Source: Candidatus Faecousia faecigallinarum (GTDB taxonomy: Bacteria; Bacillota; Clostridia; Oscillospirales; Oscillospiraceae). Taken from it: a stretch of DNA of 40,116 nt. The DNA lies in NCBI GenBank assembly GCA_018712145.1, contig DVHJ01000026.1, positions 1 to 40,116 of the forward strand, in the 5' to 3' direction. Position numbers and translations under genes: made by a program. Below are positions 1-40,116 of the stretch, piece after piece; positions within the stretch are counted from its first letter, which is position 1; each line of letters begins with the position of its first letter. The notes beneath the pieces were generated by a model. That model saw nothing but the letters and a program-made list of their open reading frames with translations. It was not told the DNA's origin and did no database searches.

Positions 1-38
1 ATTGTAGGAAAATCCAAAAGTTTAGATTTTCCCACAAT
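1..38. repeat. 14-bp imperfect inverted repeat at window edge
   Basis: Positions 1-14 (ATTGTAGGAAAATC) face 25-38 (GATTTTCCCACAAT) across a 10-nt loop, with one mismatch. It lies just past the point where the neighbouring ATPase gene loses similarity to its family. It could be a hairpin terminator or the end of an inserted element; the sequence to the left is not visible. Confidence 0.4.
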
Positions 39-83
39 GCTTATCTTTTGGTCTTTGGTTCGGAATAGTGTAGTGCTGGCGGT

Positions 84-410
84 CTATCTCTTGTTTTCGG
101 TTGCTTGCTTCCTTACCGTACATGAGCATTCCTGCACCTCGTCCAGCAGCAGGTAGTACCGCCCCGGTTCCGTCATTTGTCTTTTGATGGAATTGTACAT
201 ATCCTTTTCCGTCATGTTGCCGTCAAGGTCTTCCGAGGTGTAGCGCACCAGGATAATGTGGCCGGGGGCAATCCCGCTGTTCAGCAAATCTTCCCGGAGC
301 ATTTCCAAAATCGTGGATTTCCCGCAGCGCCGGATGCCCGCCAGTATTTTCACCAGGGGAACGTCACGGTAAGTTTTCAGCGCATGCATATATTGCGGCC
401 GGACAATCAT
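84..410 (-). pseudogene. truncated AAA ATPase (DUF4143-family-like) N-terminal fragment
   Basis: This 108-codon ORF matches the start of the large family of AAA ATPases paired with a C-terminal DUF4143 domain, which normally run to about 400 residues. It has a Walker A region (AGIRRCGKSTIL, about residues 25-36) and a Walker B region (YLLLDEVQE, about 86-94). After residue 94 the sequence stops looking like the family, and a stop follows 14 codons later, so sensor, lid and C-terminal domains are missing. The start is intact: AGGAGG lies upstream of the ATG and a good promoter precedes it. This is most likely the remnant of a gene cut by a deletion or insertion near position 125. The family assignment rests on recognition of the ATPase core only. 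Confidence 0.6.
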
Positions 411-438
411 CTCAATCGCCTCCTAATTCCATAGAGAT

Positions 439-467
439 AGTATAGCCAAAAACTTTGTCGATGTCAA
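439..467 (-). promoter_or_regulatory. sigma-A promoter of the ATPase remnant
   Basis: Read on the minus strand, TTGACA (467-462), a 17-nt spacer and TATACT (444-439) form a near-consensus promoter about 30 nt upstream of the ATG at 410. Confidence 0.7.
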
Positions 468-548
468 TTGTTTTTTCGGATCAGGCGAAAAAACCTTTGA
501 AATTTCCCAGGTTTTTCCACATGGCCAGGGGAAATTTCCCAATACAAA

Positions 549-583
549 GGGGCTGCCGCAAACCTCACGTTTGCAGCAGCCCC
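549..583 (-). terminator. Rho-independent terminator of the P-loop protein gene
   Basis: A 15-bp stem (549-563 with 569-583, one wobble pair, 5-nt loop) lies 22 nt past the stop at 605 and is followed on the minus strand by TTTGTATT. Confidence 0.75.
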
Positions 584-604
584 AATATTATGGACAGTGA
601 ATGA

Positions 605-1012
605 TCACAGATACTTCTTCATCTGATCGGAAGCCAACGCAGGATCATCGGAAACGGTGATGGTAAAGCGCATATCGTTGGCTTCGCCGAATGCGTCGCA
701 CCAGGCGACAAACTCCTCACCGGCGGCGCGGTCATCGCCGATGAACTTGTACAGGCTCTCAATGAACACATGGGTGATGTCAAAATTGCCGGCATGCAAG
801 CCGCTGATAAAGCCCTTGAGCAGGGTGGCATTGTCGATGGTGTACTCCTTGGCGTCAATGAGCCGCACCCGATAGTCGATGTCATATGTGAGCTTCTGGC
901 CGTATTCCACGCAGACGACGCTGCCGGTTTCGCTCTGCACTGCCTCGTTGATCTGCTTGACCAGATGCTTGGTCTTACCGGAGCCTTTCAGCCCCATAAT
1001 TACCTTAACCAT
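605..1012 (-). CDS. small P-loop ATP-binding protein of unknown role
   Basis: This 135-residue protein opens with a clear Walker A loop, GLKGSGKT (residues 7-14). It has no obvious second nucleotide-binding signature; the acidic stretch FIESLYKF (about 83-90) may serve as Walker B. No signal peptide or membrane segment is visible. Similar short P-loop proteins are widespread in Clostridia, often annotated only as ATP-binding or loosely as PilT-like. The start is supported by AGGAGG about 9 nt upstream, and a strong terminator follows. It looks monocistronic. No function can be assigned from sequence or context. Confidence 0.8.
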   Translation of the reverse strand: MVKVIMGLKGSGKTKHLVKQINEAVQSETGSVVCVEYGQKLTYDIDYRVRLIDAKEYTIDNATLLKGFISGLHAGNFDITHVFIESLYKFIGDDRAAGEEFVAWCDAFGEANDMRFTITVSDDPALASDQMKKYL

Positions 1013-1120
1013 TGGTATATCCTCCTAGCAACACCGGGAATCCGGTTTTGTTTTGTTATTCTACCAGCTGCACAGGACAAATGCAACTGTTTTCCGGAAA
1101 AAACCCGGAAAACCCTTGCC

Positions 1121-1151
1121 GCCCCTGGCCGCCAGACAGGCAGCCAGGGGC
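1121..1151 (-). terminator. probable terminator after pgi
   Basis: GCCCCTGGC (1121-1129) pairs perfectly with GCCAGGGGC (1143-1151) across a 13-nt loop, 7 nt past the pgi stop. On the minus strand the hairpin is followed by GGTTTT and then a six-T run, a somewhat delayed U-tract. Confidence 0.5.
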
Positions 1152-1157
1152 AAAGGT

Positions 1158-2468
1158 TTACCGCTTTTCGTAGCCGGGCTTACCCAGGAGCTGGAACATA
1201 TTGCGTTTGTAGAATTCCACACCGGGTTGGTTAAACGGATTGACCCCCAGCATATAGGCAGACAGTCCGCAGGACAGCTCAAAGAAATAGAACATTTCGC
1301 CCAGCTTGGTGTCGCTCAGCTCGCCCATATCCATGGTAATCACCGGCACACCGCCGTCCACATGGGCAGCCACAGTCCCCCGGAAAGCTTGCTCGTCCAC
1401 AAAGTCCAAGGTACGGCCTTCCAGATAATTCAACCCGTCCAGGTTTTTCCAGTCGGAACCCACGGTCACCGCCTCTTTCACCGGGGCAAAACGCACCATG
1501 GTCTCGAACAGGTTCCGCTGGCCCTGCTGGATCATCTGGCCCAAAGAATGCAGGTCGGCGGTGAATTCGGCAGTAACGGGGAACAGGCCCTTGCCGTCCT
1601 TTCCCTCGGACTCGCCGAAGAGCTGCTGCCACCAGCCCCCCATCATCTTAAAGGCCGGCTCAAAGGAGGTGAGCAGTTCAATGGCCTTCCCATTGCGGTA
1701 CAGCAGATTCCGAATGGCGGCATACAACCACACCGGATTCTCAAACGAGCGCAGGTCATAGTCTTTCTTGGCCCGGGCGGCGCCGATCATCACGTCACTG
1801 ATGTTGATGCCCGACACAGCCATGGGCAGCAGGCCCACCGGGGTCAGCACGCTGAACCGGCCGCCCACATTCTGGGGAATGACAAAAGTCTCCCAGCCTT
1901 CCTCCGTGGCCATCTGGCGCAGGGCGCCCTTGCAGGGATCGGTAATGGCAAAAATCCGGCTCTTGGCCCCGTCGGTGCCATATTTCCGCTCCAGCATCCA
2001 CCGCAGGGCACGGGTAGCGATGGCCGGTTCGGTGGTGGTGCCGGACTTGGAAATGAACACCACGGAAAAGTCCTTGTCCTCCAGCTGGGACACCAGGTCA
2101 TTCCAGGCCCGGGTAGACAGGCCGTTGCCGGCAAAAAACACCTGGGGATTGCCAATTGTCCCCCGCTTTAGATTGTAATTCGGGCCGTAGATCAGCTCAA
2201 TGGCCGCCCGGGGGCCCAGATAGGAGCCGCCGATGCCTACCACCACAAAGGCCTGGGAATTTCCCCGCACCCGCTGGGCAGCCTGGGCAATGCGGCGCAT
2301 TTCATCCGTTTCTTCGTAGGTGGGCAGATCCAGCCAGCCCAGGAAGTCGTTGCCCTCCCCGGTGCCCTCGGTGAGAGTCTTGTGGGCGGCAGAGATTTCC
2401 TTCTCCGTCGCCAGCAAATCCGGCAGGGCCAGCTGACCCCATACATTGGAAATATCAACCTTAATCAT
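1158..2468 (-). CDS. pgi: glucose-6-phosphate isomerase
   Basis: Pgi interconverts glucose 6-phosphate and fructose 6-phosphate in cytosolic glycolysis and gluconeogenesis. The 436-residue product has the usual length of the short Firmicutes form. Visible family motifs are GIGGSYLGPRA, the phosphate-binding SKSGTTTE, GGRFSVLTPVGLLP, the catalytic-Glu region QLFGESEGKDGKG, and the C-terminal EFYKRNMF carrying the conserved Lys. I chose the ATG at 2468 (MIKVDIS) rather than the in-frame TTG at 2489, because the AAAGGA ribosome binding site lies between them. A promoter sits at 2531-2559. It is monocistronic and convergent with nothing on its 3' side. Confidence 0.96.
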   Translation of the reverse strand: MIKVDISNVWGQLALPDLLATEKEISAAHKTLTEGTGEGNDFLGWLDLPTYEETDEMRRIAQAAQRVRGNSQAFVVVGIGGSYLGPRAAIELIYGPNYNLKRGTIGNPQVFFAGNGLSTRAWNDLVSQLEDKDFSVVFISKSGTTTEPAIATRALRWMLERKYGTDGAKSRIFAITDPCKGALRQMATEEGWETFVIPQNVGGRFSVLTPVGLLPMAVSGINISDVMIGAARAKKDYDLRSFENPVWLYAAIRNLLYRNGKAIELLTSFEPAFKMMGGWWQQLFGESEGKDGKGLFPVTAEFTADLHSLGQMIQQGQRNLFETMVRFAPVKEAVTVGSDWKNLDGLNYLEGRTLDFVDEQAFRGTVAAHVDGGVPVITMDMGELSDTKLGEMFYFFELSCGLSAYMLGVNPFNQPGVEFYKRNMFQLLGKPGYEKR

Positions 2469-2530
2469 GGCATACACACGTCCTTTCAACGCAATGGATA
2501 CAGGTTTGGCGTATCATCAGCCTCTCTATC

Positions 2531-2559
2531 ATGCTATCGCAAATCCGCCGGAAACGCAA
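2531..2559 (-). promoter_or_regulatory. pgi promoter
   Basis: On the minus strand TTGCGT (2559-2554), 17 nt, TAGCAT (2536-2531), about 63 nt upstream of the pgi ATG. Confidence 0.55.
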
Positions 2560-2645
2560 GGCTTTTTTTCATTTTCTAAAATTTTTCTGGCATAGTGTCA
2601 CCCCATTGGGGCAAGCTGTACAAAAAGGCAGAGAGGAGGACGCTG

Positions 2646-2819
2646 ATGGAAAGCCCAGACCGTCCCCTGTTCCCGGAAATTCTCCCGGTGGGACTGGGGT
2701 TGCCGATGACCTTGTTTCCCGAGTCGGTGAAGCCCTTCCCCCGGGAGCTGGAGCCGGAGGAGGTTCAGGCGGCGCAGCCTGAAGAACCCACCGCCATGCC
2801 CTTTACCCCAGGGGATTAA
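2646..2819 (+). CDS. small proline- and glutamate-rich protein, unknown
   Basis: This is a 57-codon ORF with a good ribosome binding site (GAGAGGAGG, 6-7 nt before the ATG) and a strong terminator 13 nt after the stop. The product is rich in Pro and Glu, has no membrane segment and no motif I recognise. An in-frame ATG at 2595 lacks a ribosome binding site. The region between divergent pgi and this ORF is short, and no clear promoter was found. It could be a real small protein; the initiation signal and the terminator are the only support. Confidence 0.5.
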   Translation: MESPDRPLFPEILPVGLGLPMTLFPESVKPFPRELEPEEVQAAQPEEPTAMPFTPGD

Positions 2820-2831
2820 CGGCAAATAAGC

Positions 2832-2882
2832 GGGCTGTCCCAACATGATTTCGGAAAATCATGTTGGGGCAGCCCTGTATTT
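2832..2882 (+). terminator. strong hairpin terminator
   Basis: A 19-bp stem (2832-2850 with 2857-2875, one G-T wobble) with a TCGGAA loop is followed by TGTATTTTTT. The U-tract serves the plus strand (small ORF). The hairpin also lies downstream of the minus-strand SGNH gene and may act on both. Confidence 0.85.
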
Positions 2883-2990
2883 TTTCCCTGTTGTCCAGAA
2901 ACCTGAAGCCCTTGCCCACACAAGCCCAATGTACCCCGTTTCCGCTGGGGAACGCAACACGCCGGTTGGCAAAACCCCATCGGAACCGCC

Positions 2991-4013
2991 CTAGCTTGCA
3001 GGAAAATCCCGGCCGGCCAAGGCCTCCGCCTCTGCCTGGGCGTAGCTGGCATAAAATGCCTGCTCATCTTGGTTAATCCACCGGCACATCATTGCCGTAA
3101 ATTCTCTGGCGCCATCCTCTGCCAGGTGGTTTACATCCAGGAACGCGGACTCGTCCGGAAATAAGGCGGTTTTCCCACGGAGCAAGTTGAAGTCTACATA
3201 TGGCACCTCCAGGCGCCGGAACAGATCCCGATAGCCGGTGTAGATCTCGTCCAACCCGTCGTACATCAGGGTCAGCCGCTGGCTGATGGGCAGGGTAACG
3301 GCCACCACGGAAATCCCCCGGTCCCGGCATAGGGCAACCATTTTCTCCAAATAGTTCACGTTTTCCCGGCGGAACTGGGTTTCCAGGCAGGTGGTGTGAT
3401 AATACTGGGGATCCAAAACCGCGCAGGGGGCCGCATCCCCCGGCTTCCAGCCTTTGGTCTGGTAGTTTTGCGAAGTGCCCCGCTCTCCGGTTCCCGCCGC
3501 CAGGGCCTTCCAGGCTTCCACGCCCCGGTACAGCGTATCGTAAAATACGGATAAATACTCGTTTACCCGGATATGGCGGAAAAAGTAGCTCAGCCGGGTC
3601 AGGGGATTCCGGTACCGGCCCAGTTGGTAAATATCCCCCTCCGGTCCTTCCTGGGTCCGGTCCCGGGTCATGGAGTCAAAAGACACTTCCAAAATCACCA
3701 GTTTCACCGGATTTCGGGCCAACTCCGCCTTGAGCAGTTCATACTGCCCGGCCAGGGTCATCCGGGTGGTGGACAGGTTGTAAGCTCGACAGCCCAGCGT
3801 TTCATCCAGCACCTCCGGCACAATACCCCGATAGGCGTGGGAGGAACCGCACACCAGCACATCCAAGGTACCGGCCAGACTGTCCCGCACCCCGCCGTCC
3901 TGATAGTGGTATACCTCGTTTTGAAAATACGGCTCCACAATTCCTGCTGCCACCAGGCTCACCAACAGCACAAACAACAGAATTTTCTTCCCTGTCCGCC
4001 GGACCTCAGCCAT
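2991..4013 (-). CDS. membrane-anchored SGNH-like protein (DltD/AlgJ-like)
   Basis: The 340-residue protein has one N-terminal membrane anchor (about residues 10-28) and an extracytoplasmic domain with SGNH-hydrolase signatures: GSSH at 56-59, the position of the nucleophile block, and a C-terminal DVNH at 293-296, which fits the catalytic D-x-x-H pair. Proteins of this kind partner MBOAT acyltransferases and transfer or remove acyl groups on cell-surface polymers (DltD, AlgX/AlgJ, PatB families). It is the last gene of an ACP-MBOAT-SGNH operon, 27 nt after the MBOAT stop, with AAAGGAGG before the ATG. The substrate is not deducible. Confidence 0.82.
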   Translation of the reverse strand: MAEVRRTGKKILLFVLLVSLVAAGIVEPYFQNEVYHYQDGGVRDSLAGTLDVLVCGSSHAYRGIVPEVLDETLGCRAYNLSTTRMTLAGQYELLKAELARNPVKLVILEVSFDSMTRDRTQEGPEGDIYQLGRYRNPLTRLSYFFRHIRVNEYLSVFYDTLYRGVEAWKALAAGTGERGTSQNYQTKGWKPGDAAPCAVLDPQYYHTTCLETQFRRENVNYLEKMVALCRDRGISVVAVTLPISQRLTLMYDGLDEIYTGYRDLFRRLEVPYVDFNLLRGKTALFPDESAFLDVNHLAEDGAREFTAMMCRWINQDEQAFYASYAQAEAEALAGRDFPAS

Positions 4014-4040
4014 ACCGGCGCCTCCTTTCCCAACGATGCC

Positions 4041-5624
4041 TCAGAACTGGGCATATAAAAATCCGCCTGTCTCCATGGACATGGGGATGCCCCAGTAGGC
4101 AATCACAAAAAACAGGGCCACGCTCACCACCAGGCGCACTGCCCCTGGAATCCGGCGCTCCAGCACCGGCCCCTTCCGCTGGGCAAGGCTCACCAGGAAC
4201 AGAATCCCGGCGCCGGCGCCCAGAATCAGCAAATTCTCCCGGGTCACCACCGGGTACAGTGCCCGGCCATCTACGCCGCTGAAGTCCCAATTCCGGAAGC
4301 AGGCGGCCCAGAAGCCCAGGCCGTTGCGCAAGCCCCCCACCTCCGGGAACACCTTGATCATGGTCACCAGGCAAAAGGTACGCACCGTGGCAAAGGCCCG
4401 CCAGGCAAAGCCGGATTCCCGCACCCGCAAAGCCCTCTTCATTCGGGCGTATACCGGTTCCAGCCACAAAGAGACGATGATGGCCAAGCCGTTCACCCCA
4501 CCCCAGGCGATATACCCCCAGTTGGCCCCGTGCCACAGGCCGGTGGTAAACCACACCACCACCAGTGCGAAGGAGGCCGCCAGGGTTTTGCCGAACGTTG
4601 AACCGAAGGTTTTGGTTCCCCATTTCGTCAAAGCCTTGGCCGGGCGGGACACCGCCACGGGATAATATAAGTAGGTTTTAAACCAGGCCCCCAGGGTGAT
4701 GTGCCATCTTCGCCAGTACTCCGCCACGGACTTGGAGAAATAGGGCCGCTGGAAGTTCTCCGCCAGGCGGATATCCAGCATCTGGCACAGGCCGCAGACA
4801 ATATCCATGTAGCCGGAAAAGTCGGCATAAATCTGCAGGCTATACAGAAAAGCGCCCAACACCACATTGTTCCCCGGCAGGCTGGCGTACTGATTGAACA
4901 CCGCCTGCACCAGGGGAGCGGCCCGGTCGGCCAGCACCATTTTCTTGCCGTAGCCCCAGAGCATCCGCTGAAAACCCAGGGTAAAATTCCGGTCGGAATA
5001 CCGGTGGGGAGCAAACAGCTGACCGGATAGCTGCCGGTAATCACTGATGGGTCCCTGGGTCACCTGGGGGAAAAAGGAAGTGAATAGCAGCAGCTTGGCG
5101 AAGTTTTCCTGGGCCGGGCATTTCTCCCAGTACACATCCACCACATAGCCCATGGTCTGGAAAGTATAGAAAGAGATGCCCAAAGGCACCACCAGATGCC
5201 ACACCGTGTCCACCCCACCGCCCCCCAGGAGCAGGGACAGCTCATTGACCTGGCGCAGCACAAAGCCCCCGTATTTAAACAGGCACAATAGGCCAAAGTT
5301 TAGACACAGGCAACCCCCCATCACCCACCGCCGGCGGCGGGTGGCGGCGGCTTTGACCGCTTTCCGGGCAGCTTTGTCCATCCGGTCCCGGTTGACCCGG
5401 AGATAGGCCCGGGATTTTTCCCCGATGGCCTGCATCCACCGCCCCGCGCCGTAGGCGGACAGGGCGGTGATCACCAGGAAAACCCCATTTTCCCACCCGG
5501 CCGCAACGTAAAAAATGCAGCTGGCCACCAGCAGGCAAATCCACTGTGCCCGTTTGGGCACCAGGTAAAATGCTGCCACCAGCACAGCTGCAAACAGGGC
5601 AAATTCCCCGGAAATCAGCGACAT
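4041..5624 (-). CDS. MBOAT family membrane O-acyltransferase (DltB/AlgI-like)
   Basis: This 527-residue polytopic protein belongs to the membrane-bound O-acyltransferase family. It shows the family core SFYTFQTMGYVVDVY (about 151-165), EYWRRWHITL with His308, and the invariant active-site His365 in GLWHGANW. In DltB and AlgI these residues line the tunnel through which an acyl group passes to an extracytoplasmic acceptor. A basic cytoplasmic segment lies around 65-100. The gene starts 4 nt after the ACP stop, with its ribosome binding site GGAGGAG inside the ACP 3' end, implying coupled translation. The ACP partner argues for a DltB-like carrier-thioester mechanism; the group transferred is unknown. 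Confidence 0.9.
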   Translation of the reverse strand: MSLISGEFALFAAVLVAAFYLVPKRAQWICLLVASCIFYVAAGWENGVFLVITALSAYGAGRWMQAIGEKSRAYLRVNRDRMDKAARKAVKAAATRRRRWVMGGCLCLNFGLLCLFKYGGFVLRQVNELSLLLGGGGVDTVWHLVVPLGISFYTFQTMGYVVDVYWEKCPAQENFAKLLLFTSFFPQVTQGPISDYRQLSGQLFAPHRYSDRNFTLGFQRMLWGYGKKMVLADRAAPLVQAVFNQYASLPGNNVVLGAFLYSLQIYADFSGYMDIVCGLCQMLDIRLAENFQRPYFSKSVAEYWRRWHITLGAWFKTYLYYPVAVSRPAKALTKWGTKTFGSTFGKTLAASFALVVVWFTTGLWHGANWGYIAWGGVNGLAIIVSLWLEPVYARMKRALRVRESGFAWRAFATVRTFCLVTMIKVFPEVGGLRNGLGFWAACFRNWDFSGVDGRALYPVVTRENLLILGAGAGILFLVSLAQRKGPVLERRIPGAVRLVVSVALFFVIAYWGIPMSMETGGFLYAQF

Positions 5625-5628
5625 GCCC

Positions 5629-5859
5629 TCACTCCTCCTGCTGAATCTGCTGGATCATCGCCCAAATGGCCTTGGCGCTGTTAAAATTCTCCGGCACCAA
5701 GTACTTTGGGCCGATGTCAATGTCAAAGGTATCCGAAATCTCGGTTACCAAAGTGACAATGCTAAACGAATCCAACACCTTGCCGTCAATGAGCCGGTCC
5801 TCCGTGGCATAGTCCACATCCGGGTTAATTTCCGCTAAAATCTCCATCAATTCGTCCAT
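5629..5859 (-). CDS. acyl carrier protein (DltC-like)
   Basis: The 76-residue acidic helical protein has the phosphopantetheine attachment motif LDSFS, with Ser31 as the expected modification site, and the usual ACP length. It starts the transcription unit that continues into the MBOAT and SGNH genes, so it probably presents a thioester-linked group to the MBOAT protein, as DltC does with D-alanine for DltB. No adenylating enzyme (DltA) or phosphopantetheinyl transferase is encoded in the window. Its own promoter overlaps the end of the upstream SIR2-TPR gene. It is not the fatty-acid ACP, which normally has a DSLD-type motif and sits with fab genes. Confidence 0.85.
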   Translation of the reverse strand: MDELMEILAEINPDVDYATEDRLIDGKVLDSFSIVTLVTEISDTFDIDIGPKYLVPENFNSAKAIWAMIQQIQQEE

Positions 5860-5908
5860 CTGTTACACTCCCAGACAACCGTCCGCCAAATGCGTGTATT
5901 TCTGCCTT

Positions 5909-5936
5909 ATCATACCACACGGCGGCACAATGTCAA
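5909..5936 (-). promoter_or_regulatory. promoter of the ACP-MBOAT-SGNH operon
   Basis: On the minus strand TTGACA (5936-5931), 16 nt, TATGAT (5914-5909). The -35 box contains the stop codon of the SIR2-TPR gene, so the acyl-transfer operon can be transcribed independently of it. Confidence 0.65.
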
Positions 5937-7627
5937 GGCATTTTCCCGCCCGGTTCCCCTTTCTTCTGCCGAAGTGCCGTGGCCTTTTTGCCGGCTGCCT
6001 CAGCCTCTCTGTCCCGGCCCAGCCGGCACAGCACAACGGACAGGAAAGTATAGTACGACGGTTCTTCCCCACCGGCATGGATGGCCTTTTGGATCGCCTC
6101 CAGAGCCTCCTGAGCACGGTCCATGGCCAGCAAGAGCATGGCCATTTTGGCATGGGCAACATCCAACGCCGGATCCAGCTCCACCGCCTTGGTATAGGCT
6201 GCCAGCGCCTCCTGGTTTTGTTCCAATTTCGCCAACAAATCTCCTGCCAAGCAATGCAATACTCCCTCCTGGGGATCCAGCGCAATGGCCGCATTGACCT
6301 CCGCCAGCGCTTCCGAAAAACGGTTCATTTTTTGCAGCTGCATCGCCAGATCAGCATGGTATATCGTCTCATCCGGGTCCAGTTCCACCGCTTTTCCATA
6401 GGAAAGCCTGGCTTCTTCATCCTTCCCCAGGGCTTCCAACGCATCCCCCAGCCGGTTATAATACCGGGGATTCTCTGGGTCCTGGCGGATCAACTGGCGA
6501 AGCCATTCTACCGCCCCAGCGGAATCCCCTTGAGAAATGCAGTCGTTGGCCGCCTGATACATCCGTTGGGCCTCTGCCTGGCCGGTGATGTTGGCCAAAG
6601 CCTGACCGATGCCGGCCTGCACCCCCTCCGGCTTGTCCCTGCCGGCTTCCCAGCCGGACTGGCCTTCTTCCCCTTTGTCTCTCCGCTTGCTGGCGTCAGC
6701 AAAAGCGTCAAAGGCGTCAGCCAGAGCCTGATACCGTTTCTCCGCATCTGCAAGGAACGTTTGCTTGTCCGGCAGCTTGTAGGCAAAGGCATCCCCAAGC
6801 CGGATCATCACCTGGTCAAATCCGTCATGACGGATGCAATAGCCCCGGCTTTCCTCCAGGAATTCCTTCACCCGCCCTTCCAATTGATCCCGGGTGTAAA
6901 GCATCCAGTAGGGGCATTTCCAGACATTTTCCGCAAATTTTTCGCTGTTTTCCAAAAGAAAATCCATAACGCTCCGGTCATTTCCGGCATATCCAATAAA
7001 AACCGGGTGGTAATTTAGAAAAATCTTCTCCAGCGCCCCTTTCCATCTGTCCGGAAGGGTTGCCAGATCTTCGGTTCTACTTCTGGGGTCAAACAGCAAA
7101 TCCCGGTGGATTTTGAGAATGGCCGGCCGCACCGGCTGGGCAGTGACGTGCCCGGCCAGAGACTCATGGCCCACCACCATGGGCATGTGCTGGGCATAGT
7201 ACTGCACCGCATCCTCGGTGAGATGGTCAAAGTTGGTGGTGACCACCACATTGTGGGGAGTGTGGGTCAGTAAGTAAGCCAGGATGACATAGCCCACGCT
7301 GGGTTTCGCCGAATCCATCTGCTTTTCCAAATAGCTGTAGCCGTCGCTGGGCATACGGGCAAACCGCTTTTCATAGTACTGGCTGTAAAAGCTGGACATA
7401 TTTTCGTCGGTGATTCCCAAGCCATCCCGCCAATGCCCATGGGCCTGGGGATTGCGGGTGCGCAGTTCTCTGTCCCAAATACGCACCAGCTCCTGGCCTG
7501 ACGGGATGCCGGAAGAGCGAGAGGCCCCCGCACCCAGCACAAAGCAAAACTTCCGCGGATGGGAGCTGTGGGTCACTTCCTTTATCTCCTGGAGAAATCC
7601 CTCTAGGGACAGCGGTTCATAAGCCAT
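5933..7627 (-). CDS. SIR2-domain protein with C-terminal TPR repeats
   Basis: The 564-residue protein has an N-terminal SIR2-type NAD-binding domain: GAGAS at 32-36 with SSGIPSG after it, TTNFD at 130-134, LKIHRDL at 171-177 with His174 in the catalytic-His position, and FIGYAGNDRSV at 210-220. A charged linker (about 310-345) leads to roughly five TPR repeats (about 350-550), including repeated A-V-E-L-D-P helices. SIR2 domains of this SIR2_2 type are the NADase effectors of several anti-phage systems, with the C-terminal repeats acting as sensor or oligomerisation part. No second defence gene is adjacent, so that role is inference. AGGGAGG lies upstream of the ATG. It is divergent from a MocR-type regulator. 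Confidence 0.85.
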   Translation of the reverse strand: MAYEPLSLEGFLQEIKEVTHSSHPRKFCFVLGAGASRSSGIPSGQELVRIWDRELRTRNPQAHGHWRDGLGITDENMSSFYSQYYEKRFARMPSDGYSYLEKQMDSAKPSVGYVILAYLLTHTPHNVVVTTNFDHLTEDAVQYYAQHMPMVVGHESLAGHVTAQPVRPAILKIHRDLLFDPRSRTEDLATLPDRWKGALEKIFLNYHPVFIGYAGNDRSVMDFLLENSEKFAENVWKCPYWMLYTRDQLEGRVKEFLEESRGYCIRHDGFDQVMIRLGDAFAYKLPDKQTFLADAEKRYQALADAFDAFADASKRRDKGEEGQSGWEAGRDKPEGVQAGIGQALANITGQAEAQRMYQAANDCISQGDSAGAVEWLRQLIRQDPENPRYYNRLGDALEALGKDEEARLSYGKAVELDPDETIYHADLAMQLQKMNRFSEALAEVNAAIALDPQEGVLHCLAGDLLAKLEQNQEALAAYTKAVELDPALDVAHAKMAMLLLAMDRAQEALEAIQKAIHAGGEEPSYYTFLSVVLCRLGRDREAEAAGKKATALRQKKGEPGGKMP

Positions 7628-7652
7628 TGTTTTTATCCCTCCCTCTCAGGAG

Positions 7653-7670
7653 AATTTGACAAAATTTGAC
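7653..7670 (-). promoter_or_regulatory. tandem AATTTGAC repeats at the SIR2-TPR transcription start
   Basis: AATTTGAC occurs at 7653-7660 and 7663-7670, exactly one helical turn apart, around and just after the expected start of transcription. It could be an operator; no matching regulator is identified. Confidence 0.35.
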
Positions 7671-7673
7671 TTT

Positions 7674-7702
7674 ATTGTATAAGCCCGTCACTGGTTTTGC
7701 AA
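7674..7702 (-). promoter_or_regulatory. promoter of the SIR2-TPR gene
   Basis: On the minus strand TTGCAA (7702-7697), 17 nt, TACAAT (7679-7674), about 50 nt upstream of the ATG at 7627. Confidence 0.65.
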
Positions 7703-7777
7703 GGGGTATTTCCGGAAATCTCCCGCCGTTCCCCAGGCATTGGCCACACGCGGCCCAGGGGCGTGCAAAGCCCCCTC

Positions 7778-7806
7778 TTGCCATAAACTGGCATCGGTTG
7801 TATACT
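7778..7806 (+). promoter_or_regulatory. promoter of the MocR-type gene, with internal inverted repeat
   Basis: TTGCCA (7778-7783), 17 nt, TATACT (7801-7806). The inverted repeat TGCCA-TAAAC-TGGCA overlaps the -35 box and spacer, a plausible autoregulatory site. Confidence 0.6.
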
Positions 7807-7827
7807 GAAGGCAGAAAGGAGTCCGCC

Positions 7828-9228
7828 ATGCTGACCTATGACCTGACCCAAGAACCGGGCCCCCTGTATGCGGCCCTGTACCGCTGCATCCGCCGGGATA
7901 TCCTGGCCGGCCGCCTGGCCCCCGGCCAGAAACTGCCCTCCAAACGGGCCCTGGCCGACCACCTAAAAATCAGCAAAGCCACCGTGGAGGCAGCCTATGC
8001 CCAGCTAAACGCCGAGGGCTACCTCCGCTCCCGGGAGAAGGTGGGCTATTTTGTGGAGCAGGTAGCCAGCAGCTCCCTCCCCCAGCTCCCCCGGCCAACG
8101 CCCCGGGAAACGCCGCCCCCGCCCCCGGCGGAGCTGGCGGACTTTACTGCCAACCGGTTAGAGGCCTTCCCCTTCTCCGTGTGGTCCAAGCTCTCCCGGG
8201 AGGTGATGCTGGACTATGGCCGGGATCTGCTGGACCCGGTGCCCTCCGGGGGCGCCCTGGTGCTCCGCCAGGCCATTGCCGGGTTCCTCTATGGCTTTCG
8301 GTCTATGTCCGTCTCTCCCGACCAGATCTTGGTGGGGGCGGGCACGGACTTCCTGTATAACCTGCTGGTGCAGCTTTTGGGCCGGGACAAGGTCTACGGG
8401 GTGGAGGACCCGGGCTACGCCAAAATCCGCCAGATCTACACCGCCGCCGGGGTGGAATGCCTGCCCCTGCCCATGGACGGGGAGGGGGTGCGGCCGGATT
8501 GCCTGGGCCGGGCCCAGGTGGTGCACCTATCCCCATCCCACCACTTTCCCACCGGGGTGGTCACCCCCATTGGCCGCCGCCAGGCTCTGCTGGCCTGGGC
8601 GGAGGGGGCCCCGGGCCGCTATCTCATTGAGGACGACTATGACAGCGAATTCCGGCTGGCCGGCCGGCCCATCCCCACCTTGCAGTCCATCGACCGCAGC
8701 GGAAAGGTGATCTACCTCAACTCCTTTACCAAATCCATCGCCCCGTCCATCCGCATCGGCTTTCTGGTGCTGCCCCCGGGGCTGATGGCGGAATTCCACC
8801 GGAAGCTGGGCTTTTATGCCTGCACCGTTCCCAGCTTTGAGCAGTACACCCTGGCCCGGTTCCTCAGCCGGGGGTACTTTGAGCAGCACCTGAACCGGAT
8901 GAAGAAGCACTACCGCATTCAGCGGGACAAAATTCTCGCCGCCCTGGCCGGGGCCAGCTTTGCCGGGCAGGTGGAGGTGCTGGGCAAGGATGCCGGGCTC
9001 CACTTTCTGCTGCGGGTGGATACCAGCCTCACCGATCGGCAGCTGAAGGCCCTGTGCGCCGGGGCTGGGATCCGCATCCAATGCCTGTCCGAGTTTTATC
9101 AGGCCCCCGCCGGGGACTCCCACTGCCTGGTGGTGAACTACACCGGCTTCCCCGGGGACCGGGCGGAGCAGGTGGCCGCCAACCTGGAGCAGGTGCTGGC
9201 GGGAAAAAAACCGGGCCTTGCCCCTTGA
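7828..9228 (+). CDS. MocR/PdxR-type GntR-family regulator with aminotransferase domain
   Basis: The 466-residue protein has a GntR winged helix-turn-helix at about 10-75 (LPSKRALADHLKISKATVEAAY) followed, after a proline-rich linker, by a fold-type I aminotransferase domain. The PLP-binding lysine lies in SFTKSIAPSIRIGF and the conserved EDDYDSEF precedes it. MocR proteins sense PLP or amino-compound adducts and usually control a divergent neighbour; the best known, PdxR, controls pdxST. Here the divergent gene is the SIR2-TPR gene, not a vitamin B6 gene, so the target is unclear. I chose the ATG at 7828, after AAAGGAG and a promoter; an in-frame ATG at 7666 would lie upstream of the promoter. 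Confidence 0.9.
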   Translation: MLTYDLTQEPGPLYAALYRCIRRDILAGRLAPGQKLPSKRALADHLKISKATVEAAYAQLNAEGYLRSREKVGYFVEQVASSSLPQLPRPTPRETPPPPPAELADFTANRLEAFPFSVWSKLSREVMLDYGRDLLDPVPSGGALVLRQAIAGFLYGFRSMSVSPDQILVGAGTDFLYNLLVQLLGRDKVYGVEDPGYAKIRQIYTAAGVECLPLPMDGEGVRPDCLGRAQVVHLSPSHHFPTGVVTPIGRRQALLAWAEGAPGRYLIEDDYDSEFRLAGRPIPTLQSIDRSGKVIYLNSFTKSIAPSIRIGFLVLPPGLMAEFHRKLGFYACTVPSFEQYTLARFLSRGYFEQHLNRMKKHYRIQRDKILAALAGASFAGQVEVLGKDAGLHFLLRVDTSLTDRQLKALCAGAGIRIQCLSEFYQAPAGDSHCLVVNYTGFPGDRAEQVAANLEQVLAGKKPGLAP

Positions 9229-9252
9229 CTTTTTCCCGCCGGGCCGTATAAT
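9225..9252 (+). promoter_or_regulatory. promoter of the leader and CNNM-type gene
   Basis: TTGACT (9225-9230), 16 nt, TATAAT (9247-9252). It overlaps the stop codon of the MocR-type gene and predicts a transcript starting near 9259, which leaves a leader of about 187 nt before the CNNM-type gene. Confidence 0.75.
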
Positions 9253-9289
9253 AGCGGTAGAAAACATATTGGGAAAGGAATTCACTTCG

Positions 9290-9352
9290 ATGAGCGACTG
9301 CGACAGTACCGGCGACGGTAACGCCGACTGCCCTAGACCTAATCAAGCATAG
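9290..9352 (+). CDS. 20-codon acidic leader peptide (candidate uORF)
   Basis: A short ORF starts 31 nt into the predicted transcript, with AAAGGAA about 8 nt before its ATG. The peptide has Asp at positions 3, 5, 9 and 13, then Cys-Pro-Arg-Pro at 14-17. The segment DSTGDGNAD resembles the first part of a calcium-binding EF-hand or dockerin loop. Its last codons and TAG stop coincide with an RNA segment that can pair downstream (9345-9351 with 9380-9386). Acidic plus proline-rich leader peptides such as MgtL are known to make ribosomes fall off at low Mg2+, and the gene behind this leader is a CNNM/CorC-type protein. Translation is not proven. Confidence 0.45.
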   Translation: MSDCDSTGDGNADCPRPNQA

Positions 9353-9445
9353 CCTGCACCGGTCTTGACGGAAGCGGGTTATGCTTTTGCGCATTTCCTC
9401 CGCTTCCCCCGCCATCGGCCCATGGATTTAGGAGGAACATAAATT
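9353..9445 (+). promoter_or_regulatory. structured leader with alternative pairings and anti-Shine-Dalgarno
   Basis: GGAAGCGG (9370-9377) pairs with CCGCTTCC (9400-9407). AAGCATA (9345-9351) can instead pair with TATGCTT (9380-9386), crossing the first stem as a pseudoknot or rival fold. TTCCTCC (9395-9401) is perfectly complementary to GGAGGAA (9431-9437), the ribosome binding site of the gene at 9446. It does not match the M-box or yybP-ykoY consensus as I know them. Confidence 0.45.
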
Positions 9446-10765
9446 ATGCAAACCATACTCTTGCAGCTGCTGCTTCAGGTTGTGCTGATCGCCCTGAACG
9501 CAGTGTTCGCCTGCGCAGAAATTGCCGTGCTCTCGGTGAACGAGACCCGGCTGGAAAAACTGGCGGAGGATGGCAACCGCAAGGCCGTGCGCCTGCGCCG
9601 CCTCACCAGCCAGCCCGCCAAATTCCTGGCCACCATCCAGGTAGCCATCACCCTGTCGGGCTTCCTGGGCAGCGCCATGGCTGCGGAGAACTTCTCGGAG
9701 TACCTGGTCAACTGGCTGGTTAGTCTGGGCGTAACCATCCCCCGGGGCACCCTGGACGCCATTTCCGTGGTGCTGATCACCATTGTGCTGTCGTACATCA
9801 CCCTGGTGTTCGGCGAGCTGGTGCCCAAGCGGCTGGCCATGAAAAAGTCGGAGGCCCTGGCTCTGGGCATGTCCGGCATGATCTCCGGCATTTCCAAGAT
9901 TTTTGCCCCGCTGGTGTGGCTGCTCACCGTGTCGGTGAACGGCGTGCTGCGGCTGCTGGGGGTTGATCCCAACGCCGAGGAAGAACAGGTCAGCGAGGAA
10001 GAGATCCGGATGATGGTGGATGCCGGCGGCGAGCACGGCACCATCGACCGGGAAGAGCAGCACTTTATTCAAAACGTCTTTGAGTTCGACGACTTGACCG
10101 CCGGGGAAATTTCCACCCACCGCACGGAGATTGCCATGCTCTGGATGGACGAAACCCCGGAGCAGTGGGCGGAAACCATCCGCACCAGCCGGCATTCCAT
10201 GTACCCGGTTTGCCAGGAGTCGGTGGATCAGGTCATCGGCGTGCTGAACACCAAGGATTACTTCCGCCTGGCGGATCACAGCCGGGAGACCATCCTGGCC
10301 CAGGCGGTAAAGCCTGCCTACTTTGTCCCAGAGTCGGTGAAGGCCGACGTGCTGTTCCGGAATATGCGGAACCGGCGGATCCACTTTGCCGTGGTACTGG
10401 ACGAGTACGGCGGCCTCAGCGGCATTATCACCATCTATGACCTGCTGGAGCAGCTGGTGGGGGACTTTGATGATGAGTCTGTGGGCGAGGCGCCGGAAAT
10501 TGAGCAGGTAGATACCCGCACCTGGCGGATTCAGGGTTCCGCCCCCCTGGATGACGTGGCCGAACAGCTGGGGATGGAGATGCCGGTGGAGGAGTATGAC
10601 ACCTTTGGCGGCCTGGTGTTTGGCGCCTTGGGCGCCATTCCCGCCGACGGCGCTCAGCCGGAGCTGGACGTGTGCGGCGTACATGTGAAAGTGCAGAGCA
10701 TTTTAGAGCACCGCCTGCAAAGCGCGTTGGTCATCACCCCGGAGCCGGCAGAGGCGGAAGCTTAA
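9446..10765 (+). CDS. CNNM/CorC-type (HlyC) membrane protein with CBS pair
   Basis: The 439-residue protein has the layout DUF21/CNNM transmembrane domain (about 1-190, four hydrophobic segments), a tandem CBS pair (about 205-330, including the typical VVLDEYGGLSGIIT) and a C-terminal CorC_HlyC domain (about 345-430, ending in LVFGALGAIP). Family members are often labelled hemolysins but the characterised ones move or regulate Mg2+ or other divalent cations across the membrane, with the CBS domains sensing Mg-ATP. Here a long leader with an acidic uORF precedes it, which fits cation-responsive control. AGGAGG lies 11 nt before the ATG. It is followed by hairpins and no co-transcribed gene. 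Confidence 0.9.
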   Translation: MQTILLQLLLQVVLIALNAVFACAEIAVLSVNETRLEKLAEDGNRKAVRLRRLTSQPAKFLATIQVAITLSGFLGSAMAAENFSEYLVNWLVSLGVTIPRGTLDAISVVLITIVLSYITLVFGELVPKRLAMKKSEALALGMSGMISGISKIFAPLVWLLTVSVNGVLRLLGVDPNAEEEQVSEEEIRMMVDAGGEHGTIDREEQHFIQNVFEFDDLTAGEISTHRTEIAMLWMDETPEQWAETIRTSRHSMYPVCQESVDQVIGVLNTKDYFRLADHSRETILAQAVKPAYFVPESVKADVLFRNMRNRRIHFAVVLDEYGGLSGIITIYDLLEQLVGDFDDESVGEAPEIEQVDTRTWRIQGSAPLDDVAEQLGMEMPVEEYDTFGGLVFGALGAIPADGAQPELDVCGVHVKVQSILEHRLQSALVITPEPAEAEA

Positions 10766-10776
10766 AAACATCATTT

Positions 10777-10819
10777 CATTGCGGCGAGCCAGTGACATTG
10801 ATCACTGGCTCGCCATGTT
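10777..10819. repeat. short copy of the CATTGCG inverted repeat family
   Basis: CATTGC is followed by a perfect 13-bp stem, GGCGAGCCAGTGA (10783-10795) with TCACTGGCTCGCC (10802-10814), and then CATG. The centre matches the solo copy at 19680-19724. It sits 12 nt after the CNNM-type stop and may terminate transcription, though no U-tract follows. Confidence 0.6.
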
Positions 10820-10885
10820 ATACGACGGCCAGCGGCAACGCAACGGCCTACAGCGCAATTGCCCCGCCCCAGGGATTTGCGCGCA

Positions 10886-10936
10886 AAAAGTGCCCCGCCG
10901 GCAGCTGACCAGGCCGCCGGCGGGGACACTTTTGTA
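10886..10936 (+). terminator. Rho-independent terminator
   Basis: AAAAGTGCCCCGCCGGC (10886-10902) pairs with the arm at 10916-10933 with one bulged A. The arm ends in TTTT, giving both an upstream A-tract and a U-tract. Confidence 0.75.
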
Positions 10937-10955
10937 TAGGAAAGAGAGGTACAAA

Positions 10956-10997
10956 ATGAAACCCATCGATAGATTTAGTATACCGGGGAAATATTAA
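10956..10997 (+). other. 13-codon ORF with a good ribosome binding site
   Basis: ATG is preceded by GGAAAGAGAGG and followed by 12 sense codons and TAA. It lies between the terminator at 10886 and the clpB promoter, with no clear promoter of its own. It may be the start of a decayed gene, or chance. Confidence 0.2.
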
Positions 10998-11078
10998 AAT
11001 GTCAGTCCGAAAATGTTAAGCATTTATGAAGTTACCGGCCTACCCCTCTGCTCCGCAGAAATTTGTCCGGCGGCCCTC

Positions 11079-11106
11079 TTGACTTTTTTCGGAAATGGTA
11101 TATAGT
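11079..11106 (+). promoter_or_regulatory. clpB promoter
   Basis: TTGACT (11079-11084), 16 nt, TATAGT (11101-11106), directly followed by the CIRCE operator. Confidence 0.7.
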
Positions 11107-11119
11107 GAAAGCAAAAGAG

Positions 11120-11146
11120 TTAGCACTCTCAAGCAGGGAGTGCTAA
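11120..11146 (+). promoter_or_regulatory. CIRCE operator (HrcA binding site)
   Basis: TTAGCACTC-N9-GAGTGCTAA is a perfect match to the CIRCE consensus, located at the predicted transcription start of clpB. HrcA normally represses from such sites until heat stress. Neither hrcA nor groESL is in the window. Confidence 0.95.
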
Positions 11147-11178
11147 ACCGCCCCGGTGGGCGGGAAAGGAGAGCGCTT

Positions 11179-13422
11179 ATGAACTTTAATCAATATACCA
11201 GGAAGTCTCTGGAAGCCATCCAGAGCGCCCAGAACATCGCCCGGGAAAACGGCCACCAGCAAATGGAGCAGGTGCACCTGCTGCTGGCCCTGCTGCGCCA
11301 GGAAAACGGCCTGGCCCCCCAGCTTCTGCGGAAAATGGGGGTCACCGTGGAAAGCCTGGAGGCGGCGGCAGAAGTGGAGCTGGGAAAACTGCCCCGGGTG
11401 TCCGGCAGCCGGGAGGCAGATAAATTCTATATTTCCCAAGGGGTGGACGACGTATTTACCCAAGCCGAAAGCCTGGCCGCCAGCATGAAAGATGAATACG
11501 TCTCCGTGGAGCACCTGCTCCTGGCCCTGGTGGAATCCGCCCGGGATCCGGTCAAATCCCTGCTGCGCACCTACAATATCCGCAAAGAAGACTGCATGCA
11601 GGCCCTGCAGGCCGTCCGGGGCAGCCAGCGGGTCACCTCCGACAACCCGGAGGAGACCTACGAGGCCCTGGAAAAATACGGCACCGACCTGGTACGCCAG
11701 GCCAAAGCCCAGAAGATGGACCCAGTGATCGGCCGGGACGAAGAAATTCGGAATGTCATCCGCATCCTCAGCCGGAAAACAAAAAACAACCCGGTGCTCA
11801 TCGGTGAGCCGGGCGTGGGCAAAACCGCCATTGCCGAAGGGCTGGCCCAGCGGATTGTCCGGGGAGACGTCCCTAAGAATTTGCAGGAGAAAACCATTTT
11901 CTCCCTGGATATGGGCTCCCTCATTGCCGGGGCAAAATACCGGGGCGAATTTGAAGAGCGGCTGAAGGCTGTGCTGGCGGAGGTGAAGAAGTCCGAGGGC
12001 AGGATCATCCTGTTCATCGACGAGCTGCACACCATTGTGGGCGCCGGGAAAACCGACGGCGCCATGGACGCCGGCAACCTGTTAAAGCCTATGCTGGCCC
12101 GGGGCGAGCTCCACTGCATCGGCGCCACTACCCTGGATGAGTACCGCCAGTATGTGGAGAAGGACCCGGCCCTGGAGCGCCGGTTCCAGCCGGTGATGGT
12201 GAATGAGCCCACGGTAGAAGATACCATTGCCATCCTCCGGGGCCTGAAAGAACGGTACGAGGTTTATCACGGGGTGAAGATCACCGACGCGGCCATTATC
12301 GCCGCCGCCTCCCTGTCCAACCGGTACATTTCCGACCGGTTCCTGCCGGACAAGGCCATCGACCTGATTGACGAGGCCTGCGCCCTGATCCGCACGGAGA
12401 TGGACTCCATGCCCACCGAACTGGACGTGGTCTCCCGGAAAATTATCCAAATGGAAATTGAGGAGGCTGCCCTGAAGAAGGAGGAGGATCCCCGCTCCAA
12501 GGCCCGGCTGGCCGAGCTGCAAAAAGAGCTGGCGGAAGAACGGGAGCAGCTGAACGCCAAAAAGGCCCAGTGGGAAAATGAGAAAAATGCCATTGGCCGG
12601 GTGCAGCAGCTCCGGGAACAGATTGAAGATCTGAACCGGCAAATTGAAGCGGCGGAGCAGCAATACGACCTGGAGAAAGCCGCCGAGCTGAAATACGGCA
12701 AGCTCCCGGAGGCCAAACGCCAGCTGGAAGCCGAGGAGCAGGTGGCCCAAAACGCCAAGGCCACCAGCATGCTCCGGGACAAGGTGACGGAAGAGGAGAT
12801 TGCCCGGATTGTCCAGCGGTGGACGGGAATCCCCGTATCCAAGCTGGTCCAGGGCGAGCGGGAGAAACTACTGCACCTGGATGAAACCCTCCACCGCCGG
12901 GTGGTGGGCCAAGATGAAGCCGTGCAGGCGGTGACGGAAGCCATCCAGCGCAGCCGGGCAGGCATCCAGGACCCGAACCGGCCCATCGGCTCGTTTTTGT
13001 TCCTTGGCCCCACCGGCGTGGGCAAAACCGAGCTGGCCAAAAGCCTGGCCGAGGCGCTGTTTGACGATGAAAACAACCTGGTGCGGATTGACATGTCGGA
13101 ATATATGGAGAAATTCGCCGTGTCCCGGCTGATCGGGGCGCCTCCCGGATACGTGGGCTATGAGGAAGGCGGCCAGCTCACCGAGGCGGTCCGCCGGAAG
13201 CCCTACTCCGTGGTGCTGTTTGACGAGGTGGAAAAGGCCCATCCGGATGTGTTCAACGTGCTGCTGCAGGTGCTGGACGACGGCCGGATTACCGATTCCC
13301 AAGGCCGGACGGTGGACTTTAAAAACACATCATCATCCTCACCTCCAATCTGGGCTCCGCCTACCTGCTGGACGGCATCGGCCCGGACGGCTCCATTGCC
13401 GAGTCCGCCCGCAGCCAAGTGA
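11179..13422 (+). CDS. clpB: ClpB disaggregase, 5' portion up to a frameshift
   Basis: ClpB is the hexameric AAA+ disaggregase that works with DnaK on heat-denatured proteins. This part holds the N domain (about 1-145), the first AAA module with Walker [14 protein letters not shown] and [10 protein letters not shown], the coiled-coil M domain (about 400-525), and the second AAA module with Walker [14 protein letters not shown] and Walker [13 protein letters not shown]. After codon 716 (VDFKNT) the frame changes: the expected Ile-Ile-Ile-Leu-Thr-Ser continues in the next frame from 13329, so one base is missing near 13328. Read as given, the protein ends with about 32 unrelated residues. The ATG at 11179 follows GGAAAGGAG and CIRCE; the upstream in-frame ATG at 11095 lies in the promoter. 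Confidence 0.9.
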
Positions 13423-13769
13423 TGGCGCTGTTGCGTAAGTCCTTCCGGCCGGAGTTCCTGAACCGGTTGGATGAGATCGTCTTCTACAAGCCCCTGAGCA
13501 AAGCCGATGTCACCGCCATCATTGACCTGCAAATTGACCGGCTGAACCGCCGCCTGGCGGAGCAGGAGATCACCTGCGCCCTGACCCCGGAGGCCAAACA
13601 CTTTATCATTGACGCAGCCTACGATCCCCAGTACGGCGCCCGTCCTCTGCGCCGGTATGTCCAGCACACGGTGGAAACCCTGCTGGCCAAGCGCCTGCTG
13701 GCGGGAGACATTCTCCCCGGACAGACCGTCACCGTGGATGTCCAGGAGGGTCAGCTGGTATTGCAGTAA
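13329..13769 (+). CDS. clpB: ClpB disaggregase, 3' portion after the frameshift
   Basis: From 13329 the second frame reads the rest of the second AAA module and the C-terminal domain: [11 protein letters not shown], the [15 protein letters not shown] sensor and arginine-finger region, then [13 protein letters not shown] and a normal C-terminus. Joined to the first part with one added base, the protein would be 863 residues, the normal ClpB length. No start codon with a ribosome binding site opens this segment, so on its own it would not be made. Either the strain has lost ClpB or the base is missing through sequencing error. Confidence 0.8.
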
Positions 13770-14133
13770 GTCCCCCGCAGGTCCCCGGATTGGATGAACA
13801 GGCGGTGGCGAGGCGCGGATTGGCCGCCCAAGCGCCGGTTTTTCAACGCCAGCAAAAGGGCATAGCAAAAACGCTGCCGGCGGTGTCGTGCCCCGCATAC
13901 AAGACAGAAACACAGCTGGGGGCTGTCTCACTAACGCAGAGACAGCCCCGGCAATCCGTTTTCCCGTACCTACGGTATGATCATTGGAGAAACGTCCCTG
14001 TACCCGAAAACACTTGCTCACCTTCAGCATGTGATTGCCCTCTATGTACTTGCACCCACAGAAACGCAGCATGTTTTTCTATGTGATTGCAAACCGCGTC
14101 CTTGTAACTGCGGCCACCCGGCATGTTTCAGCC
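13770..14133. other. gene-free stretch with a hairpin and decayed repeat traces
   Basis: No ORF here has a ribosome binding site and recognisable content. It contains a perfect 11-bp hairpin, GGGGCTGTCTC (13919-13929) with GAGACAGCCCC (13939-13949), and several pieces resembling the ends of the CATTGCG element (CAGCATGTGATTGCC near 14026; GCATGTTTCAGCCTGTCATTGC near 14121). Confidence 0.5.
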
Positions 14134-14320
14134 TGTCATTGCGAGGAGCGGGGCGGCCGCCCCGCGACGCGGCAATCCGTTCTCCTGGCGGCAGTACAAA
14201 ACAAAAAGCAGCACTTGAGGCGAATCCGTAGCGGTGACGAATTTGCCCTAAGCGCTGCTGATTTCTTCCCTCCTCTGCAGGGACGCGGATTGTCCCGTCG
14301 CCTCGCTCCTCGCAATGACA
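14134..14320. repeat. MITE-like element, copy A (187 bp)
   Basis: The ends are perfect 17-bp inverted repeats, TGTCATTGCGAGGAGCG (14134-14150) and its complement (14304-14320). Inside each lies a GGCAATCCG-type motif, and the centre has a second imperfect inverted repeat built on AGCAGCACTTGAGGCGAAT and its complement. There is no coding capacity. Copies B and C at 26574 and 26813 share ends and centre. Confidence 0.75.
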
Positions 14321-14422
14321 GGCAAAAGGCAGATGCGGACCTGCGTTTGCAAGTACGTCCCGACGGGGAAAATTTGCAACCGTCTACACGTCCTTTTCCT
14401 GCCACAGTTTTGCGGGAAAAGA

Positions 14423-14466
14423 GGGCTGTCCCCTCATGGTTTCTGCAAATCATTTTGAGACAGCCC
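14423..14466 (-). terminator. hairpin terminator of the two-component operon
   Basis: GGGCTGTC (14423-14430) pairs with GACAGCCC (14459-14466), with a partly paired centre. On the minus strand it is followed by TCTTTTCCC. It lies about 60 nt past the stop of the last gene of the operon. Confidence 0.55.
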
Positions 14467-14526
14467 CATAAAATTCTTCTAAGGATGGTGCAAAACCGGT
14501 TAGGCCAACGGCCAGTTGCCCCAATC

Positions 14527-15264
14527 CTAGTACAAATACTCTCCAGGCCTTAAGCTAAGGACCAGGGCGTAGCCCCACTTCACCCCTACCCCAGCCAAAA
14601 CCGTTTCCTCTTCCGATGTACGGAACCTGAAAATTCCGATCCGGCCATCCCCGTTATCCAGCCCTTGGTTTTCCATCCCCAGGTACTGGGCATAGCCGTC
14701 CGCCATCACCTCCGGCGCTTCCGCACCGGCCTCCTGATAAATTTGGGGCATATCGCACTGCACACTCACCAGCTTCTCTGACGGTAGATCCATCAGAATC
14801 TGCACCCACCCGTCGGCCAGCAGCTCCAGCCGCCCGAACAGATACGTCTGCCCGGTGGAGGCATCCACGGCGCACAAATATTGCAACTGCCAGTTCCCAT
14901 CGTACAGATTCCCGGCGCTTGCCGGACTGTTCACCACTGCTTTCACCCAGGCGGTGAAGGAGGTCAGGGCAGGCACCCTCTGGGTCAGGCTGTCCAGCTC
15001 CGCCATAAACCGCGCCAACATCTCCGCCTCGTCCCAGTATAGCCTGGCCCCGGCGGAAAAATCCAGGGCAATGAAGGTTTCCGCCGCCGCGTTCAACCGT
15101 TGGGCCAGGGTGGAGTCCGTCACCTCGAACTGGGTGTACAACGCATCCGTCTGTGTCACGGTTTGGTACAGCATGGCCTCCTGGCGGTCCAGGAGATACC
15201 CGGGCAGGGCAATGGCGCATCCAATGAGGGCTGCCACCAGAAAAAGGGCCAACGCCGTCTTCAT
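14527..15264 (-). CDS. membrane-anchored protein of the two-component operon, unknown
   Basis: The 245-residue protein has one N-terminal hydrophobic anchor (about residues 4-24) and an otherwise extracytoplasmic domain without a motif I recognise. The membrane segment contains a Cys (LIGCAIA), but it does not look like a good lipobox. Its ATG at 15264 overlaps the histidine kinase stop in ATGA, so translation is coupled, and it is the last gene of the operon. Accessory proteins encoded with sensor kinases (YycH/YycI, for example) often adjust kinase activity, and a similar role is plausible; there is no visible homology to those. The in-frame ATG at 15363 lies inside the kinase gene and lacks support. 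Confidence 0.75.
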   Translation of the reverse strand: MKTALALFLVAALIGCAIALPGYLLDRQEAMLYQTVTQTDALYTQFEVTDSTLAQRLNAAAETFIALDFSAGARLYWDEAEMLARFMAELDSLTQRVPALTSFTAWVKAVVNSPASAGNLYDGNWQLQYLCAVDASTGQTYLFGRLELLADGWVQILMDLPSEKLVSVQCDMPQIYQEAGAEAPEVMADGYAQYLGMENQGLDNGDGRIGIFRFRTSEEETVLAGVGVKWGYALVLSLRPGEYLY

Positions 15265-16640
15265 CCTGCTCCACCTCCCAAGGTAATCTCCACCGTGGTG
15301 CCCTTTCCCACCTGGCTGGTGTATACCAGCTGGGTGCCGTGGGCCTGGGCAATCCGCCGGCACAGGGCAAGCCCCAGCCCGGCGCCCCCCTGAGCCCTGG
15401 CCCGGGACTTATCCACCATGTAAAAGGGTTCGGTGATCCGGTCCAGGGCTTCCGGCGGAATCCCCCTGCCCTGGTCAATCACCCGGAACACATACCCCGT
15501 CTCCTCCGGCCGGCCAAACAGGGTCACCGTTGCGCCTTCCCCAGAAGCCTTCCTGGCATTGTCCAGGAGATTATACAGCAGGGTATGGAGCAAGTTCCCC
15601 TCCCCCCGGAATTGACCGGGCGCTACGTCCTGGATTAATGTTACCCTGCTCTGGGCCATGGGGTAGGCCATGCTCCCGGCCACCGACTGGGCCAGGCGCC
15701 GGGCGTCTACCTGCCCCATGGCCGGCTGGCTCCGTTCCAGGGCAAATAGATCCAGCAGAGAAAAGGACATGGCTTCCAGCCGCTTACCTTCGGAAAAAAT
15801 GTACCCCACCGCCTCCAGCTGCTGCTCCCTGGGCAGCTCCCGGCTGCGCAGGGTATCGGCATAGCCGATCACCGAGGTAAGCGGCGTTTTCAGCTCATGG
15901 GCAAAAGAGGCGGTAAAATCACGCTGCCGCCGGGCCGCCTCCGCCAGCTCCCGGATTTTGGTCTCCAGGGCCTCGGCCATGTGGTTAAAATCCTCTGCCA
16001 GCTGGCCCAATTCGTCCTTGCTCCGTACCCGAACCCGGCGGGAATACTGCCCACCGGCTACAGACCGGGTGGACCGGGACAGCTTCCGGATCGGCCCGGT
16101 GAGCAGGCTGGCCCACAGGGCGGCGGCTGCCGCCCCTACCCCCAATGCCAAGGCCATCACCCGGTAATAAATGCCCAAATTCCGGTCCCGCTGGACAAAG
16201 GGCTGATCCGCGTCCTGGACGAGGTCAACATAATATTCCCGTGCCCCCAGCGCCAGCCGCTGCATGGTTTCCAAATGCCGGCCGTCTCCGGTTTTCACAA
16301 ACTGGTAACACAGGTCGCCGCCCTGGCCGGGCACCAGGGTGCATTCTCCCTCCCGGTTCCGCCATACCTCGCTGCCGTCGCTCCGGAAGACCACCATGGC
16401 GTAACCCTGGAAAAACACGCTGCCCTGGAGCAGCTCCACCAAGGCGCTCTCTCCCCCCGCAGCCCGGGAGGCCAAGGCCCCCACGGTGAGGCAGAGCATT
16501 TGGCTCTCCCCGGTGGCCGTGGCCACCTGGGTTTCCAGCTCCGATTGGAAGCTGGCAGAAACCATGGTATAACCGCTCGCCGCCACGGTCACCGCCACAA
16601 TGGCCACCACCAGCAAAGTAATTTTCCAGGCCAGCTTCAC
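15261..16640 (-). CDS. two-component sensor histidine kinase
   Basis: The 459-residue kinase has TM1 (about 5-24), an extracytoplasmic sensor domain (about 28-155), TM2 (about 160-182), a HAMP domain (about 182-235), a HisKA domain with phospho-acceptor His248 in FAHELKTPLTS, and a HATPase domain with N361, DQGRGIP (389-395) and GGAGLGLAL (418-426). I chose the GTG at 16640, which overlaps the response regulator stop in GTGA and follows AGGTGGAG; the longer in-frame ATG start at 16769 would lie within the regulator gene. The order regulator, kinase, membrane protein, all overlapping, implies one transcript. The signal sensed is unknown. Confidence 0.92.
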   Translation of the reverse strand: MKLAWKITLLVVAIVAVTVAASGYTMVSASFQSELETQVATATGESQMLCLTVGALASRAAGGESALVELLQGSVFFQGYAMVVFRSDGSEVWRNREGECTLVPGQGGDLCYQFVKTGDGRHLETMQRLALGAREYYVDLVQDADQPFVQRDRNLGIYYRVMALALGVGAAAAALWASLLTGPIRKLSRSTRSVAGGQYSRRVRVRSKDELGQLAEDFNHMAEALETKIRELAEAARRQRDFTASFAHELKTPLTSVIGYADTLRSRELPREQQLEAVGYIFSEGKRLEAMSFSLLDLFALERSQPAMGQVDARRLAQSVAGSMAYPMAQSRVTLIQDVAPGQFRGEGNLLHTLLYNLLDNARKASGEGATVTLFGRPEETGYVFRVIDQGRGIPPEALDRITEPFYMVDKSRARAQGGAGLGLALCRRIAQAHGTQLVYTSQVGKGTTVEITLGGGAG

Positions 16641-17296
16641 GGCTCCACCTCTAGCCGGTAGCCCACCTTGTACACGGCCACCAGCTTGTCCTGCCAGCCC
16701 AGCTTTTTCCGCAGGCGCTGAACGTGAAGATCCACGGTGCGGCTGTCCCCCAGGTAGTCCGATTCCCACACCCGCTCGTAAATGGTCTGGCGGAACAGGG
16801 CGATGTTCTGGTTCCGGGCAAATAAGAGAAGGAGCTCAAACTCCTTCTTGGTCAGGGGCACCGGGACGCCTCCCTTGGTCGCCTGCATGGAGGTCTGGTC
16901 AATGACCACATCCCCAATCTGTATCCGGTTGTTGCTTTTCCCTACCCGGCGCAGGACGCTCTCCACCCGGGCCAAAAGCTCCACCACCTCAAAGGGCTTG
17001 GTGAGGTAGTCGTCCGCCCCGGCCCGCAGGCCCTGGACCCGGTCGGCCACAGAGCCCTTGGCGGTGAGGAAAATCACCGGGGTGCCGGTGGGCTTGATCT
17101 GCTCTAAAAGACTGTAGCCGTCAATCCCCGGCAGCATAATGTCCAGCAGCACCAGGTCGTAGGTGTTCTCTAAAATGAGATCCGCCGCGGTCAGGCCGTC
17201 ATAGGCCTTCTGGCAGGCGTAGCCGCAGCTGGTCAGGTTCCAGTCGATCAGATTGGCAATGGGCTTCTCGTCCTCAACAATCAAAATGCGTATCAT
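16637..17296 (-). CDS. OmpR-family response regulator
   Basis: The 219-residue regulator has a receiver domain (about 1-120) with the acidic pair Glu8/Asp9, phospho-acceptor Asp52 in LVLLDIMLPG, and the conserved Lys in FLTAKGS. A C-terminal winged helix (about 130-219) ends with VDLHVQRLRKKLG, typical of OmpR/PhoB. The ATG at 17296 is preceded by CCGGAGGAG. It leads the operon with the kinase and a membrane protein. Three TTGTATC repeats at 11-bp spacing lie 47-75 nt upstream, the arrangement expected for its own binding site. Confidence 0.94.
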   Translation of the reverse strand: MIRILIVEDEKPIANLIDWNLTSCGYACQKAYDGLTAADLILENTYDLVLLDIMLPGIDGYSLLEQIKPTGTPVIFLTAKGSVADRVQGLRAGADDYLTKPFEVVELLARVESVLRRVGKSNNRIQIGDVVIDQTSMQATKGGVPVPLTKKEFELLLLFARNQNIALFRQTIYERVWESDYLGDSRTVDLHVQRLRKKLGWQDKLVAVYKVGYRLEVEP

Positions 17297-17342
17297 TTGT
17301 TCTCCTCCGGAAATGGCGTTTGGCTGCTTCTGCCCCTTTAGT

Positions 17343-17371
17343 TTGTATCCCCATTGTATCACAGTTGTATC
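17343..17371. promoter_or_regulatory. three phased TTGTATC repeats, probable response-regulator operator
   Basis: TTGTATC occurs at 17343-17349, 17354-17360 and 17365-17371, each start 11 bp after the last, in direct orientation. OmpR/PhoB-type regulators bind head-to-tail to direct repeats at about 11-bp phase. The site covers a candidate -10 box (TACAAT, 17358-17353 on the minus strand) of the two-component operon and lies just upstream of the udk -35 box at 17382. Confidence 0.65.
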
Positions 17372-17381
17372 CGCCGGGGAA

Positions 17382-17409
17382 TTGCATTTTCGGGAAAATC
17401 CGGTATAAT
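17382..17409 (+). promoter_or_regulatory. udk promoter
   Basis: TTGCAT (17382-17387), 16 nt, TATAAT (17404-17409), 43 nt before the udk ATG. Confidence 0.65.
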
Positions 17410-17451
17410 AAAACAAAACGGCCGCAGCCTGCGGCATAGGAGGCGCGAACC

Positions 17452-18072
17452 ATGGAGGTTCTGGTCATTGGCATTGCCGGGGGCACCGGCAGCGGCAAAA
17501 CTACCCTGATGAAAAATCTCATGGGCCGGTTTGGGGACGAGATCACGGTGATGAGCCATGACAATTACTACCGCGCCCACGATGATCTGCCCTATGAGCA
17601 ACGGTGCAAATTAAACTACGACGAACCGGCAGCCTTTGAAACCGAGCTGATGGTGGAGCATTTGCACAGGCTGCGCCAGGGCCAAAGCGTAGACTGCCCG
17701 GTGTATGACTTCACCGTACACAACAGGAGCTCAGAGGTACTGCATCTGGAGCCAAAGAGTGTGGTCATGGTGGAGGGCATTTTGATTTTCCAGCACAAAG
17801 CCCTGCGGGATCTGATGGACATCAAGATTTTTGTGGACACCGACGCGGACATCCGCCTGTGCCGCCGGATTAAGCGGGACGTCAATAAGCGGGGCCGGAC
17901 CATTGAGTCAGTGCTGACCCAGTACCAACAGACGGTAAAGCCCATGCACGACCAGTATGTGGAGCCCAGCAAGCGGTTTGCCGACCTGGTGGTGCTGGAG
18001 GGGGGCAAAAACTTGGTGGCCTTGGATATGATCATCAACCGCCTGCAGCGGCACCTGGAGGAAAACGGCTAA
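17452..18072 (+). CDS. udk: uridine kinase
   Basis: Uridine kinase phosphorylates uridine and cytidine to UMP and CMP in pyrimidine salvage, in the cytosol. The 206-residue protein is of normal length and shows the Walker A loop GGTGSGKTT (about 9-17), the substrate segment HDNYYRAHDDLPYEQR, the DEPAAFE region, and VMVEGILIF followed by the D-I-K-I-F-V-D-T-D segment typical of the family. AGGAGG precedes the ATG by 9 nt. It is monocistronic and divergent from the two-component operon, and may fall under the same regulator because of the repeats just upstream of its promoter. Confidence 0.93.
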   Translation: MEVLVIGIAGGTGSGKTTLMKNLMGRFGDEITVMSHDNYYRAHDDLPYEQRCKLNYDEPAAFETELMVEHLHRLRQGQSVDCPVYDFTVHNRSSEVLHLEPKSVVMVEGILIFQHKALRDLMDIKIFVDTDADIRLCRRIKRDVNKRGRTIESVLTQYQQTVKPMHDQYVEPSKRFADLVVLEGGKNLVALDMIINRLQRHLEENG

Positions 18073-18261
18073 CCCCCGGCGAAAAGCAGTAGATTTCCAC
18101 CGTGCGCAGATATGGAGAAACGCGTCCGGTGGATGACTGTAGGACAAAGCGCCGGGCTTTCCGGCACCCAATGGTATGCAAAAGCTTGCCCCTCTGCTGC
18201 ACCGTAACCGCCCGGGCCACAATCTCCCCTAACTCCCGCCGGAAATTTTTGCAAAAAATTC

Positions 18262-18289
18262 TTGACAAATCCCCAGGGGTTGGTATAAT
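18262..18289 (+). promoter_or_regulatory. rplJ-rplL promoter
   Basis: TTGACA (18262-18267), 16 nt, TATAAT (18284-18289): perfect consensus boxes, as expected for a ribosomal-protein operon. Confidence 0.85.
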
Positions 18290-18292
18290 AGA

Positions 18293-18420
18293 CAAGCTGC
18301 CAGAGACAGCAGGAGGCACTTTGCCGTAACGGGATTTCCCATCCTGCCGAGGTGTGCGAAATTCGCTATGCTGTGTTTCGTGTCCTCATGTCTTTTGGCA
18401 TGAGGCATTTATTTTTTCGG
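18293..18420 (+). ncRNA. L10 leader (ribosomal protein autoregulatory RNA)
   Basis: The leader between the promoter and rplJ contains CCTGCCGAGGTGTG, which I recognise from Firmicutes L10 leaders, after AGGAGGCACTTTGCCG. It ends with a terminator-type hairpin, CCTCATG (18384-18390) with CATGAGG (18399-18405), followed by a T-rich run. L10 or the L10-L12 complex binds such leaders to repress the operon. Confidence 0.8.
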
Positions 18421-18433
18421 AGGTGACACTTTC

Positions 18434-18967
18434 ATGCCCAACGCAAAGGTTCTGGAGAACAAGAAAGCCATTGTGGAGGCCCTGACCGGGAAAATCTCCG
18501 GCTCCGCCGCCGTGGTCTTCGTGGACTACAAAGGCATTAACGTTGCTCAGGATACCGCCCTGCGTAAGCAGTTCCGGGAAGCTTCCGTGGAGTACTCCGT
18601 GGTGAAAAATACCCTGACCCGGTTTGCCGCCAACAAGGCCGGCTACAACCAGTTTGACGAGCTCCTCAACGGAACCACCGCCATGGCCTGCACCACTGGC
18701 GATCCCATCGCTCCGGCCCGCATTATCTGCGAGTTCGCCAAGAAGAACAAAAACGTACTGTCCATCAAGGGCGGCCTGGTGGAAGGCTCCGTGCTGACCG
18801 CCGAGCAGCTCAACGCCTTTGGCGAGCTGCCCAGCAAGGACGCCCTCATCGCCCAGGTGCTGGGTACCTTCCTGGCTCCCATTTCCAGCCTGGCCTTCGT
18901 GCTGGATCAGATCCGTATCCAGAAGGAAGGCCCCGCCGCCCCGGCAGAAGCTGCCGCAGAGGCGTAA
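18434..18967 (+). CDS. rplJ: 50S ribosomal protein L10
   Basis: L10 anchors the L7/L12 stalk to 23S rRNA. The 177-residue protein shows the N-terminal VFVDYKGI and VVKNTLTRFA segments of the family and ends in an alanine-rich tail after the helix that binds L12 dimers. The ATG follows CGGAGGTGA. It is the first gene of a two-gene operon with rplL, 49 nt downstream, behind an L10-type leader. Confidence 0.97.
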   Translation: MPNAKVLENKKAIVEALTGKISGSAAVVFVDYKGINVAQDTALRKQFREASVEYSVVKNTLTRFAANKAGYNQFDELLNGTTAMACTTGDPIAPARIICEFAKKNKNVLSIKGGLVEGSVLTAEQLNAFGELPSKDALIAQVLGTFLAPISSLAFVLDQIRIQKEGPAAPAEAAAEA

Positions 18968-19016
18968 CCCATTCCATCATTCATTAATTATTTACTGTTT
19001 AGGAGGATAAGTCATC

Positions 19017-19391
19017 ATGGCAAGTGAAAAGATCACTGCTCTCGTTGAGGAAGTTAAGGGCCTGACCGTTCTGGAGCTGGCCGAGCTGGTACACACCCTG
19101 GAGGAAGTCTTCGGCGTTTCCGCCGCTGCCGCTGCTGTGGCCGGCCCCGCCGCTGCCGCCGCCCCCGAGGAGGAGGAGAAGACCGAATTCGACGTGGTGC
19201 TGAAGGAAGTGGGCGCCAACAAGATCGCCGTCATCAAGGTTGTCCGTGCCGCCACTGGCCTGGGCCTGAAGGAAGCCAAGGAGATCGTGGACAACGCCCC
19301 CAAGGCCCTGAAGGAAGGTATCTCCAAGGAAGATGCCGAGAAGCTGGCCGAAGAGCTGAAGGCCGCCGGCGCTGTTGCCGAGGTAAAGTAA
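19017..19391 (+). CDS. rplL: 50S ribosomal protein L7/L12
   Basis: L7/L12 forms the mobile stalk that recruits elongation factors. The 124-residue acidic protein has the N-terminal dimerisation helices, an alanine-rich hinge (about 38-52), and the C-terminal domain with [13 protein letters not shown] and the factor-binding [22 protein letters not shown] precedes the ATG. A strong terminator follows; rpoB is not in this window, so the operon ends here. Confidence 0.97.
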
Positions 19392-19408
19392 GTCCATTTG
19401 GAAAAATG

Positions 19409-19441
19409 TTGCCGGGATGCTTGCCATCCCGGCAATTTTTT
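19409..19441 (+). terminator. rplJ-rplL terminator
   Basis: A perfect 11-bp stem TTGCCGGGATG (19409-19419) with CATCCCGGCAA (19425-19435) is followed by TTTTTTG. Confidence 0.9.
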
Positions 19442-19879
19442 GCCTGGAAAACCCTGGGCAACCGATGGTTGGGGGAATTTCCGGCCGGTTCAACCACCGG
19501 TGGATTGCCTTCCACCGGCCGCCGTGGTAAACTGTGGGGCGAAAGGTCCCCAGATCCAGGCATACGGGTCCCGCAGCAATGCGCAGCCCCCTGGCAGCGC
19601 CTCCTTGCAAACGCACATCTGCTCTACATTAGCATGCCATTGCCCTCTTGCAATCGCAGCAACGCATCTTCCTTCAGCATGTCATTGCCACACCAGTGAC
19701 ATCGGTCACTGGTTCGCAATGACATGCTGAAACCTGCAACGCGTCCGCACAGTACCGAGGTACTGCCGGGCTAAAATTTGCCGGGTGTCTGCGCAATACC
19801 GCCGCCCTGCCGGATCAAGCCACAACCGCCTGCCCATTCCCCCGGTGCCTTACCCAACACAACAGGAGGTTTTCCCGCC
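19442..19879. other. gene-free stretch with one short repeat copy
   Basis: No supported gene. It holds the short CATTGCG repeat copy at 19680-19724 and flanking pieces resembling the same family (GCATGCCATTGCCC near 19633). A weak inverted pair AGTACCGAGGTACT lies near 19751. No clear promoter for the ABC transporter was found. Confidence 0.4.
19680..19724. repeat. solo CATTGCG inverted repeat (45 bp)
   Basis: TGTCATTGC (19680-19688) and GCAATGACA (19716-19724) flank an inner stem ACCAGTGAC (19692-19700) with GTCACTGGT (19705-19713). The ends match the MITE-like copies, and the inner stem matches the right-hand end of copy B, so it looks like one element end standing alone. Confidence 0.7.
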
Positions 19880-21592
19880 ATGAAGAACATCGACATTCGT
19901 CCCTACACCCGGCAGTTTTACCGGGGCAACGGCTGGCGCATTGGCCTGGCCCTAGTGCAGACGGCGCTGCTCACCGCCACCAACCTGATGGTAGCCTGGC
20001 TCATCCAACAGATCCTAGACCTCATGGCCGGGGAAAATACCGGCTTCACCTTGCCTCAGCTGGCCTGGCTCACCCTGGCCAGCGCCGGCGCCCTTGTGCT
20101 CACCTTTGCCTGCGGCTATTTCTCCCGGCCCAAGCTGATTGCCAAAGGCATCGGCCAGTATCAGGAATTTGTGTTCCGCCAGCTGACCCAGAAGAGCCTG
20201 TCGGCTTTCTCCGGGGAGGGCACCAGCCTGTACATCTCCGCCCTGAGCAACGACGCGGCCAGCATCGAAACCGGCTACCTGGCCAATTTTTTGCATCTAC
20301 TGGATCAAACCGTCCTGCTCATCGGAGCGCTGGTGATGATGTTCTGGTACAGTCCAGCCCTGGCGGCGCTGTCCGTGGCCCTGTCCCTGCTGCCCATCGG
20401 AGCGTCCCTGCTGGCCGGCAACCGGGCGGCGGAGGCAGAAAAGCAGGTCTCCGACCGGAATGAAGCCTATATATCCACCCTGCGGGACAGTTTGGTGGGC
20501 TTTTCCGTGATCAAATCCTTCCGGGCCGAGGCCCAGATGTGCCGCATCTTCGCCCGGAAGGTGAAAGAGGTTGCCAAGGCCAAGGAAAAGCGGAAAAAAA
20601 TTACCGTCCTGATTCAGCTGCTGTCGGAGCTGGCCAGCACGGTGGTGCAGTTTGGCGTATTTCTGGTGGGGGCATACCTGGCCCTGTCCGGCCGGGGGGT
20701 CACCGTGGGCACGGTGCTGGTGTTTGTCCAGCTGCTCAATTATGTGCTGAACCCCATTTCCCTTATCCCCAACTATCTGGCGGAGCAGAAGGCGGCCAAA
20801 GCCCTGATCCGGAAGTTGGCCGGGGCCATTGCCACCAATGTCCGCCAGGAAGGGACGGTGGAAAAGCATACCCTCACCAGCGGCATTGTCCTGGAGGATC
20901 TATCCTTCGCCTACGAGGCGGATAAGCCGGTGCTGGAGGGGATCAATTTCACCTTCCAAGCGGGCAAGCGCTACGCCATTGTGGGGGCATCCGGCAGTGG
21001 CAAGTCCACCCTGCTGCATCTATTGATGGCGGCCTACCCCGGCTACCAGGGCGGGATCTACCTGGACGGCACAGAGCTGCGGGAGATCAACAGCGAGGCG
21101 CTATATGAGATCATCTCCGTGGTGCAGCAAAATGTATTTATTTTCAACGCCTCCATCCGGGACAACATCACCATGTTTGCCAGTTTCCCCAAGGCGGAGG
21201 TGGACCGGGCCATCGCCCTGTCCGGACTGTCCAAACTGATTGAGGAACGGGGGGAGGACTACCGCTGCGGCGAAAATGGCAGCGGCCTGTCCGGCGGGGA
21301 ACGGCAGCGGATTTCCATTGCCCGGAGCCTGCTGAAAAAGGCCCAGGTGCTGCTGGTGGACGAGGCTACCGCCGCCCTGGACGCCCAGACGGCGTATCAG
21401 GTGTCCAGCGCCATTTTGGATCTGCCGGAGCTGACCAGCATTGTGGTGACCCACAGCCTGGACGAGGCGCTGCTGAAGCGGTACGACTGCATCCTGACGT
21501 TGAAAAACGGCAGAATTGCCGAAGCCGGCAGCTTCCCGGAGCTGATGGAAAAGAAAGGGTATTTCTATTCGCTGTATACCGTTTCCCAGTGA
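19880..21592 (+). CDS. ABC transporter, fused permease and ATPase (exporter type)
   Basis: The 570-residue half-transporter has an ABC-exporter membrane domain (about 15-315, hydrophobic segments near 18-40, 55-75, 130-180 and 245-290) and an ATPase domain with Walker A GASGSGKST, Q-loop VVQQNVF, signature LSGGERQR, Walker B VLLVDEATAALD and switch His in VVTHS. Such proteins work as dimers. A single gene suggests a homodimer exporting a drug, lipid or peptide; the substrate cannot be told. I chose the ATG at 19880 after AGGAGG; the longer in-frame start at 19778 would add 34 residues without a ribosome binding site. Confidence 0.92.
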   Translation: MKNIDIRPYTRQFYRGNGWRIGLALVQTALLTATNLMVAWLIQQILDLMAGENTGFTLPQLAWLTLASAGALVLTFACGYFSRPKLIAKGIGQYQEFVFRQLTQKSLSAFSGEGTSLYISALSNDAASIETGYLANFLHLLDQTVLLIGALVMMFWYSPALAALSVALSLLPIGASLLAGNRAAEAEKQVSDRNEAYISTLRDSLVGFSVIKSFRAEAQMCRIFARKVKEVAKAKEKRKKITVLIQLLSELASTVVQFGVFLVGAYLALSGRGVTVGTVLVFVQLLNYVLNPISLIPNYLAEQKAAKALIRKLAGAIATNVRQEGTVEKHTLTSGIVLEDLSFAYEADKPVLEGINFTFQAGKRYAIVGASGSGKSTLLHLLMAAYPGYQGGIYLDGTELREINSEALYEIISVVQQNVFIFNASIRDNITMFASFPKAEVDRAIALSGLSKLIEERGEDYRCGENGSGLSGGERQRISIARSLLKKAQVLLVDEATAALDAQTAYQVSSAILDLPELTSIVVTHSLDEALLKRYDCILTLKNGRIAEAGSFPELMEKKGYFYSLYTVSQ

Positions 21593-21820
21593 GGGGCATT
21601 GCCGGGGCAGCGGTTGAATTCTACCCTCCACAAACTTCTTGTCAAAAAAGCAGTACTTAGGGCGACTGACCGCGCAGTGGTATGCTCCCTTCCAAGCGAA
21701 CAGTGAAAAAACACTGAACGCAAAGAAGGGAGCATTTTGTACGTCAATGGAGTGCAGAAGGTGGGCGCGTAGGTGCGGGGAGATACGCGGTTGTAGGCCG
21801 AGCTTGGCGAAACATTCGCC
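21593..21820. other. intergenic stretch with a fragment of the MITE-like centre
   Basis: AAAAAGCAGTACTTAGGGCGA (from about 21647, minus one base) resembles the central arm of the element copies. After the hairpin at 21682-21735, AAGGGAG precedes a TTG that opens 11 codons and a stop; this could be the start of a lost gene or chance. Confidence 0.35.
21682..21735 (+). terminator. nested hairpin, probable terminator of the ABC transporter gene
   Basis: ATGCTCCCTTC (21682-21692) pairs perfectly with GAAGGGAGCAT (21725-21735), enclosing a second small stem CAGTG (21701-21705) with CACTG (21712-21716). TTTTGT follows. It lies between convergent genes. Confidence 0.55.
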
Positions 21821-23806
21821 TTACTTCCGGGCGGGCATTTTCTTCAGCACCACCGCGCAGCGGCTGGGCAGGTAAATCCGGAATCCGATTTTCCCGTCCG
21901 GCTGGCGGACCGCCTGGTAAGTTTCCGCCGCAATCCGGCCCTGTCCGCCAAAGGCCTCGTCATCGGTGGAGAGAATCACCCGGTAGGCGCCTGCCTCCGG
22001 CACCGGCAAAAAGTAGCCGTCATAGGAGTGATCCGGGTGGAAATTAAAGGCAAACACCGTCTTTTTCCGCGCATAGATCAGCACCTTTTCCTCCTGGCCC
22101 ACCCACAGGCTTTGGGCGGGGCCGGTGAGCAGCCGCCGGGCCTTGGCCATGGCCACCATGGCCCGGTCAAATTCGTTGAGATAGGTGTAGCGCAGGTTGG
22201 GGTTGTCCGTCAGGCTCCACTGCCGGCGGCAGTACTGGTAGCTCCAGCCGTTACCCTCCCGGGGGAAGTCGATCCACTCCGGGTGGCCGAATTCGTTGCC
22301 CATGAAATTCAGGTACCCTTCCCCCCCCAGGCTCATGGTGATCAGGCGGATCAGCTTATGCAGGGCCATGCCCCGCTCCACCACCAGGTTTTCCTTCCCC
22401 TTCTCCATGGACCAGTACATTTCTTTGTCGCACAGGCGGAACATAATGGTCTTGTCCCCCACCAGGGCCTGGTCGTGGGACTCGGCATAGCCGATCACCG
22501 GTTCCTTGGGCCGCCGTCCGGTGAGTTCGTACCAGATGTTCCACATATCCCACTGCTCGTCGGGCAGCTCCTTCAGAATGCGGATCCACATGTCCGGCTC
22601 CCCCATGGCCAGGCGGTAAGTGAAGCCAATGCCTCCATCCCGCACCGGCAGGCACAGGCCGGGCATGGCGGAGGTATCCTCGGCAATGGTAATGGCGTGG
22701 GGATTCACCTGGCGCACCATCTCGTTGGCCAGCTGCAAGTAGGTAACCGCCTCGGTATCGGTATTCAGGGAGAAATACTGCTTATAGTCCCCAAAGGCGG
22801 TGCCCAGCCCGTGGTCCCGGTAGAGCATAGAGGTAACGCCGTCAAACCGGAAGCCGTCAAAGTGGTACTCTGTCTGCCAGAATTTCAGATTGGACAAGAG
22901 GAAATGGAGCACTTCGTTCCGGTCATAGTCAAACACTTTGGTATTCCAGGCCGGGTGATCCCCAGGGCGGAAATACTGGTGGTCTGTCCCGTCAAACTGA
23001 TTGATGCCCTCCCGGGTATTTTTGGCGGCATGGGCGTGAACCACGTCCAGCAGCACCGCCAGGCCCATGCCATGGGCGGCGTTCACCAGGGCCTTTAGGT
23101 CATCCGGGGTGCCAAACCGGGAGGAAGCGGCAAAGAAATTGGTCACCTGATAGCCAAAGGAGGCATAGTAGGGATGCTCCATAATGGCCATAATTTGAAT
23201 GGTGTTGTAGCCTAAGTCTTTGATCCGGGGCAGGATATTCTCCCGGAACTGGCGGTAGGTGCCCACGGCGGGAGCCTCCTGGGCCATGCCCACATGGCAC
23301 TCATAGATGAACAGGGTCTTTTCCGGGGTAAAGCCCTGATCCGTCCAGGCGAAGGGGGCGGGGGGCTGGTAGATCTGGGCGTTCCACTCGGTGGTCTCGG
23401 GATCCTGCACCACGTAGGTGGCATAGGCAGGGATGCGGTCCAGCTCCTTACCGTCGTGGACCACAATGGCCATGACCTTCTGGCCGTGGGCCAGGGCGTT
23501 TTCCCCTGGGAGGAACACGGAAAATACGCCGTCTTCCCCTTTGATCATGGGGGTGGCGTGGCGGTTCCAGCCGTTAAAGTCCCCGGTGAGATACATTTCT
23601 TCCGCCCCAGGGGCCCACTCCCGGTAGTACCAACCCTCCGGCGTCCGGTGGAAACCGAAAAACAGAGCGCCGTTGGCAAAGTCGGCCAAAGTTTTCCCCT
23701 TCTTCAGCAGCTGTCCCTTTTTCCGCCGGTAATTGTCCATCCGCAGTTGGATGTCGCTTTCATACGGCGTAAGCATACTGTCGATTTTCAGAATTCGGTA
23801 ACCCAT
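21821..23806 (-). CDS. glgB: 1,4-alpha-glucan branching enzyme, eukaryote-like GH13 type
   Basis: The enzyme introduces alpha-1,6 branches into glycogen. The 661-residue protein has an N-terminal carbohydrate-binding CBM48-type domain (about 45-135), a GH13 catalytic barrel with nucleophile Asp322 in FRFDGVT, acid/base Glu376 in IAEDTS and ESHDQ further on, and an all-beta C-terminal domain. The segment YLNFMGNEFGHPEWIDFPR is closer to eukaryotic GBE1 and starch branching enzymes than to the classic GlgB of E. coli. No other glycogen gene is next to it. GGAGGAG precedes the ATG, and a promoter lies at 23845-23873. Confidence 0.9.
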   Translation of the reverse strand: MGYRILKIDSMLTPYESDIQLRMDNYRRKKGQLLKKGKTLADFANGALFFGFHRTPEGWYYREWAPGAEEMYLTGDFNGWNRHATPMIKGEDGVFSVFLPGENALAHGQKVMAIVVHDGKELDRIPAYATYVVQDPETTEWNAQIYQPPAPFAWTDQGFTPEKTLFIYECHVGMAQEAPAVGTYRQFRENILPRIKDLGYNTIQIMAIMEHPYYASFGYQVTNFFAASSRFGTPDDLKALVNAAHGMGLAVLLDVVHAHAAKNTREGINQFDGTDHQYFRPGDHPAWNTKVFDYDRNEVLHFLLSNLKFWQTEYHFDGFRFDGVTSMLYRDHGLGTAFGDYKQYFSLNTDTEAVTYLQLANEMVRQVNPHAITIAEDTSAMPGLCLPVRDGGIGFTYRLAMGEPDMWIRILKELPDEQWDMWNIWYELTGRRPKEPVIGYAESHDQALVGDKTIMFRLCDKEMYWSMEKGKENLVVERGMALHKLIRLITMSLGGEGYLNFMGNEFGHPEWIDFPREGNGWSYQYCRRQWSLTDNPNLRYTYLNEFDRAMVAMAKARRLLTGPAQSLWVGQEEKVLIYARKKTVFAFNFHPDHSYDGYFLPVPEAGAYRVILSTDDEAFGGQGRIAAETYQAVRQPDGKIGFRIYLPSRCAVVLKKMPARK

Positions 23807-23844
23807 GGCGTTACTCCTCCTGTGCAGTTGCAGATTTTTGTACT

Positions 23845-23873
23845 ATTGTACCCGGTAAACCTGCCTGCGTCAA
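23845..23873 (-). promoter_or_regulatory. branching enzyme promoter
   Basis: On the minus strand TTGACG (23873-23868), 17 nt, TACAAT (23850-23845). Confidence 0.7.
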
Positions 23874-24027
23874 CTGATTTTCCCCAGTGGGAAAAAACTG
23901 TCCGACGGATTTACCCAGCCTGCCGCCGGATCTGCCTGAGGAATCTGACCGGGGATAGGGGGGAGGGGCCGCTTCCTGTTTCCCTGGCCCGGATTCTGCC
24001 CGGTTTTCGCCTGAGCGGCCATGGGGA

Positions 24028-24062
24028 TTGCGACCGGTTTCTTCCCGCCCCCGGGGTATACT
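24028..24062 (+). promoter_or_regulatory. possible spoIIGA promoter with wide spacing
   Basis: TATACT (24057-24062) lies 24 nt before the spoIIGA start. The nearest -35-like box, TTGCGA (24028-24033), is 23 nt away. The B. subtilis spoIIG promoter likewise has an over-long spacer and needs Spo0A. A clear 0A box was not found; CTGTCCGACGG near 23888 is only a partial match. Confidence 0.35.
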
Positions 24063-24085
24063 CACAGGGAAAGGAGGGACAGCCA

Positions 24086-24859
24086 GTGCAAGTCTATCTG
24101 GATCTGGTGATATTGCTGAACTTTGCGGTAAACTACGCCCTGCTGCAGGGTGTGGCGGTCCTTACCGGTGCAGCGGTGAGGACTTGGCGGCTGGGGGCGG
24201 CAGCGGCCCTGGGAGCAGTCTACGCCGGGTTGTGCGTGGCCCTTCCCTTTTTGGCGGGGAACCTGTGGCGGCTGGTGTTCCTGGCAGGGATGGTGGCCAT
24301 CGCCTTCGGCCTGAACCGGGGAAGCCTGCGCCGGGGGGCGGTGTTCCTGGCCCTGAGCTTCGCCCTGGGCGGGGTGGCGCTGTGCCTACAGCTGCGGAAC
24401 TTCTGGGCCTTAATCCTGGCTGCCGCCGTGGTGGCCCTGGCCTGCCGGCTGTTCCTCCGGGGCGGGATGCGGCACGCCGGTCAGCTGACCCAGGCGTCCA
24501 TTGCTCTGGGGGGGCGGCAGGTGGAGCTCACCGCCCTGCGGGATTCGGGCAACAGCCTTACCGACCCGTTTACCGGGGAACCGGTGTTGGTTGCCCAGTA
24601 CGACGCAGTAAAAAAGCTGCTGCCCTGCGCCCTGCCCCGGCCGGCGGATCCGGCGGCGGCCATGACCCGGCTCCAGGCCCAGGGAGTTGGGTGCCGGTTG
24701 ATCCCCTACCATGCCCTGGGGGGCAGCGGAATGCTGCTGGCGGTGCGGTGCGACCGGGTGACGGTTGGCGGGAAGGCGGCAGGGTCCCTGGTGGCCATTG
24801 CCCCTGACCGGTTAGGCAGTACATATCAAGCATTGACAGGAGGGGGACAATATGCATAA
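24086..24859 (+). CDS. spoIIGA: sigma-E processing peptidase SpoIIGA
   Basis: SpoIIGA is the membrane aspartic protease that cleaves pro-sigma-E in the mother cell during sporulation. The 257-residue protein has five hydrophobic segments in the first 125 residues and a C-terminal protease domain with the active-site motif [11 protein letters not shown] (Asp153), followed by FTGEPV. I chose the GTG at 24086, with AAGGAGGG 7 nt upstream, because the protein then starts with [11 protein letters not shown] as in the family; the open frame extends upstream without a signal. Its 3' end overlaps sigE by 8 nt, so both are co-translated. Confidence 0.93.
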
Positions 24860-25556
24860 CTGGTGGTTACGGCTATTCCAACGTCTGGGACTCATCGCCC
24901 CGGACAACATCTATTACATCGGCGGCAGCGACGTGCTGCCCCCGCCCATGAAGGCAGAGGAAGAGGCCAGCACGGTGGCGGCGGCGGAGACGGGAGACGC
25001 CGCAGCCAAAAACCGGCTCATTGAACGAAATCTCCGGCTGGTGGTGTACATTGCCCGGCGGTTTGAGAACACGGGGGTGAACATTGAGGATTTGATCTCC
25101 ATTGGCACCATTGGCCTGATCAAGGCAGTGGGCACCTACCGCCGGGAAAAGAACATCAAGCTGGCCACCTACGCCTCCCGGTGCATTGAAAACGAGATCC
25201 TCATGCACATCCGGAAGATTGCCAACCAGAAAAATGAGGTTTCCCTGGATGAACCCATCAACACCGACTGGGATGGAAACGAGCTGCTGCTCTCCGACGT
25301 GCTGGGCACGGACAGCGACCTGATCCTCCGGCCCCTGGAGGACGAAGTGGATCACCAAGTGCTCCGGGAGGCCTTGGCGCGGCTGCCCCAGCGGGAGAAG
25401 AAAATTGTGGTGCTGCGCTATGGTCTGCAGGGCCGCAAGGAGAAAACCCAGAAGGAGGTGGCCGACATGATGGGCATTTCCCAGTCCTATATTTCCCGGC
25501 TGGAAAAGCGGATCATGCTCCGGCTGCGCCGGGATATCCTCAAGCAGACTTCCTGA
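24852..25556 (+). CDS. sigE: RNA polymerase sporulation sigma factor SigE
   Basis: SigE directs early mother-cell transcription during sporulation. The 234-residue sigma-70 protein starts with a short pro-sequence (about 1-30) to be removed by SpoIIGA, then region 2 ([30 protein letters not shown] broken at about 53-82; DLISIG is the core-binding part), and region 4 with a helix-turn-helix ([21 protein letters not shown], about 196-216). The ATG lies inside the end of spoIIGA, and AGGAGGG precedes it. No sigG follows, unlike B. subtilis; rex comes next from its own promoter. Confidence 0.95.
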
Positions 25557-25567
25557 AAATTCTGCCA

Positions 25568-25596
25568 TTGCAAAAAGTGGGAAAAAATGTTATCAT
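25568..25596 (+). promoter_or_regulatory. rex promoter
   Basis: TTGCAA (25568-25573), 17 nt, TATCAT (25591-25596), starting 12 nt after the sigE stop. Confidence 0.6.
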
Positions 25597-25642
25597 AGAA
25601 AAAAAGCGGCCGCCTGGCGGCTGCCAATCGGGGAGATGAATC

Positions 25643-26278
25643 ATGAAGCCCAATGAAATTTCCAAACCGGTGCTAAAGCGGCTGCCCAGCTATCTGGCCT
25701 ATTTAAAGTCTCTGCCGGAGGATGGCCCGGCCAATATTTCCGCCACGGCTCTGGCCGCCGCCCTGGACATGGGGGAGGTACAGGTGCGCAAGGATCTTGC
25801 TCTGGTCTCCGACGGGGGCAGGCCCAAGGTGGGATACCTGCGGGAGAGCCTGATTGCTGATTTGGAACAATTCCTAGGGTATAACAACACCACCGAGGCA
25901 GTGCTGGTGGGTGCAGGAAAGCTGGGCCGGGCATTGCTGGGTTACGGCGGCTTTGCCGAGTACGGGCTGGACATTGTGGCGGCTTTTGATGCAGATGAAT
26001 CCCTGGCCGGGCAGGATGAATCCGGACGGCCCATCTACGGCATGGATAAATTGCCGGCGTTTTGCCAGGAGAAGAAGGTGCTCATGGGGATTATCACCGT
26101 CCCGGCCACTGCGGCCCAGGGGGTGTGCAACCTGCTGATTGCCAACGGCATAAAGGCAGTGTGGAACTTTGCGCCCATCCATTTGGATGTGCCGCCGGGC
26201 ATTTTGGTGCAGTCGGAAAACATGGCCACCTCGCTGGCAGTGCTGTCGGTACACCTGTCGGCCCAAATTCGGGGGTGA
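25643..26278 (+). CDS. rex: redox-sensing transcriptional repressor Rex
   Basis: Rex represses fermentation and respiration genes and is released by NADH. The 211-residue protein has an N-terminal winged helix (about 1-80, with MGEVQVRKDLALVS as the recognition region) and a Rossmann domain starting LVGAGKLGRALLGY (GAGKLG at 90-95), then the C-terminal domain-swapped helix. GGGGAG precedes the ATG. No clear Rex operator (TTGTTAA-N4-TTAACAA) was found in front of rex or of ldh in this window. Confidence 0.95.
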   Translation: MKPNEISKPVLKRLPSYLAYLKSLPEDGPANISATALAAALDMGEVQVRKDLALVSDGGRPKVGYLRESLIADLEQFLGYNNTTEAVLVGAGKLGRALLGYGGFAEYGLDIVAAFDADESLAGQDESGRPIYGMDKLPAFCQEKKVLMGIITVPATAAQGVCNLLIANGIKAVWNFAPIHLDVPPGILVQSENMATSLAVLSVHLSAQIRG

Positions 26279-26385
26279 ATCCCAGACCACGGCGGGCCCT
26301 TGCACCCGCAGGCGCGCATCTGTCTTTTGCATGTCATTGCTATGAAAATAAGGTAGGTATCCTCCCAAAAAGGACGCAGGAAACT

Positions 26386-26410
26386 AACCCGGAACCGGGC
26401 CGGGTTTTTT
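26386..26410 (+). terminator. terminator downstream of rex
   Basis: AACCCGG (26386-26392) pairs with CCGGGTT (26400-26406), followed by TTTT. It lies about 110 nt after the rex stop. Confidence 0.65.
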
Positions 26411-26573
26411 CGGTAAGATTATGCTCAGGCCATAGCAGATGTTGGGGGGCTGCCAGCCTAGATTTTGTAGTTTGTTCAGATAGTAGTTGATCTTCCAGAT
26501 CGGGGATATGACAGCGAACTTCTGCCACGCCTCCAGTATATCACATTTTCGTTTATCGTGGTGTGAAAACACG

Positions 26574-26749
26574 TGATGATTGCGAGGAGCGGGGCAATCC
26601 GTTTCTCCTGCGGCAGCACAAACCGAAAAGCAATTCTTCCCGGCAAATCCGTAAGGCGTAACGAATTCGCCCAAAGTGCCGCTAATCCTTTCCTTCCTCT
26701 GCGGGGATGCGGATTGCCGCACCAGTGTGCGCACTGGTTCGCAATGACA
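26574..26749. repeat. MITE-like element, copy B (about 176 bp)
   Basis: The left end is diverged (TGATGATTGCGAGGAGCGGG with GCAATCCG) and the right end is CGGATTGCCGCACCAGTG-TGCG-CACTGGTTCGCAATGACA. The centre matches copies A and C (AAAAGCAATTC, GCAAATCCGT, AACGAATTCGCCC). Confidence 0.65.
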
Positions 26750-26812
26750 TGCTGAAGGAAGGACGTGTGCGCGGGGGCAAGAACGTTGCTCGCAATGACA
26801 TGCCTCCCCCTC

Positions 26813-26991
26813 TGTCATTGCGAGGAGCGGAGCGACGTGGCAATCCGCGCCCCGCAGAAAAAGCCAAGAAAAAGTAGCACTTAGGGCGAATTCGTAGACT
26901 GCTTCGAATTCGCCCTAAGTATTGCTTTTCGTTTTGTGCTGCCACAGGAGTTACGGATTGCCACAGGTGTGCACACTGGCTCGCAATGACA
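26813..26991. repeat. MITE-like element, copy C (179 bp)
   Basis: TGTCATTGCGAG at 26813 and CTCGCAATGACA ending at 26991 are the inverted ends, with GGCAATCCG inside each. The centre is a perfect 16-bp inverted repeat, ACTTAGGGCGAATTCG (26879-26894) with its complement (26905-26920). No ORF is present. Confidence 0.75.
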
Positions 26992-27023
26992 TGCCATAAC
27001 TTGTTGTGTTGCTGCGTTTGTAA

Positions 27024-27079
27024 GGACGCGGTGCCGGGTGAATGCATAAGCGGTTGCAGATTCACCCGGCACCGCGTCC
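27024..27079. repeat. perfect 20-bp inverted repeat
   Basis: 27024-27043 is the exact reverse complement of 27060-27079, with a 16-nt loop. The arms begin GGACGCGGTGCCGGGTG. It lies 45 nt past the aminopeptidase stop and could act as its terminator, but no U-tract follows on the minus strand. Confidence 0.7.
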
Positions 27080-27123
27080 CCCTCTACATGGCGCAAAGCC
27101 GCGTTTTCCCGGCGGGAGGCCCC

Positions 27124-28347
27124 TTAAAACGCCCAGTTGCCGCCCCGGAAAATGGGCACCACCCGGCCGTCCCGGGTGTGGGCGTCGATGTTCATGGAAT
27201 CGCAGCCAATCATGAAATCCTCATGGATCATGGAGTCGTTAATGCCATAGCTCCGGCACTCCTCCAGGGTTTTGTTCTGGAAGTCCCGGATGGTGTCGGC
27301 AAAGCCCATGCCCAGGGCCAAGTGGCAGGCTGCGTTTTCGTCAAACAGGGTGTTGTAGAACAGATGGCCCAGTTGGGCGATGGGAGAGTTTTGGGGAACC
27401 AAAGCGCACTCGCCCAGGTAGGCGGCCCCGTCATCCATGGCAATCATGGATTCCAACAGAGCCTGGTTCTTCTCGGCATGGACTTCAACCGCCTTGCCCT
27501 GGTCGAACCGGATGGAGAACCCTTCAATCAGCTGACCCTGGTAGCACAGGGGCTTGGTGGCGTAGACAATGCCCTGGGCCTGGCCCCGCATGGGAGAGAT
27601 AAAGCACTCCTCCGTAGGGATGTTGGGATTGTAGAAAACCCCCCGGAGATTGTTCTCCCCGCCGCCGCAGAACTGGGCCTGGGGAATCATGCCCACGGTG
27701 AGGTCGGTGCCGTTGTCCGCCGTGTAGTGGAGTTGGGCAATGTCCAGGCTGTTGAGGTAGTCGCACCGGGCCTTCAGGTTCCGGTTATGGGCCTCCCAGG
27801 CGGCAACCGGATCGCCCTGTACCCGGGAAGCAAAGAGGATCTCCTGCCACAGCTTTTCCATGGCCTGGTTCCGGCTCAGTTCCGGGAACACCTTCTTGGC
27901 CCAGGCGGCGCCGGGCACGGCGGCGATGCACCACTGCTCCTGATTTTGCAGCTGGTCATGATAGGTTTTGGTGGCCTGATAGACGGCCTGGCGGCCCTTG
28001 GCCAGCTTGGCCATGTTAATCCCCTTCAGGCCGTCCGGATCATCGGAGGTAAGCAAAAGCCGGCAGGGCACGGTATCCACATAATGCTGCCAACGGGCCA
28101 GTTCCCAGTTCTCCACGGTGGCCAGGGTTTTTGCGCTTTGGTGGCGCACATGGAGCTTTTGCAGGGGCTGGTAGTTCCAGTTTACCGTAACCTTCCTGGC
28201 CTTGGCTTTGTAGGCCTCGTCCACTACCATCTGCACAAATTCCGGCTGATCCAGCCCGGCGTTGATCAACACGTCCTGCCCCGGCTGAACGTTCAGCCCC
28301 GCCTGGACGATGAGTTTTGCGTATTCCCGCAGGATTGTCTTTTTCAT
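27124..28347 (-). CDS. M29 family aminopeptidase
   Basis: The 407-residue protein is of the usual length for M29 (AmpS/AmpT/PepS-type) metallo-aminopeptidases, cytosolic dimers that remove N-terminal residues with two metal ions. It begins LREYAKLIVQAGLNVQPGQDV, as these proteins typically do, and carries the conserved C-terminal part with YLGECALVP, HLALGMGF and the ending SMIHEDFMIG with DSMNIDAHT, which supply the metal-binding Glu, His and Asp residues. AAGGAGAAG precedes the ATG. It is monocistronic from a good promoter. Specificity cannot be inferred. Confidence 0.93.
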   Translation of the reverse strand: MKKTILREYAKLIVQAGLNVQPGQDVLINAGLDQPEFVQMVVDEAYKAKARKVTVNWNYQPLQKLHVRHQSAKTLATVENWELARWQHYVDTVPCRLLLTSDDPDGLKGINMAKLAKGRQAVYQATKTYHDQLQNQEQWCIAAVPGAAWAKKVFPELSRNQAMEKLWQEILFASRVQGDPVAAWEAHNRNLKARCDYLNSLDIAQLHYTADNGTDLTVGMIPQAQFCGGGENNLRGVFYNPNIPTEECFISPMRGQAQGIVYATKPLCYQGQLIEGFSIRFDQGKAVEVHAEKNQALLESMIAMDDGAAYLGECALVPQNSPIAQLGHLFYNTLFDENAACHLALGMGFADTIRDFQNKTLEECRSYGINDSMIHEDFMIGCDSMNIDAHTRDGRVVPIFRGGNWAF

Positions 28348-28387
28348 CTATGTCTTCTCCTTATGGTCAAAAAGTCTAGCTGGGGGC

Positions 28388-28416
28388 ATTGTATCAGAAG
28401 AATGCCGGGCCGTCAA
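28388..28416 (-). promoter_or_regulatory. aminopeptidase promoter
   Basis: On the minus strand TTGACG (28416-28411), 17 nt, TACAAT (28393-28388). Confidence 0.7.
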
Positions 28417-28450
28417 CCGGGGCCTGACCAAAAGTAGGCGCCCCATGGTC

Positions 28451-28489
28451 AAAACAATAACCGAGGGCAGCGAAGGGGCTGCCCCCGGT
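28451..28489 (-). terminator. infC-rpmI-rplT operon terminator
   Basis: The 12-bp stem ACCGAGGGCAGC (28460-28471) with GCTGCCCCCGGT (28478-28489), one wobble, lies 15 nt past the rplT stop. On the minus strand it is followed by TATTGTTTT. Confidence 0.85.
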
Positions 28490-28503
28490 AAACAGGGTGA
28501 TGC

Positions 28504-28857
28504 TTATAGCGCCTTTTTGGCCAGCTCCACCACAGCGGCAAACGCTGCAGGGTCCTGAATTGCCATCTCGGACAGGCTCTTGCGGTTCATCTCGATGCCG
28601 GCCTTCTTCACGCCGTTCATGAACCGGGAGTAGTTCAGGCCATAGGGAGCCACGGCGGCAGAAATCCGGGTGATCCACAGGCTGCGGAAGTTGCGCTTCT
28701 TCTGCTTACGGCCGATGTAGGCATATACGCCGGATTTCTTTACGGCCTGCTTGGCCATCTTAAAGTGGGTGGACTTGGAACCCCAATAGGACTTTGCCAG
28801 CTTCAGGGTTTTATTTCTTCTCTTGCGCGTCATCATCGCGCCTTTTACTCTAGCCAT
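28504..28857 (-). CDS. rplT: 50S ribosomal protein L20
   Basis: L20 is an early-assembly 23S rRNA binding protein and, in Firmicutes, the repressor of its own operon through the infC leader. The 117-residue basic protein shows the family's [23 protein letters not shown]-type start (residues 1-23), [18 protein letters not shown], and [25 protein letters not shown] precedes the ATG. It is the last gene of infC-rpmI-rplT. Confidence 0.97.
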
Positions 28858-28887
28858 TACTCAATATCCTCCTATTGTCGTTCCAGA

Positions 28888-29085
28888 TTATTTGTAGGGA
28901 ATCATCTTTTTGATGGTCTCTACGTTGGTCACGTCGGCGTAGGCCGTGCCCCGGAGGCGGCGGGTACGCTTGGTGTCCTTCTTGGTGAGGATATGACTCT
29001 TATAAGCGTGGGCTCTTTTTACCTTGCCGTTTTTGGTGAGATTGAATCTCTTCTTTGCGCCGCTGTGGGTTTTCAGTTTAGGCAT
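28888..29085 (-). CDS. rpmI: 50S ribosomal protein L35
   Basis: The 65-residue, very basic protein has the L35 pattern [28 protein letters not shown] and RRLRG. AAGGAG lies before the ATG. It is 30 nt upstream of rplT and 25 nt downstream of infC, the conserved operon order. Confidence 0.97.
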
Positions 29086-29110
29086 GTTGAAACTCCTTCC
29101 GTATGGTGGG

Positions 29111-29629
29111 CTACTTGTTATTCTTGGGGGAGAGGAACATCGTCATGAATCGACCATCCAGCTTGGGATTCTTCTCCATGTTGGCAATCTCCGCACAAGC
29201 AGCGGCAAAGTCCTTCAGGAGCTTCTCGCCGATGTTGGTGTGGGCCATTTCTCTGCCCCGGAACCGCACGGAGACCTTCACCCGGTTACCGTCGCTTAAG
29301 AATTTCTGCGCGTTTTTCACCTTGGTATTCAGGTCATTGGTATCAATGCCGGGGGACATGCGAATCTCCTTGAGCTCCACCACCCGTTGGTTTTTCTTGG
29401 CTTCCTTCTCCCGCTTCTTTTGGTCGAAGCAGTATTTCCGGTAATCCATGATTTTACACACCGGGGGAACGGCGTTGGGCGAGATCTTCACCAGGTCCAG
29501 CTCCTGTTCCTCGGCCTGGCGGAGCGCTTCCGCGCCCGGAACGATGCCCAGCATGGTACCGTCTGCACCAATGAGCCGGACCTCCTTGTCTCGGATCTCT
29601 TCGTTGAGCTGATGATCTAATTTGCCGAT
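29111..29629 (-). CDS. infC: translation initiation factor IF-3, ATC start
   Basis: IF-3 binds the 30S subunit and rejects wrong start codons. From the first ATG (29554) the frame would lack 25 conserved residues. Reading on upstream gives [19 protein letters not shown], the normal IF-3 N-terminus, back to an ATC at 29629 with GGAGG 9 nt before it and no other in-frame start. With it the protein is 172 residues, the normal length. IF-3 genes are known for rare start codons (AUU in E. coli), which lets IF-3 limit its own synthesis. The C-terminal domain ([13 protein letters not shown]) is intact. It leads infC-rpmI-rplT. Confidence 0.93.
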
Positions 29630-29786
29630 GGGAAAACACCTCCAATTTCAAGCAGAAAAAAGCGGATGCCAAATGCACCCGCCGCACTTCAAACCGCCCC
29701 AGCATCCCCTGGGACGATACGCACTGTGAACCTCCGAAGCACCAACGCGGGAGGTGAGGCGGGTAACCGGCCTTCTTTATTTTGCC
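29630..29786 (-). promoter_or_regulatory. infC operon leader with attenuator (L20-leader-like)
   Basis: The leader of about 155 nt contains a terminator hairpin just before the infC ribosome binding site: on the minus strand GCGGGTGC (29682-29675) pairs with GCATCCGC (29669-29662), followed by TTTTTT. In Bacillus an analogous leader is switched by L20. The position matches; the L20 binding fold itself was not verified. Confidence 0.65.
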
Positions 29787-29791
29787 TAGGC

Positions 29792-29820
29792 ATTTTATCA
29801 TGGCCCAGATAAAAAGTCAA
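29792..29820 (-). promoter_or_regulatory. infC operon promoter
   Basis: On the minus strand TTGACT (29820-29815), 17 nt, TAAAAT (29797-29792). Confidence 0.8.
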
Positions 29821-29908
29821 GTCCTTTTTTCCCCTCTGCAAGGATATGCTCAGGTTTGCGTACCGCAAGCGCCGGGGCAATATGCGAAAACATACCACTA
29901 CATATTGG

Positions 29909-29946
29909 GGGGCCTGTTGCGAAATCTGCATTTCGCAACAGGCCCC
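29909..29946 (-). terminator. ldh terminator hairpin
   Basis: A perfect 16-bp stem, GGGGCCTGTTGCGAAA (29909-29924) with its complement (29931-29946), lies 12 nt past the ldh stop. The U-rich side is weak on the minus strand (CCAATATG) and better on the plus strand (ATTTTGTT). Confidence 0.65.
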
Positions 29947-29958
29947 ATTTTGTTCGGG

Positions 29959-30918
29959 TTAGTAGCAGAGTCCCTTGTCCTCCAGGGTTTTGATCACCGT
30001 TTTCAGCTGCTCGGCCGAGGCCCGGAGGGCTTTGGTCTCCTCCTGGCTCAGGGGGATTTCCAACACGGTCTGCACCCCGTCCTTGCCCACCACGGAAGGC
30101 ACGCTCAGGGCCAGGCCCTGAAGGCCATAGGCCCCCCGGAGCACCGTGGACACCGGCAGCACCGCGTGCTCGTCCTTCACAATGCACTCGGCAATCCGGC
30201 CCACCGCCATGGCGATGCCGTAGTAGGTGGCCCCCTTCCGGGAGATGATCTCGTAGGCGCTATCCCGCACCTCTTCATAAATCTTCTGCAGCGCCGCCTG
30301 GTTGTATGCCTGACCCCGGAGCTGGCAGAAATGCTCCAGGTCAATCCCGGATACGTTCACCCCGCTCCATACCGCCAGCTCACTGTCCCCGTGCTCGCCG
30401 ATGATGGTGGCATGGACGCTGCGGCTGTCCACATTCAGGTAGGTGCCCAGCTGCTGCCGGAGCCGGGCGCTGTCCAACACGGTACCGGAACCGATGACCC
30501 GGTGGGCAGGATATCCGGACATCCGCTGAGCCTCGTAGGTGAGAATATCCACCGGGTTGGACACCACCATGAGAATCCCCTCAAAAGAGGTGGCGGTGAT
30601 CTGGGGGACAATGGACTGGAGAATTTTCACATTCTTCTCGATGAGATCCAGCCGGGTTTCCCCCGGCTTTTGGTTGGCCCCGGCGGTGATGATGGCCAGA
30701 GCGCAGTCCGCCAGATCCTGGTAGCCTCCGGCGTAAATCTCCATGGCAGAGGCGTAAGGCAGGCCGTGGCTTAAGTCCATGGCCTCCCCCTCGGCTTTGG
30801 CCTGGTTGGCATCAATGAGCACCATCTCGGAGTACAGACCTTTTTGCATCAGGGCGAAGGCAATAGAAGCCCCCACAAACCCGCAGCCAACCACAGCCAC
30901 CTTTCTGGGATTGAGCAT
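29959..30918 (-). CDS. ldh: L-lactate dehydrogenase
   Basis: LDH reduces pyruvate to L-lactate with NADH in fermentation. The 319-residue protein has the NAD-binding GCGFVGAS (11-18), catalytic His176 in IIGEHGDSE, and TAGANQKPGETRLDL, where Gln83 at the specificity position indicates lactate rather than malate dehydrogenase. I chose the ATG at 30918 because AGAAAGG then lies at normal spacing; the in-frame ATG at 30927 abuts the same ribosome binding site. It is monocistronic with its own promoter and terminator. Rex often controls ldh, but no clear Rex site is visible. Confidence 0.95.
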   Translation of the reverse strand: MLNPRKVAVVGCGFVGASIAFALMQKGLYSEMVLIDANQAKAEGEAMDLSHGLPYASAMEIYAGGYQDLADCALAIITAGANQKPGETRLDLIEKNVKILQSIVPQITATSFEGILMVVSNPVDILTYEAQRMSGYPAHRVIGSGTVLDSARLRQQLGTYLNVDSRSVHATIIGEHGDSELAVWSGVNVSGIDLEHFCQLRGQAYNQAALQKIYEEVRDSAYEIISRKGATYYGIAMAVGRIAECIVKDEHAVLPVSTVLRGAYGLQGLALSVPSVVGKDGVQTVLEIPLSQEETKALRASAEQLKTVIKTLEDKGLCY

Positions 30919-30964
30919 ATGATTCATCCTTTCTGATCCCTGCACCAGGCAGGTTTTTTTCTTT

Positions 30965-30993
30965 ATTGTACGCGGATTTTTCCGGAAAATCAA
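30965..30993 (-). promoter_or_regulatory. ldh promoter
   Basis: On the minus strand TTGATT (30993-30988), 17 nt, TACAAT (30970-30965). The transcript would begin with a small hairpin, CCTGC-CTGGT-GCAGG. Confidence 0.65.
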
Positions 30994-31024
30994 TCTTAAT
31001 TTCCCCTTGCAGCGGGAAACTTCG

Positions 31025-31053
31025 TTGCATCCCCGGGCAAAATGGAGTATACT
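31025..31053 (+). promoter_or_regulatory. promoter of the YmdB-YhaO-YhaN-GNAT operon
   Basis: TTGCAT (31025-31030), 17 nt, TATACT (31048-31053), 32 nt before the first gene. Confidence 0.65.
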
Positions 31054-31085
31054 GAAGGGGAATTTCCCGAAAGGAGCGCTCATGT

Positions 31086-31853
31086 ATGCAATGGAAGGTA
31101 CTGGCCGTGGGAGACGTGGTGGCGGACACGGGCCTGGCCATGATCCGCAAGCATTTGCCCCGGCTGCGGCGGCAGGTGGACTTCACCGTGGTCAATGGGG
31201 AAAACGCCGCTAACCTGGGCATTACCCCCAGCCAGGCGGAGGAGATTTTTGCCGCCGGGGCGGACGTGATCACCTTGGGCAACCACACCTTTGGCCGCCG
31301 GGAGATCTGCGACTACTTGGATGATCATCCCCGAATGCTCCGCCCGGCCAATCTGGCCCCCCAGCTGCCAGGCCGGGGCTTCGGGGTGTTTGACAGCCCG
31401 GCAGGACCGGTGGCAGTAATCGACCTGATCGGCCGGTGCAACATGGACTACGGCCCGGACAACCCTTTTTTGCTGGTGGATAAACTTCTGGCCCAGGTGT
31501 CCACTCCCCGGATTCTGGTGGAAATCCACGCCGAGGCCACATCGGAAAAGTTGGCCATGGGCCACATGCTGGACGGACGGGTCAGCGCCGTGTGGGGTAC
31601 TCACACCCACGTGCCTACCGCCGACGCCCAGGTGCTGCCCCAGGGGACCGGGTATATCACCGACCTAGGCATGACCGGCCCTAAACTGTCCATTTTGGGC
31701 ATCCGTCCATCGATGTCCATCGCCAGGTTCCGGGGCGACCTGGGGGGGCGGTATCAGCCGGCCCCCGGTCCAGGGAAACTGGAGGGCGCAGTGTTCACCC
31801 TGGACGGCGAGGGACGCTGCCTGGCGGTAGAGCGGGTGAGCATCCATGATTAA
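31086..31853 (+). CDS. ymdB: YmdB-family metallophosphoesterase
   Basis: YmdB proteins are dimetal phosphodiesterases; the Bacillus protein hydrolyses cyclic nucleotides and affects biofilm and motility choices. The 255-residue product has the family length and metal-binding blocks AVGDVV (Asp), VNGENAA, TLGNHTFGR, VEIHAEATSEK and WGTHTHVPTAD. The ATG at 31086 starts it as MQWKVLAVGDVV; an ATG at 31082 is in another frame. AAAGGAGCG lies upstream. The gene leads a four-gene operon with overlapping junctions and overlaps the next ORF by 8 nt. Confidence 0.92.
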   Translation: MQWKVLAVGDVVADTGLAMIRKHLPRLRRQVDFTVVNGENAANLGITPSQAEEIFAAGADVITLGNHTFGRREICDYLDDHPRMLRPANLAPQLPGRGFGVFDSPAGPVAVIDLIGRCNMDYGPDNPFLLVDKLLAQVSTPRILVEIHAEATSEKLAMGHMLDGRVSAVWGTHTHVPTADAQVLPQGTGYITDLGMTGPKLSILGIRPSMSIARFRGDLGGRYQPAPGPGKLEGAVFTLDGEGRCLAVERVSIHD

Positions 31854-32919
31854 GCTTCTCCACGCTGCCGACCTGCACCTGGGTGCCAGATTCCGGGGCC
31901 TACCTCCGGAGAAAGCGGCCCAGCGCCGCCGGCTTCAACTCACCCTCCCCGGCCGCCTGGCGGAGCTGTGCCGGGAAGAGGGCTGCCAACTGGCGCTGCT
32001 GGCCGGGGATCTGTTTGACCAGCCGCAAGCCACGGCCGAAGCGGTGCAGGCACTGGCCGCCGCTCTAGAGGAGATGGCCGTCCCAGTGTTTATCGCCCCG
32101 GGCAATCACGACTACTGCTGCACCGATTCCCCGTATTTGACTGGGGCCTGGCCGGGGAACGTCCATATTTTTTCCCGGCCGGAGCTCCAATCCGTGGCCC
32201 TGCCGGAGCTGGACTGCAGGGTATGGGGGGCGGGCTACACCGGCATGGACTGCCCCGCCCTGCTGGAAGGGTTTCGGGCCTCCGGCCCGGAAACAACCCA
32301 ACTGATGGTGCTCCACGGCGATCCCCTGTCCGCTGCGTCCTTCACCTGCCCTATCACCCGGCAGCAGGTGTCCGCCTCCGGCTTGCAGTATCTTGCCCTG
32401 GGCCATGTCCACCGGTGGGGAACACTGGAGGGGAGCGGCACGTTGGCCGCCTGGCCCGGCTGCCCCATGGCCACCGGCTTTGACGAAACCGGGCCAAAGG
32501 GGGTGCTCCTGGTGGAGGACGGCAGGCCCGCCTTCTGCCCCCTGGGCTTGGGCGAATACTTAGACCTGCAGGTGGAGGCCGGAGATAATCCCCTGGCCGC
32601 CATTCTGGCCGCCCTGCCTCCGGATACCCGGCAGGATGTGGCCCGCATCACCCTCACCGGTCCGGCCGAGCCGGTGGACCTGCAAGCCATCCAGGCCCAG
32701 CTGGCGGACCGGTTTTTCCACTTAGCGCTCCGGGACAAAACCAACCTACCCCCGGATATCTGGAAAACCGCCGGAGAGGACAGCCTAGAAGGGGTCTATT
32801 TCCGCCGCCTGCAAAAAGCGGCGGAAGCTGCCGCAACGGAAGAGGCAGCTCAGAGCTACATTCTGGCCGCCCGGATCAGCCGCCGCATCCTGGAGGGACA
32901 GGAGGTGAATCTGCCGTGA
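31846..32919 (+). CDS. SbcD/YhaO-like DNA repair metallophosphoesterase
   Basis: The 357-residue protein is a calcineurin-like phosphoesterase of the Mre11/SbcD branch: AADLHLG (about 7-13), LAGDLFDQ (about 49-56), APGNHDY, LHGDPLS and ALGHVHRW supply the metal ligands. Such nucleases act with an SMC-like ATPase, and the next gene encodes one (4-nt overlap). Size and partner fit YhaO of the YhaO-YhaN pair better than canonical SbcD. Its start lies within the end of ymdB. A role in DNA end processing is inferred from the family. Confidence 0.88.
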   Translation: MIKLLHAADLHLGARFRGLPPEKAAQRRRLQLTLPGRLAELCREEGCQLALLAGDLFDQPQATAEAVQALAAALEEMAVPVFIAPGNHDYCCTDSPYLTGAWPGNVHIFSRPELQSVALPELDCRVWGAGYTGMDCPALLEGFRASGPETTQLMVLHGDPLSAASFTCPITRQQVSASGLQYLALGHVHRWGTLEGSGTLAAWPGCPMATGFDETGPKGVLLVEDGRPAFCPLGLGEYLDLQVEAGDNPLAAILAALPPDTRQDVARITLTGPAEPVDLQAIQAQLADRFFHLALRDKTNLPPDIWKTAGEDSLEGVYFRRLQKAAEAAATEEAAQSYILAARISRRILEGQEVNLP

Positions 32920-35039
32920 TCATCCGTTCCATGACCGCCACCTTCGGCAAGCTGGAGGGGCAAACGCTCACCCTCACGCCGGGGTTGAATGTGATCACTG
33001 CCCCCAACGAGTGGGGCAAAAGCACCTGGTGCGCCTTTCTCTTAGCCATGCTCTACGGCATCGACACCCGGCAGCGCAGCCGCCAGGGCCAGCTGCCGGA
33101 CAAAGAGCGGTACCGCCCCTGGTCAGGCAAACCCATGTCCGGCTCCATGGACATTCTCTGGCAGGGCAGGGCCATCACCATCCAGCGCCTCAGCCGGGGC
33201 CGGACGCCCATGGGCCAGTTTTCCGCCTTTGAAACAGACACCGGCCTGCCGGTGGAGGCGCTAACAGCAGACAACTGCGGCCAGCGCTTACTGGGGGTGG
33301 AGCGAAGCGTGTATCTCCGGGGGGGCTTTCTCCGGGGCGGGGACCTGCCGGTGAGCCGGGATGAGGCCTTGAACCAGCGGCTGAATCAGCTGGTAACCAC
33401 CGGGGACGACAGCCCCGCCATCACCGGACTGGAGAACCGGCTCCGGGAATTGAAGAACAAATGCCAGTACAACAAATCCGGAGCCCTGCCTCAGGCCCGG
33501 CAGGCGCTGGCCCAGTGCCGGAGCCAGCTGCAGAACCACGAGAGCCTGGCTGTCCGGCGACAAGCTCAGGCGGATCGGGCGGAAGCCCTGGAAGGCCAGC
33601 TGGCGGCATTGCAGCGCCACAGCCGGGCCCTGGCCAGGCAGGAGGCTCTGGAAAAAGCAGCCAAGGTGGAAGCAGCCAAAGCCCGCCTGGATGCAGCCAA
33701 CCAGCGGTTGGACACCTTGACCGCCCAGTGCCAAGCCCTGCCCCCAGAGGATGAGCTAAACCAACAGCGCCAGGCATACCGCCGTTTGCAGGCGGAAATA
33801 CAGGCTGTGGAGCTGGAAGCCGCCATGGCCCTGCCGGAACAGGAGCCGGTGGAGGCGCCTTTGGGCTTCGCCGGATGCAGCGGCGAAGCGGCCCAAACCC
33901 TGGCCGCCCAGGCCGGGCAAGCCCTGGCCAGGCAGATTGAGAAGCCCCGGCCCCTGTGGATTGCCGGAGCCGCTGCCCTGGCGGTGGCTCTGATCCTGGC
34001 CTTGGTCCTCACGGGGTGGGCCAAGGCGGCAAGTCTTCTGCCCCTGGTTGCAGGGCTGGCGCTGTGCTGCCTGGACTGGAAAGCCCGGCGGCAAGCCGCT
34101 CAGGCGGCAGCGGCCCTGGAAAACACCCGGCGGGAGCTTCGCACCCGCTTCGGCACGGAAAATCCGGAGGAGATTGCCCGGACGGCGGCAGATTATGCCC
34201 GGGCCATGGCCCAGCAGCAGGCCAAACATGACGCCCGGCGGCAAGCCGCCCTGGCCATGGCACAGCGGCGGAACCAGCTCCAAGCCCAGCTGGACCGGCT
34301 GGGAAACCTGGAGGATATGGCCCGGCAGTGGACAGAGCTGGCAGATGCCCGGCGGACGGTCCTAACCTGCCAACGGCAGTATGAAGATCTGGCTGCCCTG
34401 GCTCCCCAGGTGCCGGAGCCAGAGGCGGACGAACTGACCCTGACGCCGGAGGAAACCCGGCTCCAGCTGCGGAAAACCCAGGAGCAGTTAGATTTCCTTC
34501 GGGGGGATATGGCCCGGGAAGCCGGGCAGGCCGCAGCCCTGCCGGACCGGCAAGCCCTGGAGGCCCAGGGGGAAGCCCTGGAGGCCCGGGTGGCAGAGCT
34601 AGAACAGTGGCAGGCAGCATTAGACGCCGCCCTATCCACCCTGGCCCAGGCCAAGGGAGAGCTGCAGAGCCGGTTCGCTCCCCAGATCACCGGCCAGGCC
34701 CGGCAGCTGCTGGCGGAAATCACCGGTGGGCGGTATACCCAGCTCCTCTTAGACCCGGACTTTGCCCTGGCGGCCAAGGCAGAAGACGAGGCGGGAATCA
34801 TGCCGGTTGCCTGGCGGAGCGACGGCACAGCCGATCAGATGTACCTGGCCCTGCGGCTGGCCGTGAGCCAGGCCCTGACCCCTCAGGCGCCTTTGGTCCT
34901 GGATGATGCCCTGACCCGGTTCGACGGCCAGCGGCTGAGCAGGGCCATGGCCTTGCTGGCCAAAACCGCAGAAGTCCGGCAGGTTATCCTCTTTTCCTGC
35001 CAGGATCGGGAAGCGCAGTGGCAAGCGGAGGCAACATGA
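32916..35039 (+). CDS. YhaN/SbcC-like ATPase with membrane segments
   Basis: The 707-residue protein has a split ABC-type ATPase: the N-terminal part with a Walker A APNEWGKST (about 30-38), and the C-terminal part with signature DGTADQMYLALRLA and Walker B PLVLDDALTRFD. Between them lie coiled coils (about 165-290 and 390-560) interrupted by a hydrophobic hairpin (about 347-388) that looks like two membrane spans. This layout is that of Bacillus YhaN rather than SbcC, which has a zinc hook there instead. GTG start after AGGAGGTGA, overlapping the previous stop in GTGA. Alanine and glutamine content is very high in the coils. Confidence 0.88.
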   Translation: MIIRSMTATFGKLEGQTLTLTPGLNVITAPNEWGKSTWCAFLLAMLYGIDTRQRSRQGQLPDKERYRPWSGKPMSGSMDILWQGRAITIQRLSRGRTPMGQFSAFETDTGLPVEALTADNCGQRLLGVERSVYLRGGFLRGGDLPVSRDEALNQRLNQLVTTGDDSPAITGLENRLRELKNKCQYNKSGALPQARQALAQCRSQLQNHESLAVRRQAQADRAEALEGQLAALQRHSRALARQEALEKAAKVEAAKARLDAANQRLDTLTAQCQALPPEDELNQQRQAYRRLQAEIQAVELEAAMALPEQEPVEAPLGFAGCSGEAAQTLAAQAGQALARQIEKPRPLWIAGAAALAVALILALVLTGWAKAASLLPLVAGLALCCLDWKARRQAAQAAAALENTRRELRTRFGTENPEEIARTAADYARAMAQQQAKHDARRQAALAMAQRRNQLQAQLDRLGNLEDMARQWTELADARRTVLTCQRQYEDLAALAPQVPEPEADELTLTPEETRLQLRKTQEQLDFLRGDMAREAGQAAALPDRQALEAQGEALEARVAELEQWQAALDAALSTLAQAKGELQSRFAPQITGQARQLLAEITGGRYTQLLLDPDFALAAKAEDEAGIMPVAWRSDGTADQMYLALRLAVSQALTPQAPLVLDDALTRFDGQRLSRAMALLAKTAEVRQVILFSCQDREAQWQAEAT

Positions 35040-35449
35040 TGGAGATCGTGTTGGCCACCCCGGCCCTGTTTTCCGCCGTCCGCCAGTTTGACCGCCACAT
35101 CCCACCCCACCGGCTGCGGCACTGTATCGCCGGTGGGCAGGTCTACCTGCTGCGGGTGGAACGGAGCTGGGCCGGTGTGTTGCGGTACAGTCTATTTTGG
35201 GAAACTATCCCCTTCCTGGATCTGCTGTACATTGACCAAAGGTACCGGGGGCTAGGCTGGGGCCGGAAACTAATGGGCCATTGGGAAGCCGCCATGGCAG
35301 CCCAAGGCTTCCGTCATGGGATGCTTTCCACCCAGGCCGATGAAGCGGCAAAGCATTTTTATGAAAAGCTGGGCTACCGTTTGGCAGGCAGTTTCTACCC
35401 ACCGGAGCAGGAAGCCGCCGAACTGATATACACGAAAGTCCTGGGATAA
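35036..35449 (+). CDS. GNAT family N-acetyltransferase
   Basis: The 137-residue protein has the GNAT fold pattern: FLDLLYIDQRYRGLGWGRKL, holding the acetyl-CoA binding Q-R-x-x-G-x-G loop, and a C-terminal HFYEKLGYRLAG strand-helix typical of the family. The ATG overlaps the stop of the ATPase gene in ATGA; an ATG directly after it is an alternative start. It is the last gene of the operon. The acceptor substrate is unknown. Confidence 0.88.
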   Translation: MMEIVLATPALFSAVRQFDRHIPPHRLRHCIAGGQVYLLRVERSWAGVLRYSLFWETIPFLDLLYIDQRYRGLGWGRKLMGHWEAAMAAQGFRHGMLSTQADEAAKHFYEKLGYRLAGSFYPPEQEAAELIYTKVLG

Positions 35450-35506
35450 TGCCGCTGCCGATGGGGCAGGACCTGGCCGTCACGAACCCCCCCCCCGGCA
35501 AAAAAT

Positions 35507-35535
35507 ACGGCGGACAGGAAAGCCCTGTCCGCCGT
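35507..35535 (-). terminator. terminator of the BMP lipoprotein gene
   Basis: ACGGCGGACAGG (35507-35518) pairs with CCTGTCCGCCGT (35524-35535); on the minus strand ATTTTTTGCC follows. It lies between convergent genes and may serve both. Confidence 0.85.
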
Positions 35536-35550
35536 GGGAAAAGCCGCTGA

Positions 35551-36768
35551 TTACTTAATGCTGCCCAGATCCTGGAGATCCACAAACTCGCTCACCGTGG
35601 GCAGGGCGGTGACGTCGTTAGACACGGTGATGGTGCCGTCAAACATGGCCTTCACCAGAGCCTTGTAGTCATCCTGGGTGAAGCCCTCGCCCCACTGGGT
35701 GGTTTCCATGGGCAGCTGCACGTAGTTCACCGTGGGATCGTCGCCGGACACCAGGCCCAGGTTCTCGATCTTGCCCACGTACTCGCCCCAGTTGTCATTG
35801 AGAACCACATCAGTGAGAGTGTCAATGGTGGTGGGAGCCAAGCCCTTCATAGCGGAAGTCACCGTCATGCCTTCGCCGTAAGCGCCATCAATGATGGCAG
35901 ACTGGTCAACGTCCACACCGATGATCTTACCGTTCACCTTCTTGGCCGCCTCAGCAGCAGAGGTATAGATGCCACCGCCGCAGGCAAACACGATCTCTGT
36001 GCCACCGCTGTACCAGGTATCCATCACCGCAGTGATATCCGCATCGCCGGAGAATACGCCGCCGTAGGTGTACTTCACTTCCACGTTCACGCCCAGCTCC
36101 TGAGCAGCGGCGTCAATGCCCTGCACATAGCCGTGGCCGTAGCGCTGCACCGCCGGCACCGCCATGCCGCCCAGGAAGCCCAGCTTGGTATAGCCCAGCT
36201 TCACCGCAGCATAGCCGGCCATATAGCCGCACAGTTCTTCCTGGTAAATGGCGCAGTAGACATTGCTCATGTCCACATAGTCCTCCAGGTTCCAGTTTTC
36301 GGGGACATAGTCGTAGGTCTCACCGGCGTTGGCCACGGCAGTTTCCAGCAGGTCGCCGGCAGCCACGTCCAGGGCAAAGAACTTCACGTTGGGATACTCG
36401 GGGGCAACCTCCACGATGGTAGCGCCGAAGGCATAGCCCGGCATCACAATTACGTTATACCCCTCGGACACGGCCATCTCCACGGAAGCCACACGGCTGG
36501 CGGTGGAGTTATCGGTGGGCTTGAAGTACTTGAAATCCACGCTGTTGGCATCGGCGAATTCCTTGCAGGCCTCATAGGTGGTCTGGTTGAAGGACTGGTC
36601 GGTGATGTCGCCGTAGTCAGTGATCATGGCAATCTTGTACTCGCTGTTGGCACCAGTGGTGCCTTCGTTACCTTCTGTTGTGCCGGAGCCTTCGCCGCCA
36701 GCGGCGCAGCCAGCAAACAGGCAGCTGACCATGGCCAGGGCCAGCAGCAGTGCGATGAGTTTCTTCAT
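35551..36768 (-). CDS. BMP/PnrA-family substrate-binding lipoprotein
   Basis: The 405-residue protein has a lipoprotein signal peptide ([21 protein letters not shown], with the lipobox LFAGC placing the lipidated Cys at about 21), a short Gly/Thr/Glu linker, and a periplasmic-binding-type domain of the basic membrane protein family ([18 protein letters not shown] broken at about 44; [19 protein letters not shown]). PnrA and related BMP proteins bind purine nucleosides for ABC import. No permease or ATPase gene lies next to it. I chose the ATG at 36768, after GGAGGT. A clear promoter was not defined; TATTAT near 36793 is a candidate -10. Confidence 0.9.
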
Positions 36769-36897
36769 GTTTTCTACCTCCAATTATGTATAATACCATT
36801 GGACCTATGCAGTGGCCGGAAAAGGACACTGTACCTTACTTTTTATCACAAATATGGGAAAAAATCAACACATGTTTTTCATTTTTTTTACATTTGT

Positions 36898-36928
36898 AAA
36901 GGCCGCCCCGAGCAACAGGGCGGCCTTT
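36898..36928 (-). terminator. rplA terminator
   Basis: AAAGGCCGCCC (36898-36908) pairs perfectly with GGGCGGCCTTT (36918-36928), 8 nt past the rplA stop. Confidence 0.8.
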
Positions 36929-36935
36929 GCAAAAC

Positions 36936-37625
36936 TCAATATTTCGCTGTGTTAACTTTCACGCCGGGGCCCATGGTGGAAGCCACCACGCAAGAGCGGA
37001 TATACTGGCCCTTGGCCGCAGCAGGCTTGGCTTTCACCACAGCGGACACCAGGGTATCCATATTCTCCTGCAACTTTTCCACGCCAAAGGAAACCTTGCC
37101 GATGGGGCAGTGGATAATATTGGTCTTATCCAGGCGGTACTCCACCTTACCGGCTTTGATTTCCTTCACCGCAGCGCCTACATTTGGCGTAACGGTGCCG
37201 GCCTTGGGAGAGGGCATCAAGCCCTTGGGACCCAGAAGCTTACCCAGACGGCCAACCATGCCCATCATATCCGGAGAAGCCACAACCACGTCAAAATCGA
37301 ACCAGTTTTCCTTGGTGATCTTCTCCACCAGGTCCATGCCGCCCACATAATCGGCGCCAGCCTCCTTGGCCTCGTCCACCTTGGCGTCCTTGGCGAACAC
37401 CAGCACCCGGCGGGTCTTACCGGTGCCGTTGGGCAGAACCACGGCGCCACGAACCTGCTGATCGGCGTGGCGGGAATCCACGCCCAGCTTGATGTGGATT
37501 TCCACCGTCTCGTCAAATTTAGCCGGGGCAGTCTTCACCACCAGGCCCAGGGCGTCAGCGGGATCATATTGCACAGCGCGGTCAATCTGCTTTGCGCTGT
37601 CCTTATATTTTTTACCTCTAAACAA
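36936..37625 (-). CDS. rplA: 50S ribosomal protein L1, TTG start
   Basis: L1 binds 23S rRNA at the E-site stalk and often represses its own operon. The 229-residue protein shows [18 protein letters not shown], the family signature [18 protein letters not shown] and the C-terminal [13 protein letters not shown]. The start is a TTG at 37625, with AAGGAGG 9 nt upstream and no ATG near. The stretch before it (37626-37710) contains GGGAGGAG and short inverted pieces that may be the L1 control site. It ends the rpmG-secE-nusG-rplK-rplA cluster. Confidence 0.96.
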
Positions 37626-37710
37626 TGTATTATCCTCCTTAAAGTGGTAATGCGGAATACTCCTCCCACAGTTTTGAGGTTTGGCCTTCCGCCGTTAAAC
37701 CTCGGAAATC

Positions 37711-38136
37711 TCAGTCCACAACCGTTACGCCCATGGACCGGCAGGTGCCGGCCACCTGGCTCTCGGCAGCCTCCAGGGTGGCGGCGTTCAGGTCGGGCAT
37801 CTTCTTCTCAGCGATCTCCCGAATCTGGGCCCGGGTAATGGTGCCCACCTTGGTCTTGTTGGGCACACCGGAGCCGCTTTCCACGCCGATGGCCTTCATG
37901 ATCAGCATAGGAGTGGGAGGCGTCTTGGTAATGAAGGTGAAGGAACGGTCGGCATATACCGTGATAACCACGGGGATCTTAAAACCGGCCTGATCCTGGG
38001 TGCGGGCATTGAATTCCTTAATAAAGGCGGCAATGTTCACGCCGTGCTGGCCCAGAGCGGGACCCACCGGAGGAGAGGCGGTCGCCTTTGCCGCCGGGAT
38101 TTGCAATTTAATAATACCAGTTACTTTCTGTGCCAT
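37711..38136 (-). CDS. rplK: 50S ribosomal protein L11
   Basis: L11 belongs to the GTPase-associated centre. The 141-residue protein has [20 protein letters not shown], the family hallmark near the N-terminus, and a C-terminal domain ending in [12 protein letters not shown]. The ATG at 38136 follows AGGAGGTGC; the upstream in-frame start at 38208 has no support. Confidence 0.97.
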
Positions 38137-38229
38137 AATAGCACCTCCTGAATAGATGTGGTTCATGTGCAAAAGCACACGCTGATCGGGGCATGCGGCC
38201 CCTCCCACGCTATGGCCGGTTCCCGGCCT

Positions 38230-38757
38230 TTATTGGGAAATCACCTCTACCTGGTCGAGCTCCAGCTCCACCGGGGTTTCCCGGCCAAACATGGACACCA
38301 CTACCCGGACCTTGTTCTTTTCCAGATCCAAGGCGTCCACCACGCCGGTAAACGAGGTTAACGGACCGTCGGCAATGCGGACGGTATCCCCCACCCCATA
38401 GCCAACGACAATTTCTTTCTTTTCCATGCCCAGCTTGTACACCTCGTCCTCGCTTAAGGGCGTAGGTTTCGTGCCGGAGCCGACAAACCCGGTAACGCCC
38501 CGCACATTCCGGACAATATACCAGGACTCATCGCTCATGACCATTTTCACCAGCACATAGCCGGGGAAGACTTTCCGCTCCACGGTTTTGGCAACGCCGG
38601 AGTCGGAAATTTCCGTCACGGTCTCCAGGGGAATGGAGACGGCATGGATAATCTCCTGCAGATGGCGGGACTCCACGGTTTTCTCAATGGTGGCCTTGAC
38701 CGTATTCTCATAGCCGGAATAGGTCTGCACCACGTACCACTTAGCCGCTTCCGCCAT
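38230..38757 (-). CDS. nusG: transcription termination/antitermination factor NusG
   Basis: NusG binds RNA polymerase and couples it to ribosomes or pausing. The 175-residue protein has the NGN domain (KWYVVQTYSGYE, FPGYVLVKM, VRGVTGFVG) and a C-terminal KOW domain (GDTVRIADGPLTSFTGVVD). It follows secE by 3 nt and precedes rplK by 93 nt; that gap contains the hairpin GTGTGC-TTTT-GCACAT on the minus strand. Confidence 0.97.
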   Translation of the reverse strand: MAEAAKWYVVQTYSGYENTVKATIEKTVESRHLQEIIHAVSIPLETVTEISDSGVAKTVERKVFPGYVLVKMVMSDESWYIVRNVRGVTGFVGSGTKPTPLSEDEVYKLGMEKKEIVVGYGVGDTVRIADGPLTSFTGVVDALDLEKNKVRVVVSMFGRETPVELELDQVEVISQ

Positions 38758-38760
38758 GGC

Positions 38761-38991
38761 CTATCCCTTTAGGCCAATGAGCAAGTTGACGCCAAACTTG
38801 GCCACCACGTCAAACACCCAGATGAAGGCGCCGACGATGACCACGCAAACCGCCACGGTCAGGGTGTTTTTCAATACCTGACTCCAGGTAGGCCAGACAA
38901 CCTTATGCAGTTCGCTTTTCATCTCGCGGAACCACTTGCTGATGCGCTTACCGGTTCTCTTGAACCAGTTTTCCTTCTTGGTTTCAGCCAT
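38761..38991 (-). CDS. secE: preprotein translocase subunit SecE
   Basis: SecE is the small essential membrane subunit of the SecYEG channel. The 76-residue protein has the conserved amphipathic segment EMKSELHKVVWPTWSQVLKNT and one C-terminal membrane span (about 48-70). I chose the ATG at 38991 after AAAGGGTGAGTAC; the longer frame to 39051 runs into rpmG. Located between rpmG and nusG as usual. Confidence 0.95.
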   Translation of the reverse strand: MAETKKENWFKRTGKRISKWFREMKSELHKVVWPTWSQVLKNTLTVAVCVVIVGAFIWVFDVVAKFGVNLLIGLKG

Positions 38992-39005
38992 TGTACTCAC
39001 CCTTT

Positions 39006-39155
39006 CTACTTGGTCTCGTTGTGGATGGTGTGCTTCTTGCAGAATCTGCAATACTTCTTCATCTCGAGACGGTCAGGGTCATTCTTCTTGTTCTTCATGG
39101 TGTTGTAATTTCGCTGCTTGCACTCAGAACATCTCATGGTGACTTTCACGCGCAT
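39006..39155 (-). CDS. rpmG: 50S ribosomal protein L33
   Basis: This 49-codon gene encodes a basic protein with two Cys pairs, CSEC (9-12) and CRFC (36-39), typical of the zinc-binding L33 form, and the family start [12 protein letters not shown] and DRLEMKKYC segment. AAGGAGGTGC precedes the ATG. It is 14 nt upstream of secE and is the first gene of the cluster. The presence of both Cys pairs marks it as the zinc-dependent paralogue type. Confidence 0.95.
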
Positions 39156-39194
39156 AACGGCACCTCCTTAACATTTGCCTCCCTGTATGGCCCC

Positions 39195-39241
39195 AGCTAA
39201 GAACAAAAATTTAGCTGCGGCAAGCCCATGTATCTTGCCGC
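39195..39241 (-). promoter_or_regulatory. two adjacent hairpins in the rpmG-secE-nusG leader
   Basis: On the minus strand GCGGCAAG (39241-39234) pairs with CTTGCCGC (39224-39217), directly followed by AGCTAA (39216-39211) pairing with TTAGCT (39200-39195) around AATTTTTGTTC-like sequence. The first hairpin plus its T-rich follow-on resembles an attenuator. Confidence 0.4.
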
Positions 39242-39290
39242 CCGGGGGTGAAAAAGGCGCAGAAAAAAAGCCCTTTTCCCAGGTAGAACC

Positions 39291-39319
39291 ATTCTAGCAC
39301 AGGCAAAACCCCAGGTCAA
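39291..39319 (-). promoter_or_regulatory. promoter of rpmG-secE-nusG-rplK-rplA
   Basis: On the minus strand TTGACC (39319-39314), 17 nt, TAGAAT (39296-39291), giving a leader of about 130 nt. Confidence 0.75.
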
Positions 39320-39352
39320 CAACTTTTTCTTCCCTTTTGCTAAATTTTTTCT

Positions 39353-39358
39353 TATAAT
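39353..39358 (+). promoter_or_regulatory. candidate -10 box for yqgF
   Basis: TATAAT lies 32 nt before the yqgF ATG. No good -35 box is found at 16-18 nt (TTCCCT only). Confidence 0.4.
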
Positions 39359-39390
39359 CTTCTCGTACCCCGAAGGAAAGGAGGCGCGTC

Positions 39391-39807
39391 ATGGAGCGCA
39401 TCATGGCCATCGATTATGGCGATGCCCGGACGGGCATTGCCGTGTCGGATTTATTGTGCAGCTTAGTTGGTTTCACCACGGTGATCCACAGCCGCAGCCC
39501 CCAGGCAACGGCGGAGGAAATTGGCCGCCTGGCCCGGCAGCATCAGGCCGGGCAGCTGGTGTTGGGCCTGCCCAAAAACATGAACGGCACAGAAGGTCCC
39601 CGGGCAGAAAAATGCCGGGCCATGGCCCGGCTGTTGGAGGAGGCCACCGGCCTGCCGGTGGCCCTGTGGGACGAGCGGCGCACCACGGTAGAGGCCCACA
39701 ACATTCTCTCTGCCCACAATTACCATGGCAAGAAGAGAAAAAATACGGTGGATGCTGTGGCCGCAGCACTGATTCTGGAAGGTTACCTGGCCTTCTGCCG
39801 GCGGTGA
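39391..39807 (+). CDS. ruvX: YqgF/RuvX-type Holliday junction resolvase-like protein
   Basis: The 138-residue protein has the RNase H-like fold signatures of the YqgF family: MAIDYGDARTGIAVSD at the start with the catalytic Asp, VLGLPKNMNGTEG, the Glu in WDERRTTVEA, and KNTVDAVAAALIL near the end. In E. coli YqgF takes part in 16S rRNA 5'-end maturation, and the family was first proposed as a Holliday junction resolvase. AAAGGAGGCG precedes the ATG. Its 3' end overlaps the convergent permease gene by 25 nt. Confidence 0.94.
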   Translation: MERIMAIDYGDARTGIAVSDLLCSLVGFTTVIHSRSPQATAEEIGRLARQHQAGQLVLGLPKNMNGTEGPRAEKCRAMARLLEEATGLPVALWDERRTTVEAHNILSAHNYHGKKRKNTVDAVAAALILEGYLAFCRR

Positions 39808-40116
39808 GCGCCAAACAGCTCCCACAGGCCGGTGGCCACCAACAATCCGCCAAACAGCTTCCGCAGAAGCCCGGTATCCACCCGAACCGCCATCCAGGCG
39901 CACAGCGCCGCAGAGGCCGCCCCCGCCGCCATGGCCGGCAACGCCGCCGCCCAGTCCAGGCGGCGGTTTTTTCCGTGGAACAGGCAGGCAATCACCGCCG
40001 CCGGCAGAAAAAACAAGAGGTTGATGCCCTGGGCCGCCCGCTGCTCCGTCCCCAGCACTGCCGTAAGCCACAAAATCAGCAGGGAGCCGCCGCCCACCCC
40101 CAAGCCGGACAGAAAG
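39783..40116 (-). CDS. TauE/SafE-family permease, C-terminal part (cut by window edge)
   Basis: The open frame runs off the right edge, so the start is not seen. The visible residues include GVGGGSLLILWLTAVLG and three or four hydrophobic segments, ending LLRKLFGGLLVATGLWELF, the pattern of the second half repeat of TauE/SafE (DUF81) membrane permeases, which move sulfite, sulfonates or other small anions. The frame beyond the first visible Met reads F-L-S-G-L-G before VGGG, supporting continuation upstream. Substrate is unknown. Confidence 0.75.
   Translation of the reverse strand, partial: FLSGLGVGGGSLLILWLTAVLGTEQRAAQGINLLFFLPAAVIACLFHGKNRRLDWAAALPAMAAGAASAALCAWMAVRVDTGLLRKLFGGLLVATGLWELFGAHRRQKAR

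Follow-up and report, generated by a model that had tools for sequence, protein, structure and literature searches.

The window, by which we mean the whole stretch of 40,116 nucleotides analysed from Candidatus Faecousia faecigallinarum, carries on its plus strand a gene at 9446-10765 whose 439-aa product has CNNM, CBS and CorC_HlyC domains, each above cut-off, as an earlier note's designation of a CNNM-type transporter gene had anticipated. The best structural relatives of this protein are the CorB-type 'hemolysin, contains CBS domains' (7m1t/7m1u) and Mg2+/Co2+ efflux CorC structures. By analogy with its CNNM/CorB homologues, which are Mg2+ efflux proteins (PMC12421838), the product is probably a CorB/PaeA-like cation transporter that acts in efflux. 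Its ion is uncertain, because PaeA, a polyamine exporter, is a relative (the best NCBIfam match, below cut-off) and CNNM proteins can also export polyamines. This is the only CNNM gene in the genome, which has one mgtE gene and no corA, so that no second importer leader is available there for comparison.

Several other features of the window are of separate interest. Directly upstream of the CNNM leader, 7666-9228 encodes a protein of MocR/PdxR type that joins a GntR DNA-binding domain to an aminotransferase class I/II domain. On the minus strand, 5933-7627 encodes a SIR2-like domain followed by TPR repeats; the SIR2 part matches the short-Argonaute-associated SIR2 and PDC-S65 models of PADLOC, and the product may be a defence protein. 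A ClpB-type gene at 11095-13769 is interrupted near 13330-13420 by a shift of frame: the first ORF goes out of frame within the second AAA domain, and the D2-small domain is encoded in a different frame. This reflects either a real lesion or an assembly error. A Ribosomal protein L10 leader (RF00557) lies at 18282-18421.

Anatomy of the CNNM leader

The leader, on the plus strand throughout, follows a strong sigma-70-type promoter, TTGACT-16-TATAAT at 9225-9252, which matches 11 of 12 consensus positions and from which transcription would start at about 9259. A Shine-Dalgarno (SD) sequence, AAAGGA (9274-9279; scored SD5), stands 10 nt before the ATG of a 20-codon upstream ORF (uORF) at 9290-9352, MSDCDSTGDGNADCPRPNQA, whose stop codon TAG occupies 9350-9352. 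The peptide is acidic and contains Ser, Gly and Pro, with Asp at residues 3, 5, 9 and 13 and Pro at 15 and 17; the earlier note's description of both promoter and uORF is borne out. Codons 2-17 (9293-9340) form a candidate ribosome-destabilising segment, proposed from likeness to the MgtL leader peptide and to early acidic repeats (PMC11282234), together with the composition of the 85 uORFs considered below. The uORF runs into an intrinsic terminator hairpin, AAGCATAGCC...GGGTTATGCTT at 9345-9386, which belongs to the minimum-energy structure, has a folding energy of -23.4 kcal/mol and a 10-pair stem (9345-9354/9377-9386), and ends in TTTT (T run 9385-9388). The stop codon lies inside the 5' arm, 8 nt into the hairpin. 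The U-tract of the window is short (TTTTGCGC, with TTTT only), and the whole leader folds only modestly better than shuffles (z -1.9). The SD sequence of the CNNM gene is AGGAGGAA (9430-9437).

A different account of this RNA had been given in the earlier note, which saw rival folds in the pairing of AAGCATA (9345-9351) with TATGCTT (9380-9386) and in an 8-bp stem between GGAAGCGG (9370-9377) and CCGCTTCC (9400-9407), and an anti-SD in TTCCTCC (9395-9401), which is the complement of GGAGGAA (9431-9437), part of the ribosome binding site of the CNNM gene. All of these complementarities are present and exact in this genome. The first pairing is the outer part of the 10-pair terminator stem in the minimum-energy structure and no free-standing rival fold. 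The 8-bp stem and the anti-SD (together 9370-9407) lie downstream of the termination point, and because the stem requires RNA from beyond the U-tract, it comes too late to compete with the terminator while termination is being decided. Nor is the anti-SD conserved: 3 of 85 leaders have an anti-SD-like motif in the stretch from the terminator to the ribosome binding site. Thus, despite the exact matches seen here, a switch in which rival folds around the anti-SD govern translation of the CNNM gene strikes us as extremely improbable.

Rfam covariance models, including M-box and yybP-ykoY, did not match the window leader even when E values of up to 10 were allowed, so that the Rfam scan suggested in the earlier note assigns no known riboswitch to it. 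The CNNM leaders of relatives are likewise without any Rfam match.

The uORF and the terminator among relatives

A nucleotide search with the leader across 300 genomes of the family returned only short, chance-like matches. The leader is too diverged for such a search, and the leaders of relatives were therefore gathered through the CNNM protein. Before these homologues we find SD-led uORFs with an acidic start, such as MDSTPDGC, MSDDADC, MDAGDSTPDPER and MDDGDSNPDNPP, and further acidic variants that include VDDSPSSVPRR, MDDSPLPER, VDDSSGPEPGPG, VSDPADPDPAT and others. By looser criteria, a uORF with an acidic N-terminus stands at 77 of 104 full-length CNNM loci, the remaining 27 having no detected acidic uORF, and at all nine of the CNNM genes found in the same genus (L086-L092, L099, L168). 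Under a strict criterion, an SD-led uORF with at least three Asp or Glu in residues 2-9, the trait is found in 47 of 174 CNNM leaders compared with about 1% of control genes, which were drawn from 40 contigs, the window and locus flanks. The same criterion picks out 4 of 415 genes in the organism's own genome, one of them the CNNM gene of the window, and 3 of 171 neighbouring genes, one of which is again a CNNM gene. The uORF trait is clustered on the gene tree, with several gains or losses. In 70 of 78 related leaders (10 of 78 when shuffled), a promoter that matches at least 9 of the 12 consensus positions lies no more than 105 nt upstream of the uORF.

In composition, 74 of 85 uORFs, a set preselected for at least two acidic residues, have an acidic pair or an Asp/Glu-Pro-like motif within the first 12 residues. 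Many are mildly acidic compared with the best-studied destabilising sequences, MDSTPDGC having two Asp. The calcium-binding loop that the earlier note saw in DSTGDGNAD does not extend to the relatives, which keep its acidic, Ser and Gly character only.

The terminator is conserved as well. In an alignment of 25 leaders, 95.9% of the cells of the terminator helix are paired, seven of the 10 pairs have changes on both sides, and the covariation score was reached by no shuffle. Terminator-like hairpins occur in 39 of 80 CNNM leaders and in 13 of 110 control upstream regions. The comparison of homologous leaders proposed in the earlier note thus gave a conserved uORF and a covarying terminator stem, and not the outcome that would have counted against it, close homologues with no conserved uORF or pairing. 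Judged by these sequences, the leader belongs to an element that is widespread in the Clostridia.

The relation between the two parts was examined in 85 non-redundant leaders that have both uORF and terminator, chosen for at least two acidic residues in the uORF. The uORF frame is open up to the terminator in 80 of these, compared with 45 and 54 for the other two frames, and stops number 6 in 779 codons of the uORF frame against 108 in 1461 codons of the others (Fisher p about 3e-14, a value that counts related sequences as independent). In 83 of the 85 the stop codon lies at most 14 nt before the hairpin, or inside or beyond it. Because uORFs end at the hairpin foot in some leaders and extend past the entire terminator in others, no single fixed geometry is conserved. 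What the comparison of leaders does establish, at the level of sequence, is a conserved uORF, a conserved terminator and their overlap.

In several lineages (loci L112, L115, L131, L141, L144 and L207, and also L055-L069), the uORF is open through the whole terminator including the U-tract, with peptides that end, for example, in ..LLCVFLLL and a stop codon some 60-75 nt past the point where the hairpin begins.

Two groups of uORFs show an excess of differences at third codon positions (30/35/93 and 22/32/67 for positions 1/2/3); in the other groups the excess is not clear. These counts, together with the openness of the frame, bear on whether the element might instead be a structured RNA, such as a new riboswitch, whose conserved nucleotides merely resemble a uORF. 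GACAGT and CGA do recur, one group has a small hairpin, and the mgtE leader described below has strong long-range pairing, all of which such an RNA would explain. It would not account for the coding signature, and the terminator dominates the consensus folds of the CNNM leader groups; with the absence of Rfam matches, this makes a structured RNA sensor very improbable.

Probable ribosome control of the terminator

The position of the window's uORF could, on geometry, let the location of a ribosome block or free the terminator. In E. coli, a stop codon placed a few bp upstream of an intrinsic terminator represses it almost fully, termination becomes maximal once the stop lies more than about 27 nt away, and the repression is lost on uncoupling of translation (PMC4824070). 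By analogy, the spacing in the window falls within the zone that is repressed in E. coli. We found no conserved upstream antiterminator in the CNNM leaders: the upstream region pairs with the 5' arm no better than shuffled sequences do (mean z +0.25, window +2.0), which suggests that the ribosome, rather than another RNA segment, is the natural antiterminator.

We therefore consider it reasonably probable that the leader is a ribosome-controlled transcription attenuator that would turn the probable exporter on when Mg2+ is plentiful. RNA polymerase would initiate near 9259 and a ribosome would load on the uORF. On completing it, the ribosome would sit at the stop codon on the 5' arm of the terminator (9345-9354); with this arm occupied no hairpin would form and the CNNM gene would be transcribed. 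A ribosome that drops off or lags on the early Asp/Pro/Ser-rich codons would leave the arm free, allowing termination and switching the gene off. We infer the blocking of the hairpin by the ribosome, the destabilisation by the peptide, the Mg2+ or polyamine signal and the polarity largely from known systems. Early acidic residues destabilise ribosomes, and MgtL senses low Mg2+ by drop-off at EPDP (PMC11282234); Asp-Pro and poly-Asp motifs are hard to translate in the Gram-positive B. subtilis (PMC11381351); and control by destabilisation has been suggested to raise CorC at high Mg2+ (PMC12421838). Low Mg2+, or low polyamine, may thus cause drop-off in an MgtL-like manner, and since drop-off at low Mg2+ would let the terminator form, efflux would be on at plentiful Mg2+.

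MgtL, the leader peptide of mgtA in E. coli and Salmonella, is the nearest counterpart, being likewise a short, early acidic and Pro-containing uORF before a Mg2+ transporter gene. Variants such as VDDSPSSVPRR, MDDSPLPER and VSDPADPDPAT look like its published destabilising EPDP motif, and MDAGDSTPDPER also resembles MgtL; the likeness is one of motif, and sequence homology is not part of it. The two differ in the terminator, which is Rho-dependent for MgtL and intrinsic rather than Rho-type for the CNNM leader, and in the effect of drop-off, by which MgtL switches on an importer while the CNNM leader should switch off a probable exporter, a predicted polarity opposite to that of MgtL. With the MgtL precedent (PMC11282234) and the resemblance between the uORFs in mind, one might instead expect drop-off or stalling to turn the CNNM gene on through an alternative RNA fold, as in mgtA. 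This we think quite unlikely: the upstream pairing that such a fold would need does not exceed the shuffled level, the homologues of CNNM function in efflux, and because the uORF runs into the terminator an absent ribosome favours the hairpin. The earlier note's central idea, that ribosome progress on the uORF sets the outcome, is very plausibly right, although the step controlled is most likely transcription termination and not translation of the main gene. Its MgtL logic appears inverted, in that completing the uORF should turn the gene on.

The signal itself is open to another reading, in which anatomy and polarity are the same and the leader responds to general translation status (amino-acid supply, EF-P/ABCF state or antibiotics) in place of Mg2+. 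Whatever slows the ribosome should increase termination (PMC4824070), and the difficulty of Asp-Pro and poly-Asp motifs in B. subtilis (PMC11381351) would fit such a sensor. The element nevertheless accompanies the gene of a cation transporter, a related leader accompanies mgtE, and the residue mix of the uORFs (Asp, Ser, Pro, Ala, Gly) fits no single amino acid. For these reasons we give general translation status a small but real chance, and prefer attenuation in response to Mg2+.

Other systems share parts of the proposed attenuator. The E. coli pyrBI leader senses UTP through RNA polymerase pausing, whereas here the ribosome itself is the proposed sensor. The pyrBI leader ORF also reaches an intrinsic terminator, whose hairpin is prevented by a close-following ribosome (PMC4824070). 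The bmrCD leader of Bacillus subtilis is reported as a Gram-positive case in which the ribosome on a leader ORF attenuates transcription ahead of a transporter, but it is antibiotic-responsive and controls a drug ABC transporter (PMC4191407). In Enterobacteriaceae, the N-terminal IRD of CorC (YbeX) and YoaL-mgpA resemble the CNNM leader in that a Mg2+-efflux-related protein is suggested to rise at high Mg2+ through ribosome destabilisation or translation of a leader (PMC12421838); the IRD lies within the corC coding region, YoaL overlaps mgpA, and in neither case does a uORF with a terminator attenuate a CNNM gene. The M-box (ykoK, RF00380) is a cis-regulator of Mg2+ transporter genes, including some mgtE genes of the family, but is a protein-free RNA sensor without a uORF and is absent from the window.

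The mgtE leader and a possible Mg2+ regulon in Clostridia

The mgtE gene of the same genome also has an SD-led uORF, MDAGSNGTPVGRSSLAVCRLWRIRL, at about 3000-2923 on the minus strand (L251, G000:C13). A uORF with Asp or Glu as second residue precedes mgtE in 29 of 50 leaders of the family, typically as MDAGSSNGT..GRS, and this leader (family loci L253-L301) is not in Rfam. Its 'MDAGS' group has a third-position count of 0/0/104, which we do not take as proof because the group was defined by that peptide and the count is circular. The uORF codons pair strongly with the region after the stop (mean z -2.3; 18 of 28 below -2), whereas the CNNM leader has no such pairing. An M-box riboswitch was found at 5 of 20 scanned mgtE loci; no uORF was detected at four of these, and the fifth (L256) has both, a pattern that is suggestive, and not statistically secure, of M-box and uORF as alternatives at mgtE loci of the family.

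It is tempting to connect the two leaders. Many Clostridia may have a translation-based Mg2+ (or Mg2+/polyamine) regulon, in which leader peptides that sense ribosome stability control the CNNM exporter by terminator blocking and the mgtE importer or channel by a related uORF leader that replaces the M-box in places. We put this forward as a tentative possibility, somewhat short of an even chance. If this reading is true, the ribosome itself would sense Mg2+, and export and import would respond in opposite ways.

Leader-peptide attenuation and ribosome destabilisation by acidic peptides are known ingredients, and enterobacteria are documented to sense Mg2+ by destabilisation. To the extent that this could be checked, what is new is how these ingredients are combined and wired, the host group and the target. 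The open-access literature yielded no account of a uORF attenuator acting on CNNM or mgtE genes in bacteria, which, with the lack of an Rfam match, agrees with the earlier note's remark that it knew of no described leader of this form.

The leader offers a possible means of control for CNNM exporters and draws attention to an mgtE leader that had gone unrecognised, and its relatives offer dozens of natural variant peptides for defining the features that destabilise ribosomes. If the proposed mechanism is true, ribosome-based sensing of Mg2+ would be in independent and widespread use among Gram-positive gut bacteria, where it would be tied to an intrinsic terminator and, by its geometry, give the opposite output for efflux.
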